Positions 1 to 64,000 of a DNA stretch of 64,000 nucleotides are shown here, piece after piece. The notes beneath the pieces were generated by a model. It was not told the DNA's origin. It searched no databases and saw only the letters and a list, made by a program, of their open reading frames with translations. The stretch is from an uncultured cyanobacterium (lineage in GTDB: Bacteria; Cyanobacteriota; Cyanobacteriia; PCC-6307; Cyanobiaceae), in the NCBI GenBank assembly GCA_903858015.1, contig CAIOGZ010000077.1, positions 124,001-188,000 on the forward strand, read 5' to 3'. Position 1 is the stretch's first letter. Each line of letters begins with the position of its first letter. The position numbers and the translations under genes are program-made.

Positions 1-365
1 TTGGCTGAACAGCCCTGCACCATCAACTGCCGTTCTAATTTCGCTAGTCGTTCCTGCAATTCCGCCTGGCGACGCGGTAGTCTTACGGTCGGGGCGATGT
101 CACGCAAGTGATGAAGAATTGCACCGCGAATATGGGGCCTAGCAAAGGCGGTGAACGGTGTACCCTGGTCGCTGTTGAATAGTTCGGCGGCGCGGATCAG
201 TCCCAGCAAGCCAACTTGCAGCAGATCGTCAAGGTTCTCTCGACTACAACGGCAGTAGTGCAAGGCAATCGGACGGACCAACTCGCGGTGGGCTTCCACC
301 AAGCGATTGCGCTGGACCAGGGCACAGCGGCGCCGCGTCCGGCGTGGGGGGAGGCTCTTGACCAT
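1..365 (-). CDS. Group 3 (SigF-like) RNA polymerase sigma factor, N-terminal part
   Basis: Partial gene running off the left edge; only the first 121 codons are visible (start ATG at 363-365). The visible part holds sigma-70 region 2: a core-binding helix with DDLLQVGLLGLIRAAE, then a promoter-melting segment with FTAFARPHIRGAILHHLRD and VRLPRR. The N-terminus is very short and has no region 1.1, which fits the alternative (group 3, SigF/SigB-like) sigma factors rather than the housekeeping RpoD. In cyanobacteria SigF-type factors direct pilus, stress and light-adaptation genes (family knowledge). Region 4, which reads the -35 box, lies outside the window, so the exact subgroup is an inference. 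Confidence 0.8.
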   Translation of the reverse strand, partial: MVKSLPPRRTRRRCALVQRNRLVEAHRELVRPIALHYCRCSRENLDDLLQVGLLGLIRAAELFNSDQGTPFTAFARPHIRGAILHHLRDIAPTVRLPRRQAELQERLAKLERQLMVQGCSA

Positions 366-463
366 GGGATTACAAGATGAATGAATCTGTAGATAAAACA
401 GGGCCCGTGCCGACTGGTCGGTTCCCCTGCTGAACGCCCCGGAAAGACCGCGACGCTTGGATT

Positions 464-482
464 GGGAGCGGGCGTTGCTCCC
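464..482. other. Short GC-rich inverted repeat
   Basis: GGGAGC and GCTCCC flank a 7-base loop in the 169-base gap between the sigma factor start and the stop of the Ap4A phosphorylase gene. No T-run follows on either strand, so it is not a convincing intrinsic terminator. It could cap the 3' end of the upstream minus-strand transcript or be a chance hairpin. The rest of this gap must also hold the sigma-factor promoter, which I cannot pick out. Confidence 0.25.
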
Positions 483-534
483 CTATCTAGAGACCCTGAA
501 ATTCAGCGCAGGCGCAACCGTGGAAGCACGGAAT

Positions 535-1398
535 TCAGCTCCAGGGGTCTGGCGATACGTTGGGCTGGCAGTTGGGTGGGGATGCAACGGAAGCCAACAG
601 GGCTAAGGGGCCATGCCGCTCCAGCCAGCCGCGATCGGAGCCCTCCGTACAGAGCAGATAGCCGGCAAAGCCAAGCCCGTTGACACTGAAACCGGCACCA
701 TGTTCGCGGCAACGCAATACGGTGAGAAACCAGTTGTCGTCGAAAATCAAGTTGTAGGCCTGGCGGGGCGGCAGCCCAGAGCCCGGCTTGCCGATTCCCA
801 GATCTTGGCAGTGGCTGGCGTAAAGGCCTTCCAGGTCTGTGCCATGCACGGGGTCGTGGCGGGGACTGAGTCGGTAGGACCAGGGCCAGCCGCCGACTTC
901 TCCGCGCAGCTGGGCCTCCAACTGGGGAGCTAAGGGGCAGCTGGCTTCCCCTTCTCGGCGCGGCAACAGCTGCAGGTGTCGGTGCGGTTGGCTGGCGCCA
1001 GCGGTGGCCCCACTGTTGAAGAACCACAGGCCGCCGGTATCGGCTGCCACGGCCGCCACCGTGCGCCAATCGGCAGGATCAAGCCAGCCGGTTTGGGGTT
1101 GCCATTGGCGGGTGATCACCAGCAGGTGGCAAAACTGGACCGGATACTTGTTGAGCAGCAGCACATGGCTATCTCCCAACAAGCCCACCTCCAGGGGCCG
1201 GTCCCAGGGGAGAAAGGGGTTGGGTTTGGGGCCCTCCGGGCGCAGATAGCGCGGTGGCCGGGCCAGGAGCTCCCTCACCGTGAACGGAGCCAGGCCCGGC
1301 TGCTCGAGCAGGCGTGTTTGAAGCGGCACCAAGGCATCCTCAGCCAGCGCCGTAGCTGAGACCTCGACGGCCCGCTGAAGCCAGCGCTCAGCTCGCAC
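535..1398 (-). CDS. ATP adenylyltransferase / Ap4A phosphorylase (APA2 type, HIT superfamily)
   Basis: Phosphorolytic cleavage of diadenosine tetraphosphate to ATP and ADP, a nucleotide-salvage and stress-nucleotide function in the cytosol. The catalytic histidine motif is GASQPHRHLQLLP (H-x-H-x-Q form), and the C-terminal half carries the AYNLIFDDNWFLTVLR region of the APA2/DUF4922 domain. I chose the GTG at 1396-1398, which overlaps the stop of the upstream SpoIID-like gene by 11 bases and gives 287 residues, close to the family length. A longer reading from an ATG at 1476 would add 26 residues inside the SpoIID gene and is unlikely. The overlap suggests coupled translation with spoIID. Confidence 0.85.
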   Translation of the reverse strand: MRAERWLQRAVEVSATALAEDALVPLQTRLLEQPGLAPFTVRELLARPPRYLRPEGPKPNPFLPWDRPLEVGLLGDSHVLLLNKYPVQFCHLLVITRQWQPQTGWLDPADWRTVAAVAADTGGLWFFNSGATAGASQPHRHLQLLPRREGEASCPLAPQLEAQLRGEVGGWPWSYRLSPRHDPVHGTDLEGLYASHCQDLGIGKPGSGLPPRQAYNLIFDDNWFLTVLRCREHGAGFSVNGLGFAGYLLCTEGSDRGWLERHGPLALLASVASPPNCQPNVSPDPWS

Positions 1399-2572
1399 CG
1401 GCCTGAAGGCGGGCCAGGGAGGCACCCTGGTAATAGCGGGCGAGGATTTCGTTGTAGCGAAGGCCCTGCTGGGCAAGTTCCTGGGCCCCGGTTTGACTCA
1501 TACTTGCGCCAAGATTTCCATGGGCTTCCTCTACGATTTGCTGCGTAGCAGCATAAAGACTCTCGACGATTCCACCTTGATAACTGAGAATCACTCCGCT
1601 AGTGCTGCTGGTCGCATCTCTGGTTGAGGCGGTGACGCTGGAAAGTCCTTCGTAATTTTGCCAACGGGTGGTGTCGCCGAGGTGCCAGTGGCTATCGGCG
1701 GGTCGGGCCATGTGGGCCAGGGCATAGGAACGGGCAGCCACGGCCTGGGCCCTGAGCGCCTCGCGGTTCCAACCGGTGGGCATCTCCCCTCCCACCACCG
1801 AACTGACGTAGCTTTCCAGCGGCAGATGGTTGATGACCTGCAGGCCATTGCTGCCGCGCAGGATCCGAAACCGCCCTTCGTACCGACGGCCGGCACTGAT
1901 CAGCTGGTGGGCGGCGCCGGTTTCCAGCCATAACTCCGATTCCTGGTCGAGGTAGGCGGCCGGATCCGGCGCCACGGCGGCCGATCCCTGGCTGAGGATG
2001 CGCCCGTTGCGGTCCTCTAGCCGCCAGGGACCCGTGGCCGCGAAATCAGGATGACGAGGCAACTTCAGCAGCGCCACCCGGATCTCCAAGCCCAGGCTGG
2101 GACCTGATTCGGGTTCCACCAGCCCGGCGCCGCCGGCGCCGCTGGCGGCGGCCCGATGGGCCCGCAGGCCGGAGGAAATCAGTGCGGATGCACCATCGGC
2201 GCTAGAGGCTGCTGAAGCAACTGGAGGCCCGCTAGGCGCTGGGTTGGCGCTGGTCCCGATCGTGGCAGCCCCTGGCTGCTGCTCTGGGGTGGGTGGCCTG
2301 GGGCTGGCAATCAGGCTGTCCAGCAGATCGGCATCGGCGGGCGATGTGGACGGACGCAGCAACGCCTGGGCGCCGAATCCGGCCCCAATCGCCAGGGCCG
2401 CTAACGGGACGCTGATCAGCAGGGGATGGCGCCAGATGGCGTGGAGGACGGCAAGCGGGTTGCTGCGCGCCAGGCGCTCCAATCGGCTGGCTCCGGCCGA
2501 AACGCTGCTGCGGTAGCCCCGAGTCGCTCGTTGGCGCAGCCGCCCGAGGCGATGGGTAAGGTTCCATCCCAT
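1388..2572 (-). CDS. SpoIID/LytB domain protein, membrane-anchored
   Basis: 394 residues from the ATG at 2570-2572. An N-terminal anchor (about residues 48-72, HPLLISVPLAALAIGAGFG) is followed by a Pro/Ala/Ser-rich linker and then the SpoIID domain (about 200-380), with LPLESYVSSVVGGEMP, LRAQAVAARSYAL and a conserved tail. In Bacillus SpoIID is a lytic transglycosylase acting on stem-peptide-free glycan during sporulation; LytB is an amidase enhancer. Cyanobacteria do not sporulate but widely carry this domain, presumably for peptidoglycan remodelling (inference). The first ~52 codons overlap the 3' end of the PhzF-like gene in another frame, so either this start or the end of that gene deserves caution. 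Confidence 0.8.
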   Translation of the reverse strand: MGWNLTHRLGRLRQRATRGYRSSVSAGASRLERLARSNPLAVLHAIWRHPLLISVPLAALAIGAGFGAQALLRPSTSPADADLLDSLIASPRPPTPEQQPGAATIGTSANPAPSGPPVASAASSADGASALISSGLRAHRAAASGAGGAGLVEPESGPSLGLEIRVALLKLPRHPDFAATGPWRLEDRNGRILSQGSAAVAPDPAAYLDQESELWLETGAAHQLISAGRRYEGRFRILRGSNGLQVINHLPLESYVSSVVGGEMPTGWNREALRAQAVAARSYALAHMARPADSHWHLGDTTRWQNYEGLSSVTASTRDATSSTSGVILSYQGGIVESLYAATQQIVEEAHGNLGASMSQTGAQELAQQGLRYNEILARYYQGASLARLQAGAS

Positions 2573-3462
2573 AGGAGATGTCCTGATCCAGACAGCCGGA
2601 TCATGCCGGATGAAGCGGCCTCGCAGACCATGCCCCCCGGCCGGTCGGAGCATTGCCAGCCCCGCACGAGCTTCCTCCCCAACCGCTCCTGCCACCAGCG
2701 AGCCACCAGGGCATGGGCCGATCCGGTGACGGGATCTTCCGGGATTCCCAGGCCAGGCGCAAAGAACCGCAGCTGATAATCCGCATCTTCGCCGCAAATC
2801 TGCGGCACACCCGGCACGGGTTGCAACGCCTGCATCAGCACCAGGCCCCGGCTCAGGGGGGCCTGCAGTCGGTCGGCCAGGCTGGCCATCGCAGCCAGCG
2901 GGGCTGCCGGCGGCAGCAGAACCACCCCGTAGCCGAGTTCCGAGCCCCAGCAGGCTTCCGGGAGGCAGCCAAGCCGCTCCTGTAACAGGCTGGCCAAGTC
3001 CGGGGGCAAGGTTGCTGGGACCAGATCCGCCGCAGGCAGGACCAACGTGCCCCACCATGGCTGCTCCGCATCCCGACCAACCAGCAGCGGACCGCTGCGG
3101 GTATGCAGAGAGGCGGTCCCGCCAGGCTCAAGCATCCCCCAATGGCCCAGCGCCAGCAGGGCGGCGAGGGTGGCATGGCCGCAGAGCGGCACTTCGCAGC
3201 TGGGGGTGAACCAGCGCAGCATCCACTGCCCATCGAGCTGCAGCAGGAAGGCCGTTTCCGACTGGCGCAGGCTGGTGGCCAGGGCCTGCATCCAGGCGTC
3301 GGGGGCCGGCCCCTCCAGGGCAACCACCGCGGCGCCATTGCCCGTGAAGGGGCCGCTGCTGAAGGCTTCGATCAACACCGCTCGCAGCAGCCCAGGCCGG
3401 TGGCTGGCTGGCGGCTGGGGCTGATCTGAACTGGATCGCTGGGGATCGGAACGGCTCAGCAT
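2416..3462 (-). CDS. PhzF-family epimerase/isomerase-like protein
   Basis: 348 residues from the ATG at 3460-3462. It follows gpsA with a 7-base overlap. PhzF-fold proteins have two similar hot-dog-like halves with the active site between them. Visible landmarks are the N-terminal FTGNGAAVV, the SETAFLL motif (catalytic-type Glu), CGHATLAALLALG and, in the second half, RFFAPGLGIPEDPVTGSAHALVARWW. All are diagnostic for the family, although substrates outside phenazine synthesis are mostly unknown. The family domain ends near residue 300 (HLLWDGTLP). The last ~45 residues are an unusual tail lying over the start of the SpoIID-like gene. Confidence 0.8.
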   Translation of the reverse strand: MLSRSDPQRSSSDQPQPPASHRPGLLRAVLIEAFSSGPFTGNGAAVVALEGPAPDAWMQALATSLRQSETAFLLQLDGQWMLRWFTPSCEVPLCGHATLAALLALGHWGMLEPGGTASLHTRSGPLLVGRDAEQPWWGTLVLPAADLVPATLPPDLASLLQERLGCLPEACWGSELGYGVVLLPPAAPLAAMASLADRLQAPLSRGLVLMQALQPVPGVPQICGEDADYQLRFFAPGLGIPEDPVTGSAHALVARWWQERLGRKLVRGWQCSDRPGGMVCEAASSGMIRLSGSGHLLWDGTLPIASGGCANERLGATAAAFRPEPADWSAWRAATRLPSSTPSGAIPC

Positions 3463-4385
3463 TGCTGTTCGGCAATTTCTGGCCTCAGATCCCGCTCCAT
3501 CAGCGCCCGCACCGCTCCTGGGGCATCGATCTCCCCATCCAGTAGCGACACCACCTGTTCGCAGATCGGCAGGCGCCAGCCCTGGCGCCTGGCCAGCACC
3601 AAGCTGGCGCGGGCCGTCCGTGGACCCTCCACGGTGGCTCCGATCCGCTCCAATGCCTGCTCCTCGTTGAGGCCTGAGGCCAGCAAGGCGCCGCAACGCT
3701 GGTTGCGACTGAGGCTGCTGGTGGCGGTGGCGAGCAGGTCACCGAGACCGGCGAGGCCGTAGAGGGTGGCTGGTTGGCCCCCGAGCGCCTCCAGCACGAC
3801 CCCGATCTCCGCTAAACCACGGGTGAGGAGCGAGGCCCTGGCATTGGCGCCGAGCCCAAGACCATCGCTAATCCCGGCCGCCAGGGCCATCACGTTCTTC
3901 AGGGCACCGGCGGCCTCGGTGCCAATCGGATCAACATTGGTGTACAAGCGCAGGTTGGTGGTGCGTAGTTCCCTTTGCAGCAGGCTGGCCAGTTGGCCAT
4001 CGTGGCTAGCGATGACGCTGGCGGCCGGGAGGCCCCGGTTGAGCTCCTCGGCCAGGTTTGGGCCACTCAGCACCGCCAGCGGTGCCTGGGGAAGGTGCTG
4101 ACGCCACAGCTGGCTTGCGGTGCAGAGGCCTTCGAGGTCGATGCCCTTGCTGCAGCTCAGCAGGGGCAGGGCGCTGGGCCAGTGGTCTTGCAGAAGCTTG
4201 GCCAACGACTGCACCGCCACCATCGACACCGCCACCACGACGAGATCGCTATCGACGAGCAGCGGCAGGGGAGTGCCACCATCGCGGCGCGACCAACTGC
4301 GGACCTGGTGACCCTGGGCGCTCCAGAGCTGCTCCAACGTGCCCCCCCAGGCACCGCGACCGAGCAGAGTGAGACGCAGACCCAT
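3456..4385 (-). CDS. gpsA: Glycerol-3-phosphate dehydrogenase [NAD(P)+]
   Basis: Reduces dihydroxyacetone phosphate to sn-glycerol-3-phosphate, the backbone for membrane lipids. 309 residues from the ATG at 4383-4385, which puts the dinucleotide-binding loop LLGRGAWGGTL at residues 6-16 as expected. A longer reading from 4457 adds 24 residues before the Rossmann start and is unlikely. Other landmarks are LSGPNLAEE, the catalytic lysine in AAGALKNVMALAAGI, and AGLGDLLATATS. It is slightly shorter than the usual ~330. Followed on the same strand by the PhzF-like gene (7-base overlap). Confidence 0.93.
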   Translation of the reverse strand: MGLRLTLLGRGAWGGTLEQLWSAQGHQVRSWSRRDGGTPLPLLVDSDLVVVAVSMVAVQSLAKLLQDHWPSALPLLSCSKGIDLEGLCTASQLWRQHLPQAPLAVLSGPNLAEELNRGLPAASVIASHDGQLASLLQRELRTTNLRLYTNVDPIGTEAAGALKNVMALAAGISDGLGLGANARASLLTRGLAEIGVVLEALGGQPATLYGLAGLGDLLATATSSLSRNQRCGALLASGLNEEQALERIGATVEGPRTARASLVLARRQGWRLPICEQVVSLLDGEIDAPGAVRALMERDLRPEIAEQQC

Positions 4386-4482
4386 GGACTCTCCGGTGGC
4401 CGCAGCGCCTGGGCGCGGCATCGGCTTGGCGCTGCCCATCATGCGCCATCCCCGCACCCTGGGCGCGATCGTTCTCCCGCAC

Positions 4483-4896
4483 TCAGGCCAGGGAATGCTG
4501 CTTGAGCAGCTCCAGCGGAATCACCTCCAAGGTGCTGCTCTCGCAGGCTTCGAGGCGTACCGGCGGTGCCATCCCGTCCTCGTAGGCCTCCAACCAACGC
4601 CGGGCACACACACACCAGGCATCCCCCGGCTTCAGCCCTGGAAAGCCGTAGGCCGGGGCCGGCGTGCTGAGGTCGTTGCCTTGGGCCCGGGTGTAAGCCA
4701 AAAAGGCTTCGCTGACCACGCAACAAACCGTGTGGCGGCCAAGATCGGCCGGATCGGTTCGGCAATTGCCATCGCGGAACCAGCCCGTGGAGGGCTGACA
4801 GCCGCAGACCAGCAACGGTTCACCGAGCACGTTGAGGCTGGACCCAGGGGGCGGCAGCTTGGCTGGGGGGCTCGGATCGAGGGGGGGTGGGGACAT
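4483..4896 (-). CDS. DUF2237 family protein
   Basis: 137 residues from the ATG at 4894-4896. The family pattern is clear: NVLGEPLLVCGCQPSTGWFRDG, then DLGRHTVCCVVSEAFL, GNDLSTPAPAYGFPGLKPGDAWCVCARRW and APPVRLEA. Function is unknown. The conserved cysteines and Asp/His suggest a metal- or cofactor-binding fold, but that is inference. A longer start at 5007 would add 37 residues rich in Pro and Ser with no conservation that I recognise, and would leave only 26 bases to the divergent gene at 5034. Confidence 0.8.
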   Translation of the reverse strand: MSPPPLDPSPPAKLPPPGSSLNVLGEPLLVCGCQPSTGWFRDGNCRTDPADLGRHTVCCVVSEAFLAYTRAQGNDLSTPAPAYGFPGLKPGDAWCVCARRWLEAYEDGMAPPVRLEACESSTLEVIPLELLKQHSLA

Positions 4897-5033
4897 GCCA
4901 GCAGGGGGTGACTCCGGTGCAGGAGTCTGGATGGGAGAAGCACCAAAAGCTGACGGATGGTTGACGGATTCCGGGGGGTAGGCGTTAAAGGTCTTGGGAT
5001 GGACCATTCCACCCTCCGCACAACCGCCACTTC

Positions 5034-5261
5034 ATGAGCTGGGATTTCACCGAGGATGCGGCCTTCATGGCCCTCTGCGACGCCTACAAGGAGAGCGGTG
5101 AAGCCTCCGCCATGGAGTTCCTCGCCCATGGCGAAGGGGCTTTCCATTTCCAGGAACTGTCCCAAAACGCTGCCGGGGAAGGGATTGACCTCAGCGATTC
5201 CAGTGATCTGGAAGAATTTCAGCAGGAGGTGATCGACAGCCTGGAGGACCTTTGCAACTGA
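5034..5261 (+). CDS. Small acidic conserved cyanobacterial protein
   Basis: 75 residues, strongly acidic: many Glu and Asp, and a C-terminal run rich in D/E/S (IDLSDSSDLEEFQQEVIDSLEDLCN). No signal peptide or membrane segment. The start MSWDFTEDAAF is unambiguous because no other in-frame start lies upstream in the short divergent gap. I do not recognise a function. Codon use matches the neighbours, which supports a real gene. It is convergent with the hypothetical gene at 5414-5686. Confidence 0.6.
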   Translation: MSWDFTEDAAFMALCDAYKESGEASAMEFLAHGEGAFHFQELSQNAAGEGIDLSDSSDLEEFQQEVIDSLEDLCN

Positions 5262-5372
5262 GGCCACCGCTGGCGCTCAGCGCAACACCGGTCTGGGACG
5301 CCTGGGGCAGACCCTGGCGCCCTGGGCCACCGCACTGCTGCGGCAGCCCGTCCACAGCCCCGCAACCCAGCG

Positions 5373-5392
5373 CTAGGGCGGCTCAGCCCTAG
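5373..5392. terminator. Possible bidirectional terminator hairpin
   Basis: CTAGGGC and GCCCTAG form a perfect 7-bp stem with a 6-base loop, in the 150-base gap between two convergent genes (stops near 5261 and 5414). No T-run follows on either strand, so it is a weak candidate for an intrinsic terminator. The rest of this gap shows nothing else I can name. Confidence 0.35.
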
Positions 5393-5413
5393 GAGGCTCC
5401 GCATTCGCAGCCC

Positions 5414-5686
5414 TCAGCCGTAGAAGAACGCCACTTCCTTGGCCTTGAGACCCTCCCAGCCAGCGGCCTGCAGCCGCGCGTCCAGGGTGGCCTGGTCAAA
5501 ATGCTTGGAGCCGGTCTTGACGATCCGGTTGCGCATCGATTTCTTGACGCCGCTACGGGCCCGTTGGCTTTCGAGCTCCATCACTTCGTTGTAGAGGCCG
5601 AGCATCTCGAGCGGGATGGGGGTGCCGTCAAGGTCGAGACCTGCGGCGATGGCGTCATCGACACCACCGGGACCAGCAATCGCCAT
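5414..5686 (-). CDS. Conserved hypothetical protein (small, basic C-terminal half)
   Basis: 90 residues from the ATG at 5684-5686 (MAIAGPGG...). A longer reading from 5764 is possible but starts in a stretch that looks like leader sequence. The C-terminal half has the pattern SGVKKSMRNRIVKTGSKHFD then WEGLKAKEVAFFYG, basic and helical, with no membrane segment or known domain. It sits 101 bases downstream of metH on the same strand and may be co-transcribed. Function unknown. Confidence 0.6.
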   Translation of the reverse strand: MAIAGPGGVDDAIAAGLDLDGTPIPLEMLGLYNEVMELESQRARSGVKKSMRNRIVKTGSKHFDQATLDARLQAAGWEGLKAKEVAFFYG

Positions 5687-5787
5687 GGCAAGGCAGGCAA
5701 GGGAACCTCGAGCCTGCCATGGAGCCAGCCGGATGGGCTGCCCCAGGTCGCTAGGCACAACCAAGCCAAGGCCCAGCAGGGCGTGGC

Positions 5788-8700
5788 TTAAGCACTGAAA
5801 TAGCGGGCCCTGCTGTGGAGGGCCACCAGGGCCGTGGTGCTTTGCTCCGGTTCGAGCTGGTCGCTTTCATCCATCGTCAATCCGATCGCTTCGGCTCCTA
5901 GCCAGGCCAGTTGTTGGCGGGAGTCGGCGACGTTGGGGCAGGCCGGATAGCCAAACGAATAGCGACTACCGCGGTAGCGCTGGGCCAGCAGATCCCGCAG
6001 TGGCATGGCCGTGGGATCGGGGAAGCCAAGCTCGCGCCGAATGCGGGCGTGGGTCCACTCCGCCAGGGCCTCGGCCATCTGCACCGCAAGGCCGTGGAAA
6101 TAGAGGTAATCGCTATAGCGATCGGCAGCAAAAAGCTTTTGGGCATAGATTGTTGCCTGCTCGCCCATGGTGACGGCCTGCATCGGGATTGCATCGGCGG
6201 CATGCAGGGCGCCATCGGGGCCGGGCTGCAGGTCCCGGTAGAAATCAGCAACGCAATAGCGATTGCCTGCGCGCTGGCGGGGTAGGTCGAAGCGGCCCAA
6301 GGGGGTGCTGGCTTCCCCCGGTGCCGCCCCGGGAGCCATCCCGGTGGGGTCGAAGACCACGACCGCATTACCCTCACGGCCGCAGGGGAAGTAGCCGTAG
6401 GCCACCCGGGGGGTGAGCAGCTTTTCCTCAAGGCAACGCTCAATCCAGTGGGCTAAAACTGGCTCCGCCTTCGCCGTTAGCATGGCCTCATAGTCTTCGC
6501 GACTCTGTTGCTGGGCCTTGCGCAACTGCCACTGGCCGGCAAACAGTGCATTGCGATCGAGGTAGCTAAACACCTCCTGCAGGTCGATATCGGTTTCGCT
6601 GAGCAGCTGGGCTCCCCAGAAGGGGGGGTTGAGGGGTGCTTCTTCAGCCACGCTTTCGGATCGCCCTGCGGGGTCGTCGATGGGCCCAGCAACGGCGCCG
6701 AGCTCGCTGGCGATGGCGGGGGGTAATGGGCCGCTCGGATTGGCACCGGCCTCTAAGCTGGCGCTGGGCGCTGCTTCGCTGCCGGATTCCAGCGCTTCGG
6801 CGCGCTCAGCGGCCTCCAGGCCCAGACCGGGCGGTGGGCCATCCAGAAAGCCCTGCAGATCATCCCAGCGGCCGGCGGCCTTGGCCTCGACCAGGGCATC
6901 CATGAACCGCAAGTCGGCGAAGGCATCTCGGCCGTAGATCACCTGGCCGCGATAGACGGCGCGGCAATCGCCATGGACGAAACGCGGCGTGAGGGCAGCA
7001 CCGCCAAGGATGACTGGCACGCTGATGCCAACATCATTAAAGGTCTGGAGATTATCCTTCATGAACGCGGTGGATTTCACCAACAATCCGCTCATGGCGA
7101 TGCAATCGGCCCGATGCTTTTGCTGGGCCTCTACAATCGCGTCGACATTCTGCTTGATGCCCAGGTTGACAACCTCATAGCCATTGTTCGTCAGGATGAT
7201 ATCGACAAGATTTTTGCCAATGTCGTGAACATCACCCTTGACGGTTGCAATCAGAAATTTTGCCTTACTGTTACTGGTTGGATTACCATCGGCATCTTCC
7301 TGCTTTTCCATGTGGGGCTCGAGAAAGGCAACGGCGGCCTTCATCGTTTCAGCGCTCTGCAGCACAAACGGTAGTTGCATCTGGCCGGAACCAAACAACT
7401 CGCCCACCACCTTCATGCCATCCAGCAAAAAAGTATTGATGATCTGCAAGGGCGGATAGGAGCTCAGGCCTTCGCCCAGGGCTGTTTCTAGTCCAATCCT
7501 TTCGCCATCGATGATGTGTTGCTTGAGCCGCTCCTCGACGGGAAGATCGGCAAGGGAAGGACCAGAGGCCCGCGCCTCCTTGGCGGAGACGCCCTCGAAC
7601 AGGGTGGTGAGAACGGTGAGCGGGTCGTAACTGCAGATGCCGTTGTCGAAGCGGCGGCGGTCGTTGATCAGATCTCGGCAGACTTGCTGATGCTCTTCGC
7701 TGATCTTGGCCATCGGCAGAATCTTGGCCGGGCTTACGATCGCCGCATCCATGCCCGCTTCGCAGCAATCGTGCAGAAAGACCGAGTTCAGCACGATCCG
7801 CGCCGCTGGCGATAGCCCGAAACTGACGTTGCTCACCCCCAAAACCACATGCACCCCTGGTAGCTGGCTCCTGATCTGACGGATTGCGGCCAGGGTGGCA
7901 GCGGCATTGAAGCGATCCTCCTCAATGCCCGTGGAGATGGGTAGGGCTAAAGGATCATAGAAAATCTCTTGGGCAGGGATGCCGAATTCAAGGGCATCGC
8001 GATAGGCCCTTTGCGCAATTGCGAACTTTCGCTCGGCGGTGCGGGCCATACCCTCCTCGTCGATGGTGCCTACCACCACAGCAGCGCCGTAATTACGAGC
8101 CAGTTCAAGCACCTTGAAGAAGCGTTCGTCGCCGTCCTCGTAGTTGGTGGAATTGAGGATGCACTTGCCGCCGGCAACTTTTAGACCAGCCTCCATCTTC
8201 TGCCACTCGGTAGAATCGAGCATCAACGGCAGATTTACATTGGTGACCAATCGGCTCACCAATTCGCGCATGTCCCGTTCGCCATCGCGGCCTACATAGT
8301 CCACATTCACATCAAGGACATGGGCATTCTCCTTCAGTTGCCCCCTGCCCACCGCCACCAGTCCATCCCAATCCTCCTCGGCCAAAAGCTCCCGCACCTT
8401 CTTCGAACCGCTGGCGTTCAGCCGCTCGCCAATGATCAAAAAAGAGTTTTCCTGATGGTAGGGAGTTACACCGTACAGTGAGGCTGCTGCAGGTTCATAG
8501 CCAAGGGCTTGGCCCGATTCCGCTCCCCCAACCCTGCCACGATCACTGGGTCGCACCGATCGCGCAGCCGGCTGCAGATCGGCGGCCAGCTCGGCCAGCG
8601 CCTGGATATGGGCCGGAGTGGTGCCGCAGCAGCCGCCGATCACCTGCACACCCAGATCCTCCACGAAGTGCATCATCTGCATGCGCATTTCGGTGGGCGT

Positions 8701-9537
8701 CAGCCGGTAGTGGGCGACGCCGCCGATGTTTTCTGGCAGGCCGGCATTAGGAATGCAGCTCACCACGAACGGACTATGGGCACTGAGATAGCGCACATGC
8801 TCCTTCATCTGTTCGGGCCCAGTCGCACAGTTAAGGCCGAGGACATCCACCGGGAAAGGTTCAAGAATCGCCACCACCGCGGCAATATCAGAACCCACCA
8901 ACATCGTGCCGGTGGTTTCCATCGTGACCGAAACCATCAACGGCCGCCTTTGACCGCTGGAGCTGAAAGCCTCTTCAATCCCCTGGAGGGCGGCCTTGAT
9001 CTGGAGCACGTCCTGGCAAGTTTCAACAATGAACAGATCCACATCCCCCGCCAGCAAGCCCTCGGCTTGCTCGCGAAAGGAGGCCTTCATGGTGTCGAAA
9101 TCAATATGACCAAGGGTCGGCAGCTTGGTGGTGGGTCCAATCGATCCAGCCACGAAACGAGGTTTGGCTGGCGTGCTGTAGAGATCGGCCATCTCCCGGG
9201 CGAGTTCAGCGGCCCGTTTGTTAAGGGCGAAGGCCTGGGCTTCCAACCCGTATTCGGCCAGCACGATCGAAGCGGCCCCGAAGGTATCGGTTTCGATCAC
9301 GTCGGCACCCACCTCCAGGAACTGGCGGTGCACCGCCTGCACGGCATCGGGACGGGTGATCACCAGGTTTTCGTTACAACCCTCCAGGGCAGCGCCACCG
9401 AAATCCTCGGCGCTGAGGTCCATCTGTTGAAGGGAAGTACCGGTGGCCCCATCGAAGACCAACACGGGCCGCGACGGGTCGTGGAGTCGCTCGAGGAATC
9501 CGATGCGGCGGGTGGTGGTAGGGGTAGCGGCAACCAT
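5788..9537 (-). CDS. metH: Cobalamin-dependent methionine synthase
   Basis: Transfers the methyl group of 5-methyltetrahydrofolate to homocysteine through methylcobalamin. All four modules are present in 1249 residues. The homocysteine-binding barrel (about 1-325) has zinc cysteines in GLNCATGP and IGGCCGTTP. The pterin-binding domain (about 365-620) has [12 protein letters not shown] and LMLDSTEWQ. The B12 domain (about 660-890) has the cobalt-ligating DVHDIGKN. The activation domain (about 985-1240) has the AdoMet motif [11 protein letters not shown]. Between the last two lies an extra Ala/Pro/Glu-rich linker of ~60 residues. Start ATG 9535-9537 overlaps the ilvE stop by one base (TGATG), so the two are translationally coupled. 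cobN, needed for de novo B12, is divergent just beyond ilvE. Confidence 0.97.
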
Positions 9538-10454
9538 CAGGCGTCGATGCGAATCCGGGTGACCCAGTGTTCATAGGCGGGATCCCGCCCTTCTGTGATC
9601 GCCATCAGACGGTCCCTCAGCTTCTCCATCACCGGTCTGCGGTTTGGCAAATCGGTAGTTTCCAGGCGCCGGACCGGCGTGACCCGGGCCGCGGTACCGC
9701 TGAGGAAGACCTCATCGGCCACGAACAACTCCGTTTTGTCCACCGGCCTCTCCAGCACGGGGATGTCCATCGCCCTTGCCAGCTCAAGCAGACTGGCCCT
9801 AGTGATGCCCTCCAGGATGTCCTGATCCACCGATGGGGTGATCAGCACGCCCTCCCGCACGATGAACAGGTTCATGCCGCTGGCCTCGCTCACCTTGCCG
9901 CGACTATTGAGCAGCAGGGCTTCGTCGAAACCGCTCTTGACGGCCTCGGTTTTGGCCAGGGAGCTGGTGATGTAGGCACCGCTGATCTTGCCCCGCAGCG
10001 GTAGGGAGCGATCCTCCTGGCGGGTCCAGCTACTGAAACGGCAGCTGACCCCCTCCGGCGAGAGGTAATCACCCATTTCGATGCCGTAGATCAAAAAATC
10101 AGTTTCCACATCGTGCAGCCGCGGCGAAATGCCGAGGCCGCAGGTATAAACAAATGGACGCAGATAAAATGATTTACGCGGTTTATTGGCCTGCAGGAAA
10201 GCATGAATCGCCTTGTGCACCGTCTCCTCACTGAGCTCCGTCAGCAACAAGCGGGCGCTCTGGGTCAGTCGCCTGGCATGGCGGTCGGCCCGGAACAGCA
10301 GCACCTCGCCTGGATCGTTGGGGTTGGGCAGGCCGCGCATACCCCCGAAGGCGCCGGTTCCGTAATGGAGGGCGTGGGTCGCCACCGACAAGGTGGCTTC
10401 GGCGAAGGGAACACAGGCACCACCGAACCAGGCATAGGGCAGGAATTGATGCAT
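9537..10454 (-). CDS. ilvE: Branched-chain amino acid aminotransferase (class IV)
   Basis: PLP-dependent transamination of Leu, Ile and Val. 305 residues from the ATG at 10452-10454 ([17 protein letters not shown]), the expected family N-terminus. Visible are [17 protein letters not shown], the PLP lysine in [15 protein letters not shown], and the cofactor-binding [12 protein letters not shown]. The C-terminal part has [15 protein letters not shown]. The stop overlaps the metH start by one base. The 54-base gap to divergent cobN must hold both promoters. Confidence 0.95.
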
Positions 10455-10508
10455 GGCTGGCGGATCACATGCTGCGATCTTCTCACTGCGGACTGCAGGA
10501 TGGGGTTC

Positions 10509-13500
10509 ATGCATCGACTCGCCACCATCCCCGGCGCCTGCGGGCCCGACGACGGCAGCCTCGCCTTCGTGGAGCAGGAGGGCGCCGACGTGGTGCTGCT
10601 CAGCAGCGCCGACACCGATTTAAGGGCCGTCGCCGCCGTGCTGGAGGCGCAGCCTGGCTTGATCCGCTGCTCCCTGCGGGCCCTGAACCTGGCGGCCCTC
10701 GGCCATCCCGCCGTGATCGACCATTACGTTGCCACCACCTTGGCTACAGCCAACCTGGTGGTGGTGCGCCTGCTAGGCGGCCGGGGGCACTGGAGCTATG
10801 GCCTCGAGAGGCTCCAGGCCTGGAGCCGCGGCGCGATCGGTCGAACCTTGCTGGTGCTGGCGGGTACCGCTGAGGAAGAGTGGGCCCTGGCCGATCTGGG
10901 CAACGGCGATCCCGCCTTGGCCGTGGCCCTGGCCGGCTGCCTGCGGGAGGGGGGCCCCACCAACCTGGCCCGGGCGCTGGGCTGTTTCGATCGGGTTCAA
11001 GCCCAGCAGAGCTGTCCGCTACCAGCGGTGGACCCCGCCGCCGATCCCCTCCGCCACGACTGGCGGGACGAGCAGGGGGCGCGGGTGGGCGTGATCCTCT
11101 ACCGGGCCCAGCAGTTGGCCGCTGATACGGCGCTGATGGAAGCCACCTTGGCGGCCCTGCGCCAGCGGGGACTGGCGCCGCGGGGGCTGTGGGTCAGCAG
11201 CTTGCGGGATACCGCAGTGCAGGAGGGGGTGGCTGATCTCTATCGCCGCGAAGCGGTTGAGGCGGTGTTGTGTGGCACGGGCTTCGCTTCGGTGCGGTTT
11301 GAGGAGGCGGGTCTGGGCGCCCCCCTCTGGGAGCGCCTGGGCGTTCCGGTGCTGCAGATGCTTTGCAGCGGCCGCAGCCGCGAGCGTTGGCAGGGGAGCA
11401 GCATTGGCCTCGGCCCACTCGACCTCAGCCTCCAGGTGGTGCTGCCCGAACTGGATGGTCGGATCAGCACCCGGGTGGCGGCCTTCAAAGAGCTGACCAC
11501 AAGCCACGCTGCCCTGGGGACGGCCCTGCACCACGCCCAGCCGGAGCCAGCCCGCCTCGCCTGGATCGCCCAACTGCTGGAGGGCTGGATCGCCTTGGCC
11601 CGCACGCCGGCAAGCCAGCGCCGCGTTGCCCTGGTGCTCGCCAACTACCCAACGCGGAACTCCCGTCTGGCCAATGGGGTGGGGCTCGACACCCCCGCCA
11701 GTGCCAGCTTGATGCTGACTTGGCTGGCGGCGGCGGGTTACCAGCTGGAGCATTCCACCGCCGCGCCGCAGGCGGCCCCTGGTCAGGGTGCAGCGCCACC
11801 CCAATTGCCCGCCGATGGCGATGCCCTGATCCAGCTGCTGCTCAAAGGCCGCACCAACGACCCCGAAAGCGGCCACCGCCCCGCCTTGGACCAGCTGCCG
11901 CTCAGCAGCTACCAGAGTTGGTACGCAACCCTGCCCCAGGAAGGCCGCGACCGACTTGAGGCGGTCTGGGGAGCTCCAGACCAGGACCCAAGCCTCGAAA
12001 CCAACCAGGCGGGGGGGCCGGCTTTCCCAATTCGGGGCCTGCGCTTCGGCCACGTGGCCCTGCTCGTGCAGCCCGACCGCGGCTACGACCGCGCACCCGA
12101 ACTCACCTACCACAGCCCCGATCTGCCCCCCACCCACGCTTACCTGGCCCAGTACCTCTGGTTGCGAACCACGTTTGGCTGCCAGGTGGTGGTCCACGTG
12201 GGCAAACACGGCAATCTCGAATGGTTGCCCGGTAAGGCGGTGGGGCTGGGCGACCAGTGCTACCCGGAATGGGCGCTGGGTCCGATGCCCCACCTCTACC
12301 CCTTCATCGTCAATGACCCCGGCGAGGGCAGCCAGGCCAAGCGGCGCTCCCAGGCCGTGATCCTCGACCACCTCACACCGCCGCTGGGCCGGGCCGGTCT
12401 GCATGGGGAGCTCCAGGCCCTAGAAGCCCTGCTCGACGAATACTGGGAGGCGCGCCAACTGGGGGCCGAACGGGCCGAGCCGCTGCGGCAGCTGCTGGAG
12501 CGCCAGCTGGCCCAACTCCAGCTCCCAGGAGCCGGCATCGATCCAAGCCCCAGCTGCCTGGAGGCGCGACTCTCTGCCGCCGATGGCTATCTCTGCGAGT
12601 TGAAAGAGGCCCAGATCCGGCTGGGCCTGCATACCTATGGCTGCCTGCCGGAAGCGGGCAAATTGGCGGAATTGCTGCTCTGCCTGGCCCGCCCCCCCCA
12701 GGCCGGCTTGCCCGGTCTCACCCAGGCCCTAGCCCTTGACCTGGGCCTGGAGCTGGATCCCTGGGCGGATCGGGAGGAAACGCTGCTCGATCCGGCCGAT
12801 CGCCGCCGGTTGGAGGCGATGGCAGCGGCATCGCCCGGGGGCGAGGCGGCCCCTGCCGGCGACAGTGGCACCCCTGCAGCCCTGCGGCACTGCGGCGACG
12901 GCATCGCCCGACTGGAAGAGCGGGCGCTGGAGCTACTGGAGCAGGCGCTGGCCGCCGCCAGCGAGCCCCCGCCAGCTGCGGCTAGCCAAGGGCCTCCCCG
13001 CCCGGCTCCAGGCAGCTCCACCCAGGCCGTGCTGGCCCATGTACGGGAACAGCTGCTACCGAATCTCCTGGCCTGTGGCGCAGCCGAACGCCAGGCCCTG
13101 TTCCAGGGCCTGGCGGGCGGGCGCATTGCCGCCGGTCCCAGTGGCGCCCCCAGCCGCGGTCGGCCCGATGTGCTGCCCACGGGTCGCAACTTTTACAGCG
13201 TCGATCTGCGCGGGTTGCCGACCGAAGCCGCCTGGGATTTGGGCCGCCGCAGCGCCGAACTGCTGCTCGAAGAGCACCTCCAGGTGGAGGGAGATGACCT
13301 ACGCCATCTGGCCCTTTCGGTCTGGGGCACGGCCACGATGCGCAACGGTGGCGAAGACATCGGCCAGGCCCTGGCCCTGGTCGGGGTGCGGCCGGTATGG
13401 GATGGTCCGAGCCGCCGGATGGTGGATTTGGAGGTGCTGCCCCTGGCCCAGCTGGGGCGGCCGCGGGTGGATGTGACGCTTCGAATTTCAGGGCTATTTC

Positions 13501-14405
13501 GTGATGCCTTTCCCCAGTTGGTGGGCTGGTTCAACCGGGCTTGCCAGCTGGTGGCCGGCCTTGACGAACCTGAAGCCACCAACCCCCTGGCGGCGGCGGC
13601 CCGGCAGGAGGGCCATGCCTGGCGGGTCTACGGCTCCGCTCCCGGGGCCTACGGGGCCGGCCTGCAGGCCCTGATCGACTCCGGCCAATGGGAGAGCCGC
13701 GCCGACCTGGGCGAGGCTTTTCTGCAGTGGAGCTCCTGGCGCTATGGCGAAGCGATCACGGCGGATGGCGGTTCAGGAGCTGGCGGGACTAGCGGCGCCG
13801 GCGACCCTGCCTTGGCGGGAATCGAGGCGACGGCGGATCGGAGCGGCCTCGAGCAGCGGCTGCGTCAGGTCCAGGTGGTGCTCCACAACCAGGACAACCG
13901 GGAGCATGACCTGCTCGATTCCGATGACTACTACCAGTTCCAGGGAGGCTTGAGCGCTGCTGTGCAAGAGCTCCGCGGCAGCGCACCGGCCGTTTGGTTC
14001 GGCGACCATTCCCGCAGCCAACGGCCGCGCATGCATCGCCTTGAGAAGGAACTCGACAAGGTGATCCGCTCGCGCCTGCTCAACCCCCGCTGGATTGGGG
14101 CGATGGCCAGCCACGGCTACAAGGGCGGCTTTGAGATGGCCGCCAGCCTGGATTATCTGTTTGCCTACGATGCCAGCACCGGCCGGGTGCCGGATTGGAG
14201 TTATGGGGCGGTAGCCGATCGCTGGTTGGATGAGCCATCCGTGCTTAGTTTCCTACGCACCAGTAATCCCTGGGCCCTGCGCGACATGGCCGAGCGTTTA
14301 CTGGAGGCCCACCACCGCGGCCTGTGGGAGGGAGCTGCTGAGAAGACGCTGCAGCACCTGCGGGCTTTGGTGCTCAGCAGCGAGGCCCTGATCGAAACCC
14401 CCTGA
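10509..14405 (+). CDS. cobN: Cobaltochelatase large subunit
   Basis: ATP-dependent insertion of cobalt into the corrin ring, working with AAA+/MIDAS partners (ChlI/ChlD-like in cyanobacteria). 1298 residues from the ATG at 10509, with an in-frame alternative at 10500. The N-terminus MHRLATIPG is typical of CobN and differs from ChlH. Landmarks include VLANYPTRNSRLANGVGLDTP (about 375-395), LTYHSPDLPPTHAYLA, VVVHVGKHGNLEWLPGK (about 560-580), GRNFYSVDLRG, NGGEDIGQALALVG and MASHGYKGGFEMA near the C-terminus. Divergent from ilvE-metH. The placement next to the B12-dependent methionine synthase is functionally coherent. I see no cobalamin riboswitch in the short upstream gap. Confidence 0.95.
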   Translation: MHRLATIPGACGPDDGSLAFVEQEGADVVLLSSADTDLRAVAAVLEAQPGLIRCSLRALNLAALGHPAVIDHYVATTLATANLVVVRLLGGRGHWSYGLERLQAWSRGAIGRTLLVLAGTAEEEWALADLGNGDPALAVALAGCLREGGPTNLARALGCFDRVQAQQSCPLPAVDPAADPLRHDWRDEQGARVGVILYRAQQLAADTALMEATLAALRQRGLAPRGLWVSSLRDTAVQEGVADLYRREAVEAVLCGTGFASVRFEEAGLGAPLWERLGVPVLQMLCSGRSRERWQGSSIGLGPLDLSLQVVLPELDGRISTRVAAFKELTTSHAALGTALHHAQPEPARLAWIAQLLEGWIALARTPASQRRVALVLANYPTRNSRLANGVGLDTPASASLMLTWLAAAGYQLEHSTAAPQAAPGQGAAPPQLPADGDALIQLLLKGRTNDPESGHRPALDQLPLSSYQSWYATLPQEGRDRLEAVWGAPDQDPSLETNQAGGPAFPIRGLRFGHVALLVQPDRGYDRAPELTYHSPDLPPTHAYLAQYLWLRTTFGCQVVVHVGKHGNLEWLPGKAVGLGDQCYPEWALGPMPHLYPFIVNDPGEGSQAKRRSQAVILDHLTPPLGRAGLHGELQALEALLDEYWEARQLGAERAEPLRQLLERQLAQLQLPGAGIDPSPSCLEARLSAADGYLCELKEAQIRLGLHTYGCLPEAGKLAELLLCLARPPQAGLPGLTQALALDLGLELDPWADREETLLDPADRRRLEAMAAASPGGEAAPAGDSGTPAALRHCGDGIARLEERALELLEQALAAASEPPPAAASQGPPRPAPGSSTQAVLAHVREQLLPNLLACGAAERQALFQGLAGGRIAAGPSGAPSRGRPDVLPTGRNFYSVDLRGLPTEAAWDLGRRSAELLLEEHLQVEGDDLRHLALSVWGTATMRNGGEDIGQALALVGVRPVWDGPSRRMVDLEVLPLAQLGRPRVDVTLRISGLFRDAFPQLVGWFNRACQLVAGLDEPEATNPLAAAARQEGHAWRVYGSAPGAYGAGLQALIDSGQWESRADLGEAFLQWSSWRYGEAITADGGSGAGGTSGAGDPALAGIEATADRSGLEQRLRQVQVVLHNQDNREHDLLDSDDYYQFQGGLSAAVQELRGSAPAVWFGDHSRSQRPRMHRLEKELDKVIRSRLLNPRWIGAMASHGYKGGFEMAASLDYLFAYDASTGRVPDWSYGAVADRWLDEPSVLSFLRTSNPWALRDMAERLLEAHHRGLWEGAAEKTLQHLRALVLSSEALIETP

Positions 14406-14410
14406 TGGGC

Positions 14411-14944
14411 TCAGCTGGTGATCTCCTTGGCCATCGCCTTGAACGGATCGGTGGCACCGGGTTTGCCGTTCTGGTTGGTGTTAGCCGGCTGGGCGGGGTC
14501 CACCGGGCGGATTGAAGCAGGACTGCCTGGTTCGTTGACACCGCTGAGGGCGGTGCCCTTGAGCTTCTGGGCCAACTGGGCCGGTGACATTGTCTGGGCG
14601 AAGGTTTTCTTCACCGCTTTGGGCACACCGCCGGTGAGGTTCACCTCGACCTCGGCATCGGTGCTGCTGGTGCCAGCCAGGCCGGGGGTCATCGTTTCCA
14701 GCCGGGCTTCCATGGAAGCCACCTCCACCACCATCTCCTTATTGCCGGGGCTGTCGGCAGTGCCGGGGAAGGTGCGGCGGATCGTGTTCGAGCGCCGCAT
14801 GAAATTGACATCACCAAGGCTGGTGGAGGCCTCGGGGTCCAGGAAGAAGGTTTCCTTCTCCTTCTTGGGCTTCGGACGCTCGGATGGGGCCGAAACCTTC
14901 AGCGGGTTGGCGCTGGAACCGAGGAGGCGATCAAACAGACCCAT
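14411..14944 (-). CDS. Conserved hypothetical cyanobacterial protein
   Basis: 177 residues from the ATG at 14942-14944 (MGLFDRLLGSSANPLKV). The conserved-looking core is KKEKETFFLDPEASTSLGDV followed by MRRSNTIRRTFPG and MVVEVASMEARLE. The C-terminal third is Pro/Asn/Gly-rich and probably disordered. No signal peptide, membrane helix or enzyme motif is visible. I associate this pattern with marine and freshwater Synechococcus/Cyanobium genomes but know no function. It lies 26 bases downstream of the PHP gene on the same strand, so co-transcription is likely, and converges with cobN only 5 bases away. Confidence 0.7.
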   Translation of the reverse strand: MGLFDRLLGSSANPLKVSAPSERPKPKKEKETFFLDPEASTSLGDVNFMRRSNTIRRTFPGTADSPGNKEMVVEVASMEARLETMTPGLAGTSSTDAEVEVNLTGGVPKAVKKTFAQTMSPAQLAQKLKGTALSGVNEPGSPASIRPVDPAQPANTNQNGKPGATDPFKAMAKEITS

Positions 14945-14970
14945 GGGCGGAAAGTATCTGTTAGCAAACC

Positions 14971-15639
14971 CTAGCGGCCCTGGAGCGCCAAGCCATGGGT
15001 ATCCGTACCGCAACTCTGCAAAAGGCCCCGTTGGCCCAGATCGCGGGCAATGGCCTCGCAGACCAGCGGTGTGGGGCGCCAGCAACTGCCCATGGCGTAG
15101 TCGTACCAGGCTTCGGCCCCATCCAGCCCAGCGGCCGCCGCCGCGGCAATCAGCCTCTGGTGCGGTAGCCGGTAGCGGGCTGGATGGGCCAACAGGGCCA
15201 GGCCGCCTGCCGAGCGGATCGCCGCCACCACCGCCTCGACCCGCAGCCCCGGACCCACCACCGCCTGGCCCTGCAGATAGGGCTCAAGCGCCGAGTGATC
15301 GGGCCCAAAGCCCAGGCCGAGCACGTGGACCAGACAACCCTCCAATAGACAGCTGATTTCCACCCCCCGCCACAGGGTTGGCGCCGCCCGACCGGCTTGG
15401 TGTTCCCGCTCGAAGACAACCCCGATCCGCCCATGGGCCGCCAGGGCGTGGTGGTCGGTCACGGCGAGGTGCTCAAGGCCGATCGCCAGGGCCTGGGCCG
15501 CCAGCTGCTCGGGCGCCAGGCTGCCATCGCTGCAGAGGGTGTGGCAGTGGAAATTGAGCTGGGTCGGACAGCTCTCGGGGCCTACCTGCTGCAACACAGC
15601 GGTAAGCGGATGGGTTGACGCCTCATTCCGCAGCACCAT
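14971..15639 (-). CDS. PHP-domain metal-dependent phosphoesterase
   Basis: 222 residues from the ATG at 15637-15639. The PHP metal-binding motifs are in order: FHCHTLCSDGS (motif 1), VTDHHALAAH (motif 2), GVEISCLLEG (motif 3), ALLAHPARY (motif 4) and GTDTHG at the C-terminus. Stand-alone PHP proteins of this size are phosphoesterases acting on nucleotides or oligonucleotides such as pAp (YciV/RnaseAM-like); the substrate here is inferred only. The gene start overlaps the hemJ stop by 17 bases, which points to one transcript with hemJ. Confidence 0.85.
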   Translation of the reverse strand: MVLRNEASTHPLTAVLQQVGPESCPTQLNFHCHTLCSDGSLAPEQLAAQALAIGLEHLAVTDHHALAAHGRIGVVFEREHQAGRAAPTLWRGVEISCLLEGCLVHVLGLGFGPDHSALEPYLQGQAVVGPGLRVEAVVAAIRSAGGLALLAHPARYRLPHQRLIAAAAAAGLDGAEAWYDYAMGSCWRPTPLVCEAIARDLGQRGLLQSCGTDTHGLALQGR

Positions 15640-16348
15640 CACCGTCTCCACTAGGTCCCTGGCGGCGATCGGCCCAGCCAGGACTCGGGGCCGCCAGGGC
15701 GGTGGCCGTGGCGGCAAGCAAGCCGGCCCGTTCGGCCCTTAGCCGGCGCCAGCGGGCATAGAACTGGATCGAGGCGGCCATCGCCAGCACCAGCGCCACC
15801 AGGAACCAGGTGGCGGCCCCGGTGGGGAACTGGTTCTTGAACACCACCAGCATGACCACCACCACCAGCAGCAAGGTGGGCAGTTCATTGAAGGCCCGCA
15901 GCTGGCGGGGACCCCACGGGCAGCTGCCCTGGCGGAGCTGCCCCATCAAGCGGTAGCAAAAGGCGTGGTAAGCGAGCAAGGCCGCCACGCAGGCCAATTT
16001 GACGTGCATCCAACCTTGCTGCAACCAGGCGGGGTTGACGCTCAGCAGCCCCACCGCCATGGCCAGGGCCACCACCATGCCGGGGGTGGTGATGATGTTG
16101 GCCAGGCGCTGCTCCATCAGGGCGTACTGGCTCTGGAAGGCTGCCTTGAGGGTCGGCTCCAGCTCCTCGGCCTCGCGGTGATAAATGAACAGCCGCACCA
16201 AGTAGAAGAGGCCGGCGAACCACACCACCACCCCCACGATGTGGAGAGTCTTGAACCAGAGGTAGGCCTCGGGGGGCCAGCTGAGGACTGGCGTCATCAG
16301 GGCCGTCATCGGCAGGGCCGTCATCGGGGCCGTCATGGGTAGCGCCAC
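15623..16348 (-). CDS. hemJ: Protoporphyrinogen IX oxidase, HemJ type
   Basis: Integral membrane enzyme converting protoporphyrinogen IX to protoporphyrin IX for heme and chlorophyll; most cyanobacteria use this type. Several hydrophobic helices are visible. The conserved histidine sits in the first helix (WFKTLHIVGVVVWFAGLFYLVRLFIYHRE), and an arginine/lysine pair in the middle (GWMHVKLACVAALLAYHAFCYR) matches the family. The C-terminus has a Gly/Pro-rich tail of ~30 residues that is not part of the domain. The N-terminus has five in-frame methionines within 18 codons produced by a short DNA repeat. The true start may be as late as 16297, which gives MTPVLSWPPEAYLW. Confidence 0.88.
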   Translation of the reverse strand: MALPMTAPMTALPMTALMTPVLSWPPEAYLWFKTLHIVGVVVWFAGLFYLVRLFIYHREAEELEPTLKAAFQSQYALMEQRLANIITTPGMVVALAMAVGLLSVNPAWLQQGWMHVKLACVAALLAYHAFCYRLMGQLRQGSCPWGPRQLRAFNELPTLLLVVVVMLVVFKNQFPTGAATWFLVALVLAMAASIQFYARWRRLRAERAGLLAATATALAAPSPGWADRRQGPSGDGDGAAE

Positions 16349-16720
16349 TATCGCCGGCCAGGCTAGGGGCTACCTGTAGACCACCAGGGTCGAGCTGGGC
16401 CGGCGGGCAAAACAGCCACCCTCGCCAATCGATCGGCTGCTGTCCGGGACCCAGGCTCCCGTCCTGGCCTGGAGAGCACCAAAGCCAGAGGAGCAAGCCG
16501 AGTACAAAAGGATCGACGCCGTCATCAACAGAGCCGCTTAAGAGTTGTTATAGCCCAACGATCATGGCTGCCAGTTTAGCTGCGATCACGAGCTGGAAAG
16601 TCGAGTCGATTAGGGCCAGTCCGCAACAGCGGTGCTTGGGATCGGTGCAGGAGGCGAAACCATAGGGCCGCTGCATAGGGCCGACACCTAAAGCCTGGAA
16701 CTCCTGAAGATCAGTGGTTG
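16349..16720 (-). promoter_or_regulatory. Gene-free stretch upstream of hemJ
   Basis: About 370 bases between the hemJ start and the uvrC stop, both on the minus strand. It should hold the hemJ promoter. On the minus strand TATAAC at about 16547-16552 could be a -10 box, but no good -35 lies 16-18 bases before it. No terminator for uvrC and no RNA gene is evident. Confidence 0.25.
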
Positions 16721-18793
16721 TTAAGAGGCCAAATCCGTAATCTCCGAGCCAGGATCGGAATCGGGCCCACCATGGAAATACTCCCAGATCTGCCGGGCCA
16801 GGGCAGGCCCCACCCCGGGGGCAGCCGCGATCTGTTCGGGACTGGCGATTTGAACAGCGTCGATCGAGCGGAAGTGGGCCAGGATCTCCCTCACCCGCTT
16901 CGGCCCCAACCCCGGGATCTCACTAAGCCGCGAACGCTTCATCCGCTCACCCCGCTGCTGGCGGTGGAAACTGACCGCAAAGCGATGGGCCTCATCGCGC
17001 AAGCGCCGCAGCAGTTGCAAGCCCAGTTGATCGGCGTCGCTCTCGAGCGGCAGTTTCGCCCCCGGCAGGAACACCTCCTCGCGCTGCTTGGCCAGGGAAC
17101 ACACCACCAACTCCTCGTGCAGGTTGAGCTCCCGCAAGGCCTCGACCACCGCCGAAAGCTGGCCCTTACCGCCATCGATCATCACCAGATCGGGCCAATC
17201 ATTGAGCCCGCCGGTATGCAGGGCCGTATCGGCGGCGCGGCGTAACTGGGCCAGGTCAGCCCCCTCGGCTTTGGCCTGGGCCCAGCGGCGAAAGCGGCGG
17301 CGCATGATTTCAGCCATGGCCATGAAGTCGTCGGAATGGCCGGCGCGAATCGAACTGCTTTGAATACGGTATTTGCGGTAGTGCTGCTTGGCGGGCAGCC
17401 CGTCGATGAACACCACTTGGGAAGCCACCGCATCGCTGCCCTGGATATGGCTGATGTCGAAGCCCTCGATCCGCCGCGGCGGGGTCGGGAGTTCTAAGAG
17501 CTGGGCCAAATCCTCCGTGGCGAGTTGCTGTTGCTCTGCCCCGCGCTGGGCCCGCTGCAACTCGTAGGAGGCATTGCGCTCCACCAGCTCGATCAGGTCC
17601 GCTTTCTGCTGACGCTGCGGCACCGCCAACTGCAGCCGCCGGCCCCGTCGCTCCTGCAGCCAAGCGTGGATCAGGGCCTGCTGGGGCAGCGGATGCTGCA
17701 ACAGCAACTCCGGCGGAATCTCCACCGCTTCCACTTGGCTGTAGTGCTCTTCAACCACCCGCTGCAGGATGCGGCCTGGATCGGTGGGACTGCCATCGGC
17801 GGCCACCGCATCGGCCGTGTAGCCCAACCGCCCCACTAATTTGCCGGCCCGCATTTGGAACAGCTGCACCGCAGCCAGCCGCCCATCGGAGGCCAGGGCC
17901 ACCACATCACGGCTCACGGAGCTGTCGCCCAGGCCGAGCTTTTGGTCGGTGCTGAGGGCATCAAGCCCCTGCAGCTGGTCGCGAACCCGGGCGGCGGCTT
18001 CATAATCGAGGCGCTCCGCATAGCGATCCATCTGCACGCGCAACAGATCCAGCAGCTCGTCGTTGCGACCTTGAAACACCATCGCCACCTTGCGTAGGCC
18101 GTGGTGGTACTGCTCGGAACTGATCTTTTCCTGGCACACCCCGGGACATCGGCCGATGTCGTAGTTGAGACAGGTGCGATCGCGATAGAGAGGTACGGGA
18201 CGTTGACGCAGCGGAAACACCCGTTTCACCACGGCCAAAGTGCGGCGCAGCAAGCCCACATCCACGTAGGGGCCGTAGAAGCGATCCAGCGGCGAGCGGT
18301 CGCGACGGCGGCGGGTGATGAAGATACGCGGGTAGGCTTCGCTCCAGGTGATGCAAAGGTAAGGATACTTCTTATCGTCCTTCAGTAACACATTGAAATG
18401 GGGCTGGTGATGCTTGATCAAATTGGATTCGAGCACGAGGGCTTCGGCCTCGTTATCGGTGACGATGAACTCGATATCGCACACCTGGCGCACCATCAGG
18501 GCGATGCGGGGGCTATGGCCGTGGCCGCCGCCACTCTGGAAATAACTGCGTACCCGGTGGCGCAGCACCTTGGCCTTGCCGATGTAAAGAATGCGGTCTT
18601 CACGATCCCGCATCAAATAACAGCCGGGTTCGGCCGGCACCTCCCGCAGCCGGGCCTTCAGCCGTTCCGGTTGCTGCAGCAGGCAAGGGGAAAGCTCAGG
18701 CGTACCAAGCTCGGGCATGGCAAGCCCAGCTTCCCCAGGCTGATCGGAAACCGCTTCAAGTGGATCGGGGAAGGATTCAGGGCTAACTGCCAC
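16721..18793 (-). CDS. uvrC: Excinuclease ABC subunit C
   Basis: Makes both incisions around a lesion in nucleotide excision repair. 690 residues. The GIY-YIG nuclease domain (about 50-135) has [10 protein letters not shown] and [21 protein letters not shown] motif lies near 235-270 ([18 protein letters not shown]). The RNase H-like C-terminal nuclease has [12 protein letters not shown] and [10 protein letters not shown], followed by two helix-hairpin-helix motifs ([12 protein letters not shown] and [16 protein letters not shown]). The first ~40 residues are extra and an internal ATG at 18718 is an alternative start. The gene begins 15 bases after the flavin reductase stop. Confidence 0.96.
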
Positions 18794-18808
18794 GACCGGA
18801 GCAGCGGC

Positions 18809-19300
18809 TCAACCGCCGTACTGCCAGCCGGTGCTAGCCAATTCCAGGGCATCGCCTTCCCGCAGCAGGGTGGCGCTTTTCACCGCACCGACAAACACGG
18901 TGTGGTCGCCATGGGCCACCGTGCCGACCAGCTCACATTCCACGCCGCCGAGGCCATCCTCCAGAATGGGCAAGCCCAGCGGACCGAGCCGAAAGGGGGC
19001 AGCATCAAAGCGGCCACCGATGGCCGCCTGGGGCTTAAAGAACACGGCCGCCAGATCCTTCTGGTCCGCCCGCAGCACGTTGAGGGAGAAACGGCCGGTG
19101 CGAGAGATCATGCCATTGCTGGTCGAATCGGCCCGCACCGCCATCACCACCAGGGGGGGCTCAAAGGATCCCTGGGTCACCCAGCTGGCGGTAAAGCCGT
19201 TGACCTGGTCGCCCTCGGCGACGCCACAGATGAACAGACCATGGGGAATCTTGCGCAGCAGGGTCTTCTTGGCTGCGTCATCGAGGCTGACGTCGGACAT
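18809..19300 (-). CDS. Flavin reductase domain protein (FMN-binding)
   Basis: 163 residues. The split-barrel flavin reductase pattern is present: LLRKIPHGLFICGVAEGDQVNGFTASW at the N-terminus, then FEPPLVVMAVRADSTS and GRFSLNVL, with GGVECELVGTVAHGDHTVFVGAV in the second half. This matches the flavin reductase module also fused at the C-terminus of cyanobacterial flavodiiron proteins, but here it stands alone. It would use NAD(P)H to reduce FMN, with the electron acceptor unknown. Directly upstream of uvrC on the same strand and divergent from coaD. Confidence 0.85.
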   Translation of the reverse strand: MSDVSLDDAAKKTLLRKIPHGLFICGVAEGDQVNGFTASWVTQGSFEPPLVVMAVRADSTSNGMISRTGRFSLNVLRADQKDLAAVFFKPQAAIGGRFDAAPFRLGPLGLPILEDGLGGVECELVGTVAHGDHTVFVGAVKSATLLREGDALELASTGWQYGG

Positions 19301-19389
19301 GATTCTGGCGGTGCGCTCGTGGCAAGACTCTAGGCAGCGGAGCTGCGATCCTGAACCAACGCAAAGGACCTGACCCCACCCGCCCTGGC

Positions 19390-19881
19390 ATGCGCGCCCT
19401 CTATCCCGGCAGCTTCGACCCCCTCACCCTCGGCCATCTCGACCTGATCGAGCGCAGCAGCCGCCTGTTCGAGCGCCTGGTGGTGGCGGTGCTTCAGAAC
19501 CCCCTCAAGCAACCAACCTTCCCGCTGGCCCAGCGGCTGGACCAGATCCGCGCCGCCACCAACCACCTGCCCGGGGTTGAGGTCGGCAGTTTCGATGGGC
19601 TGACGGTGGAGTTCGCCCGCAGCACCGGCGCCACCGTGATCCTGCGGGGCTTGAGGGCCCTCAGTGACTTCGAGTTCGAGCTCCAGATCGCCCACACCAA
19701 CAAAAGCCTCGACCCGGCGATCGAGACCCTTTTCCTTGCCACCGCCGTGCACCACAGTTTCCTGAGCAGTTCGGTGGTCAAGGAGGTGGCACGGTTCGGT
19801 GGCGATGTCAGCCACATGGTGCCGGCGGGAGTGGCGCAGGACCTCCAGAGGCTCTTTAATCGGCCATCACCTCCCGGATGA
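19390..19881 (+). CDS. coaD: Phosphopantetheine adenylyltransferase
   Basis: Penultimate step of coenzyme A synthesis, adenylating 4'-phosphopantetheine. 163 residues, the normal length. The nucleotidyltransferase motif is [19 protein letters not shown] (T/HxGH form), with the second motif [15 protein letters not shown] and the ISSS-like loop [17 protein letters not shown]. The stop lies one base before the start of the downstream coiled-coil gene, so the two are almost certainly co-transcribed. Confidence 0.96.
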
Positions 19882-19882
19882 C

Positions 19883-20827
19883 ATGAGCGAGGCGCGCATC
19901 ACCGTTCTCGACCAGCTGGACCAGCTGGAGGACATCGTTCTTGAAGGCAGTCGCATCCCGTTCAGCGGCGGCCGACTTGTCAACGAGCAGGACGCCATCG
20001 AAATGATGGATTCCCTGCGGGAGGCCCTGCCGGCCCAGATTGCCCTCGCGGACGATCTGCTGCGCCAACGGGAGGACTTCATCGAGAAGGCACGCCTGCA
20101 GGCGGAAGAGATCCTCAACCAGGCCCGCAGGGAGCGGGAAGGCCTGATCGCCTCGGCCACCATCCGCCAGGAGGCCGAACGCCAGGGTGCCGAACTGCGG
20201 GAGCAGGCGCGCCAACAGTGCGAGCAATTGATCCTGGCCGCCCGCCAGCAGGCCGCCCAGGCCGAACAGGAGCTGCAAAGCCGCATGGCCCAGGTGGAGC
20301 AGCAATTTGCCTCGCGCCGCCAGCAACTGGAGCAGGAGGCCCAGGCCCGCCGCCAGCACCTCGAACTGGAAGCCGCCGAACGCAACCGCCAGTTGCTGGA
20401 GCAACACGAGCGCAGCCGGCAGCAAGCCCTCGGCGAGCTGGAGGCGATCCGCCAGGAGGGAAACCGGATTCAGCGCGACAGCCAGGGCGAAGCCGAACGG
20501 CTCCACAACGACGCCCTCCAGTTCCGCCAACAGACCCAGCAGCAGTGCGAAGCGCTGATCGCCCGCTCCCGCCAGGAGGCCGCCCACGTGCAGGAAGGGG
20601 CCAACCGCTACGCCGAACAGGTGTTAGGCGAACTGGAGGGTCGGCTCAAGGAACTCAGCCAGGTGGTGCTCGGCGGTCGGCGTGAACTGGTGCGCCTGCA
20701 GAACGTGGACAGCCAACCCCAGCCCCGCCCTGGGGAGCTCACCGTTCTGGCCGAACCAGACCCCAATAACCGGGAACGGCGTGCCGGGCGGCTGCGGCGG
20801 GCGGCCGCCAGGGGCCTGGCCAGCTGA
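19883..20827 (+). CDS. cdv3: DivIVA-like coiled-coil protein, probable Cdv3 division protein
   Basis: 314 residues from the ATG at 19883. The first ~60 residues form a compact region (VLDQLDQLEDIVLEGSRIP, then VNEQDAIEMMDSLREALP). From about 65 to 270 there is an almost unbroken coiled coil of Gln, Glu, Arg and Ala with heptad-like spacing. From memory, the gene after coaD in Synechocystis is cdv3, a DivIVA-like protein needed for correct division-site function in cyanobacteria; the context match is the main reason for the name. Shared transcription with coaD is likely because the genes are one base apart. A terminator-like hairpin follows at 20858. Confidence 0.65.
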   Translation: MSEARITVLDQLDQLEDIVLEGSRIPFSGGRLVNEQDAIEMMDSLREALPAQIALADDLLRQREDFIEKARLQAEEILNQARREREGLIASATIRQEAERQGAELREQARQQCEQLILAARQQAAQAEQELQSRMAQVEQQFASRRQQLEQEAQARRQHLELEAAERNRQLLEQHERSRQQALGELEAIRQEGNRIQRDSQGEAERLHNDALQFRQQTQQQCEALIARSRQEAAHVQEGANRYAEQVLGELEGRLKELSQVVLGGRRELVRLQNVDSQPQPRPGELTVLAEPDPNNRERRAGRLRRAAARGLAS

Positions 20828-20857
20828 GGCCCGGGTTCAGCGTTTTGGGGGGTTTGG

Positions 20858-20890
20858 GGGACCAGGATTTTTCCCTGGCCCTTGCTTTTT
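20858..20890 (+). terminator. Probable intrinsic terminator after cdv3
   Basis: The plus strand reads GGG-A-CCAGG, loop ATTTTTC, CCTGG-CCC: an 8-bp stem with one bulged A, followed by TTGCTTTTT. It lies 30 bases after the cdv3 stop, between convergent cdv3 and dacB. Confidence 0.55.
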
Positions 20891-20893
20891 CTG

Positions 20894-20919
20894 TCCTAGC
20901 CTTAGATTTGGGGTTAGGA
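20894..20919. terminator. Second stem-loop between convergent cdv3 and dacB
   Basis: TCCTAGCC pairs with GGTTAGGA (one G-T pair) around a ~10-base loop. It lies between convergent genes and could act on the minus-strand dacB transcript, but the T-run is poor. The rest of the 175-base gap is AT-richer than its surroundings and shows nothing else. Confidence 0.3.
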
Positions 20920-21002
20920 TACTCTAGTTTTATTGTTGAAAGATTGCTCTGCTCGTCCCCACAGCACATCTCGTTGATCGAGCGTTAGCGCTGATCGGGG
21001 GC

Positions 21003-22427
21003 CTACGGAGTCGTTACAGCAGCGGATGCGGTTGAAGTCCCACAAAGACCGACATTCTGAACCTGCTGCATCAGCCGGCCGATCGTGCGGTTGGGGGTTG
21101 GGGCACCATTGGAAATGGCGCTCACGAACCGCGGTCCATCGGCCGTTTGCAGAACGCCGCTGATCGCCCGAACACCGGTGAGGGTCCCGGTCTTGGCATA
21201 GAGCATGCCATCGAGGGAGGTGCCATTGAACAGATGGCGCAGGGTTCCCCGTTGGCCGGCGACCGCTAACGAGCCCAGGTAATGGCGGGCGTAGGGATGC
21301 TGATCCATGCGCAGCAACAGGGCGGTTAGAAAGCGACTGGTGACCCGGCCGGAGCGATCGAGGCCACTGCCATCGCGGATCTGAACCCCCTGCAGCGGCA
21401 GACCCTGCTGTTGCAGCCAGGCCATCTCCCGGCGGTTCGCCTCAGCGAGATCCCAGGTGCCGGCAGCCGTTCGCAGCAGCACCTCGGCCGTGAAGTTATG
21501 GCTTTCGGTATTCGCCAGGCTCAGCAGCCCGTACATCGAGGTTGAGGGCTCCTCATGCACCAACACCGCCGCAGCGGGGAGGATGGCTTGCCGCGCCGGA
21601 ACCACGCTCAGGGCGATCGCCCCGGGGGCCTGGCTTGCCAGCGTGCGCCCCAGCAGGGTCCGCAGCCGAGCTGGTGGATCCATCACCGCATCGTCGATGG
21701 CATTGCTGGTCACGGCCAGGCGGGTGACGGGGGCGCCATAGGCGGTGCCCCGATCGCCCCAGTTCCAGCCCTGGGGCCACCAGTCTTGCGGCTGCTCTTC
21801 AGCCAGCTCCAGCTGCACGGGATTGGTCGGCGAAGCCCCGCTGCTGACCAGCGCCATGCGGGTAAAACGCTGCAACTGGGGCAGGGCCAGATCAGGATCG
21901 CCCTGGCCGGTGAGCCTCAGTCGCCCGTCAGGCAGCCGCCAGAGCTGGGTGGTGAGCCGATGGTCAGGTCCGAGCCGATCCAGGGCGAAGGCCGTGGTGA
22001 TCAACTTTTGATTGGAAGCCGGCACACGGGGACGGCTGCCATTCAGATCGGCGAGCAGGCGACCGCGGGCGTCAGCCACAGTCACACTCCAGACCTCAGC
22101 CTCGGCACCGATCAAATTGGAAAGCCGCAGCTGCAGGGAGGGGCAGCTGACCTGGGATTGCAGGATCGGTGCAGCCAGCGGCGGCGGCAGCGGCGGCAGG
22201 GCGGCAAGCCGGGGCCGCAGGCTGGCACCCCTGGCGGGGATCGCCGGGCTGGTGGGTTGGGCAACGGCCCCACTCATGATGCTCTGCAGCCCCAGGGCCA
22301 GCGGCATGGCCGCCAACAGGGCTAAGCGCTGCGTGGTGGACCGAAAGCCCAGCATGGCGATGGGCCCGCGCCGAAGCCCGAGTCGGGGCCCGAGCGCGGG
22401 ATTAGGGAACGAGTTCGTCATGCTCAC
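21003..22427 (-). CDS. dacB: D-alanyl-D-alanine carboxypeptidase/endopeptidase (PBP4 class)
   Basis: Periplasmic class C penicillin-binding protein trimming or cleaving peptidoglycan peptides. 474 residues with an N-terminal export signal (LALLAAMPLALGLQ). The three serine-enzyme motifs are present: SNQK in RVPASNQKLITTAFALD (SxxK), SHN in ANTESHNFTAEVLLR (SxN) and KTG in LYAKTGTLTGVRAISG. The GTG start at 22427 overlaps the stop of the DUF4330 gene by four bases, so translation is probably coupled; an ATG at 22421 and one at 22355 are alternatives. Convergent with cdv3. Confidence 0.93.
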   Translation of the reverse strand: MSMTNSFPNPALGPRLGLRRGPIAMLGFRSTTQRLALLAAMPLALGLQSIMSGAVAQPTSPAIPARGASLRPRLAALPPLPPPLAAPILQSQVSCPSLQLRLSNLIGAEAEVWSVTVADARGRLLADLNGSRPRVPASNQKLITTAFALDRLGPDHRLTTQLWRLPDGRLRLTGQGDPDLALPQLQRFTRMALVSSGASPTNPVQLELAEEQPQDWWPQGWNWGDRGTAYGAPVTRLAVTSNAIDDAVMDPPARLRTLLGRTLASQAPGAIALSVVPARQAILPAAAVLVHEEPSTSMYGLLSLANTESHNFTAEVLLRTAAGTWDLAEANRREMAWLQQQGLPLQGVQIRDGSGLDRSGRVTSRFLTALLLRMDQHPYARHYLGSLAVAGQRGTLRHLFNGTSLDGMLYAKTGTLTGVRAISGVLQTADGPRFVSAISNGAPTPNRTIGRLMQQVQNVGLCGTSTASAAVTTP

Positions 22428-22945
22428 TGAGCTTCAAAGCGAAGATCGGTCACGGTGCCGTTGAAGCGATAGTTATTGCCTTCGAGTTCGACGGGGGCCC
22501 CAATCTTGATGGTCTGGTTGCCGAAGACCACCCCGCCAGCGGAGCGGCGACCCTCGCCCTCGAGTACAAAGCGGCCATCAAAAGTACTGAAGCTCTTCTG
22601 GTTGGGATCGGGGGCAGATACGAGCTTGCCTTCAGGCGTGACAATGGTGAGGCGCCGCTCTAGAGGCAGGATCCGCTTCAGCTTGACGCTGCCGTGGGGC
22701 TGGTTGCGGATCACAATCGCCACCTTTCCCTCCGCCTCCGCACTACGCAACAGGGTGGCCGGATCGGCGGTAGGAACCCCCCTGACGTCCACACTGACGG
22801 TGACGGGCCGCAGGGCTCCCGTTGCCTTGGCGACCGCACCGCTGAGTTTGGGGCTCCAGATCACTCCGGCAGCCGCCAGCAGCACGGCGGCCGCGGCAGC
22901 CAGATCGACGGCACTCCAGGAACGGCTGGGCTTGGAGGAGGTCAT
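22424..22945 (-). CDS. DUF4330 family membrane-anchored protein
   Basis: 173 residues from the ATG at 22943-22945. One N-terminal membrane segment (about 15-35, AVDLAAAAAVLLAAAGVIW) is followed by a periplasmic or lumenal domain rich in beta strands (VTVSVDVRGV, KVAIVIRNQPHGSVKLKRI, VVFGNQTIKIGAPVELEGNNYRFNGTV). The ending NNYRFNGTVTDL is typical of DUF4330. Function is unknown. The stop overlaps the dacB start, so a shared role at the cell envelope is plausible (inference). Confidence 0.78.
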   Translation of the reverse strand: MTSSKPSRSWSAVDLAAAAAVLLAAAGVIWSPKLSGAVAKATGALRPVTVSVDVRGVPTADPATLLRSAEAEGKVAIVIRNQPHGSVKLKRILPLERRLTIVTPEGKLVSAPDPNQKSFSTFDGRFVLEGEGRRSAGGVVFGNQTIKIGAPVELEGNNYRFNGTVTDLRFEAQ

Positions 22946-23108
22946 AGCAGCCGGAAGGTTCGCGAAGTGTAAGCAGATTGCCCCATCGGCACCAGTCGGG
23001 CGGAGCAGTCGGGGAGGGGGCAGCCGAGGAATCGGTCCAATCCCTTGCTCCATGGAGCGCAAGGATCATGGTCCGCTGCGATGCGGCTGCTAAGGGACGC
23101 GGTGCTGG

Positions 23109-23837
23109 TCAACGTTGCAGCCCCTCCAGCAACCGATCCACCGAGCGGAGCGTCTCGGCCAAACCACCGCCCTCGGCGCCGCGCAAGGCGCCATCTTGTT
23201 CCTCGCCATCAGGCCTGTGGTCGAAGCTGGCGGCCAGCCGAAAACCGTCCGGATCGAGCCGGTAGAGCTCCCAGTCGTCGGGATGGGCCCGCCGCAGGGC
23301 TGATCCGCCCTGGGGGATGAGGGCGTAGGCCGTGCGCCAGCGGGAAAGGAAACCACGGCGCCGCTCCCGGGCGACGCTGCCGATCCCGACGGCAGTATCC
23401 TCAAGGTTGGGGTTGATCAACACCACCGCACCAGGGTGGTTGCTGCAGAGGCCCTCCACCAGTTCGTAGTCGGCCTGGCTGGCGGCTACAAGCAGGAGCA
23501 CCGCTGCGGCCGCTGCGCCCGGCTCTGCCTCCTGGCCTGAATCGGAGCTGGCAGTGGCCACCTGCAACCGACGCTGATCGCCGTAGGTGGCGATCCGGGC
23601 GGCCAGCTCGGGGCCATCCCGGCGGGCGAGGGCGGCGGCGCCGGCATCTGGGAACAGCAGCCGCAGCGGCAGCCCTTCAGCCTCCAGGGCTGTCGTCAGG
23701 CGCAGCACCAGCGGCAGTAGGCGCAGCCCTTCGAATCGCAACTCCAGTTGCCAGCGACCTTGCCGTTCGGTGGCGAGGGCAGATCGCAACGACGCCAGCG
23801 CCTCGGCCTCGGCCGTTTTCAGGTCGGGGGGGAGCAT
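23109..23837 (-). CDS. DUF1995 family protein
   Basis: 242 residues, no signal peptide or membrane helix. The DUF1995 family is found in cyanobacteria and plastids. Recognisable parts are LRLLFPDAGAAALARRDG, VLLLVAASQADYELVE, VVLINPNLED and WRTAYALIPQGG followed by a C-terminal WELYRLD segment. It looks like a Rossmann-like alpha/beta fold of unknown activity. It sits between DUF4330 and the cysteine desulfurase on the same strand, 163 bases from the former and 25 from the latter. Confidence 0.75.
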   Translation of the reverse strand: MLPPDLKTAEAEALASLRSALATERQGRWQLELRFEGLRLLPLVLRLTTALEAEGLPLRLLFPDAGAAALARRDGPELAARIATYGDQRRLQVATASSDSGQEAEPGAAAAAVLLLVAASQADYELVEGLCSNHPGAVVLINPNLEDTAVGIGSVARERRRGFLSRWRTAYALIPQGGSALRRAHPDDWELYRLDPDGFRLAASFDHRPDGEEQDGALRGAEGGGLAETLRSVDRLLEGLQR

Positions 23838-23862
23838 GGCCCTAGGGCAACGGAACTTGACC

Positions 23863-25071
23863 CTAACGGTCGATCAAGCGGCTAGCCAGCTCCCTGCGGG
23901 CACGATCGAGGGCCTCGGGAACCCGCTCCAGGTTTTCGGGCTTCAGCCAGGGGCCCAGGCTGATCCGCAGCCCACTGGCAGCCACCGCCGCGTTGAAACC
24001 CATCGCCCGCAGCACGACACTGCCCCCCCCCGCAGCTCTGCCGCTACTGCTGCAGGCCGAACCGCTACTCACGGCCAGGCCCTGGCGCCAGAGGCTTCGC
24101 ACCAGCTCCCGGCCGGAGAGGGGCTCACCCTGGTCTGTGGCCACGAGCAGACTGATGTGGTGCGGCAACCGGCCGTCGTGGCCGTTCGGCAGCGGTCCAC
24201 TCAGGCTCACCCCGGGCAGGGCGAGCAGGTTGGCCAGCAAGGGATCCCGCAACCCGGCGATCGGGTCGTGGCCGCCGTAGCGGGTGAGCCGTTCGCTTGC
24301 TTCCGCCAAGGCCTGGGCAAAACCCGCCGCCAACACCACCGCTTCGGTACCGCCCCGCTGCCCCCCCTCCTGCGCGCCGCCGATCAAGGGCAGCAGCGGC
24401 TGGCTGCGCCGCCGCAGCAGCAGCGCGATTCCCCGGGGACCTTGCAGCTTGTGGGCCGTGCAGGTGAGCAGATCCACCGGCAAGCTCTCGAAATCAACGG
24501 GGCGATGGCCCACCACCTGCACCGCGTCCACATGCAAGGGGATACCGGCGGCACGACAGAGTTCACCGGCCGCCGCCAGCGGCTGCAGCGTGCCCACTTC
24601 GCTTTGCCCCCAGATCAGCGACACCAACCGCGTCGGCGGCACGAGCAGGGCCTTGAGGGCATCGAGGTCGATCACGCCGTGGCGGTCAACCGGCACCTGG
24701 GCCAGCTGCCAGCCGCGGGACCTGAGCTGTTCAGCAGCGGCCACGGTGGCGGGATGTTCCACCGCCGAGATCAAGATCCTGCCGGCCGGCAAGGCGCCGC
24801 CCAAGCCGAGCAAGGCCAGGTGGATGGCCTCACTAGCGCCCGAGCAGAAGATCAATTCCTGGCGACCGGCGCCCAGGAGTTCGGCTAGCCGCTGGCGACT
24901 GCGCTCCAGCAGCTCCGCCGCCTGCAAACCGAAGCCATGCAAGCTGGAGGGATTGGCCCAGGCGCTGCGCTGGGCCTCGGCCATGGCCCCAAGTACGCCC
25001 GCACTCGGGGGGGTGGTGGCACAAGCATCCAGGTAACCCGCCAGCTCTGCGGGGCGCTCAGGGGTCGACAT
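23863..25071 (-). CDS. Cysteine desulfurase (NifS/IscS-like)
   Basis: PLP enzyme releasing sulfur from cysteine for Fe-S clusters and thiocofactors. 402 residues from the ATG at 25069-25071 (MSTPERPAELAGYLDACATTPP). A longer reading from 25185 lies inside dapF. The N-terminal YLDACATTP matches the family YLDNAATTP, the PLP lysine is in CTAHKLQGPRGIA, and the active-site loop cysteine is in SSGSACSSSGRA. It overlaps the 3' end of dapF by 14 bases, so they share a transcript. Whether it serves housekeeping Fe-S assembly or a dedicated pathway is not visible. Confidence 0.9.
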   Translation of the reverse strand: MSTPERPAELAGYLDACATTPPSAGVLGAMAEAQRSAWANPSSLHGFGLQAAELLERSRQRLAELLGAGRQELIFCSGASEAIHLALLGLGGALPAGRILISAVEHPATVAAAEQLRSRGWQLAQVPVDRHGVIDLDALKALLVPPTRLVSLIWGQSEVGTLQPLAAAGELCRAAGIPLHVDAVQVVGHRPVDFESLPVDLLTCTAHKLQGPRGIALLLRRRSQPLLPLIGGAQEGGQRGGTEAVVLAAGFAQALAEASERLTRYGGHDPIAGLRDPLLANLLALPGVSLSGPLPNGHDGRLPHHISLLVATDQGEPLSGRELVRSLWRQGLAVSSGSACSSSGRAAGGGSVVLRAMGFNAAVAASGLRISLGPWLKPENLERVPEALDRARRELASRLIDR

Positions 25072-26212
25072 CGGTTGGGCCGCGCCCCAGGCTGCGGCTT
25101 TCCCCACTGGCGCTGGCCAGCGCCACCAATTCATCGAGGGAGCGGCCCTCCAGCAGGGCGGCCACCCGGGCCCTGGCCTCGGCACTGGGGCAGGCCTCGG
25201 GCCTCAGGCAGCCATTAACGCAGGCGGTGGCGCAGTCGATGGCGGCAGCGGCAGCAGCGGGGGTAGCTGGGGCAGCGGGAGTAGGGGGGGCTGCGTCCTG
25301 CGGGTCAAGGGATGCTGCCGGGGTGGTGGCAGGCTCCGGGTCCAGCAATCCCGGCACCACAACCCCATCAAACACCGCCTCAGCCGGACCGGTCATGAAC
25401 ACCGAATGCCCCTCACCCTCCCAGGCGATATGAAGCGAACCACCCGGTAGATCGAGGCGGGCCTGGTTGTCACAGAGCCCGAGGCGATGGCACACGACCA
25501 AGGTGGCGCAGGCTCCCGTGCCGCAGGCCAGGGTGGGGCCAGCCCCCCGCTCCCACACCCGCATCACCAGATGGCCGCGATCGAGCACTTGGACGAAATG
25601 CACGTTGGTGCGGGCTGGGAAGGCCGGATGCACCTCCAGCGCGGACCCGAGCCGTTCGAGATCAATGGCAGCCAGATCGAGCACGGGGATCACCCCATGG
25701 GGGTTGCCCATGCCGGCGGCAGCCACCTCCAGAACCAGGCCTTCCACCTCCAACTGGCCCTGGGGCAGCCCGGCTGGACCCAGCGGCAAGGTGGTCGGCA
25801 CCGTCTCGGGGAGCAGAAAAGGGGGGCCCATATCCACCCGGATGCCACCGTCCGGGCGCAACTCCGGCACGATCCTGCCGGCCAGGGTTTCCACCTGCCA
25901 GATACGTCCCGGTTGGTCGCCATCGCTGTCGGCCAGGAAGCGGGCCAGGCAACGGATGCCGTTGCCGCACATTTCAGGCTCGCTGCCGTCGGCATTGAAG
26001 ATCCGCATGCGCAGCTCACCGCCCTGGCGCGGCGGCAGGGCCACAATCACACCATCAGCGCCCACCCCGAAGCGGCGATCACATAAACGCCGTACCGCTT
26101 CGGCGTTTAGACCGAAGCAGCCATCAGCTCCAGCGGCGCCGGCGCCAGCATCGCGGCCATCCAAAATCAGAAAATCATTGCCCAGGCCCTGATACTTACT
26201 GAACTGGAGCAC
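25058..26212 (-). CDS. dapF: Diaminopimelate epimerase with C-terminal Cys-rich extension
   Basis: Converts LL- to meso-diaminopimelate for lysine and peptidoglycan. The N-terminal ~285 residues are a full DapF: FSKYQGLGNDFLILD, the first catalytic cysteine in EPEMCGNGIRCLARF, and the second in LACGTGACATLV. After about residue 290 comes an Ala/Pro/Thr-rich linker and then a ~60-residue module with four cysteines (IDCATACVNGCLRPEACPS), then a helical ARVAALLEGRSLDELVALA. Normal DapF is ~280 residues, so this is a fusion or extension. The 3' end overlaps the cysteine desulfurase start. Divergent from hfq, 29 bases away. Confidence 0.93.
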   Translation of the reverse strand: MLQFSKYQGLGNDFLILDGRDAGAGAAGADGCFGLNAEAVRRLCDRRFGVGADGVIVALPPRQGGELRMRIFNADGSEPEMCGNGIRCLARFLADSDGDQPGRIWQVETLAGRIVPELRPDGGIRVDMGPPFLLPETVPTTLPLGPAGLPQGQLEVEGLVLEVAAAGMGNPHGVIPVLDLAAIDLERLGSALEVHPAFPARTNVHFVQVLDRGHLVMRVWERGAGPTLACGTGACATLVVCHRLGLCDNQARLDLPGGSLHIAWEGEGHSVFMTGPAEAVFDGVVVPGLLDPEPATTPAASLDPQDAAPPTPAAPATPAAAAAAIDCATACVNGCLRPEACPSAEARARVAALLEGRSLDELVALASASGESRSLGRGPTDVDP

Positions 26213-26241
26213 CGATCCAACCCTGCCAACCGCTCGATCCT

Positions 26242-26481
26242 ATGCAGAGCCACTTCGAGCAACGGGGTCCCCGCCTGGACACCACCTCCCCGAGCGTCCG
26301 GCACCTGCAGGAGTTGATTCGCCACTCCACCCAGGTGAGCATTGCCATGGAGGGGGGAGAGCAGCTGCGGGGCACGCTCCGCTGGCAGGACGCCGACTTT
26401 CTCGCCCTGCAGCAGCAGTCTGAACTCCCCCTGGTGTTGCTGAACCGCTCCAAGGTGGTGCTGCTGCGCGCCCTGGGCTGA
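26242..26481 (+). CDS. hfq: Hfq, cyanobacterial type
   Basis: 79-residue Sm-fold protein (LQELIRHSTQVSIAMEGGEQ, then GTLRWQDADFLALQQ and PLVLLNRSKVVLLRAL). Compared with enteric Hfq, the Sm2 motif is altered (NRSKVVLL in place of YKHAIS). From family knowledge, cyanobacterial Hfq binds RNA poorly and instead docks on the pilus ATPase PilB to support type IV pilus motility. Located between dapF (divergent) and leuS (45 bases downstream, same strand). Confidence 0.85.
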   Translation: MQSHFEQRGPRLDTTSPSVRHLQELIRHSTQVSIAMEGGEQLRGTLRWQDADFLALQQQSELPLVLLNRSKVVLLRALG

Positions 26482-26526
26482 GGCCCCCCCTATGGCACGA
26501 TCGGCACGGCCCTGACCCTTGCCGCC

Positions 26527-29178
26527 GTGAAGGAACCGAGTCGGTATCGGCCCGAGCAGATCGAATCCAGCTGGCAGCGGGCCTGGGCGGAGCAGGAGCT
26601 CGACCGCACGCCAACCGAGGCGGGCGGCGAGCCCTTCTTCGCCCTCTCGATGTTTCCCTACCCATCGGGGAACCTGCACATGGGCCATGTGCGCAACTAC
26701 GTGATCACCGATGTGATCGCCCGGACGGCCCGGATGCGGGGGAGGCAGGTGTTGCATCCGATGGGCTGGGATGCCTTTGGGCTGCCGGCCGAAAACGCCG
26801 CGATCGAGCGGGGCGTGGAACCTGGCGCCTGGACCGACAAGAACATCGCCGCGATGCGTCAGCAGCTGCAGCAGCTGGGCCTCTCGATCGACTGGACGCG
26901 GGAGCTGACCACCTGCCACAGCGATTACTACCGCTGGACCCAGTGGCTCTTTCTGCAATTCCTTGAGGCGGGCCTTGCCTACCGCCGGGAAGCCACGGTC
27001 AATTGGGACCCGGTCGACCAGACGGTGCTGGCCAATGAGCAGGTGGATGGGGAAGGTCGCTCCTGGCGCTCCGGCGCCCTGGTGGAAAAGCGGCAACTGC
27101 GCCAGTGGTTCCTGAAGATCACCGCCTACGCCGACCAGCTGCTCGATGACCTGCCGCAGCTCGACGGCTGGCCGGAGCGGGTGCGCACCATGCAGGCCAA
27201 CTGGATCGGCCGCTCCCGGGGCGCAGAGCTCCAGTTTGAGCTGGTCGATGCTGATGGCCAGGGCACGGGGGAGCTGATCACCGTGTTCACGACCCGAGCC
27301 GACACGCTGTTTGGCGTGAGCTATCTGGTGTTGGCGCCGGAGCATCCCCTGGTGGCCAAACTCACCAGCAGCGACCAGGCCACGGCGGTGCAAGCCTTCT
27401 GCGATCTGGTCAGCCGCCAGAGCGAGCAGGAACGCACCGCCGAAGACAGCCCCAAACGGGGTGTGTCGATCGGTGCCCAGGTGCGCAACCCCGCCAACGG
27501 TGAGCTGCTGCCCGTCTGGATCGCCGACTACGTCTTGGCCGAGTACGGCACGGGGGCCGTGATGGGGGTGCCGGCCCACGACCAACGGGATTTTTTGTTT
27601 GCCCGCCGCTACGAACTACCCGTACGGCAAGTGATTATCCCCGAGGGCAGCGATGAGCACGCCTACGCAGGCGGTGCCTGGACCGAAGCGGGGGTGCTGA
27701 TCCATTCCGGGCGCTTCGATGGTCTCGCCAGCAGCAAGGCGAAAGACGCGATCACCCAGACCGCTGCGGCCGAGGGCTGGGGCAGCGCCAAGGTGCAATA
27801 CCGCCTGCGCGACTGGCTGATTTCCCGGCAGCGCTACTGGGGCTGCCCGATCCCGGTGATCCACTGCCAGGCCTGCGACGTGGTGCCGGTGCCAGCCGAG
27901 CAGCTGCCGGTGGAACTACCGCGGCAGGTGGCCTTCAGCGGCAAGGGTGCCTCGCCGCTGGCCCAATTGGACGATTGGGTGCAGGTGAACTGCCCCTGCT
28001 GCGGCCAACCAGCACGGCGGGAAACCGACACGATGGATACGTTCATGTGCTCAAGCTGGTACTACCTGCGCTATAGCGATCCCCACAACACCAGCCTGCC
28101 CTTCGAACGCAGCAAGGTGGATCAGTGGCTGCCGGTGGATCAATACGTGGGCGGTATCGAGCATGCAATTTTGCACCTGCTGTACTCGCGATTCTTTACG
28201 AAGGTGCTGCGGGATCGGGGCCTGCTGGGCTTCGATGAACCCTTCACCCGCCTTCTAACCCAGGGAATGGTGCAGGGAATCACCTACAAAAACCCCCGGA
28301 GTGGCAAGTACATCGCACCGGCCGACGTAGCCAATCCCGACGACCCGCGCGATCCGATCACAGGAGATGGGCTCGATGTATTCTACGAGAAGATGTCGAA
28401 ATCAAAGTACAACGGTGTTGATCCGGCCAAGGTGATTGATCGCTACGGCGCTGACACCGCCCGCATGTTCATCCTGTTCAAGGCACCACCCGAGAAGGAT
28501 TTGGAGTGGGACGACGCCGATGTCGAGGGTCAATTTCGCTTTCTGCAACGGATCTGGCGCTTGGTGGAAGCAGCTGAGGCCCGCTCCCTCAGGCTCGATG
28601 GCTGGGACAACGCCGTAGCCCCAGGCAAGGCGCAAGCGACGATCAATGGCCCTGCTGCTGTACGGCTGATTCAAGGCGATCAGCTCAGCCCTGGCGAGTG
28701 CGAACTGCGCCGGGCGGTGCACACCGCCATCCAAGCGATCAGCGACGATCTCAGCGGTGATTACCAGTTCAACACCGCCATTGCGGAGCTGATGAAGCTC
28801 AGCAATGCGATGGGTGAACAGCTAGAGGCGGCCAGCCCAGCCGTGGCTAGCGAGGCCCTGGCAAGCCTGCTGATCCTGCTTGCTCCCTTCGCCCCCCACC
28901 TGGCCGAAGAGCTCTGGCAGAAGCTCGGTGGCGAGGGCAGCATCCACCGGCAGCGCTGGCCCGCAGCCGATCCCGCCGCCCTGCTGCGCGACACCATCCC
29001 CCTGGTGATCCAAATCAAGGGCAAAGTGCGCGGCAACCTGGAGGTGCCTGCCAATGCCGACAAAGCCACCCTGGAAAAGTTGGCCCTGGAGAGCGACGTT
29101 GCTCTGCGCTGGCTTGAGGGCAAGCCCCCGAGCCGGGTGATCGTGGTGCCCGGCAAATTGGTCAACCTCGTGCCATGA
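26527..29178 (+). CDS. leuS: Leucyl-tRNA synthetase
   Basis: 883 residues, GTG start. The class I signature HIGH appears as [16 protein letters not shown] (about 47-62) and KMSKS as [13 protein letters not shown] (about 620-632). An editing (CP1) domain lies about 220-420 with [22 protein letters not shown] and the [18 protein letters not shown] loop. A zinc-type cysteine cluster (CQACDVV, CPCCGQP) lies near 465-495. The C-terminal domain has [14 protein letters not shown]. The stop overlaps the start of the small gene at 29175 by four bases (ATGA). Confidence 0.98.
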
Positions 29179-29387
29179 GCTCCCCTCCCCCACCGGGATC
29201 GGCGCTGGGCGCCAGCGACAGCAACGATCCGCGTCGCAGCAGCTTGATTACCTCGCTGCGCCAACGGTTTCTGATCGCCCAAGCCCGCAACGATGCCGCC
29301 GCCAAACAAGCCCTGTTCCAGGAGGCGGTCTACCTCAACATCGCCCCGGAGCTGTGGCAGCCCAGCGGCGCCGAACCTGCTCCCTAG
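29175..29387 (+). CDS. Small conserved hypothetical protein coupled to leuS
   Basis: 70 residues starting in the ATGA overlap with the leuS stop, an arrangement typical of coupled translation. The N-terminus is Ser/Pro-rich. The core [39 protein letters not shown] is predicted helical and looks conserved rather than random. No membrane segment or domain recognised. It converges with the guanidine ABC ATPase gene, 19 bases away. Confidence 0.55.
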
Positions 29388-29406
29388 CAGCCCCAAAGCC
29401 GGGTAC

Positions 29407-30174
29407 TCAGGCCAAGGGCCGATCCAACTGGCGCATCTCAGCCGCCAGCGCCTGCCGCTGGTTCAAGAAAGGCCTTGAAAGGCGAAGGCCGGCCAAATCG
29501 GAGCCGTCATGCTCCACCACCAGACTGCGCACGATCCGACCGGGGCGCGGCGCCAGGATATGGATCTGCTGGGCTAGCAATAGGGCCTCCTCAATGTCAT
29601 GGGTGATCAACAAAATCGAAAGGCCCGTTCGGCACCAGAGGTCGTGGAGAAATTCCTGCATCGACTCACGAATCTGTAGATCAAGGGCGCCAAAGGGTTC
29701 ATCGAGCAGTAGCAATTGGGGCTTGGCCGCTAGGGCGCGGGCGATCGCTACCCGCTGCTGCATACCACCCGAGAGTTGGCGTGGCAAACAGGCGGCCCAA
29801 TCACTGAGGCCCACCACCTGGAGGAAGAAGGCAGTGCGATCGCGAATTTCCTGCTTGTCTAAGCGCTGCAATTCCAAGCCGAAAGCCACATTCTGGGCGG
29901 CGGTAAGCCAGGGATAGAGGCTGTACTTCTGAAACACCATGCCCCGCTCTGCGCTTGGTTTGCGAATCGGTTGGCCATTGAGGCTGAGGCTGCCGCTGCT
30001 GGGTTGGTCCAGGCCCGCCACCAGCCGCATCAGCGTGGACTTACCTGAGCCGGAGCTACCCAAGAAGGCCACAAACTGGCCGGTTTGCATCGTGAAACTG
30101 ATCCGATCGAGCACCAGGGATGCCTTGCGCCCCTCCCCAAAGCTTTTACTCACCTGATCAAGGCAGAGTTCCAT
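29407..30174 (-). CDS. ABC transporter ATPase of the guanidine operon
   Basis: 255 residues, TauB/SsuB/NrtD class. Walker A GSSGSGKST (about 38-46), signature LSGGMQQRVAIARAL (about 135-149), Walker B LLLLDEPFGALD, and the H-loop ITHDIEEAL. It powers import by the permease encoded 5 bases upstream. It is the last gene of the six-gene operon behind the guanidine-I riboswitch and matches, by position, the transporter of the Synechocystis gdmH locus. Substrate specificity for guanidine is inferred from operon context. Confidence 0.9.
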   Translation of the reverse strand: MELCLDQVSKSFGEGRKASLVLDRISFTMQTGQFVAFLGSSGSGKSTLMRLVAGLDQPSSGSLSLNGQPIRKPSAERGMVFQKYSLYPWLTAAQNVAFGLELQRLDKQEIRDRTAFFLQVVGLSDWAACLPRQLSGGMQQRVAIARALAAKPQLLLLDEPFGALDLQIRESMQEFLHDLWCRTGLSILLITHDIEEALLLAQQIHILAPRPGRIVRSLVVEHDGSDLAGLRLSRPFLNQRQALAAEMRQLDRPLA

Positions 30175-30179
30175 GGAAA

Positions 30180-30971
30180 TTAGTTAGCCCAAGCGCAGCT
30201 GCGGCGCATCAAGAAACGAAAACCGAGGTCTATCAAAAGCCCAATCAAGCCGATCACGATTAAACCAAGAAAGATCTGATCGGTACGCAGAAATCTCTGG
30301 GCTAAACTGATGCGCTTACCAAGGCCTGCATCGGCGGCAACCAATTCGGCAACGATCACCAAATTCCAGGCAGCAGCCATATTGATCCGATAGGCGTCCA
30401 GGACTTGGGGCGCGATGCAGGGAGCGATCACCCGGGTGAGGAGATCGCTTCGGTGGCCGCCAAGAGTAAGGGCGGTTTCAAGCAATTCAGGCGGCACGAA
30501 CTTGACAGCGTCCATAATCATCAAAGCATTAAAGAAAAGGGTGCCGATAAAGATCAACAGAATCTTCGGCAATTCTCCCAAGCCGAAATAAATGATCAAC
30601 AGGGGGATGAAAGCCGGCGCTGGCATATATCGCAGCAGAGCCAGTAGCGGCTCCAGCAGGCGGCAGATCGTGGTGCTAGAGCCCATGGCGATACCCAGGG
30701 GCAGGGCCACCAGGGCCGAGAGGCCAAAACCGCCCAGTACCCGCATCAAGCTGGCGGCGATATCAGTCCAGAGCTGTCCTGCGGCCAGCTCCTGCTGGCC
30801 AGCCGCCAGCACCGCCCAAGGACTTGGCAGAAACAAGGGATCCACCACCGCGGCTGCCGCCACCGCCGCCCACAAGCCGAACAGCAGGATTAGCCCGCTC
30901 AGCCCCAACGCCCAGGGCTTCAGCAACAGGGTTTGCAACTGCCGTTTCAACGGCAGGTTGAGGCTTGGCAT
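30180..30971 (-). CDS. ABC transporter permease of the guanidine operon
   Basis: 263 residues, about six membrane helices, TauC/SsuC family. The EAA-type cytoplasmic loop that contacts the ATPase is ELLETALTLGGHRSDLLTRVIAPCIAPQVL (about 170-200). The N-terminus has a hydrophobic anchor (WALGLSGLILLFGLWAAVAA). It ends 5 bases before the ATPase start and begins 71 bases after the substrate-binding protein stop. It forms the membrane pore of the putative guanidine importer. Confidence 0.9.
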   Translation of the reverse strand: MPSLNLPLKRQLQTLLLKPWALGLSGLILLFGLWAAVAAAAVVDPLFLPSPWAVLAAGQQELAAGQLWTDIAASLMRVLGGFGLSALVALPLGIAMGSSTTICRLLEPLLALLRYMPAPAFIPLLIIYFGLGELPKILLIFIGTLFFNALMIMDAVKFVPPELLETALTLGGHRSDLLTRVIAPCIAPQVLDAYRINMAAAWNLVIVAELVAADAGLGKRISLAQRFLRTDQIFLGLIVIGLIGLLIDLGFRFLMRRSCAWAN

Positions 30972-31042
30972 GGAAGCGGAAGCGGTTGGAGGGTCAGCGG
31001 CGCCTGGGTCCGCGGGGAAGGCAGCGGCGCGGGGGCAATGAA

Positions 31043-32059
31043 TTAGTTGGCCGCCTCGACGAAGCGTGCCTCAAGCAAACCATCCAGCTTTGGTGCCGTC
31101 TTCGCCAGACCCACGGCCTGGAGGAAGCTGCTGATCTGGACGGCGGCATAGGGCAGCGACGTCATCGTCTTGCCGGCCTGGAAAGCCCCACGGTTCTGGG
31201 CTAAGGAATAAATCGTGGTGCCGGAGTCATAGGCCCTGTAGTCGGCTTCGCTGACGCCGGCCCGCTTGGCCAGGATCGAAAGGGAGGGGCCAGGATTGGC
31301 CTTGATCTCCCGCAGGGTGGCGAACCAGCTATCGACAATCCGCTGGATCTTTTCGGGGTTCTTGGCCACGAAGCTGCGATTACAGACCAAGTGGTCGCTG
31401 ATGGCGCCGGGAAAATCGCGGGAACTGAACAGGATCTTGCTACCTGGTCGTTTCAGGGCCTGGCTGGTGAAGGGGGCAAAGACGCCAACAGCGTCCACCT
31501 TCCCAGCCACGAAGGCGGCGGCGGCGGCTCCGGTTTCAAGGGGCACAAAGGTGATGTCTCTTTCGCTGAGGCGAGCCTTGCTCAATCCTAGGAGTAACAA
31601 GTAATGATCTACAGTCCCCTGCTCGGCGGCCACTGTCTTGCCCTTAAGATCGGCAACGCTGCGAATCCCCGGTGCTGCGATGATTTGATCATTGCCAGAG
31701 GAGATGTCATTGGTGAGCACCACCTGCAGATCAGCCCCCGCAGCAAGCGAGGAAATCGTGTCACCCAGGGTCTGGCTATTACAGTCGAGTTGCCCCGCAT
31801 TGAGGGCATTAATTGAATCCAAGTAGCCATCAAACCAGGTCAGCGAAACCGGCACACCAGCGGCCTTGAACATGCCCCTCTCCTCAGCCACCTTCCAGGG
31901 GAACCAGCCCGGCCAAGCGCTATAGCCAATCCGTACCGGACCATCAAGCGCTGATCGGTTGGCTTGGCGGCAGCCCGCCAGGCTTACTGCAAATAAAAGC
32001 ACTATTAGCAGCGCAAAAGGGTAACCCAAGCGGCTATTAGAGGGCTTAAAAAGGTTCAT
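31043..32059 (-). CDS. ABC transporter substrate-binding lipoprotein of the guanidine operon
   Basis: 338 residues from the ATG at 32057-32059, which gives a lipoprotein signal: basic start, hydrophobic stretch (LIVLLFAVSL) and lipobox LAGC at about 24-27. A longer reading from 32107 adds 16 residues in front of a good signal and is unlikely. The mature part is a NMT1/TauA-type binding protein (VRIGYSAWPGWFPWKVAEERGMF, then LKGKTVAAEQGTVDHYLL). It would capture the substrate in the periplasm. There are 131 bases between hypB and this gene, enough for an internal promoter, though I see none. Confidence 0.88.
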   Translation of the reverse strand: MNLFKPSNSRLGYPFALLIVLLFAVSLAGCRQANRSALDGPVRIGYSAWPGWFPWKVAEERGMFKAAGVPVSLTWFDGYLDSINALNAGQLDCNSQTLGDTISSLAAGADLQVVLTNDISSGNDQIIAAPGIRSVADLKGKTVAAEQGTVDHYLLLLGLSKARLSERDITFVPLETGAAAAAFVAGKVDAVGVFAPFTSQALKRPGSKILFSSRDFPGAISDHLVCNRSFVAKNPEKIQRIVDSWFATLREIKANPGPSLSILAKRAGVSEADYRAYDSGTTIYSLAQNRGAFQAGKTMTSLPYAAVQISSFLQAVGLAKTAPKLDGLLEARFVEAAN

Positions 32060-32190
32060 CGCCAAGGATTCACTGGGAAGGTTGCGGAGGGGTGATTTCA
32101 GGTTCATGTTGACATGGTGAACACAGCGTGGCTTGGGGTCAGTCGTCGGGGGTGGTTAGGTTTTTGCATTGGTTCGGACGATGGTGTTGC

Positions 32191-32925
32191 TCAGCCCTGG
32201 GCAGTGGTAAGGGCTGGGCTTGGCATCGGATTCGCCAGGGGAAGCGGCCCCTGGTGCTTGGCAAGCTGTTGCCACAGCCACTGATGCCAGGCCTTGAACC
32301 CCTCACCGCTACTAGCCGAAAGCCGCAATACAGTGCAGCGGGGGTTGACCTGGTGAATATGGGCCTCAATCCGATCGACGTCGACCGGCAGATAGGGAAG
32401 TAGATCGATCTTGGTGATCAGCACACAATCAGCCTCCCGAAACATTACAGGGTACTTCAGCGGTTTATCGTCTCCTTCAGTGACACTGAGTAGGGCCACC
32501 TTCAGGTGCTCACCAACCTCAAACTCGGCCGGACAAACGAGGTTGCCCACATTCTCCACCCAAAGTAGATCAAGCTTGGCGGGATCGAGTCGCTGGCAGA
32601 GTAGCTTTAATCCACCACTCACCATGCCAGCATCTAAGTGACAGCACCGGCCCGTGGTGATCGGCACCACCGGTATCCCCAGCGCCCCGAGTCGATCGGC
32701 ATCGAGCTGGGTGGTCATGTCCCCCTCCAGCACCGCCATCGCCAAATCGCCGGATAGTTGGGCCAAGCTCCGCTCTAGCAGAGAGGTTTTACCAGCCCCT
32801 GGGCTACTCATGATATTGAGACAAAGCAACCGCCATTGATCGAAATGTTCACGGTTATGGCTGGCTTGTTGTTCGTTAGCCGCTAGCAGGTTGAGGCCGA
32901 GATTGTCTTGCAGGGGCATGTGCAT
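32191..32925 (-). CDS. hypB: HypB-type nickel GTPase, probable guanidine hydrolase accessory protein
   Basis: 244 residues. P-loop SPGAGKTS (about 41-48), switch-region [19 protein letters not shown], metal-site candidate [11 protein letters not shown], base-recognition region [13 protein letters not shown] and [10 protein letters not shown]. HypB proteins deliver nickel with HypA, normally to NiFe hydrogenase. Here there are no hydrogenase genes; the gene sits 5 bases after hypA and behind a guanidine hydrolase. In Synechocystis the equivalent pair matures the Ni-dependent enzyme GdmH (published knowledge). No N-terminal poly-His nickel store is present. Confidence 0.92.
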
Positions 32926-32930
32926 GGCGG

Positions 32931-33299
32931 TCAGGGGCTGGGGGTGGATAGGTCGTAATCAACACTTCGAATCCGCAACTCACGGCCGTGGATGATCTCC
33001 TCCATCGGATGGGAGCAGCAGGGGGAGCGATAGCCCTGCTCCGCCTGCGGGCTATAGGTGGCCATGCAGCCCAGGCAGCGGCCCAGCAGGGGAACCGTCA
33101 CGATCAGCAGCCGCGCCCCCGAGAGCCAGGTATCGCGGATGGCGGCGTTCCAGCTGAACTGCAGTTGATCGGGTTCAACGCAGGTGAAGCTGCCCACCTC
33201 CAGATGGACGCTGCCGACCCGGGGTAGCTGGGGTGCATGGCCCTGCTTCCAAGTCTCGAGCGAGCGCAGCAGGGCCCTGGTCATGTCAACTTCATGCAT
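32931..33299 (-). CDS. hypA: HypA-type nickel chaperone, probable guanidine hydrolase accessory protein
   Basis: 122 residues. The nickel site is at the N-terminus (MHEVDM; Met1-His2-Glu3). The zinc site is formed by CLGC (about 86-89) and CCSHP (about 105). The start codon is 3 bases after the gdmH stop, so expression is tightly tied to it. It would hand nickel to HypB or directly to GdmH. Without hydrogenase or urease genes in the window, GdmH is the natural client (inference supported by the published Synechocystis system). Confidence 0.92.
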
Positions 33300-33302
33300 C
33301 AG

Positions 33303-34499
33303 CTACCTCCAGCGCTGATCAACTTGCATGTTGCATCTGCTGCTGAGCCAGGCCGGTGGCTGCTGCCGCGGCAACTGCCCACTGACCACCAAATGACCCA
33401 TGGTGTCGCAGATCACGCGGGTGGCCATCAGGGAGGTCATGTCACTGATGTCGTAGGGCGGCGATACCTCCACCACCTCCAAACCGCAAACAGGCACATT
33501 GCGCACGATCAATTCCAATAACTTCAAAGCCTCCCTAGGCAGCAGTCCCCCCGGTTCGGGCCAGCCCGTACCCGGAACGAAGCCGGCATCGATGCAGTCG
33601 ATATCAAAGGAAATGTAGACACAGTCCGTACCATCAGTGGCGCGCTCGATCGCATAGCGGGCCGCCGCCTCCAAGCCCATGTCACAAATGTCGGTGACCG
33701 TGAGCACATTGGTGCCCCGCTCCCTGCACACCTTGACGCCTTCGCGCGGCACCTGCCAGCCGCCAATCCCCAGTTGCACCAGATTTTCTGCCGGAGCGTT
33801 GGCCATATTGGTGGCATGAAACCAGGGGGTGGTGTGCATGCGCTCATCGAGATCCGTTTCCTGGGTATCAACATGGCGGTCAAAGTGGATGATGCCTACT
33901 TTCTTATCCCCGAGGTGGCGGCATACACCCCGCAACGTAGGGAATCCGATCGAATGGTCGCCACCGAGGATAATTGGGAAAGCCCCACTAGCAAAAACGT
34001 GCGCAACTCCTTTGGAGATTTGATCGAAACTCTTTTCGTTATTAGCAGGGATTGTAAAGATGTCACCGACATCGCAAAGACTAATTTGCTCACGCAGATC
34101 CACACCCATCTCGTAATTGTAAGGTGTGTAAAGGGCCGAAATGCGGCGTATTCCCTGGGGTCCGAAGCGGGTTCCCGGGCGGTAGGTGGTGCCGCTGTCA
34201 TGGGGTACTCCAAGAACTGCCACATCAAATTCGCCAACTCTGTTGACGTCTTCGATGTAAGGAGCCTTCATGAATGTATTAATTCCGGCGTAATGGGGCA
34301 ACTCACCACGCGAGAACGTTGATATGCGACGATCGACGATACTTTCGGCAGCCTCAAGACCAAAACGCTTAGCTTGTTCTACCTCCTGCTGCCAGCCGGT
34401 GAGGGGGAGCTTGGCTTCTTTTTCTAGGGCCCGCAACCCTTCACTAGGGTGAAGGCGATCAAAAGCGTCCCCAGGGGATGCTGGAATTGATTGGTCCAT
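33303..34499 (-). CDS. gdmH: Guanidine hydrolase (Ni-dependent, ureohydrolase family)
   Basis: Hydrolyses guanidine to urea and ammonium. 398 residues: a ureohydrolase fold with an N-terminal extension of ~85 residues absent from ordinary agmatinases. Metal ligands are visible in GGDHSIG (about 178-184), HFDRHVDTQ (about 204-212; in agmatinase this is usually HxDAHxD) and SFDIDCIDAGFVPGTG (about 293-308). General annotation would be agmatinase (speB). The nickel chaperone genes downstream, the ABC importer and the guanidine-I riboswitch in its 5' leader identify it as GdmH rather than an arginine-pathway enzyme. First gene of the operon. Confidence 0.93.
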   Translation of the reverse strand: MDQSIPASPGDAFDRLHPSEGLRALEKEAKLPLTGWQQEVEQAKRFGLEAAESIVDRRISTFSRGELPHYAGINTFMKAPYIEDVNRVGEFDVAVLGVPHDSGTTYRPGTRFGPQGIRRISALYTPYNYEMGVDLREQISLCDVGDIFTIPANNEKSFDQISKGVAHVFASGAFPIILGGDHSIGFPTLRGVCRHLGDKKVGIIHFDRHVDTQETDLDERMHTTPWFHATNMANAPAENLVQLGIGGWQVPREGVKVCRERGTNVLTVTDICDMGLEAAARYAIERATDGTDCVYISFDIDCIDAGFVPGTGWPEPGGLLPREALKLLELIVRNVPVCGLEVVEVSPPYDISDMTSLMATRVICDTMGHLVVSGQLPRQQPPAWLSSRCNMQVDQRWR

Positions 34500-34520
34500 C
34501 GGAGGAGGGTTGAAGTGTAG

Positions 34521-34634
34521 CGGCCTCCCGGGTTTTTATCCCTCCGTGTCACCGAGTGCCCAGGGCAATCGATGGGATTTCTCTCGGACCAGCCATTCCT
34601 GAATGTCGCCACCAAGGAACCGGAACCCTAGAAA
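34521..34634 (-). promoter_or_regulatory. Guanidine-I riboswitch (ykkC-yxkD class)
   Basis: Reading the minus strand: CTAGGGTTCCG (34621-34631), then a variable hairpin, GGTCCGAGAGAAA (about 34578-34590), a second variable arm, and ACACGGAGGGATAAAAACCCGGGAGG ending near 34523. All three conserved blocks of the guanidine-I aptamer are present in the right order and spacing. It lies in the gdmH leader, ~24 bases before the start codon. Guanidine binding would turn on the operon. I see no intrinsic terminator between aptamer and gene, so control may be translational or use another mechanism (inference). Confidence 0.95.
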
Positions 34635-34650
34635 TCATGTCCGCCAACCC

Positions 34651-34691
34651 ATTTTGTGTCAGGCCAGGTTGGGTGTGGTTACAAGCACTAC
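34651..34691 (-). promoter_or_regulatory. Possible NtcA-type promoter of the guanidine operon
   Basis: On the minus strand GTA-N8-AAC (34678-34691) is followed after 21 bases by CAAAAT (34651-34656). The NtcA-activated promoter consensus is GTA-N8-TAC about 22 bases before TAN3T, so this is one mismatch in the operator and one in the -10, with nearly correct spacing. Transcription would start just before the riboswitch. Nitrogen control of a guanidine operon makes biological sense, but the match is imperfect. Confidence 0.4.
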
Positions 34692-34752
34692 CAAGACCAG
34701 CCTGTTACCACACGTTTTGCCCTGCAAGGCCACCGCTCCAGTCCTGAAGCCC

Positions 34753-36372
34753 TCAGACTCTGGGGGTCCCAGGGGCCGACTGGAAACGGAGGCTGGCTGG
34801 ATCGCCCCAGTCTCCGCTGGCCAATAGCCCCCGAGGGTTGTGGCAAAGGTGGCGCAGGGTCCAGAACAGCGGTTCGGGACTTGCCAAATCCAGCAGGGCA
34901 GCCAGTTCGGCCAGGCTCCGCTCTTGGCCGTCAGCCAGCAAGGCAAGCAACTGAGCCTGCATGGCCAAGACCTCAGCGGCGGCCTTTTTGCCCGCCTCCA
35001 CCCCCGGCTGGTGATAGGCATTGATGTCGATCAGCTCGGCATACAGACCAACGGCCCGCTCGAACAGGGCAATCAAGGCACCAAGGCCGGCCGCATCGAA
35101 ACGCTTCAACGTGATCGTGAGGCTCTGACGGCCCCCTTCCGCCAGGGCAGAGCGGGTGCCCTGCAGGAAACCTTCCAGGAAATCAGCCGGCATTTCGTCG
35201 CCGATCGGCCCGATATCGGCGGGATCATCAAGGGCTTCGATGAAGGTCACAAAAAAGTTGTCGATCCCATCGCGAAGCTGTTGCACATAGGCGTGCTGGT
35301 CGGTTGATCCCTTGTTGCCATAGACCGCCAGCCCTTGGTGGACGCTGCGACCCTGGCGGTCGTGCTCCTTGCCGAGCGATTCCATGACCAGCTGTTGCAG
35401 ATAGCGGCTGAACAGCTCAAGCCGATCGCGATAGGGCAGCACCACCAGGTCACGGCGGCCGCGACCCTCGCCGGCCGCATACCAGGCGGCGGCCATCAAG
35501 GCGGCGGGATTCTGGCGCAACTGCTGGCTACGCGTTGCGGCATCCATGGCGGCCGCTCCGGCCAGGAAGCCGCGAATATCGGCGCCAATCAAAGCGCCTG
35601 GCAGCAGCCCCACGGCTCCGGTGATGCTGGTTCTGCCCCCCACCCAATCGGGCAGATCGAAGCGGGCCAACCAGCCCTCCTTTGCCGCGAGCTGGTCAAG
35701 TTTGCTGCCGGCCATGGTGACGACCACGGCCTGCTGGGCCCACTGGCCCCCCAGGGCCTCAAGGCGGCGGCGGGCCTGCTCCATGCCGATGCGGGGTTCC
35801 GGGGTACCACCGGATTTGCTCACCACCACCACCAGGGTGCTGAGCAGGCGATCCCCGAGGCTGGCCAGGGTGGCACTGATGCCCTGGGGATCGACGTTGT
35901 CGATGAAGTGAAAGGGAAGCCCAACCCCTTGCCGCTGCAGGGCCCTCACCATCAGCAGCGGCCCCAGCCCGGAACCGCCGATGCCAATCCAGAGCACCTC
36001 ACTGAAAACCCTGCCCCCAGGAGCGCCTAGGCGGTTGGCGAGCAGATCGGCCGCAAAGGTCTCGATGCGATCGATTTCCCCAGCAATCAGCCGGCCGGCC
36101 TGCGGGTCAGGTGCCAGCTCCGGATTCCGCAACCAGTAATGGCCAACCTGGCGCTGCTCATCAAGATTGGCGATCGCCCCGGCCTCTAGGGCCTCCATCG
36201 CCGCAAAGGCGGAAGCAAAGCTCGGTGCCAGGGCCTCAAGATCGCTCTCGCCAAGGCCCATCCGGCTCAGATCCAACCAGATTCCCTGGGCCGGGTCATG
36301 CCACAGCAGCGAACAGAACCGCTGCCAGAGGCCGGCGGCATCAAAACCGGAAAGGGCGGATGGCGATGGCAT
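34753..36372 (-). CDS. pgi: Glucose-6-phosphate isomerase
   Basis: Interconverts glucose-6-P and fructose-6-P. 539 residues. Landmarks are VLWIGIGGSGLGPLLM (about 127-142), VVVSKSGGTPEP (sugar-phosphate binding), TSITGAVGLLP, YGNKGSTDQHAYVQQLRDG (catalytic Glu and Gln region) and near the C-terminus AYHQPGVEAGKKAA with the catalytic lysine. It lies upstream of the riboswitch on the same strand but is separated by ~60 bases from the putative gdmH promoter, so the guanidine operon is probably independent. Confidence 0.95.
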   Translation of the reverse strand: MPSPSALSGFDAAGLWQRFCSLLWHDPAQGIWLDLSRMGLGESDLEALAPSFASAFAAMEALEAGAIANLDEQRQVGHYWLRNPELAPDPQAGRLIAGEIDRIETFAADLLANRLGAPGGRVFSEVLWIGIGGSGLGPLLMVRALQRQGVGLPFHFIDNVDPQGISATLASLGDRLLSTLVVVVSKSGGTPEPRIGMEQARRRLEALGGQWAQQAVVVTMAGSKLDQLAAKEGWLARFDLPDWVGGRTSITGAVGLLPGALIGADIRGFLAGAAAMDAATRSQQLRQNPAALMAAAWYAAGEGRGRRDLVVLPYRDRLELFSRYLQQLVMESLGKEHDRQGRSVHQGLAVYGNKGSTDQHAYVQQLRDGIDNFFVTFIEALDDPADIGPIGDEMPADFLEGFLQGTRSALAEGGRQSLTITLKRFDAAGLGALIALFERAVGLYAELIDINAYHQPGVEAGKKAAAEVLAMQAQLLALLADGQERSLAELAALLDLASPEPLFWTLRHLCHNPRGLLASGDWGDPASLRFQSAPGTPRV

Positions 36373-36530
36373 CGAGACGAGGTCATGACTCCCAGTGGAG
36401 CCCTGCGGGCCCCATCCAAACCGATCGGAGGCGAGGATGGGGGTTGCAGCAGACGCCAGCTGGGGCGGCTACGTAGTCCAGCCCACAGACCGAACCGCCC
36501 CCCACGACGCAAGCGAAACTTTAATAAAGA

Positions 36531-37481
36531 ATGAAGGCAGTTCTCCTGCAGTTCGCCTGCAGTGTTCCTGGATTGGTTTCCGTCCTGGGCCTGCGTCCTT
36601 CGCTTCGGCTGCGTCGCCCGCACGGCCTGCGGCTTGGCCGCCGCAGTCCCCGCAGCCACCAGAAGGGTCGAGCTGTCCCTCCCCTGGCCTGGCTTGCCGT
36701 GGTGCTGCTTTCGGCGCCCTTGGCCCGCTGCACTGTTCATGCCTTCTACCGTCCCGTGCTTTTTCGCGGGACCCCCGCCATCGGCAGTACCCCGATCTCC
36801 TCACCAAATCAGGGCTCCCCAACTGAGGGTCTGAGGCCCGACCCGGTTGACTTCAGCACCGAAGAGCTCCGCAGCCTCCACCGCCGCTTTGGCGTGCATG
36901 GTCCCCAGCCCAAGCTGGCCCAGCTGTTCACGGCGGGGCTCGACAACCTGCAGCCCCTGCGCAGCCATACCCTTGACCGGATCGAGGCGTTACGGCCGGT
37001 GATCCTGGCCGAATCCAGTCGCCACCAGATCAACCCGATGCTGGTGGCGGCGGTGCTGTTCGATGAACTGCAACACGCCAAGCCCGGCGAGAACACGCCG
37101 CTGGCGGCCCAGTCGGGCCTGTTCAGCACCCATGGCCCAGCCCAGCTCGGTGTTCAGGAGCTGATCAAGCAGGGGCTGCTGCCAGCCGATGCCAGCCCCG
37201 CCCAGATCGACGAAGCCCGCTTGCAACTACTCGATCCCAGCCGCAGTGTGCAGTTACTGGTGGGGAAGTTCGCCCGGCTGAGCAAAGCGCTGGGACTGCC
37301 TACGTACCGCCCCTTAATGGCGAGTCGCTCGCCGCGGGATGCCAAGGGATTAGCCACCCTCGCCTACCTCCATAACGGCAAGCTAGACTATCCAGGTCGC
37401 ATTCTTGGTTATATGCAAGATGCCGAGCTGCACGCCCTGATTTACGGACGACGGAATAGGATTATCTCAGTTTTGATCTGA
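36531..37481 (+). CDS. Secreted or membrane-anchored lysozyme-like protein (hypothetical)
   Basis: 316 residues. A basic N-terminus of ~50 residues precedes one hydrophobic segment (about 52-65, LAWLAVVLLSAPLA). The C-terminal ~200 residues are helical, with RIEALRPVILAESSRHQINPMLVAAVLFDELQHAKPGE, a glutamate followed by the INPMLVAAVL pattern reminiscent of lytic transglycosylase or DUF1402 folds, then THGPAQLGVQ and TLAYLHNGKLDYPGRILGY. I infer a peptidoglycan-related role from this pattern and from the amidase gene next door; the enzyme class is not proven. No alternative Met start exists before the hydrophobic stretch. Confidence 0.55.
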   Translation: MKAVLLQFACSVPGLVSVLGLRPSLRLRRPHGLRLGRRSPRSHQKGRAVPPLAWLAVVLLSAPLARCTVHAFYRPVLFRGTPAIGSTPISSPNQGSPTEGLRPDPVDFSTEELRSLHRRFGVHGPQPKLAQLFTAGLDNLQPLRSHTLDRIEALRPVILAESSRHQINPMLVAAVLFDELQHAKPGENTPLAAQSGLFSTHGPAQLGVQELIKQGLLPADASPAQIDEARLQLLDPSRSVQLLVGKFARLSKALGLPTYRPLMASRSPRDAKGLATLAYLHNGKLDYPGRILGYMQDAELHALIYGRRNRIISVLI

Positions 37482-37497
37482 ACAGTAGCCTAATGAG

Positions 37498-38373
37498 TCA
37501 GGAGCAAATCACACCAAGCGAGGCTAGACGAACGCGGAGCTTGCTCCAGTTGAAACTACGCGGATCGGCCCTTCCCTGCCCCATGTCCACATGCCGGTGC
37601 GTGGTGATGGCCTCGGGAGGAATCGGGAAACGGTCCATCCAATCGGCTAAAACCACCGCCAAGGCATCGTACTGGGCTTCGCTGTAGCCGCTGTGGCCAG
37701 GGGCTTCATTCTCGCCATCGAGGGGGGTTTCGAGGCTGAGGTGGAGGGCGAAATTGTTGATCGAGCCCTTCACCTTGCGACTGGTGTGCACCCAGCGTCC
37801 CTCGAAAGCCGAGTAGCCAGCGCCGAAGGCTCGATCAGCCGGATCCACCGCATCAATCACCGCTCCATCTTCACCAATCAGGGTGTGGTAACTCACCTGG
37901 GCATCATCATTCGGATGGGCGGTTTGAAAGGTGTTGATCGCTGAGCCCAATCCATAGACGGTTTCATGGAGCACCACCAGCCGTGGCGTCGGATCCAATC
38001 GGTTGCCATAGGCATCCTCACGGAATCGATCGCCGTAATTGGTGGGATCAATCCGAACCCGCCGGCGGCGGCGATCCAGGGAAGCCAGCAGGCCCTCGAG
38101 GCGCTGTTGCAGGGCCGGTTCAGAGCTCGGACAGGACGCTCGCAGTGGCGAAACCCAGCTGGGATGGGCGGGAGGGGCAGGTGGCCGCTGGCGGCTGGGT
38201 TGAGACCTGCCCCCTTGCTGCCGACTCTCTTCGAACAGATCCAACAGCGAGGGCCCAGGCACGGAAGCGTTGGGGGCAAGCAGGCTGCGGGCCAACCAGA
38301 CCATTCCACCCAGGCTGAGTACGGCAGCGCCAGCCAGGGCCAGCAATAGGGGGCGACGGGTTTCGGCGTTCAT
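37498..38373 (-). CDS. N-acetylmuramoyl-L-alanine amidase (Amidase_2 type), membrane-anchored
   Basis: 291 residues. N-terminal signal anchor (about 9-32, LALAGAAVLSLGGMVWLARSLL), Gln/Pro/Ser-rich linker, then the amidase domain from about 125. Zinc ligands are in RLVVLHETVYG (first His) and ITTHRHVDMGQGRADP (second His, with the following Asp in place of the usual ligand region). VSYHTLIGEDGAVIDAVDPADRAFGAG and the middle part match the family. It would cleave the sugar-peptide bond in peptidoglycan in the periplasm. Convergent with the lysozyme-like gene, 16 bases apart. Confidence 0.85.
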   Translation of the reverse strand: MNAETRRPLLLALAGAAVLSLGGMVWLARSLLAPNASVPGPSLLDLFEESRQQGGRSQPSRQRPPAPPAHPSWVSPLRASCPSSEPALQQRLEGLLASLDRRRRRVRIDPTNYGDRFREDAYGNRLDPTPRLVVLHETVYGLGSAINTFQTAHPNDDAQVSYHTLIGEDGAVIDAVDPADRAFGAGYSAFEGRWVHTSRKVKGSINNFALHLSLETPLDGENEAPGHSGYSEAQYDALAVVLADWMDRFPIPPEAITTHRHVDMGQGRADPRSFNWSKLRVRLASLGVICS

Positions 38374-38424
38374 GGCACTTTCAAGGCAGCTTCAAGGCAG
38401 GTTTATGGCACGTTCAAAGCAGGT

Positions 38425-40176
38425 TTAAGGCAATAAGGAGAGCCATCGGGCCCGGCGGGTTGCCGCAGTAGCCGGCGCGCCTGGATCGATCGCCAGCTGC
38501 CAGCGTTCAACAGCCGGCGGATCGCACTGGAGGCTGGTTTGGCGTAGCAAGCCATCGCGACAAAAATGAACTTGCAGGGCAGCGGAATCGGCAGAATCGA
38601 GCAGGAGCTGGCAAGCGTCTTCCGGCGTACGAAGCCGCTGCTGCTCGATCGCTAGCAACTCATCTCCCAACTGCAGTCCTGCCCGCTCGGCGGCACCGCC
38701 CCGCATCACCCGGGTCAAGCTGGTGCCACCAGAGGCAAGCGTCCAACCGGCATCTCGATAGGGGGAGCGTTCCGCCATAAGTACAAGTCCCACGTCTGCG
38801 AGGTAGCCGTCAATATCTGGATCATGCTCGCTTTCCAACCAAAACGGCAGCAAAGTGGACAGATCACGGGCATGGTGTGCAAAGGCCTCAACCAGATCGG
38901 ATTGGCGGTACCCCCGGCTGGCGATGCCATGGGACTGCCACAGCCGCTGCAGCACCAGGGCCAGGGCCGCACCGTGCCGACGTAGATGCAGATCAAGCAC
39001 CAGGGCGAGCACAGCACCCTTGAGGTAATAACTGATCTGGCAATCCGGAGCGTGGGGATCGGGACGGTAGAGCTTGACCCAGGCCTCCTGGCTGCTCAGC
39101 TGCAACGACTGAACCATCCTTCCCGGTGTGAGGCGGTAGCGCGATAGCTGGGCGCCGAGGTCGGCCAACAGTTCCTGCTCGTCGCTGATTCCGGCTGCCA
39201 GCGGTAGGAGCAGGTCGTAATAGCTGGTGACCCCTTCGACGAACCAAAGGCTGGGCACCAGGGTGGCACGGTCGTAATCGATCGGACACAACTCTGCCGG
39301 CCGCAGCCGCCGCCCATTCCACTGGTGGAGATACTCATGGGCCACGAGCTGCAGGAGCTTGCGACGCCCATCGGCCTGGCGCAAGGCACGGCGCCCGAAC
39401 TGCAACACGGTTCCATCGTCATGTTCCAGGCCGCCATAGCCCTGGGCGAGCAAGTGCAGCACAAACAGGTAGGCCGCCGCCGCCGGCCGCTCCACCCCCA
39501 TCAACCGGCAGCAGGCTTGGCACACCCGTTCCACATCCGCCAGCCAGTCGGGATCCCGACTGGGCAGATCCTCGCCCCAACCCACCCAGCGATGGGGAAC
39601 CCCGGCCACCACGAACCCATGGCAGCGGTGCGGCCCCAGCTCGAGCGGACTATCGATGAGGTGGTCGAAATCTCGCGCCAGCCAGCCGCCGCTGCCATCG
39701 GCAGGTAAGGACAAAAACGGCTGCCAACCCGGCGGCAACGCCAATGTCAGGCGCCATGGGCTCCAACGCTCCCCTTCCACCTGCAAAACCACCGCCGCCA
39801 GGGCGAGGAAGCCATGGTCGGCCGTGAGGTGACAGGTGCGAACCGTGAGCTCCTCGGCCAGCAGGCGCCAGCTCAGCTCGATCGGGGCTGCAGGCTCCGC
39901 CTGCTGGGCTGGATCGGTACCGCGATCGAGGCACTCGAACTGCCAACAAGCCGGTTCGAGCCGTTCGACGGCGAGCGGCCTGCCGTTTTGGTAAACCTCC
40001 AGACCTTCCAACCAGCGCACGTAATCGCGGATCAGATAGGAGCCGGGGGTCCAAGCGGGCAACCGCAGCCGCACAACGGCGGTTCGGGGCTGGAAGCGCA
40101 GGCTTGCCCGCACCAGATGCTGGTGGGGGTCGCGAAGGTCGAGGTGGAGCTGGGCGGGGCTGGGGTAATCAGGCAC
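38425..40176 (-). CDS. M61 family metallopeptidase with PDZ domain
   Basis: 583 residues, glycyl-aminopeptidase-like. The N-terminal beta domain has LPAWTPGSYLIRDYVRWLEG (about 38-57). The zinc motif HEXXH is VAHEYLHQWNGRRL (about 283-296), with the third ligand in LWFVEGVTSYYD. A C-terminal PDZ domain (about 490-560) has TSLTRVMRGGAAERAGLQLGDELLAI. No signal peptide is visible, so a cytosolic location is likely. Substrates of cyanobacterial M61 proteins are not established. It overlaps the end of the Ycf35 gene by 8 bases. Confidence 0.9.
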   Translation of the reverse strand: MPDYPSPAQLHLDLRDPHQHLVRASLRFQPRTAVVRLRLPAWTPGSYLIRDYVRWLEGLEVYQNGRPLAVERLEPACWQFECLDRGTDPAQQAEPAAPIELSWRLLAEELTVRTCHLTADHGFLALAAVVLQVEGERWSPWRLTLALPPGWQPFLSLPADGSGGWLARDFDHLIDSPLELGPHRCHGFVVAGVPHRWVGWGEDLPSRDPDWLADVERVCQACCRLMGVERPAAAAYLFVLHLLAQGYGGLEHDDGTVLQFGRRALRQADGRRKLLQLVAHEYLHQWNGRRLRPAELCPIDYDRATLVPSLWFVEGVTSYYDLLLPLAAGISDEQELLADLGAQLSRYRLTPGRMVQSLQLSSQEAWVKLYRPDPHAPDCQISYYLKGAVLALVLDLHLRRHGAALALVLQRLWQSHGIASRGYRQSDLVEAFAHHARDLSTLLPFWLESEHDPDIDGYLADVGLVLMAERSPYRDAGWTLASGGTSLTRVMRGGAAERAGLQLGDELLAIEQQRLRTPEDACQLLLDSADSAALQVHFCRDGLLRQTSLQCDPPAVERWQLAIDPGAPATAATRRARWLSLLP

Positions 40177-40513
40177 CGCAGTGGATCAAAGCATTGGGGA
40201 GCTGGAGCTGGGCCTGCAGCAGGGCATCCCTGGCGGCATAGTCCCGCGTCAGCCTGGCCAGCAGCGGCGGCAGGGAACGGCAGCGGCTGAGCCGTTGTAA
40301 GTCCCCCACCAGGGCCAGGGAGCCATCGGCACCGCGGCACCAGCCCAGGCTGAGACCATCGCTTAGACGCACCTGTAGCAGCACGGGTTTGGATTCAGCT
40401 CCAAAACCACGCAGTTCGCCGCCGTTGCAGGGCGAGAGACCCATCGCTTCAAGGCTTGCCGCCAAGATATCGAGATCACGTAGAACCGTTGGCAGGATCG
40501 AAAGATGGGACAT
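40169..40513 (-). CDS. ycf35: Ycf35 / DUF1257 family protein
   Basis: 114 residues from the ATG at 40511-40513. The family N-terminus MSHLSILPTVLRDLDILAASLEAMGLSP is clear, followed by VLLQVRLSDGLSLGWCRGADGSLALVGDL and a C-terminal LLARLTRDYAARDALLQAQLQLP. This is a plastid- and cyanobacteria-wide protein of unknown function. Its start codon overlaps one possible purN start on the other strand (shared CATG at 40511-40514). Likely co-transcribed with the M61 peptidase, which it overlaps by 8 bases. Confidence 0.8.
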   Translation of the reverse strand: MSHLSILPTVLRDLDILAASLEAMGLSPCNGGELRGFGAESKPVLLQVRLSDGLSLGWCRGADGSLALVGDLQRLSRCRSLPPLLARLTRDYAARDALLQAQLQLPNALIHCGA

Positions 40514-41216
40514 GGGCACCATGGCCGCCTGCGTTGAAGTTAGCGAGCCACTGCCGGCCTTCCAGTGGCCATCGCCACAGTTCGTAGGCGGAGCCTGGCC
40601 CGATCTCGGCCGGCCGCTGCGGCTCGGGGTGATGGCCTCCGGCCAGGGCAGCAACTTCGAGGCCCTGGTGGCGGCCTGCCGCAGGGGCCCGGCCGGGGCC
40701 GAGGTGGTGGAACTCGTGGTTAACAACCCGCTCTGTGAAGCCCGCCGCCGCGCTGAGCGACTGGGCATTCCCTGCCGCCTCCTCGACCACCGTCATTTTC
40801 GGGAGCGGCAGCTGCTCGATCAGCAGGTGGCGGCCAGCTTCCAGGCCAACGAGGTGGATCTGGTGGTGATGGCTGGCTGGATGCGGATCGTCACCCCGGT
40901 GCTGATCGGTGCCTATCCCAACAGGCTGGTGAACATCCATCCGTCGCTGTTGCCCAGTTTCCGGGGCCTCGATGCGGTGGGGCAGGCCCTGGCTGCTGGC
41001 GTGACGATCAGCGGTTGCACCGCGCACCTGGTGGAAGAGCTGGTCGATGCCGGACCGATTCTGGCCCAGGCGGCAGTGCCGGTGCTCGCCAACGATAGCC
41101 ACGCCAGCCTGGCGGCCAGGATCCAGAGCCAGGAGCACCGGATTTTGCCCTACGGCGTTGCCCTGGCAGCCCAACGGTTGTGGGGGGAGCGGCTAGGCCC
41201 GGCCGATCAAGGGTAA
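40512..41216 (+). CDS. purN: Phosphoribosylglycinamide formyltransferase
   Basis: Third step of purine synthesis, using 10-formyl-THF. The core begins at LRLGVMASGQGSNFEALV (about 37-54). Catalytic residues are in NIHPSLLPSFRGLDAVGQALAAGV (Asn-His, about 142) and CTAHLVEELVDAGPILAQ (His and Asp). The first ~35 residues are extra to the usual N-terminus. The start could be 40512 or the ATG at 40521; no good later start precedes the first beta strand. The divergent Ycf35 start leaves no intergenic space, so the promoter must lie inside coding sequence or purN must start later than shown. Confidence 0.93.
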   Translation: MGTMAACVEVSEPLPAFQWPSPQFVGGAWPDLGRPLRLGVMASGQGSNFEALVAACRRGPAGAEVVELVVNNPLCEARRRAERLGIPCRLLDHRHFRERQLLDQQVAASFQANEVDLVVMAGWMRIVTPVLIGAYPNRLVNIHPSLLPSFRGLDAVGQALAAGVTISGCTAHLVEELVDAGPILAQAAVPVLANDSHASLAARIQSQEHRILPYGVALAAQRLWGERLGPADQG

Positions 41217-42271
41217 AAGGGCAACTGGGGCAGCCCCGCCGAGGCCTCCAGGCCTGCCAACAGGTTGAGGCATTGGACTCCTTGGCCGGCTTGGCCTTTG
41301 ATCAAGTTATCGATCGCACTCATCACGATCAGCTGGCCGGTGCGCCGATCTACCTGGACAGAAAGAAGGCAGCGGTTGGTCTGGCGCACCCATTTGGTGG
41401 AGGGATAGGTGCCCACGGGCAATACCCCGACACTGGCACTCTGGCGATAGGCGGCCTTGAGCAGGGTGGTGCAGTCCTCGGCGGTGAGCCCGGGATCCCG
41501 CAACCGCGCGTAGACCGTGGCCAGTAGGCCCCGCACCATCGGCATCAGGTGGGGCGTGAACTGGAGCTGGATCGGCTGGCCGGCAGCCAGGCCAGCGATC
41601 TGTTCGATTTCACTGGTGTGGCGGTGGCCCACCACGCCGTAGGGCGCCACAGCTTCGGAAGCCTCGGCCAGCAGGAGATTCTCCTTGGCGGCGCGGCCGC
41701 CGCCAGAACTGCCGGTCTTGGCATCGATCACGATGCCAGCCGTTTCGATCAGACCCTGCTTCAAGAACGGCAGCAGGGCCAGCAGGCTGGCGGTGGGGAA
41801 GCAACCCGGGGCCGCCACCAGCCGGGCCGCACGGATCCTGGGCTCCTCGAACTCGACCAGGCCATAGACAGCTTCAAGGCAGAGATCGTGGTCGCTGCGG
41901 GGCACCTGCTTGGCCTCCGCCGCATACACCTCCTGCCACTGGGCCAGGGAGCGGTAGCGGTAATCGGCAGAAAGGTCTACCACCTTCACCCCAAGGCGTA
42001 GCAACTCGGGCACCAGGCCTGCGGCCAAGCCATTGGGGAGGCTCAGCACCGCCAGATCAGCCACCGCCGCAATCGCTGCCGGATCGGGGCTGCACACCAT
42101 CGGATCGCCCGGCAGGGGTAAAAACGGAACCAGGTCGCTCCAGCGGCGGCCACTGCTGCGCTCGCCGCCCAGAAAGGTGACCGTGAATGAGGGGTGATCC
42201 TGGAGCAGGCGCAGGGTCTGGAGGCCCCCATAACCGCTGGCACCGATCACCGCGACGCGTTTGCCTGGCAT
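41207..42271 (-). CDS. argC: N-acetyl-gamma-glutamyl-phosphate reductase
   Basis: Third step of arginine synthesis, reducing acetylglutamyl phosphate to the semialdehyde. 354 residues. N-terminal NADP site RVAVIGASGYGGLQTLRLL, catalytic cysteine in VAAPGCFPTASLLALLPFL (about 150), and later GHRHTSEIEQ and FTPHLMPMVRGLLATVYARL. It is tail-to-tail with purN, overlapping by 10 bases, and divergent from ribBA, 86 bases away. Confidence 0.96.
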   Translation of the reverse strand: MPGKRVAVIGASGYGGLQTLRLLQDHPSFTVTFLGGERSSGRRWSDLVPFLPLPGDPMVCSPDPAAIAAVADLAVLSLPNGLAAGLVPELLRLGVKVVDLSADYRYRSLAQWQEVYAAEAKQVPRSDHDLCLEAVYGLVEFEEPRIRAARLVAAPGCFPTASLLALLPFLKQGLIETAGIVIDAKTGSSGGGRAAKENLLLAEASEAVAPYGVVGHRHTSEIEQIAGLAAGQPIQLQFTPHLMPMVRGLLATVYARLRDPGLTAEDCTTLLKAAYRQSASVGVLPVGTYPSTKWVRQTNRCLLSVQVDRRTGQLIVMSAIDNLIKGQAGQGVQCLNLLAGLEASAGLPQLPFYP

Positions 42272-42357
42272 GCCGATGCGACAGGAACGCTGGATCGTAC
42301 CGGGACCTATAACTGCAGATCACAGCGATCCAACCCGTCCTGACCCAAGCTCCCTTC

Positions 42358-44109
42358 ATGTCCGAGGCTGCAGCAACGGAATCGACGGCCGCCAGCCCAG
42401 CCCAGAAGCCGCAGCAAGCAGCTGCTGTGCGCTTTGATTCGATCGTCGATGCCCTGGCGGCGATCCGCAACGGCGAATCGGTGGTAGTGGTGGATGACGA
42501 GAATCGCGAAAACGAAGGCGATCTGATCTGTGCGGCCCAATTCGCCACCCCCCAGCAGATCAACTTCATGGCCACCGCGGCCCGGGGCTTGATCTGCCTG
42601 GCCATGGAGGGGGAACGGCTTGATTGGCTCGAGCTGCCGCTGATGGTCAACCGCAACACCGACAGCAACCAGACGGCCTTCACCGTGAGCGTCGATGCCG
42701 GACCCGAGAACGGCGTCAGCACGGGAATCTCGGCGGAGGATCGGGCTCGCACAATCCAAGTGGCGATCCATCCCGAAAGCCGCCCTACCGACCTGCGCCG
42801 GCCCGGTCACATCTTCCCCCTGCGGGCCCGCGATGGCGGCGTGCTCAAACGGGCAGGCCACACCGAAGCCGCCGTGGATCTGGCGCGCCTTTCCGGCCTC
42901 TATCCCGCCGGGGTGATCTGTGAGATCCAGAACCCCGATGGCTCGATGGCCCGGTTACCCCAGCTGGTGCACTACGCCCGCCAGCACGGCCTGCGCCTGA
43001 TCTCCATCGCCGATCTGATTCGCTACCGCCTCGACACCGAACGCTTCGTGCGCCGCCAGGCGGAAGCGGCGATGCCGAGCGCCTTCGGCAGCTTCCGGGC
43101 GATCGGTTACCGCAACGAACTCGATGGCAGCGAGCACGTGGCGATCGTGAAGGGTGAGCCCGAGCGCGCCACGGCACCGGTGTTGGTGCGGGTTCATTCC
43201 GAATGCCTCACCGGCGATGCCTTTGGATCCCTGCGCTGCGACTGCCGTGCCCAACTCGAGGCGGCCCTGCGCCTGATCGAGGCCGCCGGTGAAGGGGTGG
43301 TGGTGTACTTGCGTCAGGAGGGACGCGGTATCGGCCTGATCAACAAGCTCAAGGCCTATTCGCTGCAAGATGGGGGGCTCGATACGGTGGAGGCCAACGA
43401 AAGGCTGGGATTTGCTGCCGACCTGCGCAACTACGGCGTGGGTGCCCAGATCCTCAGTGATCTAGGCGTTCATCGGCTGCGACTGATCACCAACAACCCC
43501 CGCAAGATCGCCGGCCTTGGCGGCTATGGCCTCAGCATCGAAGACCGGGTGCCCTTGGTCATCGACCCCGGCGACCACAACGCGGCCTATTTGCAAACCA
43601 AACGGTTGAAGTTAGGGCACTTGATCGGTGAACCAACCGCCGCGGCGGGCTCCGATCAAAACGCTGACCAAAAGCTAGCCGAGTCAACCAGCCCCCAGGG
43701 CCTTACCGCTGTACTGGCCTGGCAAGGCGAAGCAAGCCCCCGGGCCTTGGCAGACCAGGTCGAGATCCTGCGCCAGTGGGCCCAAGAGCGCGCCCTGCTG
43801 CTGAATCAGGAAAACCATCCGCGCTTGCTGGCCCTACTCGAGCAACCCAGCATCGCCCTGCTGCTGGCCGGCGGTGAAAACCGCCAACTGACCGCTGCCG
43901 ATCTAGCCGGTTCGCTGCTGGCCATGGCCCAGTGGTCGAACACCAGCTCGCTGGGCCTGCTGCTCGCCCCCGATGCCCAGCGGCGTGGTCACCCGAGTAT
44001 GGATCTCGAACCTGAGCAACGCGCCTTGGCGGATCTTGCCCCCCCCAGCGCCAGCAGGGGCTGTCCGCTGCTGAATCTCACCCCCGGAGCCTTCATCCAC
44101 TGGTCCTGA
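42358..44109 (+). CDS. ribBA: Bifunctional DHBP synthase / GTP cyclohydrolase II
   Basis: Makes both riboflavin precursors. The RibB domain (about 20-220) has [19 protein letters not shown] and [13 protein letters not shown]. The RibA domain (about 225-420) has [25 protein letters not shown] with zinc cysteines and [18 protein letters not shown]. After about residue 425 comes an extra ~155-residue domain with Ala/Leu/Gln-rich helices ([26 protein letters not shown], then [20 protein letters not shown]). That extension is also known in other picocyanobacterial RibBA proteins, from memory, but I know no function for it. Confidence 0.95.
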
Positions 44110-44319
44110 ACCAACGGCAGCCGGGTAATGGGGCACCGGGCCTCCGCACCATAAGCGGGGAGCGGATACGCGCCGGATCGGGCCTGCGCCCCATCCGGGC
44201 CAAGCCAACTGCCGGATGCTGAAGAGGGCAGGTAGGGAGGAAGCATCGGCGCCACAGCACGACGTTTACGCCAGCTGCTCTCGCTGCGGGCTGATCAAGG
44301 CCGGCTCTCCCTTGAAGGG

Positions 44320-47199
44320 GTGCTGAGCATGGCGGCCCTAGGGTTGGGTCTTGGCTTGTTGCTGGAAAAACCCGCTGCGGCCGCAACGCTGCCCGCCTCT
44401 ACGACAAGCCAAGACTTCGGCACCGGGGCAGCAGCAGCCGACAGCGGCGACGGGCAGGTTGGGGCCGCCGAGGGCGGCGGCAACCAAAGCGCCCCTGGCG
44501 GCGCCAGCCCAGCGCCAGCCCACCACATGCCCAGAATGCACGCGGCTGGCGCAGCGAAGTCGCCGAGCCCGGCCGGCACCCTAGGGATGGTCCCAACCCC
44601 AGACCTTCACCAGGCCCATTCCGCTGCCCTCAGCCCCCCGCTCACGCCCCCCCCTCCCCCGTCAGCAAGCCAGGAAATCCCGGCCGCAGATGGGAAAACC
44701 AGGGCGGATTGGCAGTACCAAGAGGCCCTTGCGCAGACTGGACTGACGCAAGCGACCTGGAGTCAGCCGGGCTTCAGCCAGCAAGGCTTGAGCCAGGCGG
44801 AGCGGCCCCTGGCGGGCTTGACCGAACTGGGGTTGAGCCAACCGGGTTTGAGCCCAACCATCCCGTCCCAGCCTGGCTTGATCCACACCGAGCCAGCTCC
44901 CGAGCGGGCAGTGGAGCCCTTGGATTCTGGCCACCGGCACGGTGCATCCGCCGAGCCCGCTATGGCAAACAGCAGCGAGCCCCCGAGCGGCGACGGTGCT
45001 CCCTGGCTGGAGCGGGAAGGCAAAGCCCCAGCCCCAGAGGGGCCACCAAGCTTTTTGATTGAGCTCCATACAACGGGTGGCGTGGTGAGCCGCAGCGTCA
45101 ACGGGCTTTCCAGCAGCATCAGGAGCGGCAACCAGGTAGCCCTTGAGAATGGGTCGTTGGACCTGCTTCGGGCTCCAGCCACAGAGCTGCGAATTGAATC
45201 CAGCCGGATCGAGCGATCGCTCGCAGCTTCCCTGCAGGATCGTGCCGTCCTTGAAACCAGCCTCAGCAACCGTGGCGTGTTCAACAGTGCCATCCGGGGT
45301 GGGGATAGCGGCGGCTCCTATTTGATCAGCGCCAAAGACCAACTAGCGCTTGGCTTGCAAGCCGCCAGCGGCGGCGATCTACGCGTCGTCGACCGGGTTA
45401 CGGCCCTGGAGAATTCACGCTTGGAGGACAGCGGCGGCGGCGATGGACTAACCATCGAAGCCCACCTGAAGCTGCAGCTCAGCACCCAGCTTGCCGAACT
45501 CCGCCCCACAGGGGTAGGGGAGCTGGCCAGCACGGCGGTGCGCAATAGCAGCATCCGGCTGGGAGATGGCTCGAATCGCATCGTGATCAGCAGCCAGCTC
45601 AGCCCCGAGATTGAACTCAGCCCCAGCCAGGGCCAGGCGCCGATCGCAACAAGCTTCTCCCCCCCGCCAGAGTCAACCCTGCCCAGCCTGCAGCTAAAGG
45701 GCAGCTCGATCGGCCTCAGCCATAGCCTGCTTGACAGCGGCGCCGGAGATGATGCAATAATAATTAAAAGCACAATTGGTTCCGCCAGCCAAGCCCATTC
45801 CCACAACTTGGCAGCCATGGGTAACCGAGATACGTCGATATCTGGAGCAGAGCTTTCAGCCGTAGCAATAGAACATTCTGAACTCAGGCTTGGAGCAGGC
45901 AACGACGCTCTTGAGCTTGAAGGCTCGATGCTGAATTCCCGTATTGAGGCTGGCCCCGGGCAGAACACCATCAGCATCCGCGGGCCGATCGTGGCAGGAG
46001 AATTGGTGCTGAGCGCCGGCAGTCAGAACCAGGTTGTCCTGGGCGATGACAACAGCAGCCTCCATCTTCAGGGCGCGGGCGATCTGCTGCTGGAGTCAGG
46101 GGCGGGAGATAATCAATTTTTGCTGCAAGGACCTTTCACAGGCAGCATCAACGCCGGCGCTGGTGCCGACCTCCTGCTGACTAGGCCTAGGGCTGCCGCA
46201 GGGGCGGCGGATGCACAAACCTGGAGCAGCGACGTGCGCCTCAATGGCCCAGACAGAGGGCAGCTGGGGGAGCTTCGTTTCACCGATGTTGAATCTCTGG
46301 TTCTCGGATCAGCCAAAACCTCGGTGATGGTCGCTCCGCAGGGCAGTCTGAGTGGCGCCCTTAGGGGCAGCGGCCAGGACGATCTCAACTATGGCGACTG
46401 GATTCAGCCGGTCCGGGTTGACCTCCGAGGCGGTCGGGCCACGGCTATCGCAGCAGGCAAAGATGGTGGCGTCGCTGGCTTTGGGTCGGTGCGCGGCGGT
46501 CACGGGGACGATGACCTGGTGGCAGCCAGCAGCACATCCTGGCTGGAAGGGGGCGACGGCCAAGACTGGCTGGAATTGTCCAGCTGGGACATGAATCCAG
46601 CCGCGGCGGCGCCCTCCCAGCCAACCGTGCTGTGGGGCGGCGGCGGCAACGATCTGTTTGTTCTCCCGGAACTCGAGTCGCTGCTTAGCCGAGGCCAGAA
46701 TCCGTCCGGCCGGGGCGCGCCACTACAGCGGGACGGATTACTCAATGGCGCCAATGCGGAAGCGCCTTTCCCGTCCCTGGCGGTGGAATCGGCCCAAAGA
46801 CCAAGCCTGGCTGATCTCACCTTTGTCACCGCTCCCGGCGGTGGCATCGGCCTCAGTGATCGGCTGGCCTACTGGCTGCCCAGCCCGCCAATCGGTCCTA
46901 GCTGGGCAAACCAAGGGGGCGCCAAGGTTGGTTACGCCCTAGTGGAGATCACCCCCTGCGGCATCGAGGGTGTGGGGAACATCCGCTTGTTGCCGATTGC
47001 GCCGTTGGAGCAGCTGCTGGCGGGGATCGGGGTCAGCACAGCCCAACTGGCGATCGCAACAGGCAGCAATGGCAGTGATCTGGTGCTGCTGGAACCGGGC
47101 CGAACCTACCGCGAGCTGGCTACCCTTCCAGCACTGCATGGCCCAGGCGGTGAGAGCGCGGCGATTGCGGACCGGTTGCAGCCGCTAGGGCCAGGCTAA
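44320..47199 (+). CDS. Repeat-rich RTX-like exoprotein (959 aa)
   Basis: 959 residues from the GTG at 44320. An N-terminal hydrophobic segment (AALGLGLGLLL) is followed by a low-complexity Pro/Ser/Gln region (about 20-245), including a short repeat of GLSQ/PGLS type at about 145-190. From about 250 the rest is beta-solenoid-like, with units such as IRLGDGSNRIVI, LLDSGAGDDAIIIKS, LRLGAGNDALELEGS and INAGAGADLLL, and RTX-like GGHGDDDL, GGDGQDWLEL and GGGGNDLFVLPEL at about 725-790. Probably a substrate of the adjacent type I exporter (inference). The frame stays open ~29 codons upstream to an ATC behind GGGAGGA, so the start is uncertain. Convergent with hlyD, 37 bases apart. Confidence 0.7.
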   Translation: MLSMAALGLGLGLLLEKPAAAATLPASTTSQDFGTGAAAADSGDGQVGAAEGGGNQSAPGGASPAPAHHMPRMHAAGAAKSPSPAGTLGMVPTPDLHQAHSAALSPPLTPPPPPSASQEIPAADGKTRADWQYQEALAQTGLTQATWSQPGFSQQGLSQAERPLAGLTELGLSQPGLSPTIPSQPGLIHTEPAPERAVEPLDSGHRHGASAEPAMANSSEPPSGDGAPWLEREGKAPAPEGPPSFLIELHTTGGVVSRSVNGLSSSIRSGNQVALENGSLDLLRAPATELRIESSRIERSLAASLQDRAVLETSLSNRGVFNSAIRGGDSGGSYLISAKDQLALGLQAASGGDLRVVDRVTALENSRLEDSGGGDGLTIEAHLKLQLSTQLAELRPTGVGELASTAVRNSSIRLGDGSNRIVISSQLSPEIELSPSQGQAPIATSFSPPPESTLPSLQLKGSSIGLSHSLLDSGAGDDAIIIKSTIGSASQAHSHNLAAMGNRDTSISGAELSAVAIEHSELRLGAGNDALELEGSMLNSRIEAGPGQNTISIRGPIVAGELVLSAGSQNQVVLGDDNSSLHLQGAGDLLLESGAGDNQFLLQGPFTGSINAGAGADLLLTRPRAAAGAADAQTWSSDVRLNGPDRGQLGELRFTDVESLVLGSAKTSVMVAPQGSLSGALRGSGQDDLNYGDWIQPVRVDLRGGRATAIAAGKDGGVAGFGSVRGGHGDDDLVAASSTSWLEGGDGQDWLELSSWDMNPAAAAPSQPTVLWGGGGNDLFVLPELESLLSRGQNPSGRGAPLQRDGLLNGANAEAPFPSLAVESAQRPSLADLTFVTAPGGGIGLSDRLAYWLPSPPIGPSWANQGGAKVGYALVEITPCGIEGVGNIRLLPIAPLEQLLAGIGVSTAQLAIATGSNGSDLVLLEPGRTYRELATLPALHGPGGESAAIADRLQPLGPG

Positions 47200-47236
47200 T
47201 TTTTGCAGAGCTAACCATCGGCCGCAGCATGGTGTT

Positions 47237-48676
47237 TTACCGAATCGAGCGGGTGGATTCCCAAAAGGTACCGAAACGATCATTCAGCAGGGCCAGCAAG
47301 GGCCGACTACCGAGCTGAATCAGTCCGCTGACAGCCATGCCGGGATGGAGGGCATAGCTTTGGCCGCGGCGCTCCAACTGAACCCGCTCCAGCCGCACAA
47401 TCGCTGGAAAGACCTCCTGATTCGTGCGGGAGTCAGCTGGAAGGGCATCGGCGCCAATCCGGCTGATCGTTCCCCGCAGGGAGCCATAGTCCGTGAAGGG
47501 AAAGGATGTAACCCGCACATCCACAGGCTGGCCAGGCTTGAGGAAACCGATGTCCCGGTTGGATATCGCCAGCTCCACCTCCAAGGCCTGCTGGGGAACA
47601 ATGCGAGCGAGGACATGGCCAGAGGCAAGCTCTCCTGGCTTAGCCCGCAGATCAAAAACCTTCCCTGCAACCGGAGCCCGCAGTATGCCTAGGCGGAGCC
47701 TGGACTGCAGCTGGGCAAGACGGCTGCCCGTCTCCAGCAGCTGCCGCCTGGCTTCTACGTACTGGCCATAGAGCAGTCTGCGGTTGCTAGATCCCACTTG
47801 CTTGAGATTTGCATCACTCTCACCGATGTCACGGCGGGCCGCTTCCAGCTGTTGTTCGGTGCGGTGAATTAAACCGTCCAGCTCCACATTGCGTTCCTCC
47901 TGCCGATAAAGTTCGAGGCGAGAGATGGCTCCCTGCTGCAACAAACCCTCCATCCTGAGTTGGATATTGTTATTGATTGCCCGTTTGCGGATCAGGGCCT
48001 GCAGATCACTGTTTTGTTCACGGAAGCTAGCGGCACTGCGCAGGCGTCGCTCGTCGGCGGCCTTGCGCCGCAGGGCGGTATCTTGCAACTGGTCGTGGAG
48101 GCCCAGGCGCTGCTCCAGACCCTGGACCGGCATGGCCGGTAGGCCCAGTTGGAGGGCCGCCTGGTTGGCCTCCTGGCGCCAGAGATCCCGCAGAGCCTCC
48201 AGTTCGAGCCGCTGGCGCTGGGCATCCTCGCTATCCAACTCCACTAGGGGTTGCCCCGCCTTAACCAACTGGCCATCACGGACCAACACCCGCTTGATCG
48301 GGGCTGTGAACGGTGGAAAGAGCTCAAAACTGCCGCCCACCGGCCGCAGCTGGCCGTTGGCGCTGATCGATGTCTCAATGCGGGCAACACTGCCGTAGGC
48401 CAAACCGAAGCCGGTGAGACCGATCAAGCTCCAAATGATCGCCCGGCTCCAGCCTCGGGTGCTTCGCTTCAGGTGGGTGCGCCGCCGTCGCAGGCCAAAG
48501 CCACCACCCCTTGATTGTGGAGGCTGGCCTTCTAGCCCCTCGGCCGCCGGCAGCTCCAGAGTCTGCAAGGCCCCAGCCTCGGCAGCTGGGGGGAAGGCGG
48601 CAGGAGTGGGTGAGGGTCGGTGGCCATTCCCGTTGGAGTTGCCGGCAGTTGCGATGCCGTTGCTGGTGATGGTCAT
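47237..48676 (-). CDS. HlyD-family membrane fusion protein (type I secretion adaptor)
   Basis: 479 residues. Cytoplasmic N-terminus (~85, Gln/Pro/Asn-rich), one membrane helix (about 83-105, IIWSLIGLTGFGLAYGSV), then a biotinyl-lipoyl-like half (RVLVRDGQLVKAGQPLVELDSEDAQ), a long coiled-coil hairpin (about 160-335, Gln/Leu/Arg-rich) and the beta barrel (GILRAPVAGKVFDL, LEVELAISNRDIGFLKPGQPVDVRV). It bridges the ABC exporter and an outer-membrane TolC-type channel. Its start overlaps the exporter stop by four bases, so the two are coupled. No TolC gene is in the window. Confidence 0.92.
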   Translation of the reverse strand: MTITSNGIATAGNSNGNGHRPSPTPAAFPPAAEAGALQTLELPAAEGLEGQPPQSRGGGFGLRRRRTHLKRSTRGWSRAIIWSLIGLTGFGLAYGSVARIETSISANGQLRPVGGSFELFPPFTAPIKRVLVRDGQLVKAGQPLVELDSEDAQRQRLELEALRDLWRQEANQAALQLGLPAMPVQGLEQRLGLHDQLQDTALRRKAADERRLRSAASFREQNSDLQALIRKRAINNNIQLRMEGLLQQGAISRLELYRQEERNVELDGLIHRTEQQLEAARRDIGESDANLKQVGSSNRRLLYGQYVEARRQLLETGSRLAQLQSRLRLGILRAPVAGKVFDLRAKPGELASGHVLARIVPQQALEVELAISNRDIGFLKPGQPVDVRVTSFPFTDYGSLRGTISRIGADALPADSRTNQEVFPAIVRLERVQLERRGQSYALHPGMAVSGLIQLGSRPLLALLNDRFGTFWESTRSIR

Positions 48677-51600
48677 CGTAAGGAATGGGGAGTGGGGGGC
48701 ACAGGGCTCAACGCCGCCGGAACAGGGAGCTGGGACGCAGCTGCTGGCTCTTGGCCGCTGCGACCCTGCTGACGAAACAGGGCGTAATAGGGTCCCCGGG
48801 CAGCCATCAACTGGTCATGGTTACCGACTTCGAGCACGGCACCGCCACCCATGCACACAATTCGATCGGCTTGCGTAATCGAGCTGAGCCGATGGGTGAT
48901 AAACAGAACCGTGCAGCCGCGCAAGGCCTGCATCAGGTTTTCGCTAACCACCCGTTCGGTCTGGTAATCGAGCGCGGAGGTGGCCTCATCCATAATCAGC
49001 AGTCGCGGTTTTTGCAGCACGGTGCGAGCAATGGCGATCCGCTGCCTTTGGCCACCAGAAATACTGCTGCCGCGCTCACCCACCTGGGTGGAATAGCCAG
49101 CTGGCAATTCCATAATGAAATCGTGGGCTCCGGCAATCCGGGCAGCCTCGATCATTTCTTCGCTGCTAGCCTCAGGATTGGTAAGCGTGATGTTGTCTTC
49201 AATCGAACCATCGAAGAGCACCGTATCCTGCGGCACAACACCAATCTGCCGACGCAAGGAATACAACTCCACCTTGCTGATATCAATTCCATCGATAATC
49301 ACCCTTCCCTGCTCTGGGGAATACAAACGTGCTAATAACTTTGCAAGGGTGCTCTTGCCTGATCCACTCGTCCCCACGATCGCTACAAACTCACCACGAG
49401 GTATAGTCAGATTAAGATTATCAAGCAGCCACGGCGACGAATGCTTGTAGCGGAATTGAATATGACTAAATCGGATGTCCCCCTGAATGGTGGGCATTAC
49501 CATCCGGGTGCCGTTGTCCAGGGGTGCCTCCTGAGGATTATCGATCACATCGCTAAGACGCTCGAGGGAAAGGGCCGTTTCCTGAACAGATTGCCAAATG
49601 GAAGTCATTCGCAACAACGGACCAGTGACGTAACCGGCGATAATTCTAAACGCGATTAGTTCGCCAAGACTTAGGGAACCTTGCAGCACCAAGGCAGCGC
49701 CAGCCCATATCACAATCAATCCCGACAGCTTGTTTAGAAAACTGCTGATTGTTCCGGCGGTGGTTCCAAGCAGGGTATTGTCAAATCCATCTGCTACATA
49801 TTCACTGTAGAGATCCTGCCATTTCCAGCGGCTGCGCAGCTCGATATTCTGGGCCTTCACCGTCATCATGCTGCTTAACACCTCGACGAGATGGCTTTGG
49901 GTACGGGCATTGGCAACAGCGCGGCGCTGCAGCTGGTCACGCACAATTGGCGACACCGATAGGGTCAGAAGCACCAGTAGCGGAATTACAGCCAGAGTGA
50001 GCAGGGTCAGCTGCCAGCTATAAATTAGCATCACAACAATATAAAGAATTGCAAACACTGCGTCGAGGATGGTAGTCAGTGCGGTTCCGGTGAGAAAGCT
50101 ACGAACCTTTTCCAGTTCGGCAATCCTACTGCTGACTTCACCAACGGAGCGACGATCAAAGTAGCTAAGCGGCAACCTCAATAAGTGGTCAATGATTTGG
50201 GTGCCGAGGGATAAATCGATGCGGTTGGTGGTATCAACAAACAAAAACGTTCTTAGGCAGAGCAGCAAACCTTCGAACAGGGCAAAGACCACCAGCAGCA
50301 GTCCGAGCACCCCTAGGGCCGAGGGGCTGTTGTTGATGATCACCTTGTCGATCACCTGCTGGATCAGCAGGGGATTGACCAAGCCAAACAGCTGTACGAA
50401 AAAGCTGGCCACCAACACCTCCATCAACACGGTGCGGTGCTGGCGCAGGGCCGGAACAAACCAGGCGAAACCGAAACGGCGCCGGGGGGTGAATTCATTG
50501 ACCCGCAGGGTGAGCACCTCTCCGCCAGGGCCCCACTGCTCGCCAAAATCCTCAAAGCTGAGCTCCTGGTTTCCCACCGCCGGAATGCCCAGCACCAGAT
50601 GGTGGCGATTGCTGCGGTAGACCACCGCCAAACCATCGCCCCAGCGAAGCAGCAGCGGTGGGTTGAGCTGCACAAGGGCTTCGCTGCGGACCTGCAGCAG
50701 CTGGGTCTGCAGTCCGATGGATTCGGCCAGGGCCCCGGCCAAGGCGAGGGAAGCCTCGCCATGGCGTTCCACCTGGTCTCCGTAGATCCGCCTCAGCAGA
50801 TCCCGCCGGAACGGCAGCTGCAGATGCTCGCTGAGCATGCGGAAAGCAGCGATCGGCGACTCCAGCGGGCCCACACCCCGCACCCAGGGGAAGGCCTCGG
50901 CAGGGAGTCGGTCGGGATCAAGGTCGGCCTGGTCGTCGGGCGAAGCGGGTGCTGCCTGATCGGCCAGATGGGGGGGGTGGCTCGCCTGGTAGGCCTGCCA
51001 GCGGGCCAGTACAAGGGCCTTAGCGCTCCTACCCGCAGGCCCCTGGCCATCAGCGGCCGGCTGCGGTTCACCGTGATGCAGGGCCGCTTCAAGGGCCGCC
51101 TGGTCCACCCCAAGCAGACGACAGGAGGCTGCATCGCTCGCCAACGCCGAAGCCTGGTCCGCAGCTGCCAGGCTGGCCCCCAGGGGAAGGGGTCCTGCCG
51201 CCACTAGCCAGAGTCGATCCTTTGCCAGGGCTTCGGGCCGATCCAAGCAGCGTGGCCAGACCTTGGTCTGCGGTGCCAGCAGCCGGGCTGCCGTCACCAG
51301 CTCCCGGTCAAGAACCAGCGGAGATTCGCGCAGATAGGCATTCAGGACCTCAAACAGCTCCGCACCATTGACCGTGGTAGCAATCCGCTCAGCCAGGGCC
51401 GGACATTCCAGCATTGCCGACTTCATCGCCTCCAGGGGTAGGGCACAGACGACCAATTCCGTGGAAGCGATCACGGTTTCGCGGCATCCACCGGCAGCCA
51501 AGGCCGTCAGGCCAAGCACCGCCCCCGGACCCAGCCGTTCCAGGGTCGCCACCCGATGCGAAAGGCGATCGCTGAACACCACGGAACGCGCCGTTCCCTC

Positions 51601-51771
51601 GATCAGACAAAACAACTCCGCCAGGGGCTGTTCTTTCCGCATCAGGGCCTGGCCCTGGGGTAGGCGTCTGAGGTTCCCCAGGGCAGCCAAGATCGCCAGC
51701 GCGCTGGGCGTTAGATCGGCCAACAGGGGGATGGCCCCCAGCAGCTGGGTTGTTTCGATCAGGGCAGCCAT
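48673..51771 (-). CDS. HlyB-type ABC exporter with cyclic-nucleotide-binding domain
   Basis: 1032 residues. An N-terminal CNB-like domain (about 10-125, LGPGAVLGLTALAAGG motif) precedes a linker. A degenerate C39 peptidase domain follows (about 305-430, IAAFRMLSEHLQLPF and RSNRHHLVLGI); the catalytic Cys is absent, so it binds rather than cleaves substrate, as in HlyB. Six membrane helices lie at about 450-730. The ATPase has Walker A GTSGSGKST (near 800), signature ISGGQRQRIAIAR and Walker B LLIMDEATSALD. It is the energised core of the type I system. Stop overlaps hlyD; start lies 1 base after the parvulin gene stop. Confidence 0.93.
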   Translation of the reverse strand: MAALIETTQLLGAIPLLADLTPSALAILAALGNLRRLPQGQALMRKEQPLAELFCLIEGTARSVVFSDRLSHRVATLERLGPGAVLGLTALAAGGCRETVIASTELVVCALPLEAMKSAMLECPALAERIATTVNGAELFEVLNAYLRESPLVLDRELVTAARLLAPQTKVWPRCLDRPEALAKDRLWLVAAGPLPLGASLAAADQASALASDAASCRLLGVDQAALEAALHHGEPQPAADGQGPAGRSAKALVLARWQAYQASHPPHLADQAAPASPDDQADLDPDRLPAEAFPWVRGVGPLESPIAAFRMLSEHLQLPFRRDLLRRIYGDQVERHGEASLALAGALAESIGLQTQLLQVRSEALVQLNPPLLLRWGDGLAVVYRSNRHHLVLGIPAVGNQELSFEDFGEQWGPGGEVLTLRVNEFTPRRRFGFAWFVPALRQHRTVLMEVLVASFFVQLFGLVNPLLIQQVIDKVIINNSPSALGVLGLLLVVFALFEGLLLCLRTFLFVDTTNRIDLSLGTQIIDHLLRLPLSYFDRRSVGEVSSRIAELEKVRSFLTGTALTTILDAVFAILYIVVMLIYSWQLTLLTLAVIPLLVLLTLSVSPIVRDQLQRRAVANARTQSHLVEVLSSMMTVKAQNIELRSRWKWQDLYSEYVADGFDNTLLGTTAGTISSFLNKLSGLIVIWAGAALVLQGSLSLGELIAFRIIAGYVTGPLLRMTSIWQSVQETALSLERLSDVIDNPQEAPLDNGTRMVMPTIQGDIRFSHIQFRYKHSSPWLLDNLNLTIPRGEFVAIVGTSGSGKSTLAKLLARLYSPEQGRVIIDGIDISKVELYSLRRQIGVVPQDTVLFDGSIEDNITLTNPEASSEEMIEAARIAGAHDFIMELPAGYSTQVGERGSSISGGQRQRIAIARTVLQKPRLLIMDEATSALDYQTERVVSENLMQALRGCTVLFITHRLSSITQADRIVCMGGGAVLEVGNHDQLMAARGPYYALFRQQGRSGQEPAAASQLPVPAALSPVPPTPHSLR

Positions 51772-51772
51772 C

Positions 51773-52588
51773 TCAGTTACCTCTCCCGCTCAGGGCCAGT
51801 TCCGGTTGCCGGCTGCCGGGCAGGATCTTGGCGGCGGAGGAGCTGTGGAGCTCCGCCAAGGCGACGGCGGCGCAGGATTCCAGCTCCGCGTCCAGCAGCT
51901 CTTGCAAGAGCTGCTGGCGAATCGGGGCGGTGAGCTGGGCTGGAAGGCGCTTTTCCAACCGCACCAACAGGATCGTCTGATCGACCAGAAACGGTGGATG
52001 GATCTCTCCCTCCAGCAGCCGGGCCAAGACCGCCCCAATGCTGGGATGGGGTTGACCAAGCGCCATCGGCCCCACCAGGCCCCGGGTATGGCGCTCCTCC
52101 CCAAGCGCATGGCTCTCGGCAAGGTCGCCAAAGCTGGCGCCGTCATCAATCAAGCGAAGATAGAGCTCTTCGGCCACACCTTGCCGATCCAATCGCATCA
52201 TTCGAAATACCACCTGATCGAGATTGGCGCGGCGCGTGATGTAATACGATTCGAGGCGATCTCCATAGCGAGCCTCCACGGCAATCTGAAGCCGTTGCTG
52301 GTTCCAGCGTTGCCTGGCCTGGGCCCGCAAGCCCTCGGGCAGCTGATCGGTCCAGTTGCCCTCCAGGTTGGCTGGCAGCCCGGTGGCCAATTCAGCGCAG
52401 ATCTGCCGAGCGATCTGCTCAATCTGGGCGGGACTGCTGGTCGCCAACTGCCGCAGCCGCTCCAGCAGCAGCTGCCGCACCAGGGGCAATAAGATACCCT
52501 GGTGCTCCAACAACGAGAGCAGCGGCAGGCGCGCTATCTCGCTCAGGGCCTGCTGCAGATCAGCCTGCAGCGCTACATCAGCGATCAT
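51773..52588 (-). CDS. Parvulin-like (SurA/PpiC-type) peptidyl-prolyl isomerase of the secretion operon
   Basis: 271 residues with no signal peptide or membrane helix. The N-terminal ~130 residues are helical (chaperone-like). The PPIC-type domain spans about 145-240, with FGDLAESHALGEERHTRGLVGPM (parvulin-type GxxG loop) and IGAVLARLLEGEIHPPFLVDQTILLVRLEKRLPAQL. A cytosolic parvulin fused into a type I secretion operon would be suited to keep the proline-containing substrates unfolded or export-ready (inference). Spaced 1 base from the exporter gene and 3 bases from the RTX gene, so it is clearly part of the operon. Confidence 0.8.
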   Translation of the reverse strand: MIADVALQADLQQALSEIARLPLLSLLEHQGILLPLVRQLLLERLRQLATSSPAQIEQIARQICAELATGLPANLEGNWTDQLPEGLRAQARQRWNQQRLQIAVEARYGDRLESYYITRRANLDQVVFRMMRLDRQGVAEELYLRLIDDGASFGDLAESHALGEERHTRGLVGPMALGQPHPSIGAVLARLLEGEIHPPFLVDQTILLVRLEKRLPAQLTAPIRQQLLQELLDAELESCAAVALAELHSSSAAKILPGSRQPELALSGRGN

Positions 52589-52591
52589 GTT

Positions 52592-54622
52592 TTAAGCGTT
52601 GAAGCGGATGTCAGCTTTGTGGAGCACGGCGGTCGGATTGGCCATCGTCACGCTGCCCATGCTGATCGAACCTTGCGACCAGTCCCCATCGGCATCAAAC
52701 ATCAGTTGATGCGTATCGGAGGCGTATGCGATCGTTGGTGAACCGATGCCGAGACTACCGATCTCGGCAAGGGTTCCCACCACCAGCCCGATCGGACTGA
52801 CCTGCCCGCCGGCTGGAGTGCCAGGGGAATCTGGCTGGCGGATTAGATGGCCCTTATCGAAGCCGAAGATGCCGCCTTGGTTGTTCCAGAGGTCCTGGGT
52901 GAATCCAGCCAGGGAGCTGCTGATCTCCAGCTTGTCGCCCCGGCCTGGGTCGAAGCCGGCCATCACATCGACCTGGCCGGCGAGCTTTCCGCCCTGCATC
53001 CAGCTGCCGCTTTGCCAGAGGTCCTGTTTGGCGCTGTCGTTGAGGGCGGCCCAGAAATCGGGATCGGTGAGCCGTTCGGCGAAATTGCGGCTGTCCGCGG
53101 CCCGCAGGGCCGCACCGGCATTCGACTGCACAAACGTTTCACCCCCGCCATCCCGGGCCCTGAGCTGGTCTTGGCCGAACCCCCCATCCAGCCTGTTGCC
53201 CGTCCCAGCGACGGCTAGCAGCTGGTCGTTGCCGAAACCACCCTGTAGTTGGTTGGCCTGGGAGCCCTGGCCAAGGCTGATCAGATCACTGCCAAAGCCG
53301 CCAGCCAGCGAACTATCTTGGGCCTGCTCGAGGGCGATTGCATCGTTACCACTTCCCCCATCAATCTGGCTGGCATTGGCTGTGCCTTTAACCTGGTCAT
53401 TGCCGGATCCGGTGTTGATGCTGCTGTTGCGAATACCATCGACACTGCCCGCCACCAACGAGCGCCCCTCCACCCAGTCATTGCCAGCGCCGGTCCAGAC
53501 CGTGGAGGTATCGATGCCAGCGGCATCGGCCCTCGATCCACTGCCAAGCGTCCGGTCGGAAGCCACCCCACCCAGGCCGATCACTTGGGCATCGCCGCCG
53601 TTGGCCATCACCGTGCTGGCATGGATGCCCAGGCCCTGGAGGTCGGCCCGCGGCAGCTCGCCGCCAGCGCTGGGCGCCAAGGCCAGTAGCGAAGCATCAG
53701 CGCCATTCTCGAGGCTGGCCATGCCCTTGCCGACCACCACCAGAGCGCCGTTGGCGGGGCCCAGGATCGTGCTGTTATCGATGCCAATGGCGTTGGCCAC
53801 GAGCGCCTGTGGCTGGCCCGGGCTACCGCTGCTAGGCGGCAGCTCCAGCCGGGCGCTGGCCACCCCACCCACCTGGGCCACCGAGGCAGCGCCGACCCGC
53901 CCCGGCAGCGCCACCACCTGGTAACCCTCCAACCCCTTGGCATCGGCCAGGGCGCCGCTGCCCCCAGCGAGGCTGGAACCGCTACCGGGATCCAGCCGTG
54001 CCACCGCTTCCACGACGGCGATGGGTTGTCCTTGGAAGCTGGGCGTTGGGCTGATATCGGCCGCGGGCCTGCCCTCAAGACCACGCACCCTGGCGCTGGC
54101 CTGCAGCGCGACAGCAGCAGCAGCCCCGGACAAGGCCGGCTCGGCGGCCTGCAAGACGTGGCCTGCCGCCGTTGCCATCGCCAACAGCGGATTTTGCTCA
54201 CTGCCAATCCAGAGCGGATCGCCGCTGCGGCTGAGCAGGTTGGTGTTGGCGATGGCGATGTTGATGGCGCTGGCATCGGCAGCCACGTCGCTTGGCCCGA
54301 GGGCCGAGGCCGTTGCCTTGGCCTGGCCATTGATCTGGCCTCCTCCCGTGATCAGTGAGAGGCTCGGAGTATTGAAGAAATGATTGTTTCCCGGATCCGC
54401 CAGGAAGCGACTGTTTCCAAAACCAAGGCCCAGGGCCGTTGCCGAAGCATCAACGGGCTGCAAGCTCCGCAGGTTGCGTTGGCTGGCGCTGGCGGTAGGA
54501 CTGATCAAGAGATCAAGTCCGGTTCCGGCCTGAATCAGACTATCGGCAGCGAAGCGGAGGGCAACGGCACGGGAGATGGTGCCTGCCATCGGCTCAAGAT
54601 TGGTGCTCTGTGGAGTAGCCAT
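52592..54622 (-). CDS. RTX-type repeat exoprotein (676 aa)
   Basis: 676 residues from the ATG at 54620-54622 (MATPQSTNLEP); a longer frame from 54649 adds nine residues. The N-terminal ~280 residues are Ala/Ser/Gly-rich. From about 285 solenoid-like units appear (GIDNSTILGPANG, GIHASTVMANGGDAQV, GIDTSTVWTGAGNDWV, GIRNSSINTGSGNDQV). From 422 there are RTX nonapeptides (GGSGNDAIA, GGFGSDLIS, GGFGNDQLL, GGFGQDQLR), expected to bind calcium outside the cell. The C-terminus (VDVMAGFDPGRGDKLEISS, HQLMFDADGDW) looks like a type I secretion signal region. No N-terminal signal peptide, as expected for this route. Confidence 0.85.
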   Translation of the reverse strand: MATPQSTNLEPMAGTISRAVALRFAADSLIQAGTGLDLLISPTASASQRNLRSLQPVDASATALGLGFGNSRFLADPGNNHFFNTPSLSLITGGGQINGQAKATASALGPSDVAADASAINIAIANTNLLSRSGDPLWIGSEQNPLLAMATAAGHVLQAAEPALSGAAAAVALQASARVRGLEGRPAADISPTPSFQGQPIAVVEAVARLDPGSGSSLAGGSGALADAKGLEGYQVVALPGRVGAASVAQVGGVASARLELPPSSGSPGQPQALVANAIGIDNSTILGPANGALVVVGKGMASLENGADASLLALAPSAGGELPRADLQGLGIHASTVMANGGDAQVIGLGGVASDRTLGSGSRADAAGIDTSTVWTGAGNDWVEGRSLVAGSVDGIRNSSINTGSGNDQVKGTANASQIDGGSGNDAIALEQAQDSSLAGGFGSDLISLGQGSQANQLQGGFGNDQLLAVAGTGNRLDGGFGQDQLRARDGGGETFVQSNAGAALRAADSRNFAERLTDPDFWAALNDSAKQDLWQSGSWMQGGKLAGQVDVMAGFDPGRGDKLEISSSLAGFTQDLWNNQGGIFGFDKGHLIRQPDSPGTPAGGQVSPIGLVVGTLAEIGSLGIGSPTIAYASDTHQLMFDADGDWSQGSISMGSVTMANPTAVLHKADIRFNA

Positions 54623-54714
54623 GGGCGCAAAGGCGAAACGGACAACCAAAATGGCCAGGAAGAAAAGGGGACAGGCTTAAGCTCCCGGCCCCCTTGCAGC
54701 AATCGCAACCTGGC

Positions 54715-57276
54715 TTAGACCGTGACGGTGCTGGCGCTGGTGCTGGTGTTGGAAATCACCTGGGCAGAGATCGTTCCGCTGCCGAGAATTTGGATGTTGT
54801 AGTTGCTGATTCCCACCGCATCACCTGTGGCCGTGGCCGTGGCGGCGCCAGTTACGGCGGTGGCCAGCACCGTGTTGCTGAGCTTGGCAATCGCACTGAC
54901 ATCGCCACTGAGGGTGGCGGTACTGGGCGCGCCGAAGGCATTGCCGATCAGGCCGCCCACCACAACGTTGCCAATGGCATTGGAGTCACCGGTGACCGAG
55001 GTGCTGGTGGTGCCGTAATCGCCCTCGGCCGATGCGATGAGTTTGTTGGCCCCCAGCAGGCCAGCGGTGAGATCGGTGGAGCCGATGCCGCGCAGCGTCG
55101 CGATGGTGGTGGCCTCAGCCAAGCCGGTGGTGGTGCTGGCCAGCAGATCATTGCCCCCTTTGGCGGTGCCGCTGATATCGCCACCCTTGGGGCCCGCGGT
55201 GATCACGCCGCCGGGTGCACCGAAGATGCCATGCAACTCATAGATGCCATCCGCCATTGCCGGCCCGTTGGTGTTGGCGGCGGTCACCGTGGATGTGCCG
55301 CCATCGGCCACAGCACTGACATCACCCATCTGACCGATGAGGATGGAGCTGTCTGGTCCCAGATCAATGCCCCTGGCAACGATTTTGGAACTGGCCTGCA
55401 CGTCTCCGGTGACGGCGGTTGCCGTGGCATCGCCATCGGCCTTGGCCTGGCCGCTGACATTGCCGTCGAGGCCAATCGAGATTAACCGCGTGTTTTGGTC
55501 CACCCCTCCCGCCGTGAGATCCACCATGGCGTTGGCATTACCGGTAACGCTGTCGCTAGTAGCCACGCCGCTCAGGTCGGCTGCGGCCGTCACTGAACCG
55601 TTTTCGCCGATCGTGATCCTGGTGTCTTGAAGACCCCGGGCGGACTGAATCGACCGGGCCTCGGCAGCACCGGTGATGGTGCCGGCATCACTGCTCACAC
55701 TGCCGACGGCATCGCTGCGGATGCCGCCGGATTTACCGATCCCGATTGTCTGCGATTGCAGCCCCACCACCCCTGCATCGATACCACCAGCCGTGGCACT
55801 CACAGCTCCGGTGGTTGCTGAGGCCTTGGCGTTGAGCGCGGAATCAGCGATCACCTTGAAAACTCCACCGCCGCCGCTGATGCTCTCGCCCACAGCCAGG
55901 CTGCCGCCCCGCAGGCCCGCCACCTGGGAGCCCATTCCAGCTTGGGCGACGGTGGCGCCAATGCTGCCGGTCACGGTACTGGAGGTGGCAGAACCGGTGA
56001 GATAGGCCTCTCCATCACGGCCGCTGGCCTTGACATTGAGGTTGCCGCCGGTGGCAATCGTGGTGTTGTCGATGCCGATGACCTGATCGCCCGAGGCAAC
56101 TTCTGCCACGGGGCCTAAACTTGTAGTCACCCCACTCACAGTGGCCTTCTGGGTGCTCTGGGCTCCGGAATAGAGGCTGCCATTCGCACCGATGCTGAGT
56201 TGGTCAATGCCAATGCCCACCACTCTGTCGTGATTGATGCTTGCCCTGCCAAACGGGGCGGTCACGGCGGAGGCATCAGCGGTGCTTGAGCCCACGGCGG
56301 CAGCCTGCACCGTGCCATTTTGTCCGATACTCAAATCGGTGGGCGATCCAGGGCTGGCGATGAGGCCGCCAATCCTGTTGATTTGCACAGTCGCCAAGGG
56401 GGTTCCGCTAACGGATTCGGCTTTGGCGTTAGCCCCCAACAGGCCGGTGTCGCCGGTAGCAAGCAGGGAACCAGTTTGCCCGATGCTGATGTCAAGCTCA
56501 AGGCCAGAGCTGCTGATGCCGGCGATCTGATCCGCCCTGGTATCAGCAGTGGCCGTACCGGTCACGGTCTTTGCATCCGAAGCCAGGGCGCCCGAGGCCC
56601 CAGCATCGATGGCGGCTCCTTGGCCGAAGGAAATCCCACTTCCCCCTAGCTCATCGAGGATGCCCACGAAACTGCTGGTGCCGCTGCCGGCATTGGCAGA
56701 GGCGTTGCCACTGGAAGGATCGGATGGCAAACCCACCGAGTCGGCATTGGCCGTGTTGGCACCTGTCACGCTCGCCGTCAGACTGGTTCCCTCGCCAGCA
56801 ACGATGCCAACATTACGAAATCCTGTCACTTTGCCGGTATCTGCTGATGCCGAAGCTCGACCGCCCACCGCTACAGCATCAGCCTGGGCCCCGTTGTCGA
56901 CCAGGGCAGAAATTTCGCCGGCCTTGCCGATGCTGATATCGGACAGGAGTGGATCTAGGCTGTCGTCAACATAACCACCCGTGGGCCCATTGTTTCGGGC
57001 CGAAGCCGTGGCATCGCCACTGGTGGCTTCCGCTTTGCCAATCACACGACCCAGCTCTGTGGCCGTGAGCTTGGCTGCCTCACCCACCGTGATCGTGCTA
57101 TTCAGCACCGAGACTTGGGCAGAAGTACTGGCTTCAGCTACCGCAGGGCCGATGGCATCGACCTTATCTTCAGCCTTGGTGGAGGCATTGACATCGGCAG
57201 TAAAGGTGAGACCTGTGCCGACATTGATCCGATCAGAATCAATACCAATGTTTCTGGTGTTGTTAAAGGAAGCCAT
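54715..57276 (-). CDS. Tandem-repeat exoprotein, ~18 units of ~48 residues
   Basis: 853 residues from the ATG at 57274-57276 (MASFNNTRNIG); a longer frame from 57324 adds 16 residues. Nearly the whole protein is one repeat: a hydrophobic G-I/L turn, a short IxIGxxG strand, an Ala-rich stretch and a VTGxAxA strand, for example TIGIGKSGGIRSDAVGS and RITIGENGSVTAAADLS. I count about 18 units. I see no Cys or Trp. There is no signal peptide, and the C-terminus is Ser/Thr/Val-rich without RTX nonapeptides. Best explained as a beta-solenoid exoprotein exported by the operon's own type I system. Function unknown. First gene of the operon; 92 bases to the next. Confidence 0.8.
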   Translation of the reverse strand: MASFNNTRNIGIDSDRINVGTGLTFTADVNASTKAEDKVDAIGPAVAEASTSAQVSVLNSTITVGEAAKLTATELGRVIGKAEATSGDATASARNNGPTGGYVDDSLDPLLSDISIGKAGEISALVDNGAQADAVAVGGRASASADTGKVTGFRNVGIVAGEGTSLTASVTGANTANADSVGLPSDPSSGNASANAGSGTSSFVGILDELGGSGISFGQGAAIDAGASGALASDAKTVTGTATADTRADQIAGISSSGLELDISIGQTGSLLATGDTGLLGANAKAESVSGTPLATVQINRIGGLIASPGSPTDLSIGQNGTVQAAAVGSSTADASAVTAPFGRASINHDRVVGIGIDQLSIGANGSLYSGAQSTQKATVSGVTTSLGPVAEVASGDQVIGIDNTTIATGGNLNVKASGRDGEAYLTGSATSSTVTGSIGATVAQAGMGSQVAGLRGGSLAVGESISGGGGVFKVIADSALNAKASATTGAVSATAGGIDAGVVGLQSQTIGIGKSGGIRSDAVGSVSSDAGTITGAAEARSIQSARGLQDTRITIGENGSVTAAADLSGVATSDSVTGNANAMVDLTAGGVDQNTRLISIGLDGNVSGQAKADGDATATAVTGDVQASSKIVARGIDLGPDSSILIGQMGDVSAVADGGTSTVTAANTNGPAMADGIYELHGIFGAPGGVITAGPKGGDISGTAKGGNDLLASTTTGLAEATTIATLRGIGSTDLTAGLLGANKLIASAEGDYGTTSTSVTGDSNAIGNVVVGGLIGNAFGAPSTATLSGDVSAIAKLSNTVLATAVTGAATATATGDAVGISNYNIQILGSGTISAQVISNTSTSASTVTV

Positions 57277-57488
57277 GGCAACAGCAGGAGAATGATGAAC
57301 AAGAAGGAATGGAAGCCATTGCAAAGAGACCCCATTTCCCTCCCCATCAAAGCTATAGGCAAACCAACAAGGGAACGATTCGATATCGGCGCTGACTTGA
57401 CACCGGTTGAGTGTAAATCTGCAGCATCCGCAACCAACCTCCCCACCAGCCCAGCAAGGAACCGAGCCACAAGCAGCGCCGAAGGATC

Positions 57489-57524
57489 AAAAAAAATGGC
57501 CTGGCGTTATTCACGACCAGGTCC
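57489..57524 (-). terminator. Intrinsic terminator between ppiB and the secretion operon
   Basis: Minus-strand stem CCTGG...CCAGG with an inner CG pair and one bulged base, followed by CCA and eight T. It ends the ppiB transcript ~150 bases after its stop, or acts as an attenuator in the leader of the repeat-protein operon. Confidence 0.65.
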
Positions 57525-57565
57525 AAAAACACGGTACAAACCCAGAGCCGTAAGGCAAATCGCTC

Positions 57566-57607
57566 AAGACATCTGCTTCAAAATAGCTATTTCAAGGTGT
57601 CTGTCTT
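57566..57607. repeat. Extended dyad-symmetric element
   Basis: Centre CTTCAAAATAGCTATTTCAAG (57576-57596) is almost a perfect palindrome around the 12-base AAATAGCTATTT. It is flanked by outer arms AAGACA (57566-57571) and TGTCTT (57602-57607). It is AT-rich and suits a protein-binding operator or a long hairpin in the ppiB 3' region. Confidence 0.55.
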
Positions 57608-57658
57608 AAGGTGAGCAGTTTAAAAAGCAAGGATTGCCATACGGGTGGACCTGGCGCG

Positions 57659-57670
57659 GGGGTTAACCCC
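57659..57670. repeat. GC-capped palindrome at the ppiB stop
   Basis: GGGGTTAACCCC is a perfect 12-base palindrome 5 bases after the ppiB stop. It could start a 3'-end hairpin, but no T-run follows directly. Confidence 0.35.
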
Positions 57671-57675
57671 GGGGG

Positions 57676-58116
57676 TCAGGCCGTGATCGTCACCTTGTTG
57701 ATCGTCGAACCGTTGCGCAATTTCAGCACAACATCCATATCCTTGGTGTTGCCGAACACGGTATGAAGCCCATCCAGGTGAGGCTGGGGGCCGTGGCAGA
57801 GGAAAAATTGGCTGCCGCCGGTGTTAGGGCCTGCGTGGGCCATCGACAGGGACCCGGCCTGGTGCTTGTTGCTGTTGATCTCACAGGGAATGTTGTAGCC
57901 AGGCCCGCCGGTTCCGGCGATGCCGCGGGAGCCCGCACGGCTGTTGGGGCACCCCCCCTGGGCCATGAAGCCATCGATCACCCGGTGGAAGGCGAGGCCG
58001 TCGTAGAAACCCTCGCTTGCAAGCTTCACGAAGTTGGCCACCGTGCTGGGGGCATCGGCATCGAAGAGCTCCAGGGTGATGGTGCCGGCATCGGTTTCCA
58101 TCAGAGCTGTGGTCAT
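57676..58116 (-). CDS. ppiB: Cyclophilin-type peptidyl-prolyl isomerase
   Basis: 146 residues from the ATG at 58114-58116. The cyclophilin core is clear: [42 protein letters not shown] (Arg and Phe of the active site), [16 protein letters not shown] (Gln and Phe), then [10 protein letters not shown] and a short C-terminal strand. No signal peptide, so cytosolic. A longer reading from 58272 runs under the mtnP start and is unlikely. It is the next gene upstream of the secretion operon on the same strand but separated by a terminator. Confidence 0.92.
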
Positions 58117-58258
58117 GGGGTTGGGTTGAACTGAATCAATCCTGCCAGCCGATGCGGCAGGGGCCTGAGGCTGCTTGGCCCGGGCGCGCCCAGGGAAGCT
58201 CGCCAGGCCCCAGGCAGCGAATCGCTGCAGTAGATAGGAGCTTGCCTGAGCCACCTCC

Positions 58259-59164
58259 ATGACCAGCAGCACGACTTCCAGCCTGGGCCAGGCCCGCCTT
58301 GGGGTGCTGGGCGGTAGCGGTCTCTATGCCATGGAAGGGCTCGAGAAGCTGAGGGAGATTGAGCTGGAAACCCCCTACGGCAGCCCATCCGACAGCCTGC
58401 GGCTCGGTTCGATCGGAGATCTGGAGGTGGTGTTCCTTGCCCGCCACGGCCGCCACCACTCCCTCACCCCCACGGAAGTACCCTATCGGGCCAACCTCTG
58501 GGCCCTGCGCTCGCTGGGGGTTCGCTGGATCCTCTCCGTGTCAGCGGTGGGATCGCTGCAGGAGGGGCTGCGGCCGCTTGACATGCTGGTTCCTGACCAG
58601 TTCATCGACCGCACCCACCAACGCCCGCTCACATTTTTTGGCGACGGACTGGTCGCCCATGTCACGGCTGCGGATCCCTTCTGTCCGGTGCTCAGCAGGA
58701 TCCTGGCTGATGTGGGCGAGAGTTTGATGCCCGAGGGCAGAACCCTGCATCGGGGCGGCACGTACCTCTGCATGGAGGGTCCGGCCTTCTCCACCCGAGC
58801 TGAATCGGAGCTCTATCGTTCCTGGGGCTGCTCGGTGATCGGCATGACGAATCACACCGAGGCCAGGCTAGCTAGGGAGGCTGAGATGGCCTACAGCACG
58901 CTGGCGATGGTCACCGACTATGACTGCTGGCACCAGGAGCATGATTCCGTGACGGTGGAGATGGTGATCGACAATCTGCGCACCAACGCCGACCTGGCCC
59001 AAAACATCATTGCCATGACGGCGCAACGCATCGGAGCCCTACGTCCCCCCAGCGCGGCCCATCACGCCCTTCGCCATGCCCTGATGACCCCAGCCGCAGC
59101 GGTGCCAGAAGAAACCCGGCGGCGGACAGCTCTATTCACCGATCCCTATTGGTCTAAGCCCTGA
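58259..59164 (+). CDS. mtnP: 5'-methylthioadenosine phosphorylase
   Basis: Phosphorolysis of MTA from polyamine synthesis, entering methionine salvage. 301 residues. [12 protein letters not shown], then phosphate-site [34 protein letters not shown], and substrate-pocket [39 protein letters not shown] with TDYDCWHQ. This is the MTAP branch (not PNP), shown by MTNHTEA and the TDYDCW motif. Divergent from ppiB. The 255 bases after the stop hold no terminator I can support. Confidence 0.94.
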
Positions 59165-59419
59165 AGGCCAGGCCCTGAGAAGTGGGTCCTGATCGCTAAG
59201 CCCTGATGACTGGCGATCCGTGATTGGTTGGATGAACAGCAAATCCACTGAACCTAACTTCAGTATCTTGAAAACCGGAAAGTCAGCTCGGCCTAGGATC
59301 AACGCTTCAGTGCGGCCAGCTTACCCGATTGGCCGTTTCACGCTTGCGGGCTTAGCTTGCATCGTAATTGCCTAGTCGGCTATCAGCTGTAAAGTGAGGG
59401 GCAGAAAGCGCAAGGTCCA

Positions 59420-61306
59420 ATGGCTACCAGCCCAATCGCCTCTCATTTCTTGCAGACAATATACTTTATTTCGTTTATTTTCTTTATATTTGGCATCCAG
59501 AGCGCTGCAAAGATTTTTTCATTTGTCTTGGGTTTACACAACCAACTCCCATCCAATAGTAGAAGTTGGACATCGGAAGGATTGTTTCTTCTTGCTGGGG
59601 TCCTGGGGTTTTGCTTGCTTTCCAATGCCCTGATGCTTCTGCCTTCATTGTTGGAGTTGTTGCTTCGCCTGGATAGCAAAACAGCATTCCTTCTGCACAC
59701 ATTTGCCATTCAATCATTAAGCGTAATTTTTTTAATACTTGCGTCGACTGGATTACTATCAATTATACCTTGCCGTCCGCCAAACCGCTCCGACGTGATC
59801 GCGTCGAAGACTTCAAGCTTGTTTTTGGATCGAATTCCAAAACCAACAAAGCTTACTCGAAACATAGTGCTAGTCATTGTTTCAATATATATCGCAACCG
59901 CTCAATACTTTGCGGAAATTGATTACGATACAGCTCTGTATCATCTTCCAGCTGTTGCACACTTCTTGAAATATGGCCCTGAGCTTGGATTGGCCAACCT
60001 GCATTTTAGCCTTGGTTTCTACAATCTTCCCTTGTTTGGCCAGGCAGTTTTGCAAGGCTTCAGCCCAACAGGACAAATCCTTTCACCATCATTAAATATA
60101 GTTTTCCTTTGTGTATTTACATCAGTTGTTATCAGTGGAATGATGGATACTGGGTCACAAACTTTCGCAGATTCAAGCAATCCCTTCTTCAGGAAACTAA
60201 TTTTTTTAATCGCTTCCTTATTATTTGGAGGGATTGAAGCAGGGTCGCTCTCTTCATTCAATGTGGATTTTGCATTAACCTACGCAACTCTGGCGCTCAT
60301 TTACATTTGTTTTTTCTCCGTCGATCCAGCCACGCGTAAGGCGGCGTTGGGCTTTGGATTGATGCTTCCCATCCTCAAACTATCAGGAGTTCTAGGTTTA
60401 ATATTTATTTGCGTTTATCTACTTCTCAGCTTGTGCACAAGCAAAAGGAGCCTACTCAATTTAACTGAACAACGCATTAGTCTTCAGAAGTTAACACTAA
60501 ATCGGCAGGCAATGAAAAAGCTTGTCAACTCAGCCCTGTTGATCATTATATCCTATGTAGTTATATTTCTTACCTATCTGGTTTTATCAGGGTATGTTGT
60601 TTTTCCTGAAGTATCAACGGGGCCAATCTTTGAGCATGCAGTACCACCTGAGATCGCAAAGTATGTCAAAGGCTCCCTGGTTTCATTCTATGCCAGAACC
60701 AATGACAATCCCATGCTAGCAAATCTCGCCTATAGCCAAAATTGGGGGCCTCGACAATGGTTACCTATCTTTCTGCAAACTGATCGGGGGCTGTTAATGA
60801 CGGGCTGGATTACTCTTGCCCTGGTGACCTCTGGCATAAGCGTGATGCAGCTATTAGTAAAAAACCGCCGAATGAATGGGCATCTCATTGCCATGGCGAT
60901 TACGATGCCAATCATTACTACTCTAGCGATTTTTGTTCTTCCACCCAATCCTCGCTTTTTCCCTTGGATTGGCTCCTTGCTGATCATGCAGTATGGCGAA
61001 TTGCTTCTATTGTATCCAGCCATGGCTATGGCTGTATTGATTTTGCTTGTAAATATTCTATCACTTAGACTGAGTCGTCCAATTCTTAAGTCTGTCGGCG
61101 AGGTTCCCGTAAAAAATATAGTTGTTCCTCGTAGCAAGATTAATGGCTGGAAACCCAGAGCAAAAGACAACGGTTTAAAGAGCAACTCTATAATAATCAG
61201 AAAACCACCCGCAGACAAGTGCTGGGCCAGCGAACGGCCATGCACTCCTTACTTTTGGTTTTTGAACCAAAAAAATATAAAATCTGGCGAAAAATTTAAG
61301 CCATGA
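59420..61306 (+). CDS. Polytopic membrane protein, probable GT-C-like glycosyl transfer family (LIC_10190-like)
   Basis: 628 residues with about a dozen hydrophobic segments and a basic cytosolic C-terminus (from about 555, many Lys, Arg and Ser). Between helices near 165-195 sits YDTALYHLPAVAHFLKYGPELGLANLHFSLG, a pattern I associate with LIC_10190-type membrane proteins of cell-surface polysaccharide loci. The first-loop acidic pair fits a GT-C glycosyltransferase (inference). The DNA is clearly more AT-rich than its neighbours and uses many A/T-ending codons, a sign of transfer. Start at 59420 is the first ATG of the open frame. Confidence 0.6.
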   Translation: MATSPIASHFLQTIYFISFIFFIFGIQSAAKIFSFVLGLHNQLPSNSRSWTSEGLFLLAGVLGFCLLSNALMLLPSLLELLLRLDSKTAFLLHTFAIQSLSVIFLILASTGLLSIIPCRPPNRSDVIASKTSSLFLDRIPKPTKLTRNIVLVIVSIYIATAQYFAEIDYDTALYHLPAVAHFLKYGPELGLANLHFSLGFYNLPLFGQAVLQGFSPTGQILSPSLNIVFLCVFTSVVISGMMDTGSQTFADSSNPFFRKLIFLIASLLFGGIEAGSLSSFNVDFALTYATLALIYICFFSVDPATRKAALGFGLMLPILKLSGVLGLIFICVYLLLSLCTSKRSLLNLTEQRISLQKLTLNRQAMKKLVNSALLIIISYVVIFLTYLVLSGYVVFPEVSTGPIFEHAVPPEIAKYVKGSLVSFYARTNDNPMLANLAYSQNWGPRQWLPIFLQTDRGLLMTGWITLALVTSGISVMQLLVKNRRMNGHLIAMAITMPIITTLAIFVLPPNPRFFPWIGSLLIMQYGELLLLYPAMAMAVLILLVNILSLRLSRPILKSVGEVPVKNIVVPRSKINGWKPRAKDNGLKSNSIIIRKPPADKCWASERPCTPYFWFLNQKNIKSGEKFKP

Positions 61307-61451
61307 ACGCGGCACCCCACCTGGGACTGGTTGCTTCAGCAAGCGATGCCTTGTTGAGCATCTGATCCTGGCTTCGTTTGGGCCTGGCTGGGGAGCCCCA
61401 GCCCCATGCAGGCCCTGCAGCATTGATAATGGGCCCAGTCGCACTGCCTCG

Positions 61452-61532
61452 ATGACCATCGCCCTCCTCATTGCCCTGGCTGGCTCGCTGGGTTTGATGG
61501 CCTACATCGTCCGACGGCTTGAACAGGCCTGA
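61452..61532 (+). CDS. Possible 26-residue single-pass membrane peptide
   Basis: Frame MTIALLIALAGSLGLMAYIVRRLEQA: one hydrophobic helix ending in a basic-polar tail, like the tiny subunits of photosynthetic and respiratory complexes. It has no clear ribosome-binding site, which is common in cyanobacteria. I do not match it to a named subunit (PetL, PetN, PsaM and PsbM differ). It lies in the otherwise empty 61307-61645 stretch. Confidence 0.35.
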   Translation: MTIALLIALAGSLGLMAYIVRRLEQA

Positions 61533-61555
61533 CCCCCCCCAACTGGCCATTCAAG

Positions 61556-61618
61556 AATTGCCTGAACAGGCGGTAACAGTGGCGCATCCCCCCACTCTGC
61601 CGCTTGTTCAGGGCAATT
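61556..61618. terminator. Long imperfect inverted repeat between convergent genes
   Basis: The left arm AATTGCCTGAACAGGCGG (61556-61573) pairs with CCGCTTGTTCAGGGCAATT (61600-61618). A smaller hairpin (AGTGG/CCACT) sits in the loop. It lies 24 bases past the small frame at 61452 and 28 bases before the hsp20 stop, so it may stop transcription from both sides. Confidence 0.5.
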
Positions 61619-61645
61619 GCTATTCAGAACAACCTCCCAACTAGA

Positions 61646-62086
61646 TCACTCCACCAGCACCTCCCGGGCGGCACTCTCGCTGCCGGGTAGCTTGGCGAGG
61701 CTGATCGTGAGCACCCCTTCGTTGAAATTGGCCTTCACTTGATTGGGGTCCACGCTGGGCGGCAGGGTGAAGCTGCGATTGAAACTGCCGTGAAACCGTT
61801 CAACCCGGTGAAAGTGGAGGCCTTGCTCACTGGTTTCATCGCTACGTTCACCATCAAGCATCAGGACGCCATTCTGCACTGAAACCTTAACGTCTTCCTT
61901 TTTTACACCCGGAATCTCGGCCTTGATTACGAAGGTATTATCGGTTTCACCGATATCAACCCGCGGCGACCAATCCCGTTCACCAAGCCATTCGCGACTG
62001 TGCCAAGGTGCCAGCCCCAGAGTCCGGCGACTCCGATCGAATAGGTCATCAAGCTCCCGCAACGGTTCCCATTTCTTGAGTGTCAT
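61646..62086 (-). CDS. hspA: Small heat shock protein, Hsp20/alpha-crystallin family
   Basis: 146 residues from the ATG at 62084-62086. N-terminal arm MTLKKWEPLRELDDLFDRSRRTLGL, then the alpha-crystallin domain (about 45-135) with WSPRVDIGETDNTFVIKAEIPGVKKEDVKVSVQNGVLMLDGERSDE and the C-terminal GVLTISLAKL. ATP-independent holdase binding unfolding proteins under heat or light stress. A longer reading to 62275 is not needed. It is ~100 bases downstream of the ribbon-helix-helix gene on the same strand; no CIRCE element is visible in the gap. Confidence 0.9.
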   Translation of the reverse strand: MTLKKWEPLRELDDLFDRSRRTLGLAPWHSREWLGERDWSPRVDIGETDNTFVIKAEIPGVKKEDVKVSVQNGVLMLDGERSDETSEQGLHFHRVERFHGSFNRSFTLPPSVDPNQVKANFNEGVLTISLAKLPGSESAAREVLVE

Positions 62087-62189
62087 GGCCTTAAAGGAGG
62101 AGGCATTGTGATTCAAGCTTATTTGGACCTCGGCGTAGGGTCTTCCAGAACCACAAACCATTTCTACATCATGATTACAGCGGTCTGAT

Positions 62190-62432
62190 TCAGAAAGGAG
62201 AGCGAGGCCGTGTTCTTGCATCATTGACAGGATGACCCGCCAACACTCCCGCAGGGGTTGAAATCGGAGCAGCATTATGCCTCAGTGCATCCTCGAGCAG
62301 AAAGGCACAAAGATTAGACATCGAGCGGCCTTCTTCTTCGGATCGCTTCAGCAATTCCTCATGCACATGGTAGCTGAGTGTGATTGAGATGCGACGCGGT
62401 TGGCGCTGCAGGATGCGTAGTCGTTCGTTCAT
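62190..62432 (-). CDS. Ribbon-helix-helix (CopG-like) protein
   Basis: 80 residues from the ATG at 62430-62432 (MNERLRILQRQPRRIS); a start at 62447 adds five residues. The pattern PRRISITLSYHVHEELLKRSEEEGRSMSNLCAFLLEDALR is a ribbon-helix-helix: basic beta strand, then two helices with the conserved GRS turn. Such proteins bind DNA as dimers. No toxin partner is visible, so a stand-alone regulator is more likely. It ends ~100 bases before hsp20. Confidence 0.65.
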   Translation of the reverse strand: MNERLRILQRQPRRISITLSYHVHEELLKRSEEEGRSMSNLCAFLLEDALRHNAAPISTPAGVLAGHPVNDARTRPRSPF

Positions 62433-62673
62433 GGGCTTGCTTGTCAAAGGGGCAGATCTTCTCTGCCAGACCGGCGGGTCCTTCCGGATTCAACGCAGTG
62501 AACGGCAGCAATATCACTGCCCACGGCCCATCTGCCGCGACACAGCCGCTTGCTGCAGCACCCGTGTTCTTGGGTGCCGATCAATCGTGCCGCCGCCGAA
62601 GCTTTTGACCGCAGACAAGCCCTTGCCATGCCGCAGCTTTGGCCTAAGCTTGTTAGGCAGACAGCGATCGGCC

Positions 62674-63942
62674 GTGCGAGTTCTGTTCATCCATCAGAAC
62701 TTTCCTGCTCAATATCGCCACCTCGCGCGGGCCCTGCGCTCCCGTGGCGATACGGTGCAGGCGATCGCGGCTCCCCAGGCCGGCGCTGTCCAGGGGGTGG
62801 AGCTGTTGCGTTATCGGCTGCCTGATGCCGCAGCCGTTCCTCCAGTGCATCCCTGGGCAAGCGATTTCCAGATCAAGGTGTTCCGCGCCGAAGCTGTGCT
62901 TGCCCTGCTCCAGCAACGGGCCGACACCCTGCTCAAACCCGATCTGATCCTTGGCCATCCCGGCTGGGGCGAATTGCTGACCATCAAGGACCACTGGCCC
63001 GATGTTCCCGTCCTCCACCAGTTGGAGTTCGTCTATCAGCTCGAAGGGGGCGATAGCGGTTTTGATCCGGAATTCCCTCTCCTTGCCGCCGCCCGCAGCC
63101 GCCTGCGCCTACGCCGGGTCCACCAGCTCTTGGCCTTCCACGACCTTGACTGGGCCCTGGCCCCGACCAACTGGCAAGCCCGCACGGCGCCGGCGCAGTT
63201 CCACGACCGCGTATCGGTGATCCATGAAGGCATCGATACCGCAACGATCGCGCCCAAGCCCGGTTCCTCCATCAGCCTGGGCAAACGGAAGATTCGTTTT
63301 GAGCCCGGCGATGAGCTGGTGAGTTTCGTGGCCCGCAATCTCGAGCCCTATCGCGGCTTCCATAGCTTTCTGCGATCCCTGCCCTTGCTCCAGCGGCTGC
63401 GGCCCCGGGCCCATGTGATTGTGGTCGGCGGTGAGGGAGTCAGCTATGGCAGCCCACCCAGCGATGGTCGCAGTTGGAAGCAGGTATTGCTGGCCGAACT
63501 GGAAGGCCAACTCGACCTTTCTCGCATCCATTTTGTTGGCAAGGTCCCCCACGGGGTGCTGCATGACCTGTTCCGGGTGTGTGCCTGCCATGTCTATCTC
63601 ACCTATCCCTTCGTGCTGAGTTGGAGTTTGCTGGAAGCGATGGCCTGTGGTGCGGTGGTGATTGGCTCCAACACCCCGCCGCTGGCGGAGGTGATCCAGC
63701 ACGGCCACAACGGCCTCTTGGTGGATTTTTTCTCGCCCGCCGCCCTAGCCGAGCAAATGGCGGCCGTGCTGGCTGATCCAGGCGCCCACCACCCCCTAGG
63801 CCAACAGGCACGCCGTAGCGTCGTCGAACGGTTCGATTTGGAGCACATCTGCCTGCCCCGTCAGCTCGAGCTCGTGGATTGGTTGGCTGCCGGTGGTAGT
63901 GCCACCAGCCGCCCAGCTCCCTATCCGCTCGTCAAGGGTTGA
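62674..63942 (+). CDS. Group 4 glycosyltransferase
   Basis: 422 residues from the GTG at 62674 (VRVLFIHQNFPAQYRHLA), a typical GT4 N-terminus. Residues 1-190 form the acceptor half. The donor half has ELVSFVARNLEPYRGFHSFLRSL, VIVVGGEGVSYG, and the nucleotide-sugar site FVLSWSLLEAMACGAVVIGSNTPPLAEVIQHGHNGLLV (E-x7-E-like). The role is probably extracellular polysaccharide, LPS or glycolipid; neighbours (a LIC_10190-like membrane protein 1.4 kb upstream) support surface glycans. The 58 bases after the stop end with an ATG at 63995 that may start the next gene. Confidence 0.88.
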   Translation: MRVLFIHQNFPAQYRHLARALRSRGDTVQAIAAPQAGAVQGVELLRYRLPDAAAVPPVHPWASDFQIKVFRAEAVLALLQQRADTLLKPDLILGHPGWGELLTIKDHWPDVPVLHQLEFVYQLEGGDSGFDPEFPLLAAARSRLRLRRVHQLLAFHDLDWALAPTNWQARTAPAQFHDRVSVIHEGIDTATIAPKPGSSISLGKRKIRFEPGDELVSFVARNLEPYRGFHSFLRSLPLLQRLRPRAHVIVVGGEGVSYGSPPSDGRSWKQVLLAELEGQLDLSRIHFVGKVPHGVLHDLFRVCACHVYLTYPFVLSWSLLEAMACGAVVIGSNTPPLAEVIQHGHNGLLVDFFSPAALAEQMAAVLADPGAHHPLGQQARRSVVERFDLEHICLPRQLELVDWLAAGGSATSRPAPYPLVKG

Positions 63943-64000
63943 GCCCGATACCCTCCACCCCCAGGAGCCCGCAAGCCAGGACACCACCATCGCCATGGCT

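Follow-up and report, generated by a model that had tools for sequence, protein, structure and literature searches.

A predicted guanidine-assimilation operon with a guanidine-I leader lacking a standard terminator and an upstream NtcA-like box in a picocyanobacterial genome

Described guanidine operons

Among the closest described systems, Synechocystis sp. PCC 6803 carries the same six genes as the locus studied here, in the same order (sll1077–sll1082) and with a guanidine-I riboswitch ahead (PMC8390497, PMC8400943, PMC12186494; here and below, as described in the accessible parts of the papers cited). The initial annotation of our locus had named this shared gene order, and it is indeed in print (PMC8390497, PMC8400943). 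The Synechocystis operon is raised in guanidine-making strains (PMC8390497), and a guanidine operon has been described in Limnospira (PMC8400943). The marine picocyanobacterial clusters Syn-eCAG_001 and Pro-eCAG_004 also contain speB2 (gdmH), hypA, hypB and an ABC importer, with a ykkC riboswitch upstream in Synechococcus reference genomes, as in our window (the whole stretch of DNA that was analysed, 64 kb in length); a Rieske gene lies downstream in most cluster-bearing Synechococcus/Cyanobium genomes, whereas none is found there in the window, and the term "glutamine synthetase" is absent from the main text of that paper (PMC10119275). The comammox operon of Nitrospira inopinata shares the guanidine-I riboswitch and a guanidinase with T105, H222, W313 and E344, but has an APC permease where the window has an ABC importer, and the region as described in the accessible text is without nickel chaperones (PMC11410670). 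Publications thus already cover the operon in Synechocystis, Limnospira and marine Synechococcus/Cyanobium. Cyanobacterial guanidine assimilation and its riboswitch control are reportedly also the subject of Itzenhauser 2025 (PNAS).

Beyond the first reading of the locus, our analysis adds a leader lacking a standard terminator, an upstream NtcA-like box and a shorter operon form. A literature search found no NtcA box, no terminator-free guanidine-I leader and no glutamine-synthetase-like gene in the operon, with some relevant papers outside its reach, and the novelty of the leader and of the box is unproven.

Operon layout and proposed function

The host genome is 3.84 Mb in 100 contigs. In the window, a guanidine-I aptamer is followed by six co-directional minus-strand ORFs (gdmH, hypA, hypB and a three-gene ABC importer), with intergenic gaps of 3, 5, 83, 71 and 5 bases along the operon. 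The whole locus, including the probable promoter, runs from 34691 down to 29407 on the minus strand, with the following features:

34678–34691, minus strand: NtcA-like box GTAGTGCTTGTAAC, one mismatch to GTAN8TAC, 46 nt before the aptamer CTAGGG
34651–34656, minus strand: −10-like CAAAAT, 21 nt after the NtcA-like box (from the sequence)
34523–34642, minus strand: guanidine-I riboswitch aptamer (RF00442, 79 bits)
34540–34545, minus strand: GGAGGG in the aptamer core, proposed anti-aptamer partner (unconstrained leader fold)
34504–34509, minus strand: CCCTCC, proposed anti-aptamer stretch, ending 4 nt before the start codon (unconstrained fold)
34500–34505 with 34541–34546, minus strand: alternative register, CCTCCG with CGGAGG (fold)
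33303–34499, minus strand: gdmH, predicted guanidine hydrolase, 398 aa (structure matches, key residues)
32931–33299, minus strand: hypA-like nickel chaperone (GhaA type), 122 aa (profiles; MHE start, CxxC and SPCC)
32191–32925, minus strand: hypB-like nickel-delivery GTPase (GhaB type), 244 aa (TIGR00073, 272.2 bits, cut-off 121.2)
31043–32107, minus strand: importer substrate-binding lipoprotein (SsuA family), 354 aa (TIGR01728, 211.8 bits, cut-off 163.5)
30180–30971, minus strand: ABC permease, 263 aa (PF00528)
29407–30174, minus strand: ABC ATPase, 255 aa (PF00005)

The initial annotation had placed six minus-strand genes at these coordinates behind a guanidine-I aptamer, and the ORFs, their families and the Rfam match all agree with it; the 3- and 5-base gaps between the first three genes were recomputed with the same result. 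Its extent of 29407–34634 is right for the genes and too short at the upper end, since the aptamer extends to 34642 and the probable promoter to 34691.

We consider it very probable that this is a guanidine-assimilation operon, probably under the control of both NtcA and guanidine, with its substrates, nickel use, NtcA binding and translational step predicted from sequence. The ABC importer would bring guanidinium into the cell, the HypA/HypB pair of the operon would load GdmH with nickel, GdmH would hydrolyse guanidinium to urea and ammonium, and a urease from elsewhere in the genome would split the urea. Under nitrogen shortage, NtcA would start transcription at a promoter lying immediately ahead of the aptamer. 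Expression would then be permitted once the aptamer has bound guanidine, probably by opening of the gdmH start region, because no standard terminator is found.

A guanidine-I leader lacking a standard terminator

The aptamer matches RF00442 over the full model length (79 bits, E 2.1e-12; gathering score 63). No other Rfam match in the 64 kb reaches its gathering score, and the 3.84-Mb genome has no second guanidine-I match. For comparison we used 121 gdmH sources, i.e., the window, 40 loci and 80 further loci (the best 80 of at least 582). The 3' motif of the aptamer is present in 82 of the 121 (65 of picocyanobacterial type and 17 others); the remaining 39 lack it, and three of these have virtually no DNA upstream, or none at all.

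A terminator motif after the aptamer was found in none of the 65 picocyanobacterial leaders (window included) as compared to 12 of the 17 others, and it is by reference to those other leaders, rather than to Synechocystis's own, that the window differs from the Synechocystis operon here. A test for a hairpin followed by a T-run gave 6/64 picocyanobacterial leaders and 13/17 others, and the six hairpins are weak (−9.6 to −13.6, versus −16.9 to −35.7 in the others); by either test, 16 of the 17 non-picocyanobacterial leaders have a terminator. The window is among the six, with a hairpin (−10.3) followed by TTTTGAT that lies within the first gdmH codons. On these two tests we rejected a standard intrinsic terminator behind the aptamer, and the riboswitch control claimed in the initial annotation is upheld for the aptamer itself, with the qualification that no standard terminator comes after it. 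With the gdmH start taken as the first in-frame ATG at least 19 nt after the aptamer, the start lies 22–38 nt downstream in 64 of the 65 picocyanobacterial leaders (L048 has no such ATG).

Since the terminator motif is missing after the picocyanobacterial aptamers, riboswitch control of gdmH is likely to be translational, and the short leader of the window, a natural guanidine-I leader that lacks a standard terminator, is a candidate translational switch. It is unlikely that the riboswitch still terminates transcription, using a terminator that is weak or depends on a factor and lies within or close to the gdmH start. Such a mechanism would suit the window's hairpin with its TTTTGAT and two leaders (L109 and L116) in which a weak hairpin with a T-run lies inside the leader itself and may be a real weak terminator; guanidine-I riboswitches, too, are usually transcriptional switches (PMC12186494). 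The rarity and weakness of the hairpins, set against those of the 17 other leaders, speak against it.

How a translational switch might work is suggested by the unconstrained fold of the window leader, in which GGAGGG of the aptamer core pairs with CCCTCC just before the ATG. Among 50 distinct leader segments compared to shuffles, duplex energy reached p<0.05 in 6 (median z −0.46, pooled p 4e-4) and the longest pairing run did so in 11; expected core pairs exceeded the shuffled mean in 39 segments and were at or under 0.05 in 6 (paired test p 5e-6), where the pooled p values ignore kinship among the leaders. For the window alone, the pairing is not significant against shuffles (0.117, and 0.175 for core pairs). 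These results weakly support an anti-aptamer pairing, and we rejected the pairing as proof of a translational switch, given that few segments are significant singly and the window is not. Separately, the start region opens more with the aptamer imposed in 54 of 64 leaders; the constraint itself has no control, so we give this result no weight.

An NtcA-like box upstream of the aptamer

All 56 of the picocyanobacterial stretches compared, from which identical copies but not close relatives were removed, carry a GTAN8TAC-like box with no more than one mismatch ahead of the aptamer. By chance, such a box would be expected in 7% (random windows drawn from these loci) or 26% (14.6/56; shuffles of slightly longer upstream stretches). 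The exact GTAN8TAC is found in 8/56 (0.9 expected). The box lies 43–48 nt from the aptamer in a scan limited to 43–50 nt, and with T or C allowed at one position, all six positions fit in 47/56 and five in 9/56. XAN3T occurs 22 nt after the box in 55/56 leaders (about 2 expected); the leaders are related, so these box counts are not independent, the sequence between box and aptamer, however, varying much. The window is the sole exception to the 22-nt spacing, the scan having chosen another register there; read by eye, it has the box at 34678–34691 with one mismatch, then 21 nt, then CAAAAT. Among the 17 non-picocyanobacterial leaders, nine have the exact GTAN8TAC (as compared to 2.6% of random windows), and four of these nine have TAN3T 22 nt after it.

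NtcA-activated promoters have GTAN8TAC about 22 nt before the −10 box. The genome encodes NtcA (contig C22, 372 bits) and has further, weaker CRP/NtcA-like matches. As judged from the box and its spacing, the operon is probably also switched on by nitrogen shortage via NtcA. That the conserved box serves another CRP-family regulator instead seems rather improbable to us: the base before its final AC is C in 40/56, which is nearer to the CRP half-site, and the weaker matches would supply candidate regulators, but the exact GTAN8TAC in nine of the 17 other leaders, four of them with the NtcA-activated layout, argues for NtcA. In Synechocystis, excess ammonium lowers the guanidine operon (PMC10094980), an effect that agrees with an NtcA-like box.

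Combining leader and box, we can picture that picocyanobacteria rebuilt the control of these genes: the terminator would have been dropped and the aptamer placed downstream of an NtcA promoter and ahead of the start codon, making expression depend on both nitrogen hunger and guanidine, with translation controlled via a core-pairing stretch next to the start codon; Prochlorococcus would then have lost the riboswitch. We regard this scenario as tentative, with chances somewhat short of even.

Nitrogen source or detoxification

Urease alpha is encoded elsewhere in the genome (contig C32), and with urease present the predicted pathway from guanidine to urea to ammonium is closed in this genome. 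The importer's best profiles are of the sulfonate, taurine and urea types, with no family-level mark of guanidine specificity; its position in the operon suggests that it carries guanidine. Urease, NtcA and the NtcA-like box fit the use of guanidine as a nitrogen source, as the initial annotation had proposed.

Alternatively, the operon could mainly detoxify guanidine rather than feed on it. Synechococcus 7942, which is without the enzyme, cannot mitigate guanidine toxicity, and expression of Sll1077 lets it degrade guanidine (PMC8390497). We find this quite doubtful as the main role, as an importer is encoded in the same operon, an NtcA-like box lies upstream, and ammonium lowers the Synechocystis operon (PMC10094980).

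GdmH and the nickel proteins

The best solved relatives of GdmH are 7esr/7oi1 (E 2e-227; the record name is probable agmatinase 2, which we take to be the Synechocystis guanidinase) and then 9fek (E 4.7e-173). GdmH residues 11–398 align to residues 5–392 of the 7esr/7oi1 chain, i.e., nearly end to end with the N-terminal part included. Among the best 60 of 70 structure matches, the other ureohydrolases have E-values of 9.9e-50 or weaker, and agmatinase structures among the matches listed score at most 140.4 bits, versus 758 and 579 for the guanidinase type. The initial annotation had named an agmatinase-like protein with the N-terminal part missing as one outcome that would count against it; GdmH aligns with the Synechocystis guanidinase from residue 11, and the agmatinase matches among the best 60 of 70 begin only at residue 57 or later.

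GdmH of the window has Thr105, His222, Trp313 and Glu344, and the metal motifs noted initially are confirmed at H182, D207, H209, D211, D299 and D301, the last of these presumably being the sixth metal ligand of the binuclear site. The specificity and metal-ligand letters are identical in 118/118 GdmH proteins, except D211 (117/118), counting proteins of at least 340 aa from the 121 sources, with some genomes represented twice. The other five ligands are listed as such for the Nitrospira guanidinase, from which the T105/H222/W313/E344 numbering comes, and the Thr and Trp positions are among those named for guanidine specificity (PMC11410670). By its sequence, then, the enzyme is a guanidinase. 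The much weaker agmatinase structure matches and the guanidinase letters kept in the 118 proteins led us to reject the agmatinase reading of GdmH.

HypA matches PF01155 (87.1 bits, cut-off 28.9) and has the N-terminal MHE nickel motif, but falls under the cut-off of the hypA model TIGR00100 (82.4 vs 88.1 bits), and its zinc site is CxxC ... SPCC rather than CxxC ... CPxC; this is a difference from the CPxC pattern, used as the reference in comparing the window to Synechocystis in place of the Synechocystis HypA. HypB is well above TIGR00073 (272.2 vs 121.2 bits). The genome has a second HypA/HypB pair (C47) and a NiFe hydrogenase large subunit (C5); the pair in the operon is therefore extra, and most likely dedicated to GdmH. 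The initial annotation had guessed that automatic annotation would call gdmH an agmatinase and hypA/hypB hydrogenase genes, which holds for gdmH, by 0.5 bit over the NCBI agmatinase model TIGR01230 (174.8, cut-off 174.3), and for hypB, and narrowly fails for hypA.

It is extremely improbable that the operon encodes an agmatinase that serves to break down arginine or polyamines and that hydrogenase maturation genes adjoin it by chance: gdmH and hypB do clear TIGR01230 and TIGR00073, but guanidinase structures match far better, GdmH has the guanidine-specific residues, a guanidine aptamer lies ahead of the operon, and the genome has a second arginase-family gene (C72) besides the second HypA/HypB pair.

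Operon variants and genomic setting

Riboswitch-led guanidine genes are common in the window's picocyanobacterial genus, with gdmH in 30 of 37 genomes (the window's own included; one of the 30 has a partial copy only). Among the 56 distinct gdmH sequences from picocyanobacteria, 49 belong to operons whose genes from hypB through the ATPase share a contig; in 37 of these 49, hypB and the binding-protein gene are separated by a type III glutamine-synthetase-like gene (in L115, a fragment only). A Rieske oxygenase comes next after the ATPase in 35 of the 46 operons with at least 1300 nt after that gene. Among these 46, both extra genes are found in 31, the glutamine-synthetase-like gene only in 5, the Rieske gene only in 4, and neither in 6, including the window, whose operon is a shorter, minority form. 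The operon is accordingly "complete", as first described, when measured against Synechocystis, but not against most relatives, which have one or two extra genes.

The best solved relative of the glutamine-synthetase-like enzyme is glutamate-methylamine ligase 9qur (2.8e-116), and together with the Rieske oxygenase it may widen the substrate range of the relatives to methylated guanidines. Four cyanobacterial loci that are more distant (L052, L055, L174 and L175) have similar genes, placed there between hypA and hypB. A type III glutamine synthetase at C6 was considered as the missing gene and rejected (41–46% identity to 21 operon copies, and another context). Two Rieske matches in the genome lie elsewhere (C44 and C8), and the alignment of the C44 protein to one of the operon Rieske proteins covers just 83 residues, at 36%.

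In a 79-row GdmH tree, for which Prochlorococcus was thinned and duplicates were removed, the window falls in a seven-row group labelled as being without the glutamine-synthetase-like gene (82/87), a label that is unsafe for rows whose contig stops short (L124 among the seven; L070 and L128 outside the group). This group adjoins a 15-row group with the gene (97/93).

The genes pgi and leuS are neighbours in 10/10 genomes chosen from the 37. In the window and in G019, and likewise on the G010 contig, these two genes flank the operon; in G021 and G031, for which the search gave no gdmH, pgi and leuS abut or nearly so, and in the other six genomes the gap is about 0.25–2.0 kb and gdmH is elsewhere. 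Given this pattern of presence and absence, the operon looks like a block that was gained, lost or moved as a whole.

HypA and the riboswitch in related guanidine operons

The operon HypA was identified in 119 of 121 sources (the window, 40 loci, and 80 named loci that are the best 80 of at least 582). Among these 119, all 65 picocyanobacterial loci and all 32 Prochlorococcus-group loci carry SPCC in this protein, and CPxC is found in 21 of the 22 remaining loci, the single exception being L114, a locus titled Synechococcus.

32931-33299, minus strand: HypA with SPCC (from sequence; compared with loci L032-L071 and L098-L177)

The second, non-operon HypA of the host genome has CPRC. As predicted from these motifs, SPCC in the picocyanobacterial and Prochlorococcus operon HypA is a changed zinc site.

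According to the Rfam search, none of seven Prochlorococcus guanidine-operon loci (L142, L145, L147, L148, L150, L155 and L163) contains guanidine-I at the gathering score, so the riboswitch seems to have been lost from these operons. Separately, the Picosynechococcus PCC 7117 locus (L168) has the ATPase gene followed by gdmH, which is not the first gene of the operon; guanidine-I was not found there at the gathering score in the Rfam search.

Glutamine-synthetase-like genes

Most picocyanobacterial guanidine operons seen contain a type III glutamine-synthetase-like gene, whose product has glutamate-methylamine ligase as its nearest solved structure (structure-database comparison).

L033:5786-7150: type III glutamine-synthetase-like operon gene (also in 20 further loci)

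Together with the Rieske oxygenase, this gene suggests that such operons may use methylated guanidines or methylamine as substrates. A second type III glutamine-synthetase-like gene, distant in sequence from the operon copies, is found in the host genome (L092, G000:C6:9507-10718), next to an alpha/beta hydrolase gene as read by eye.
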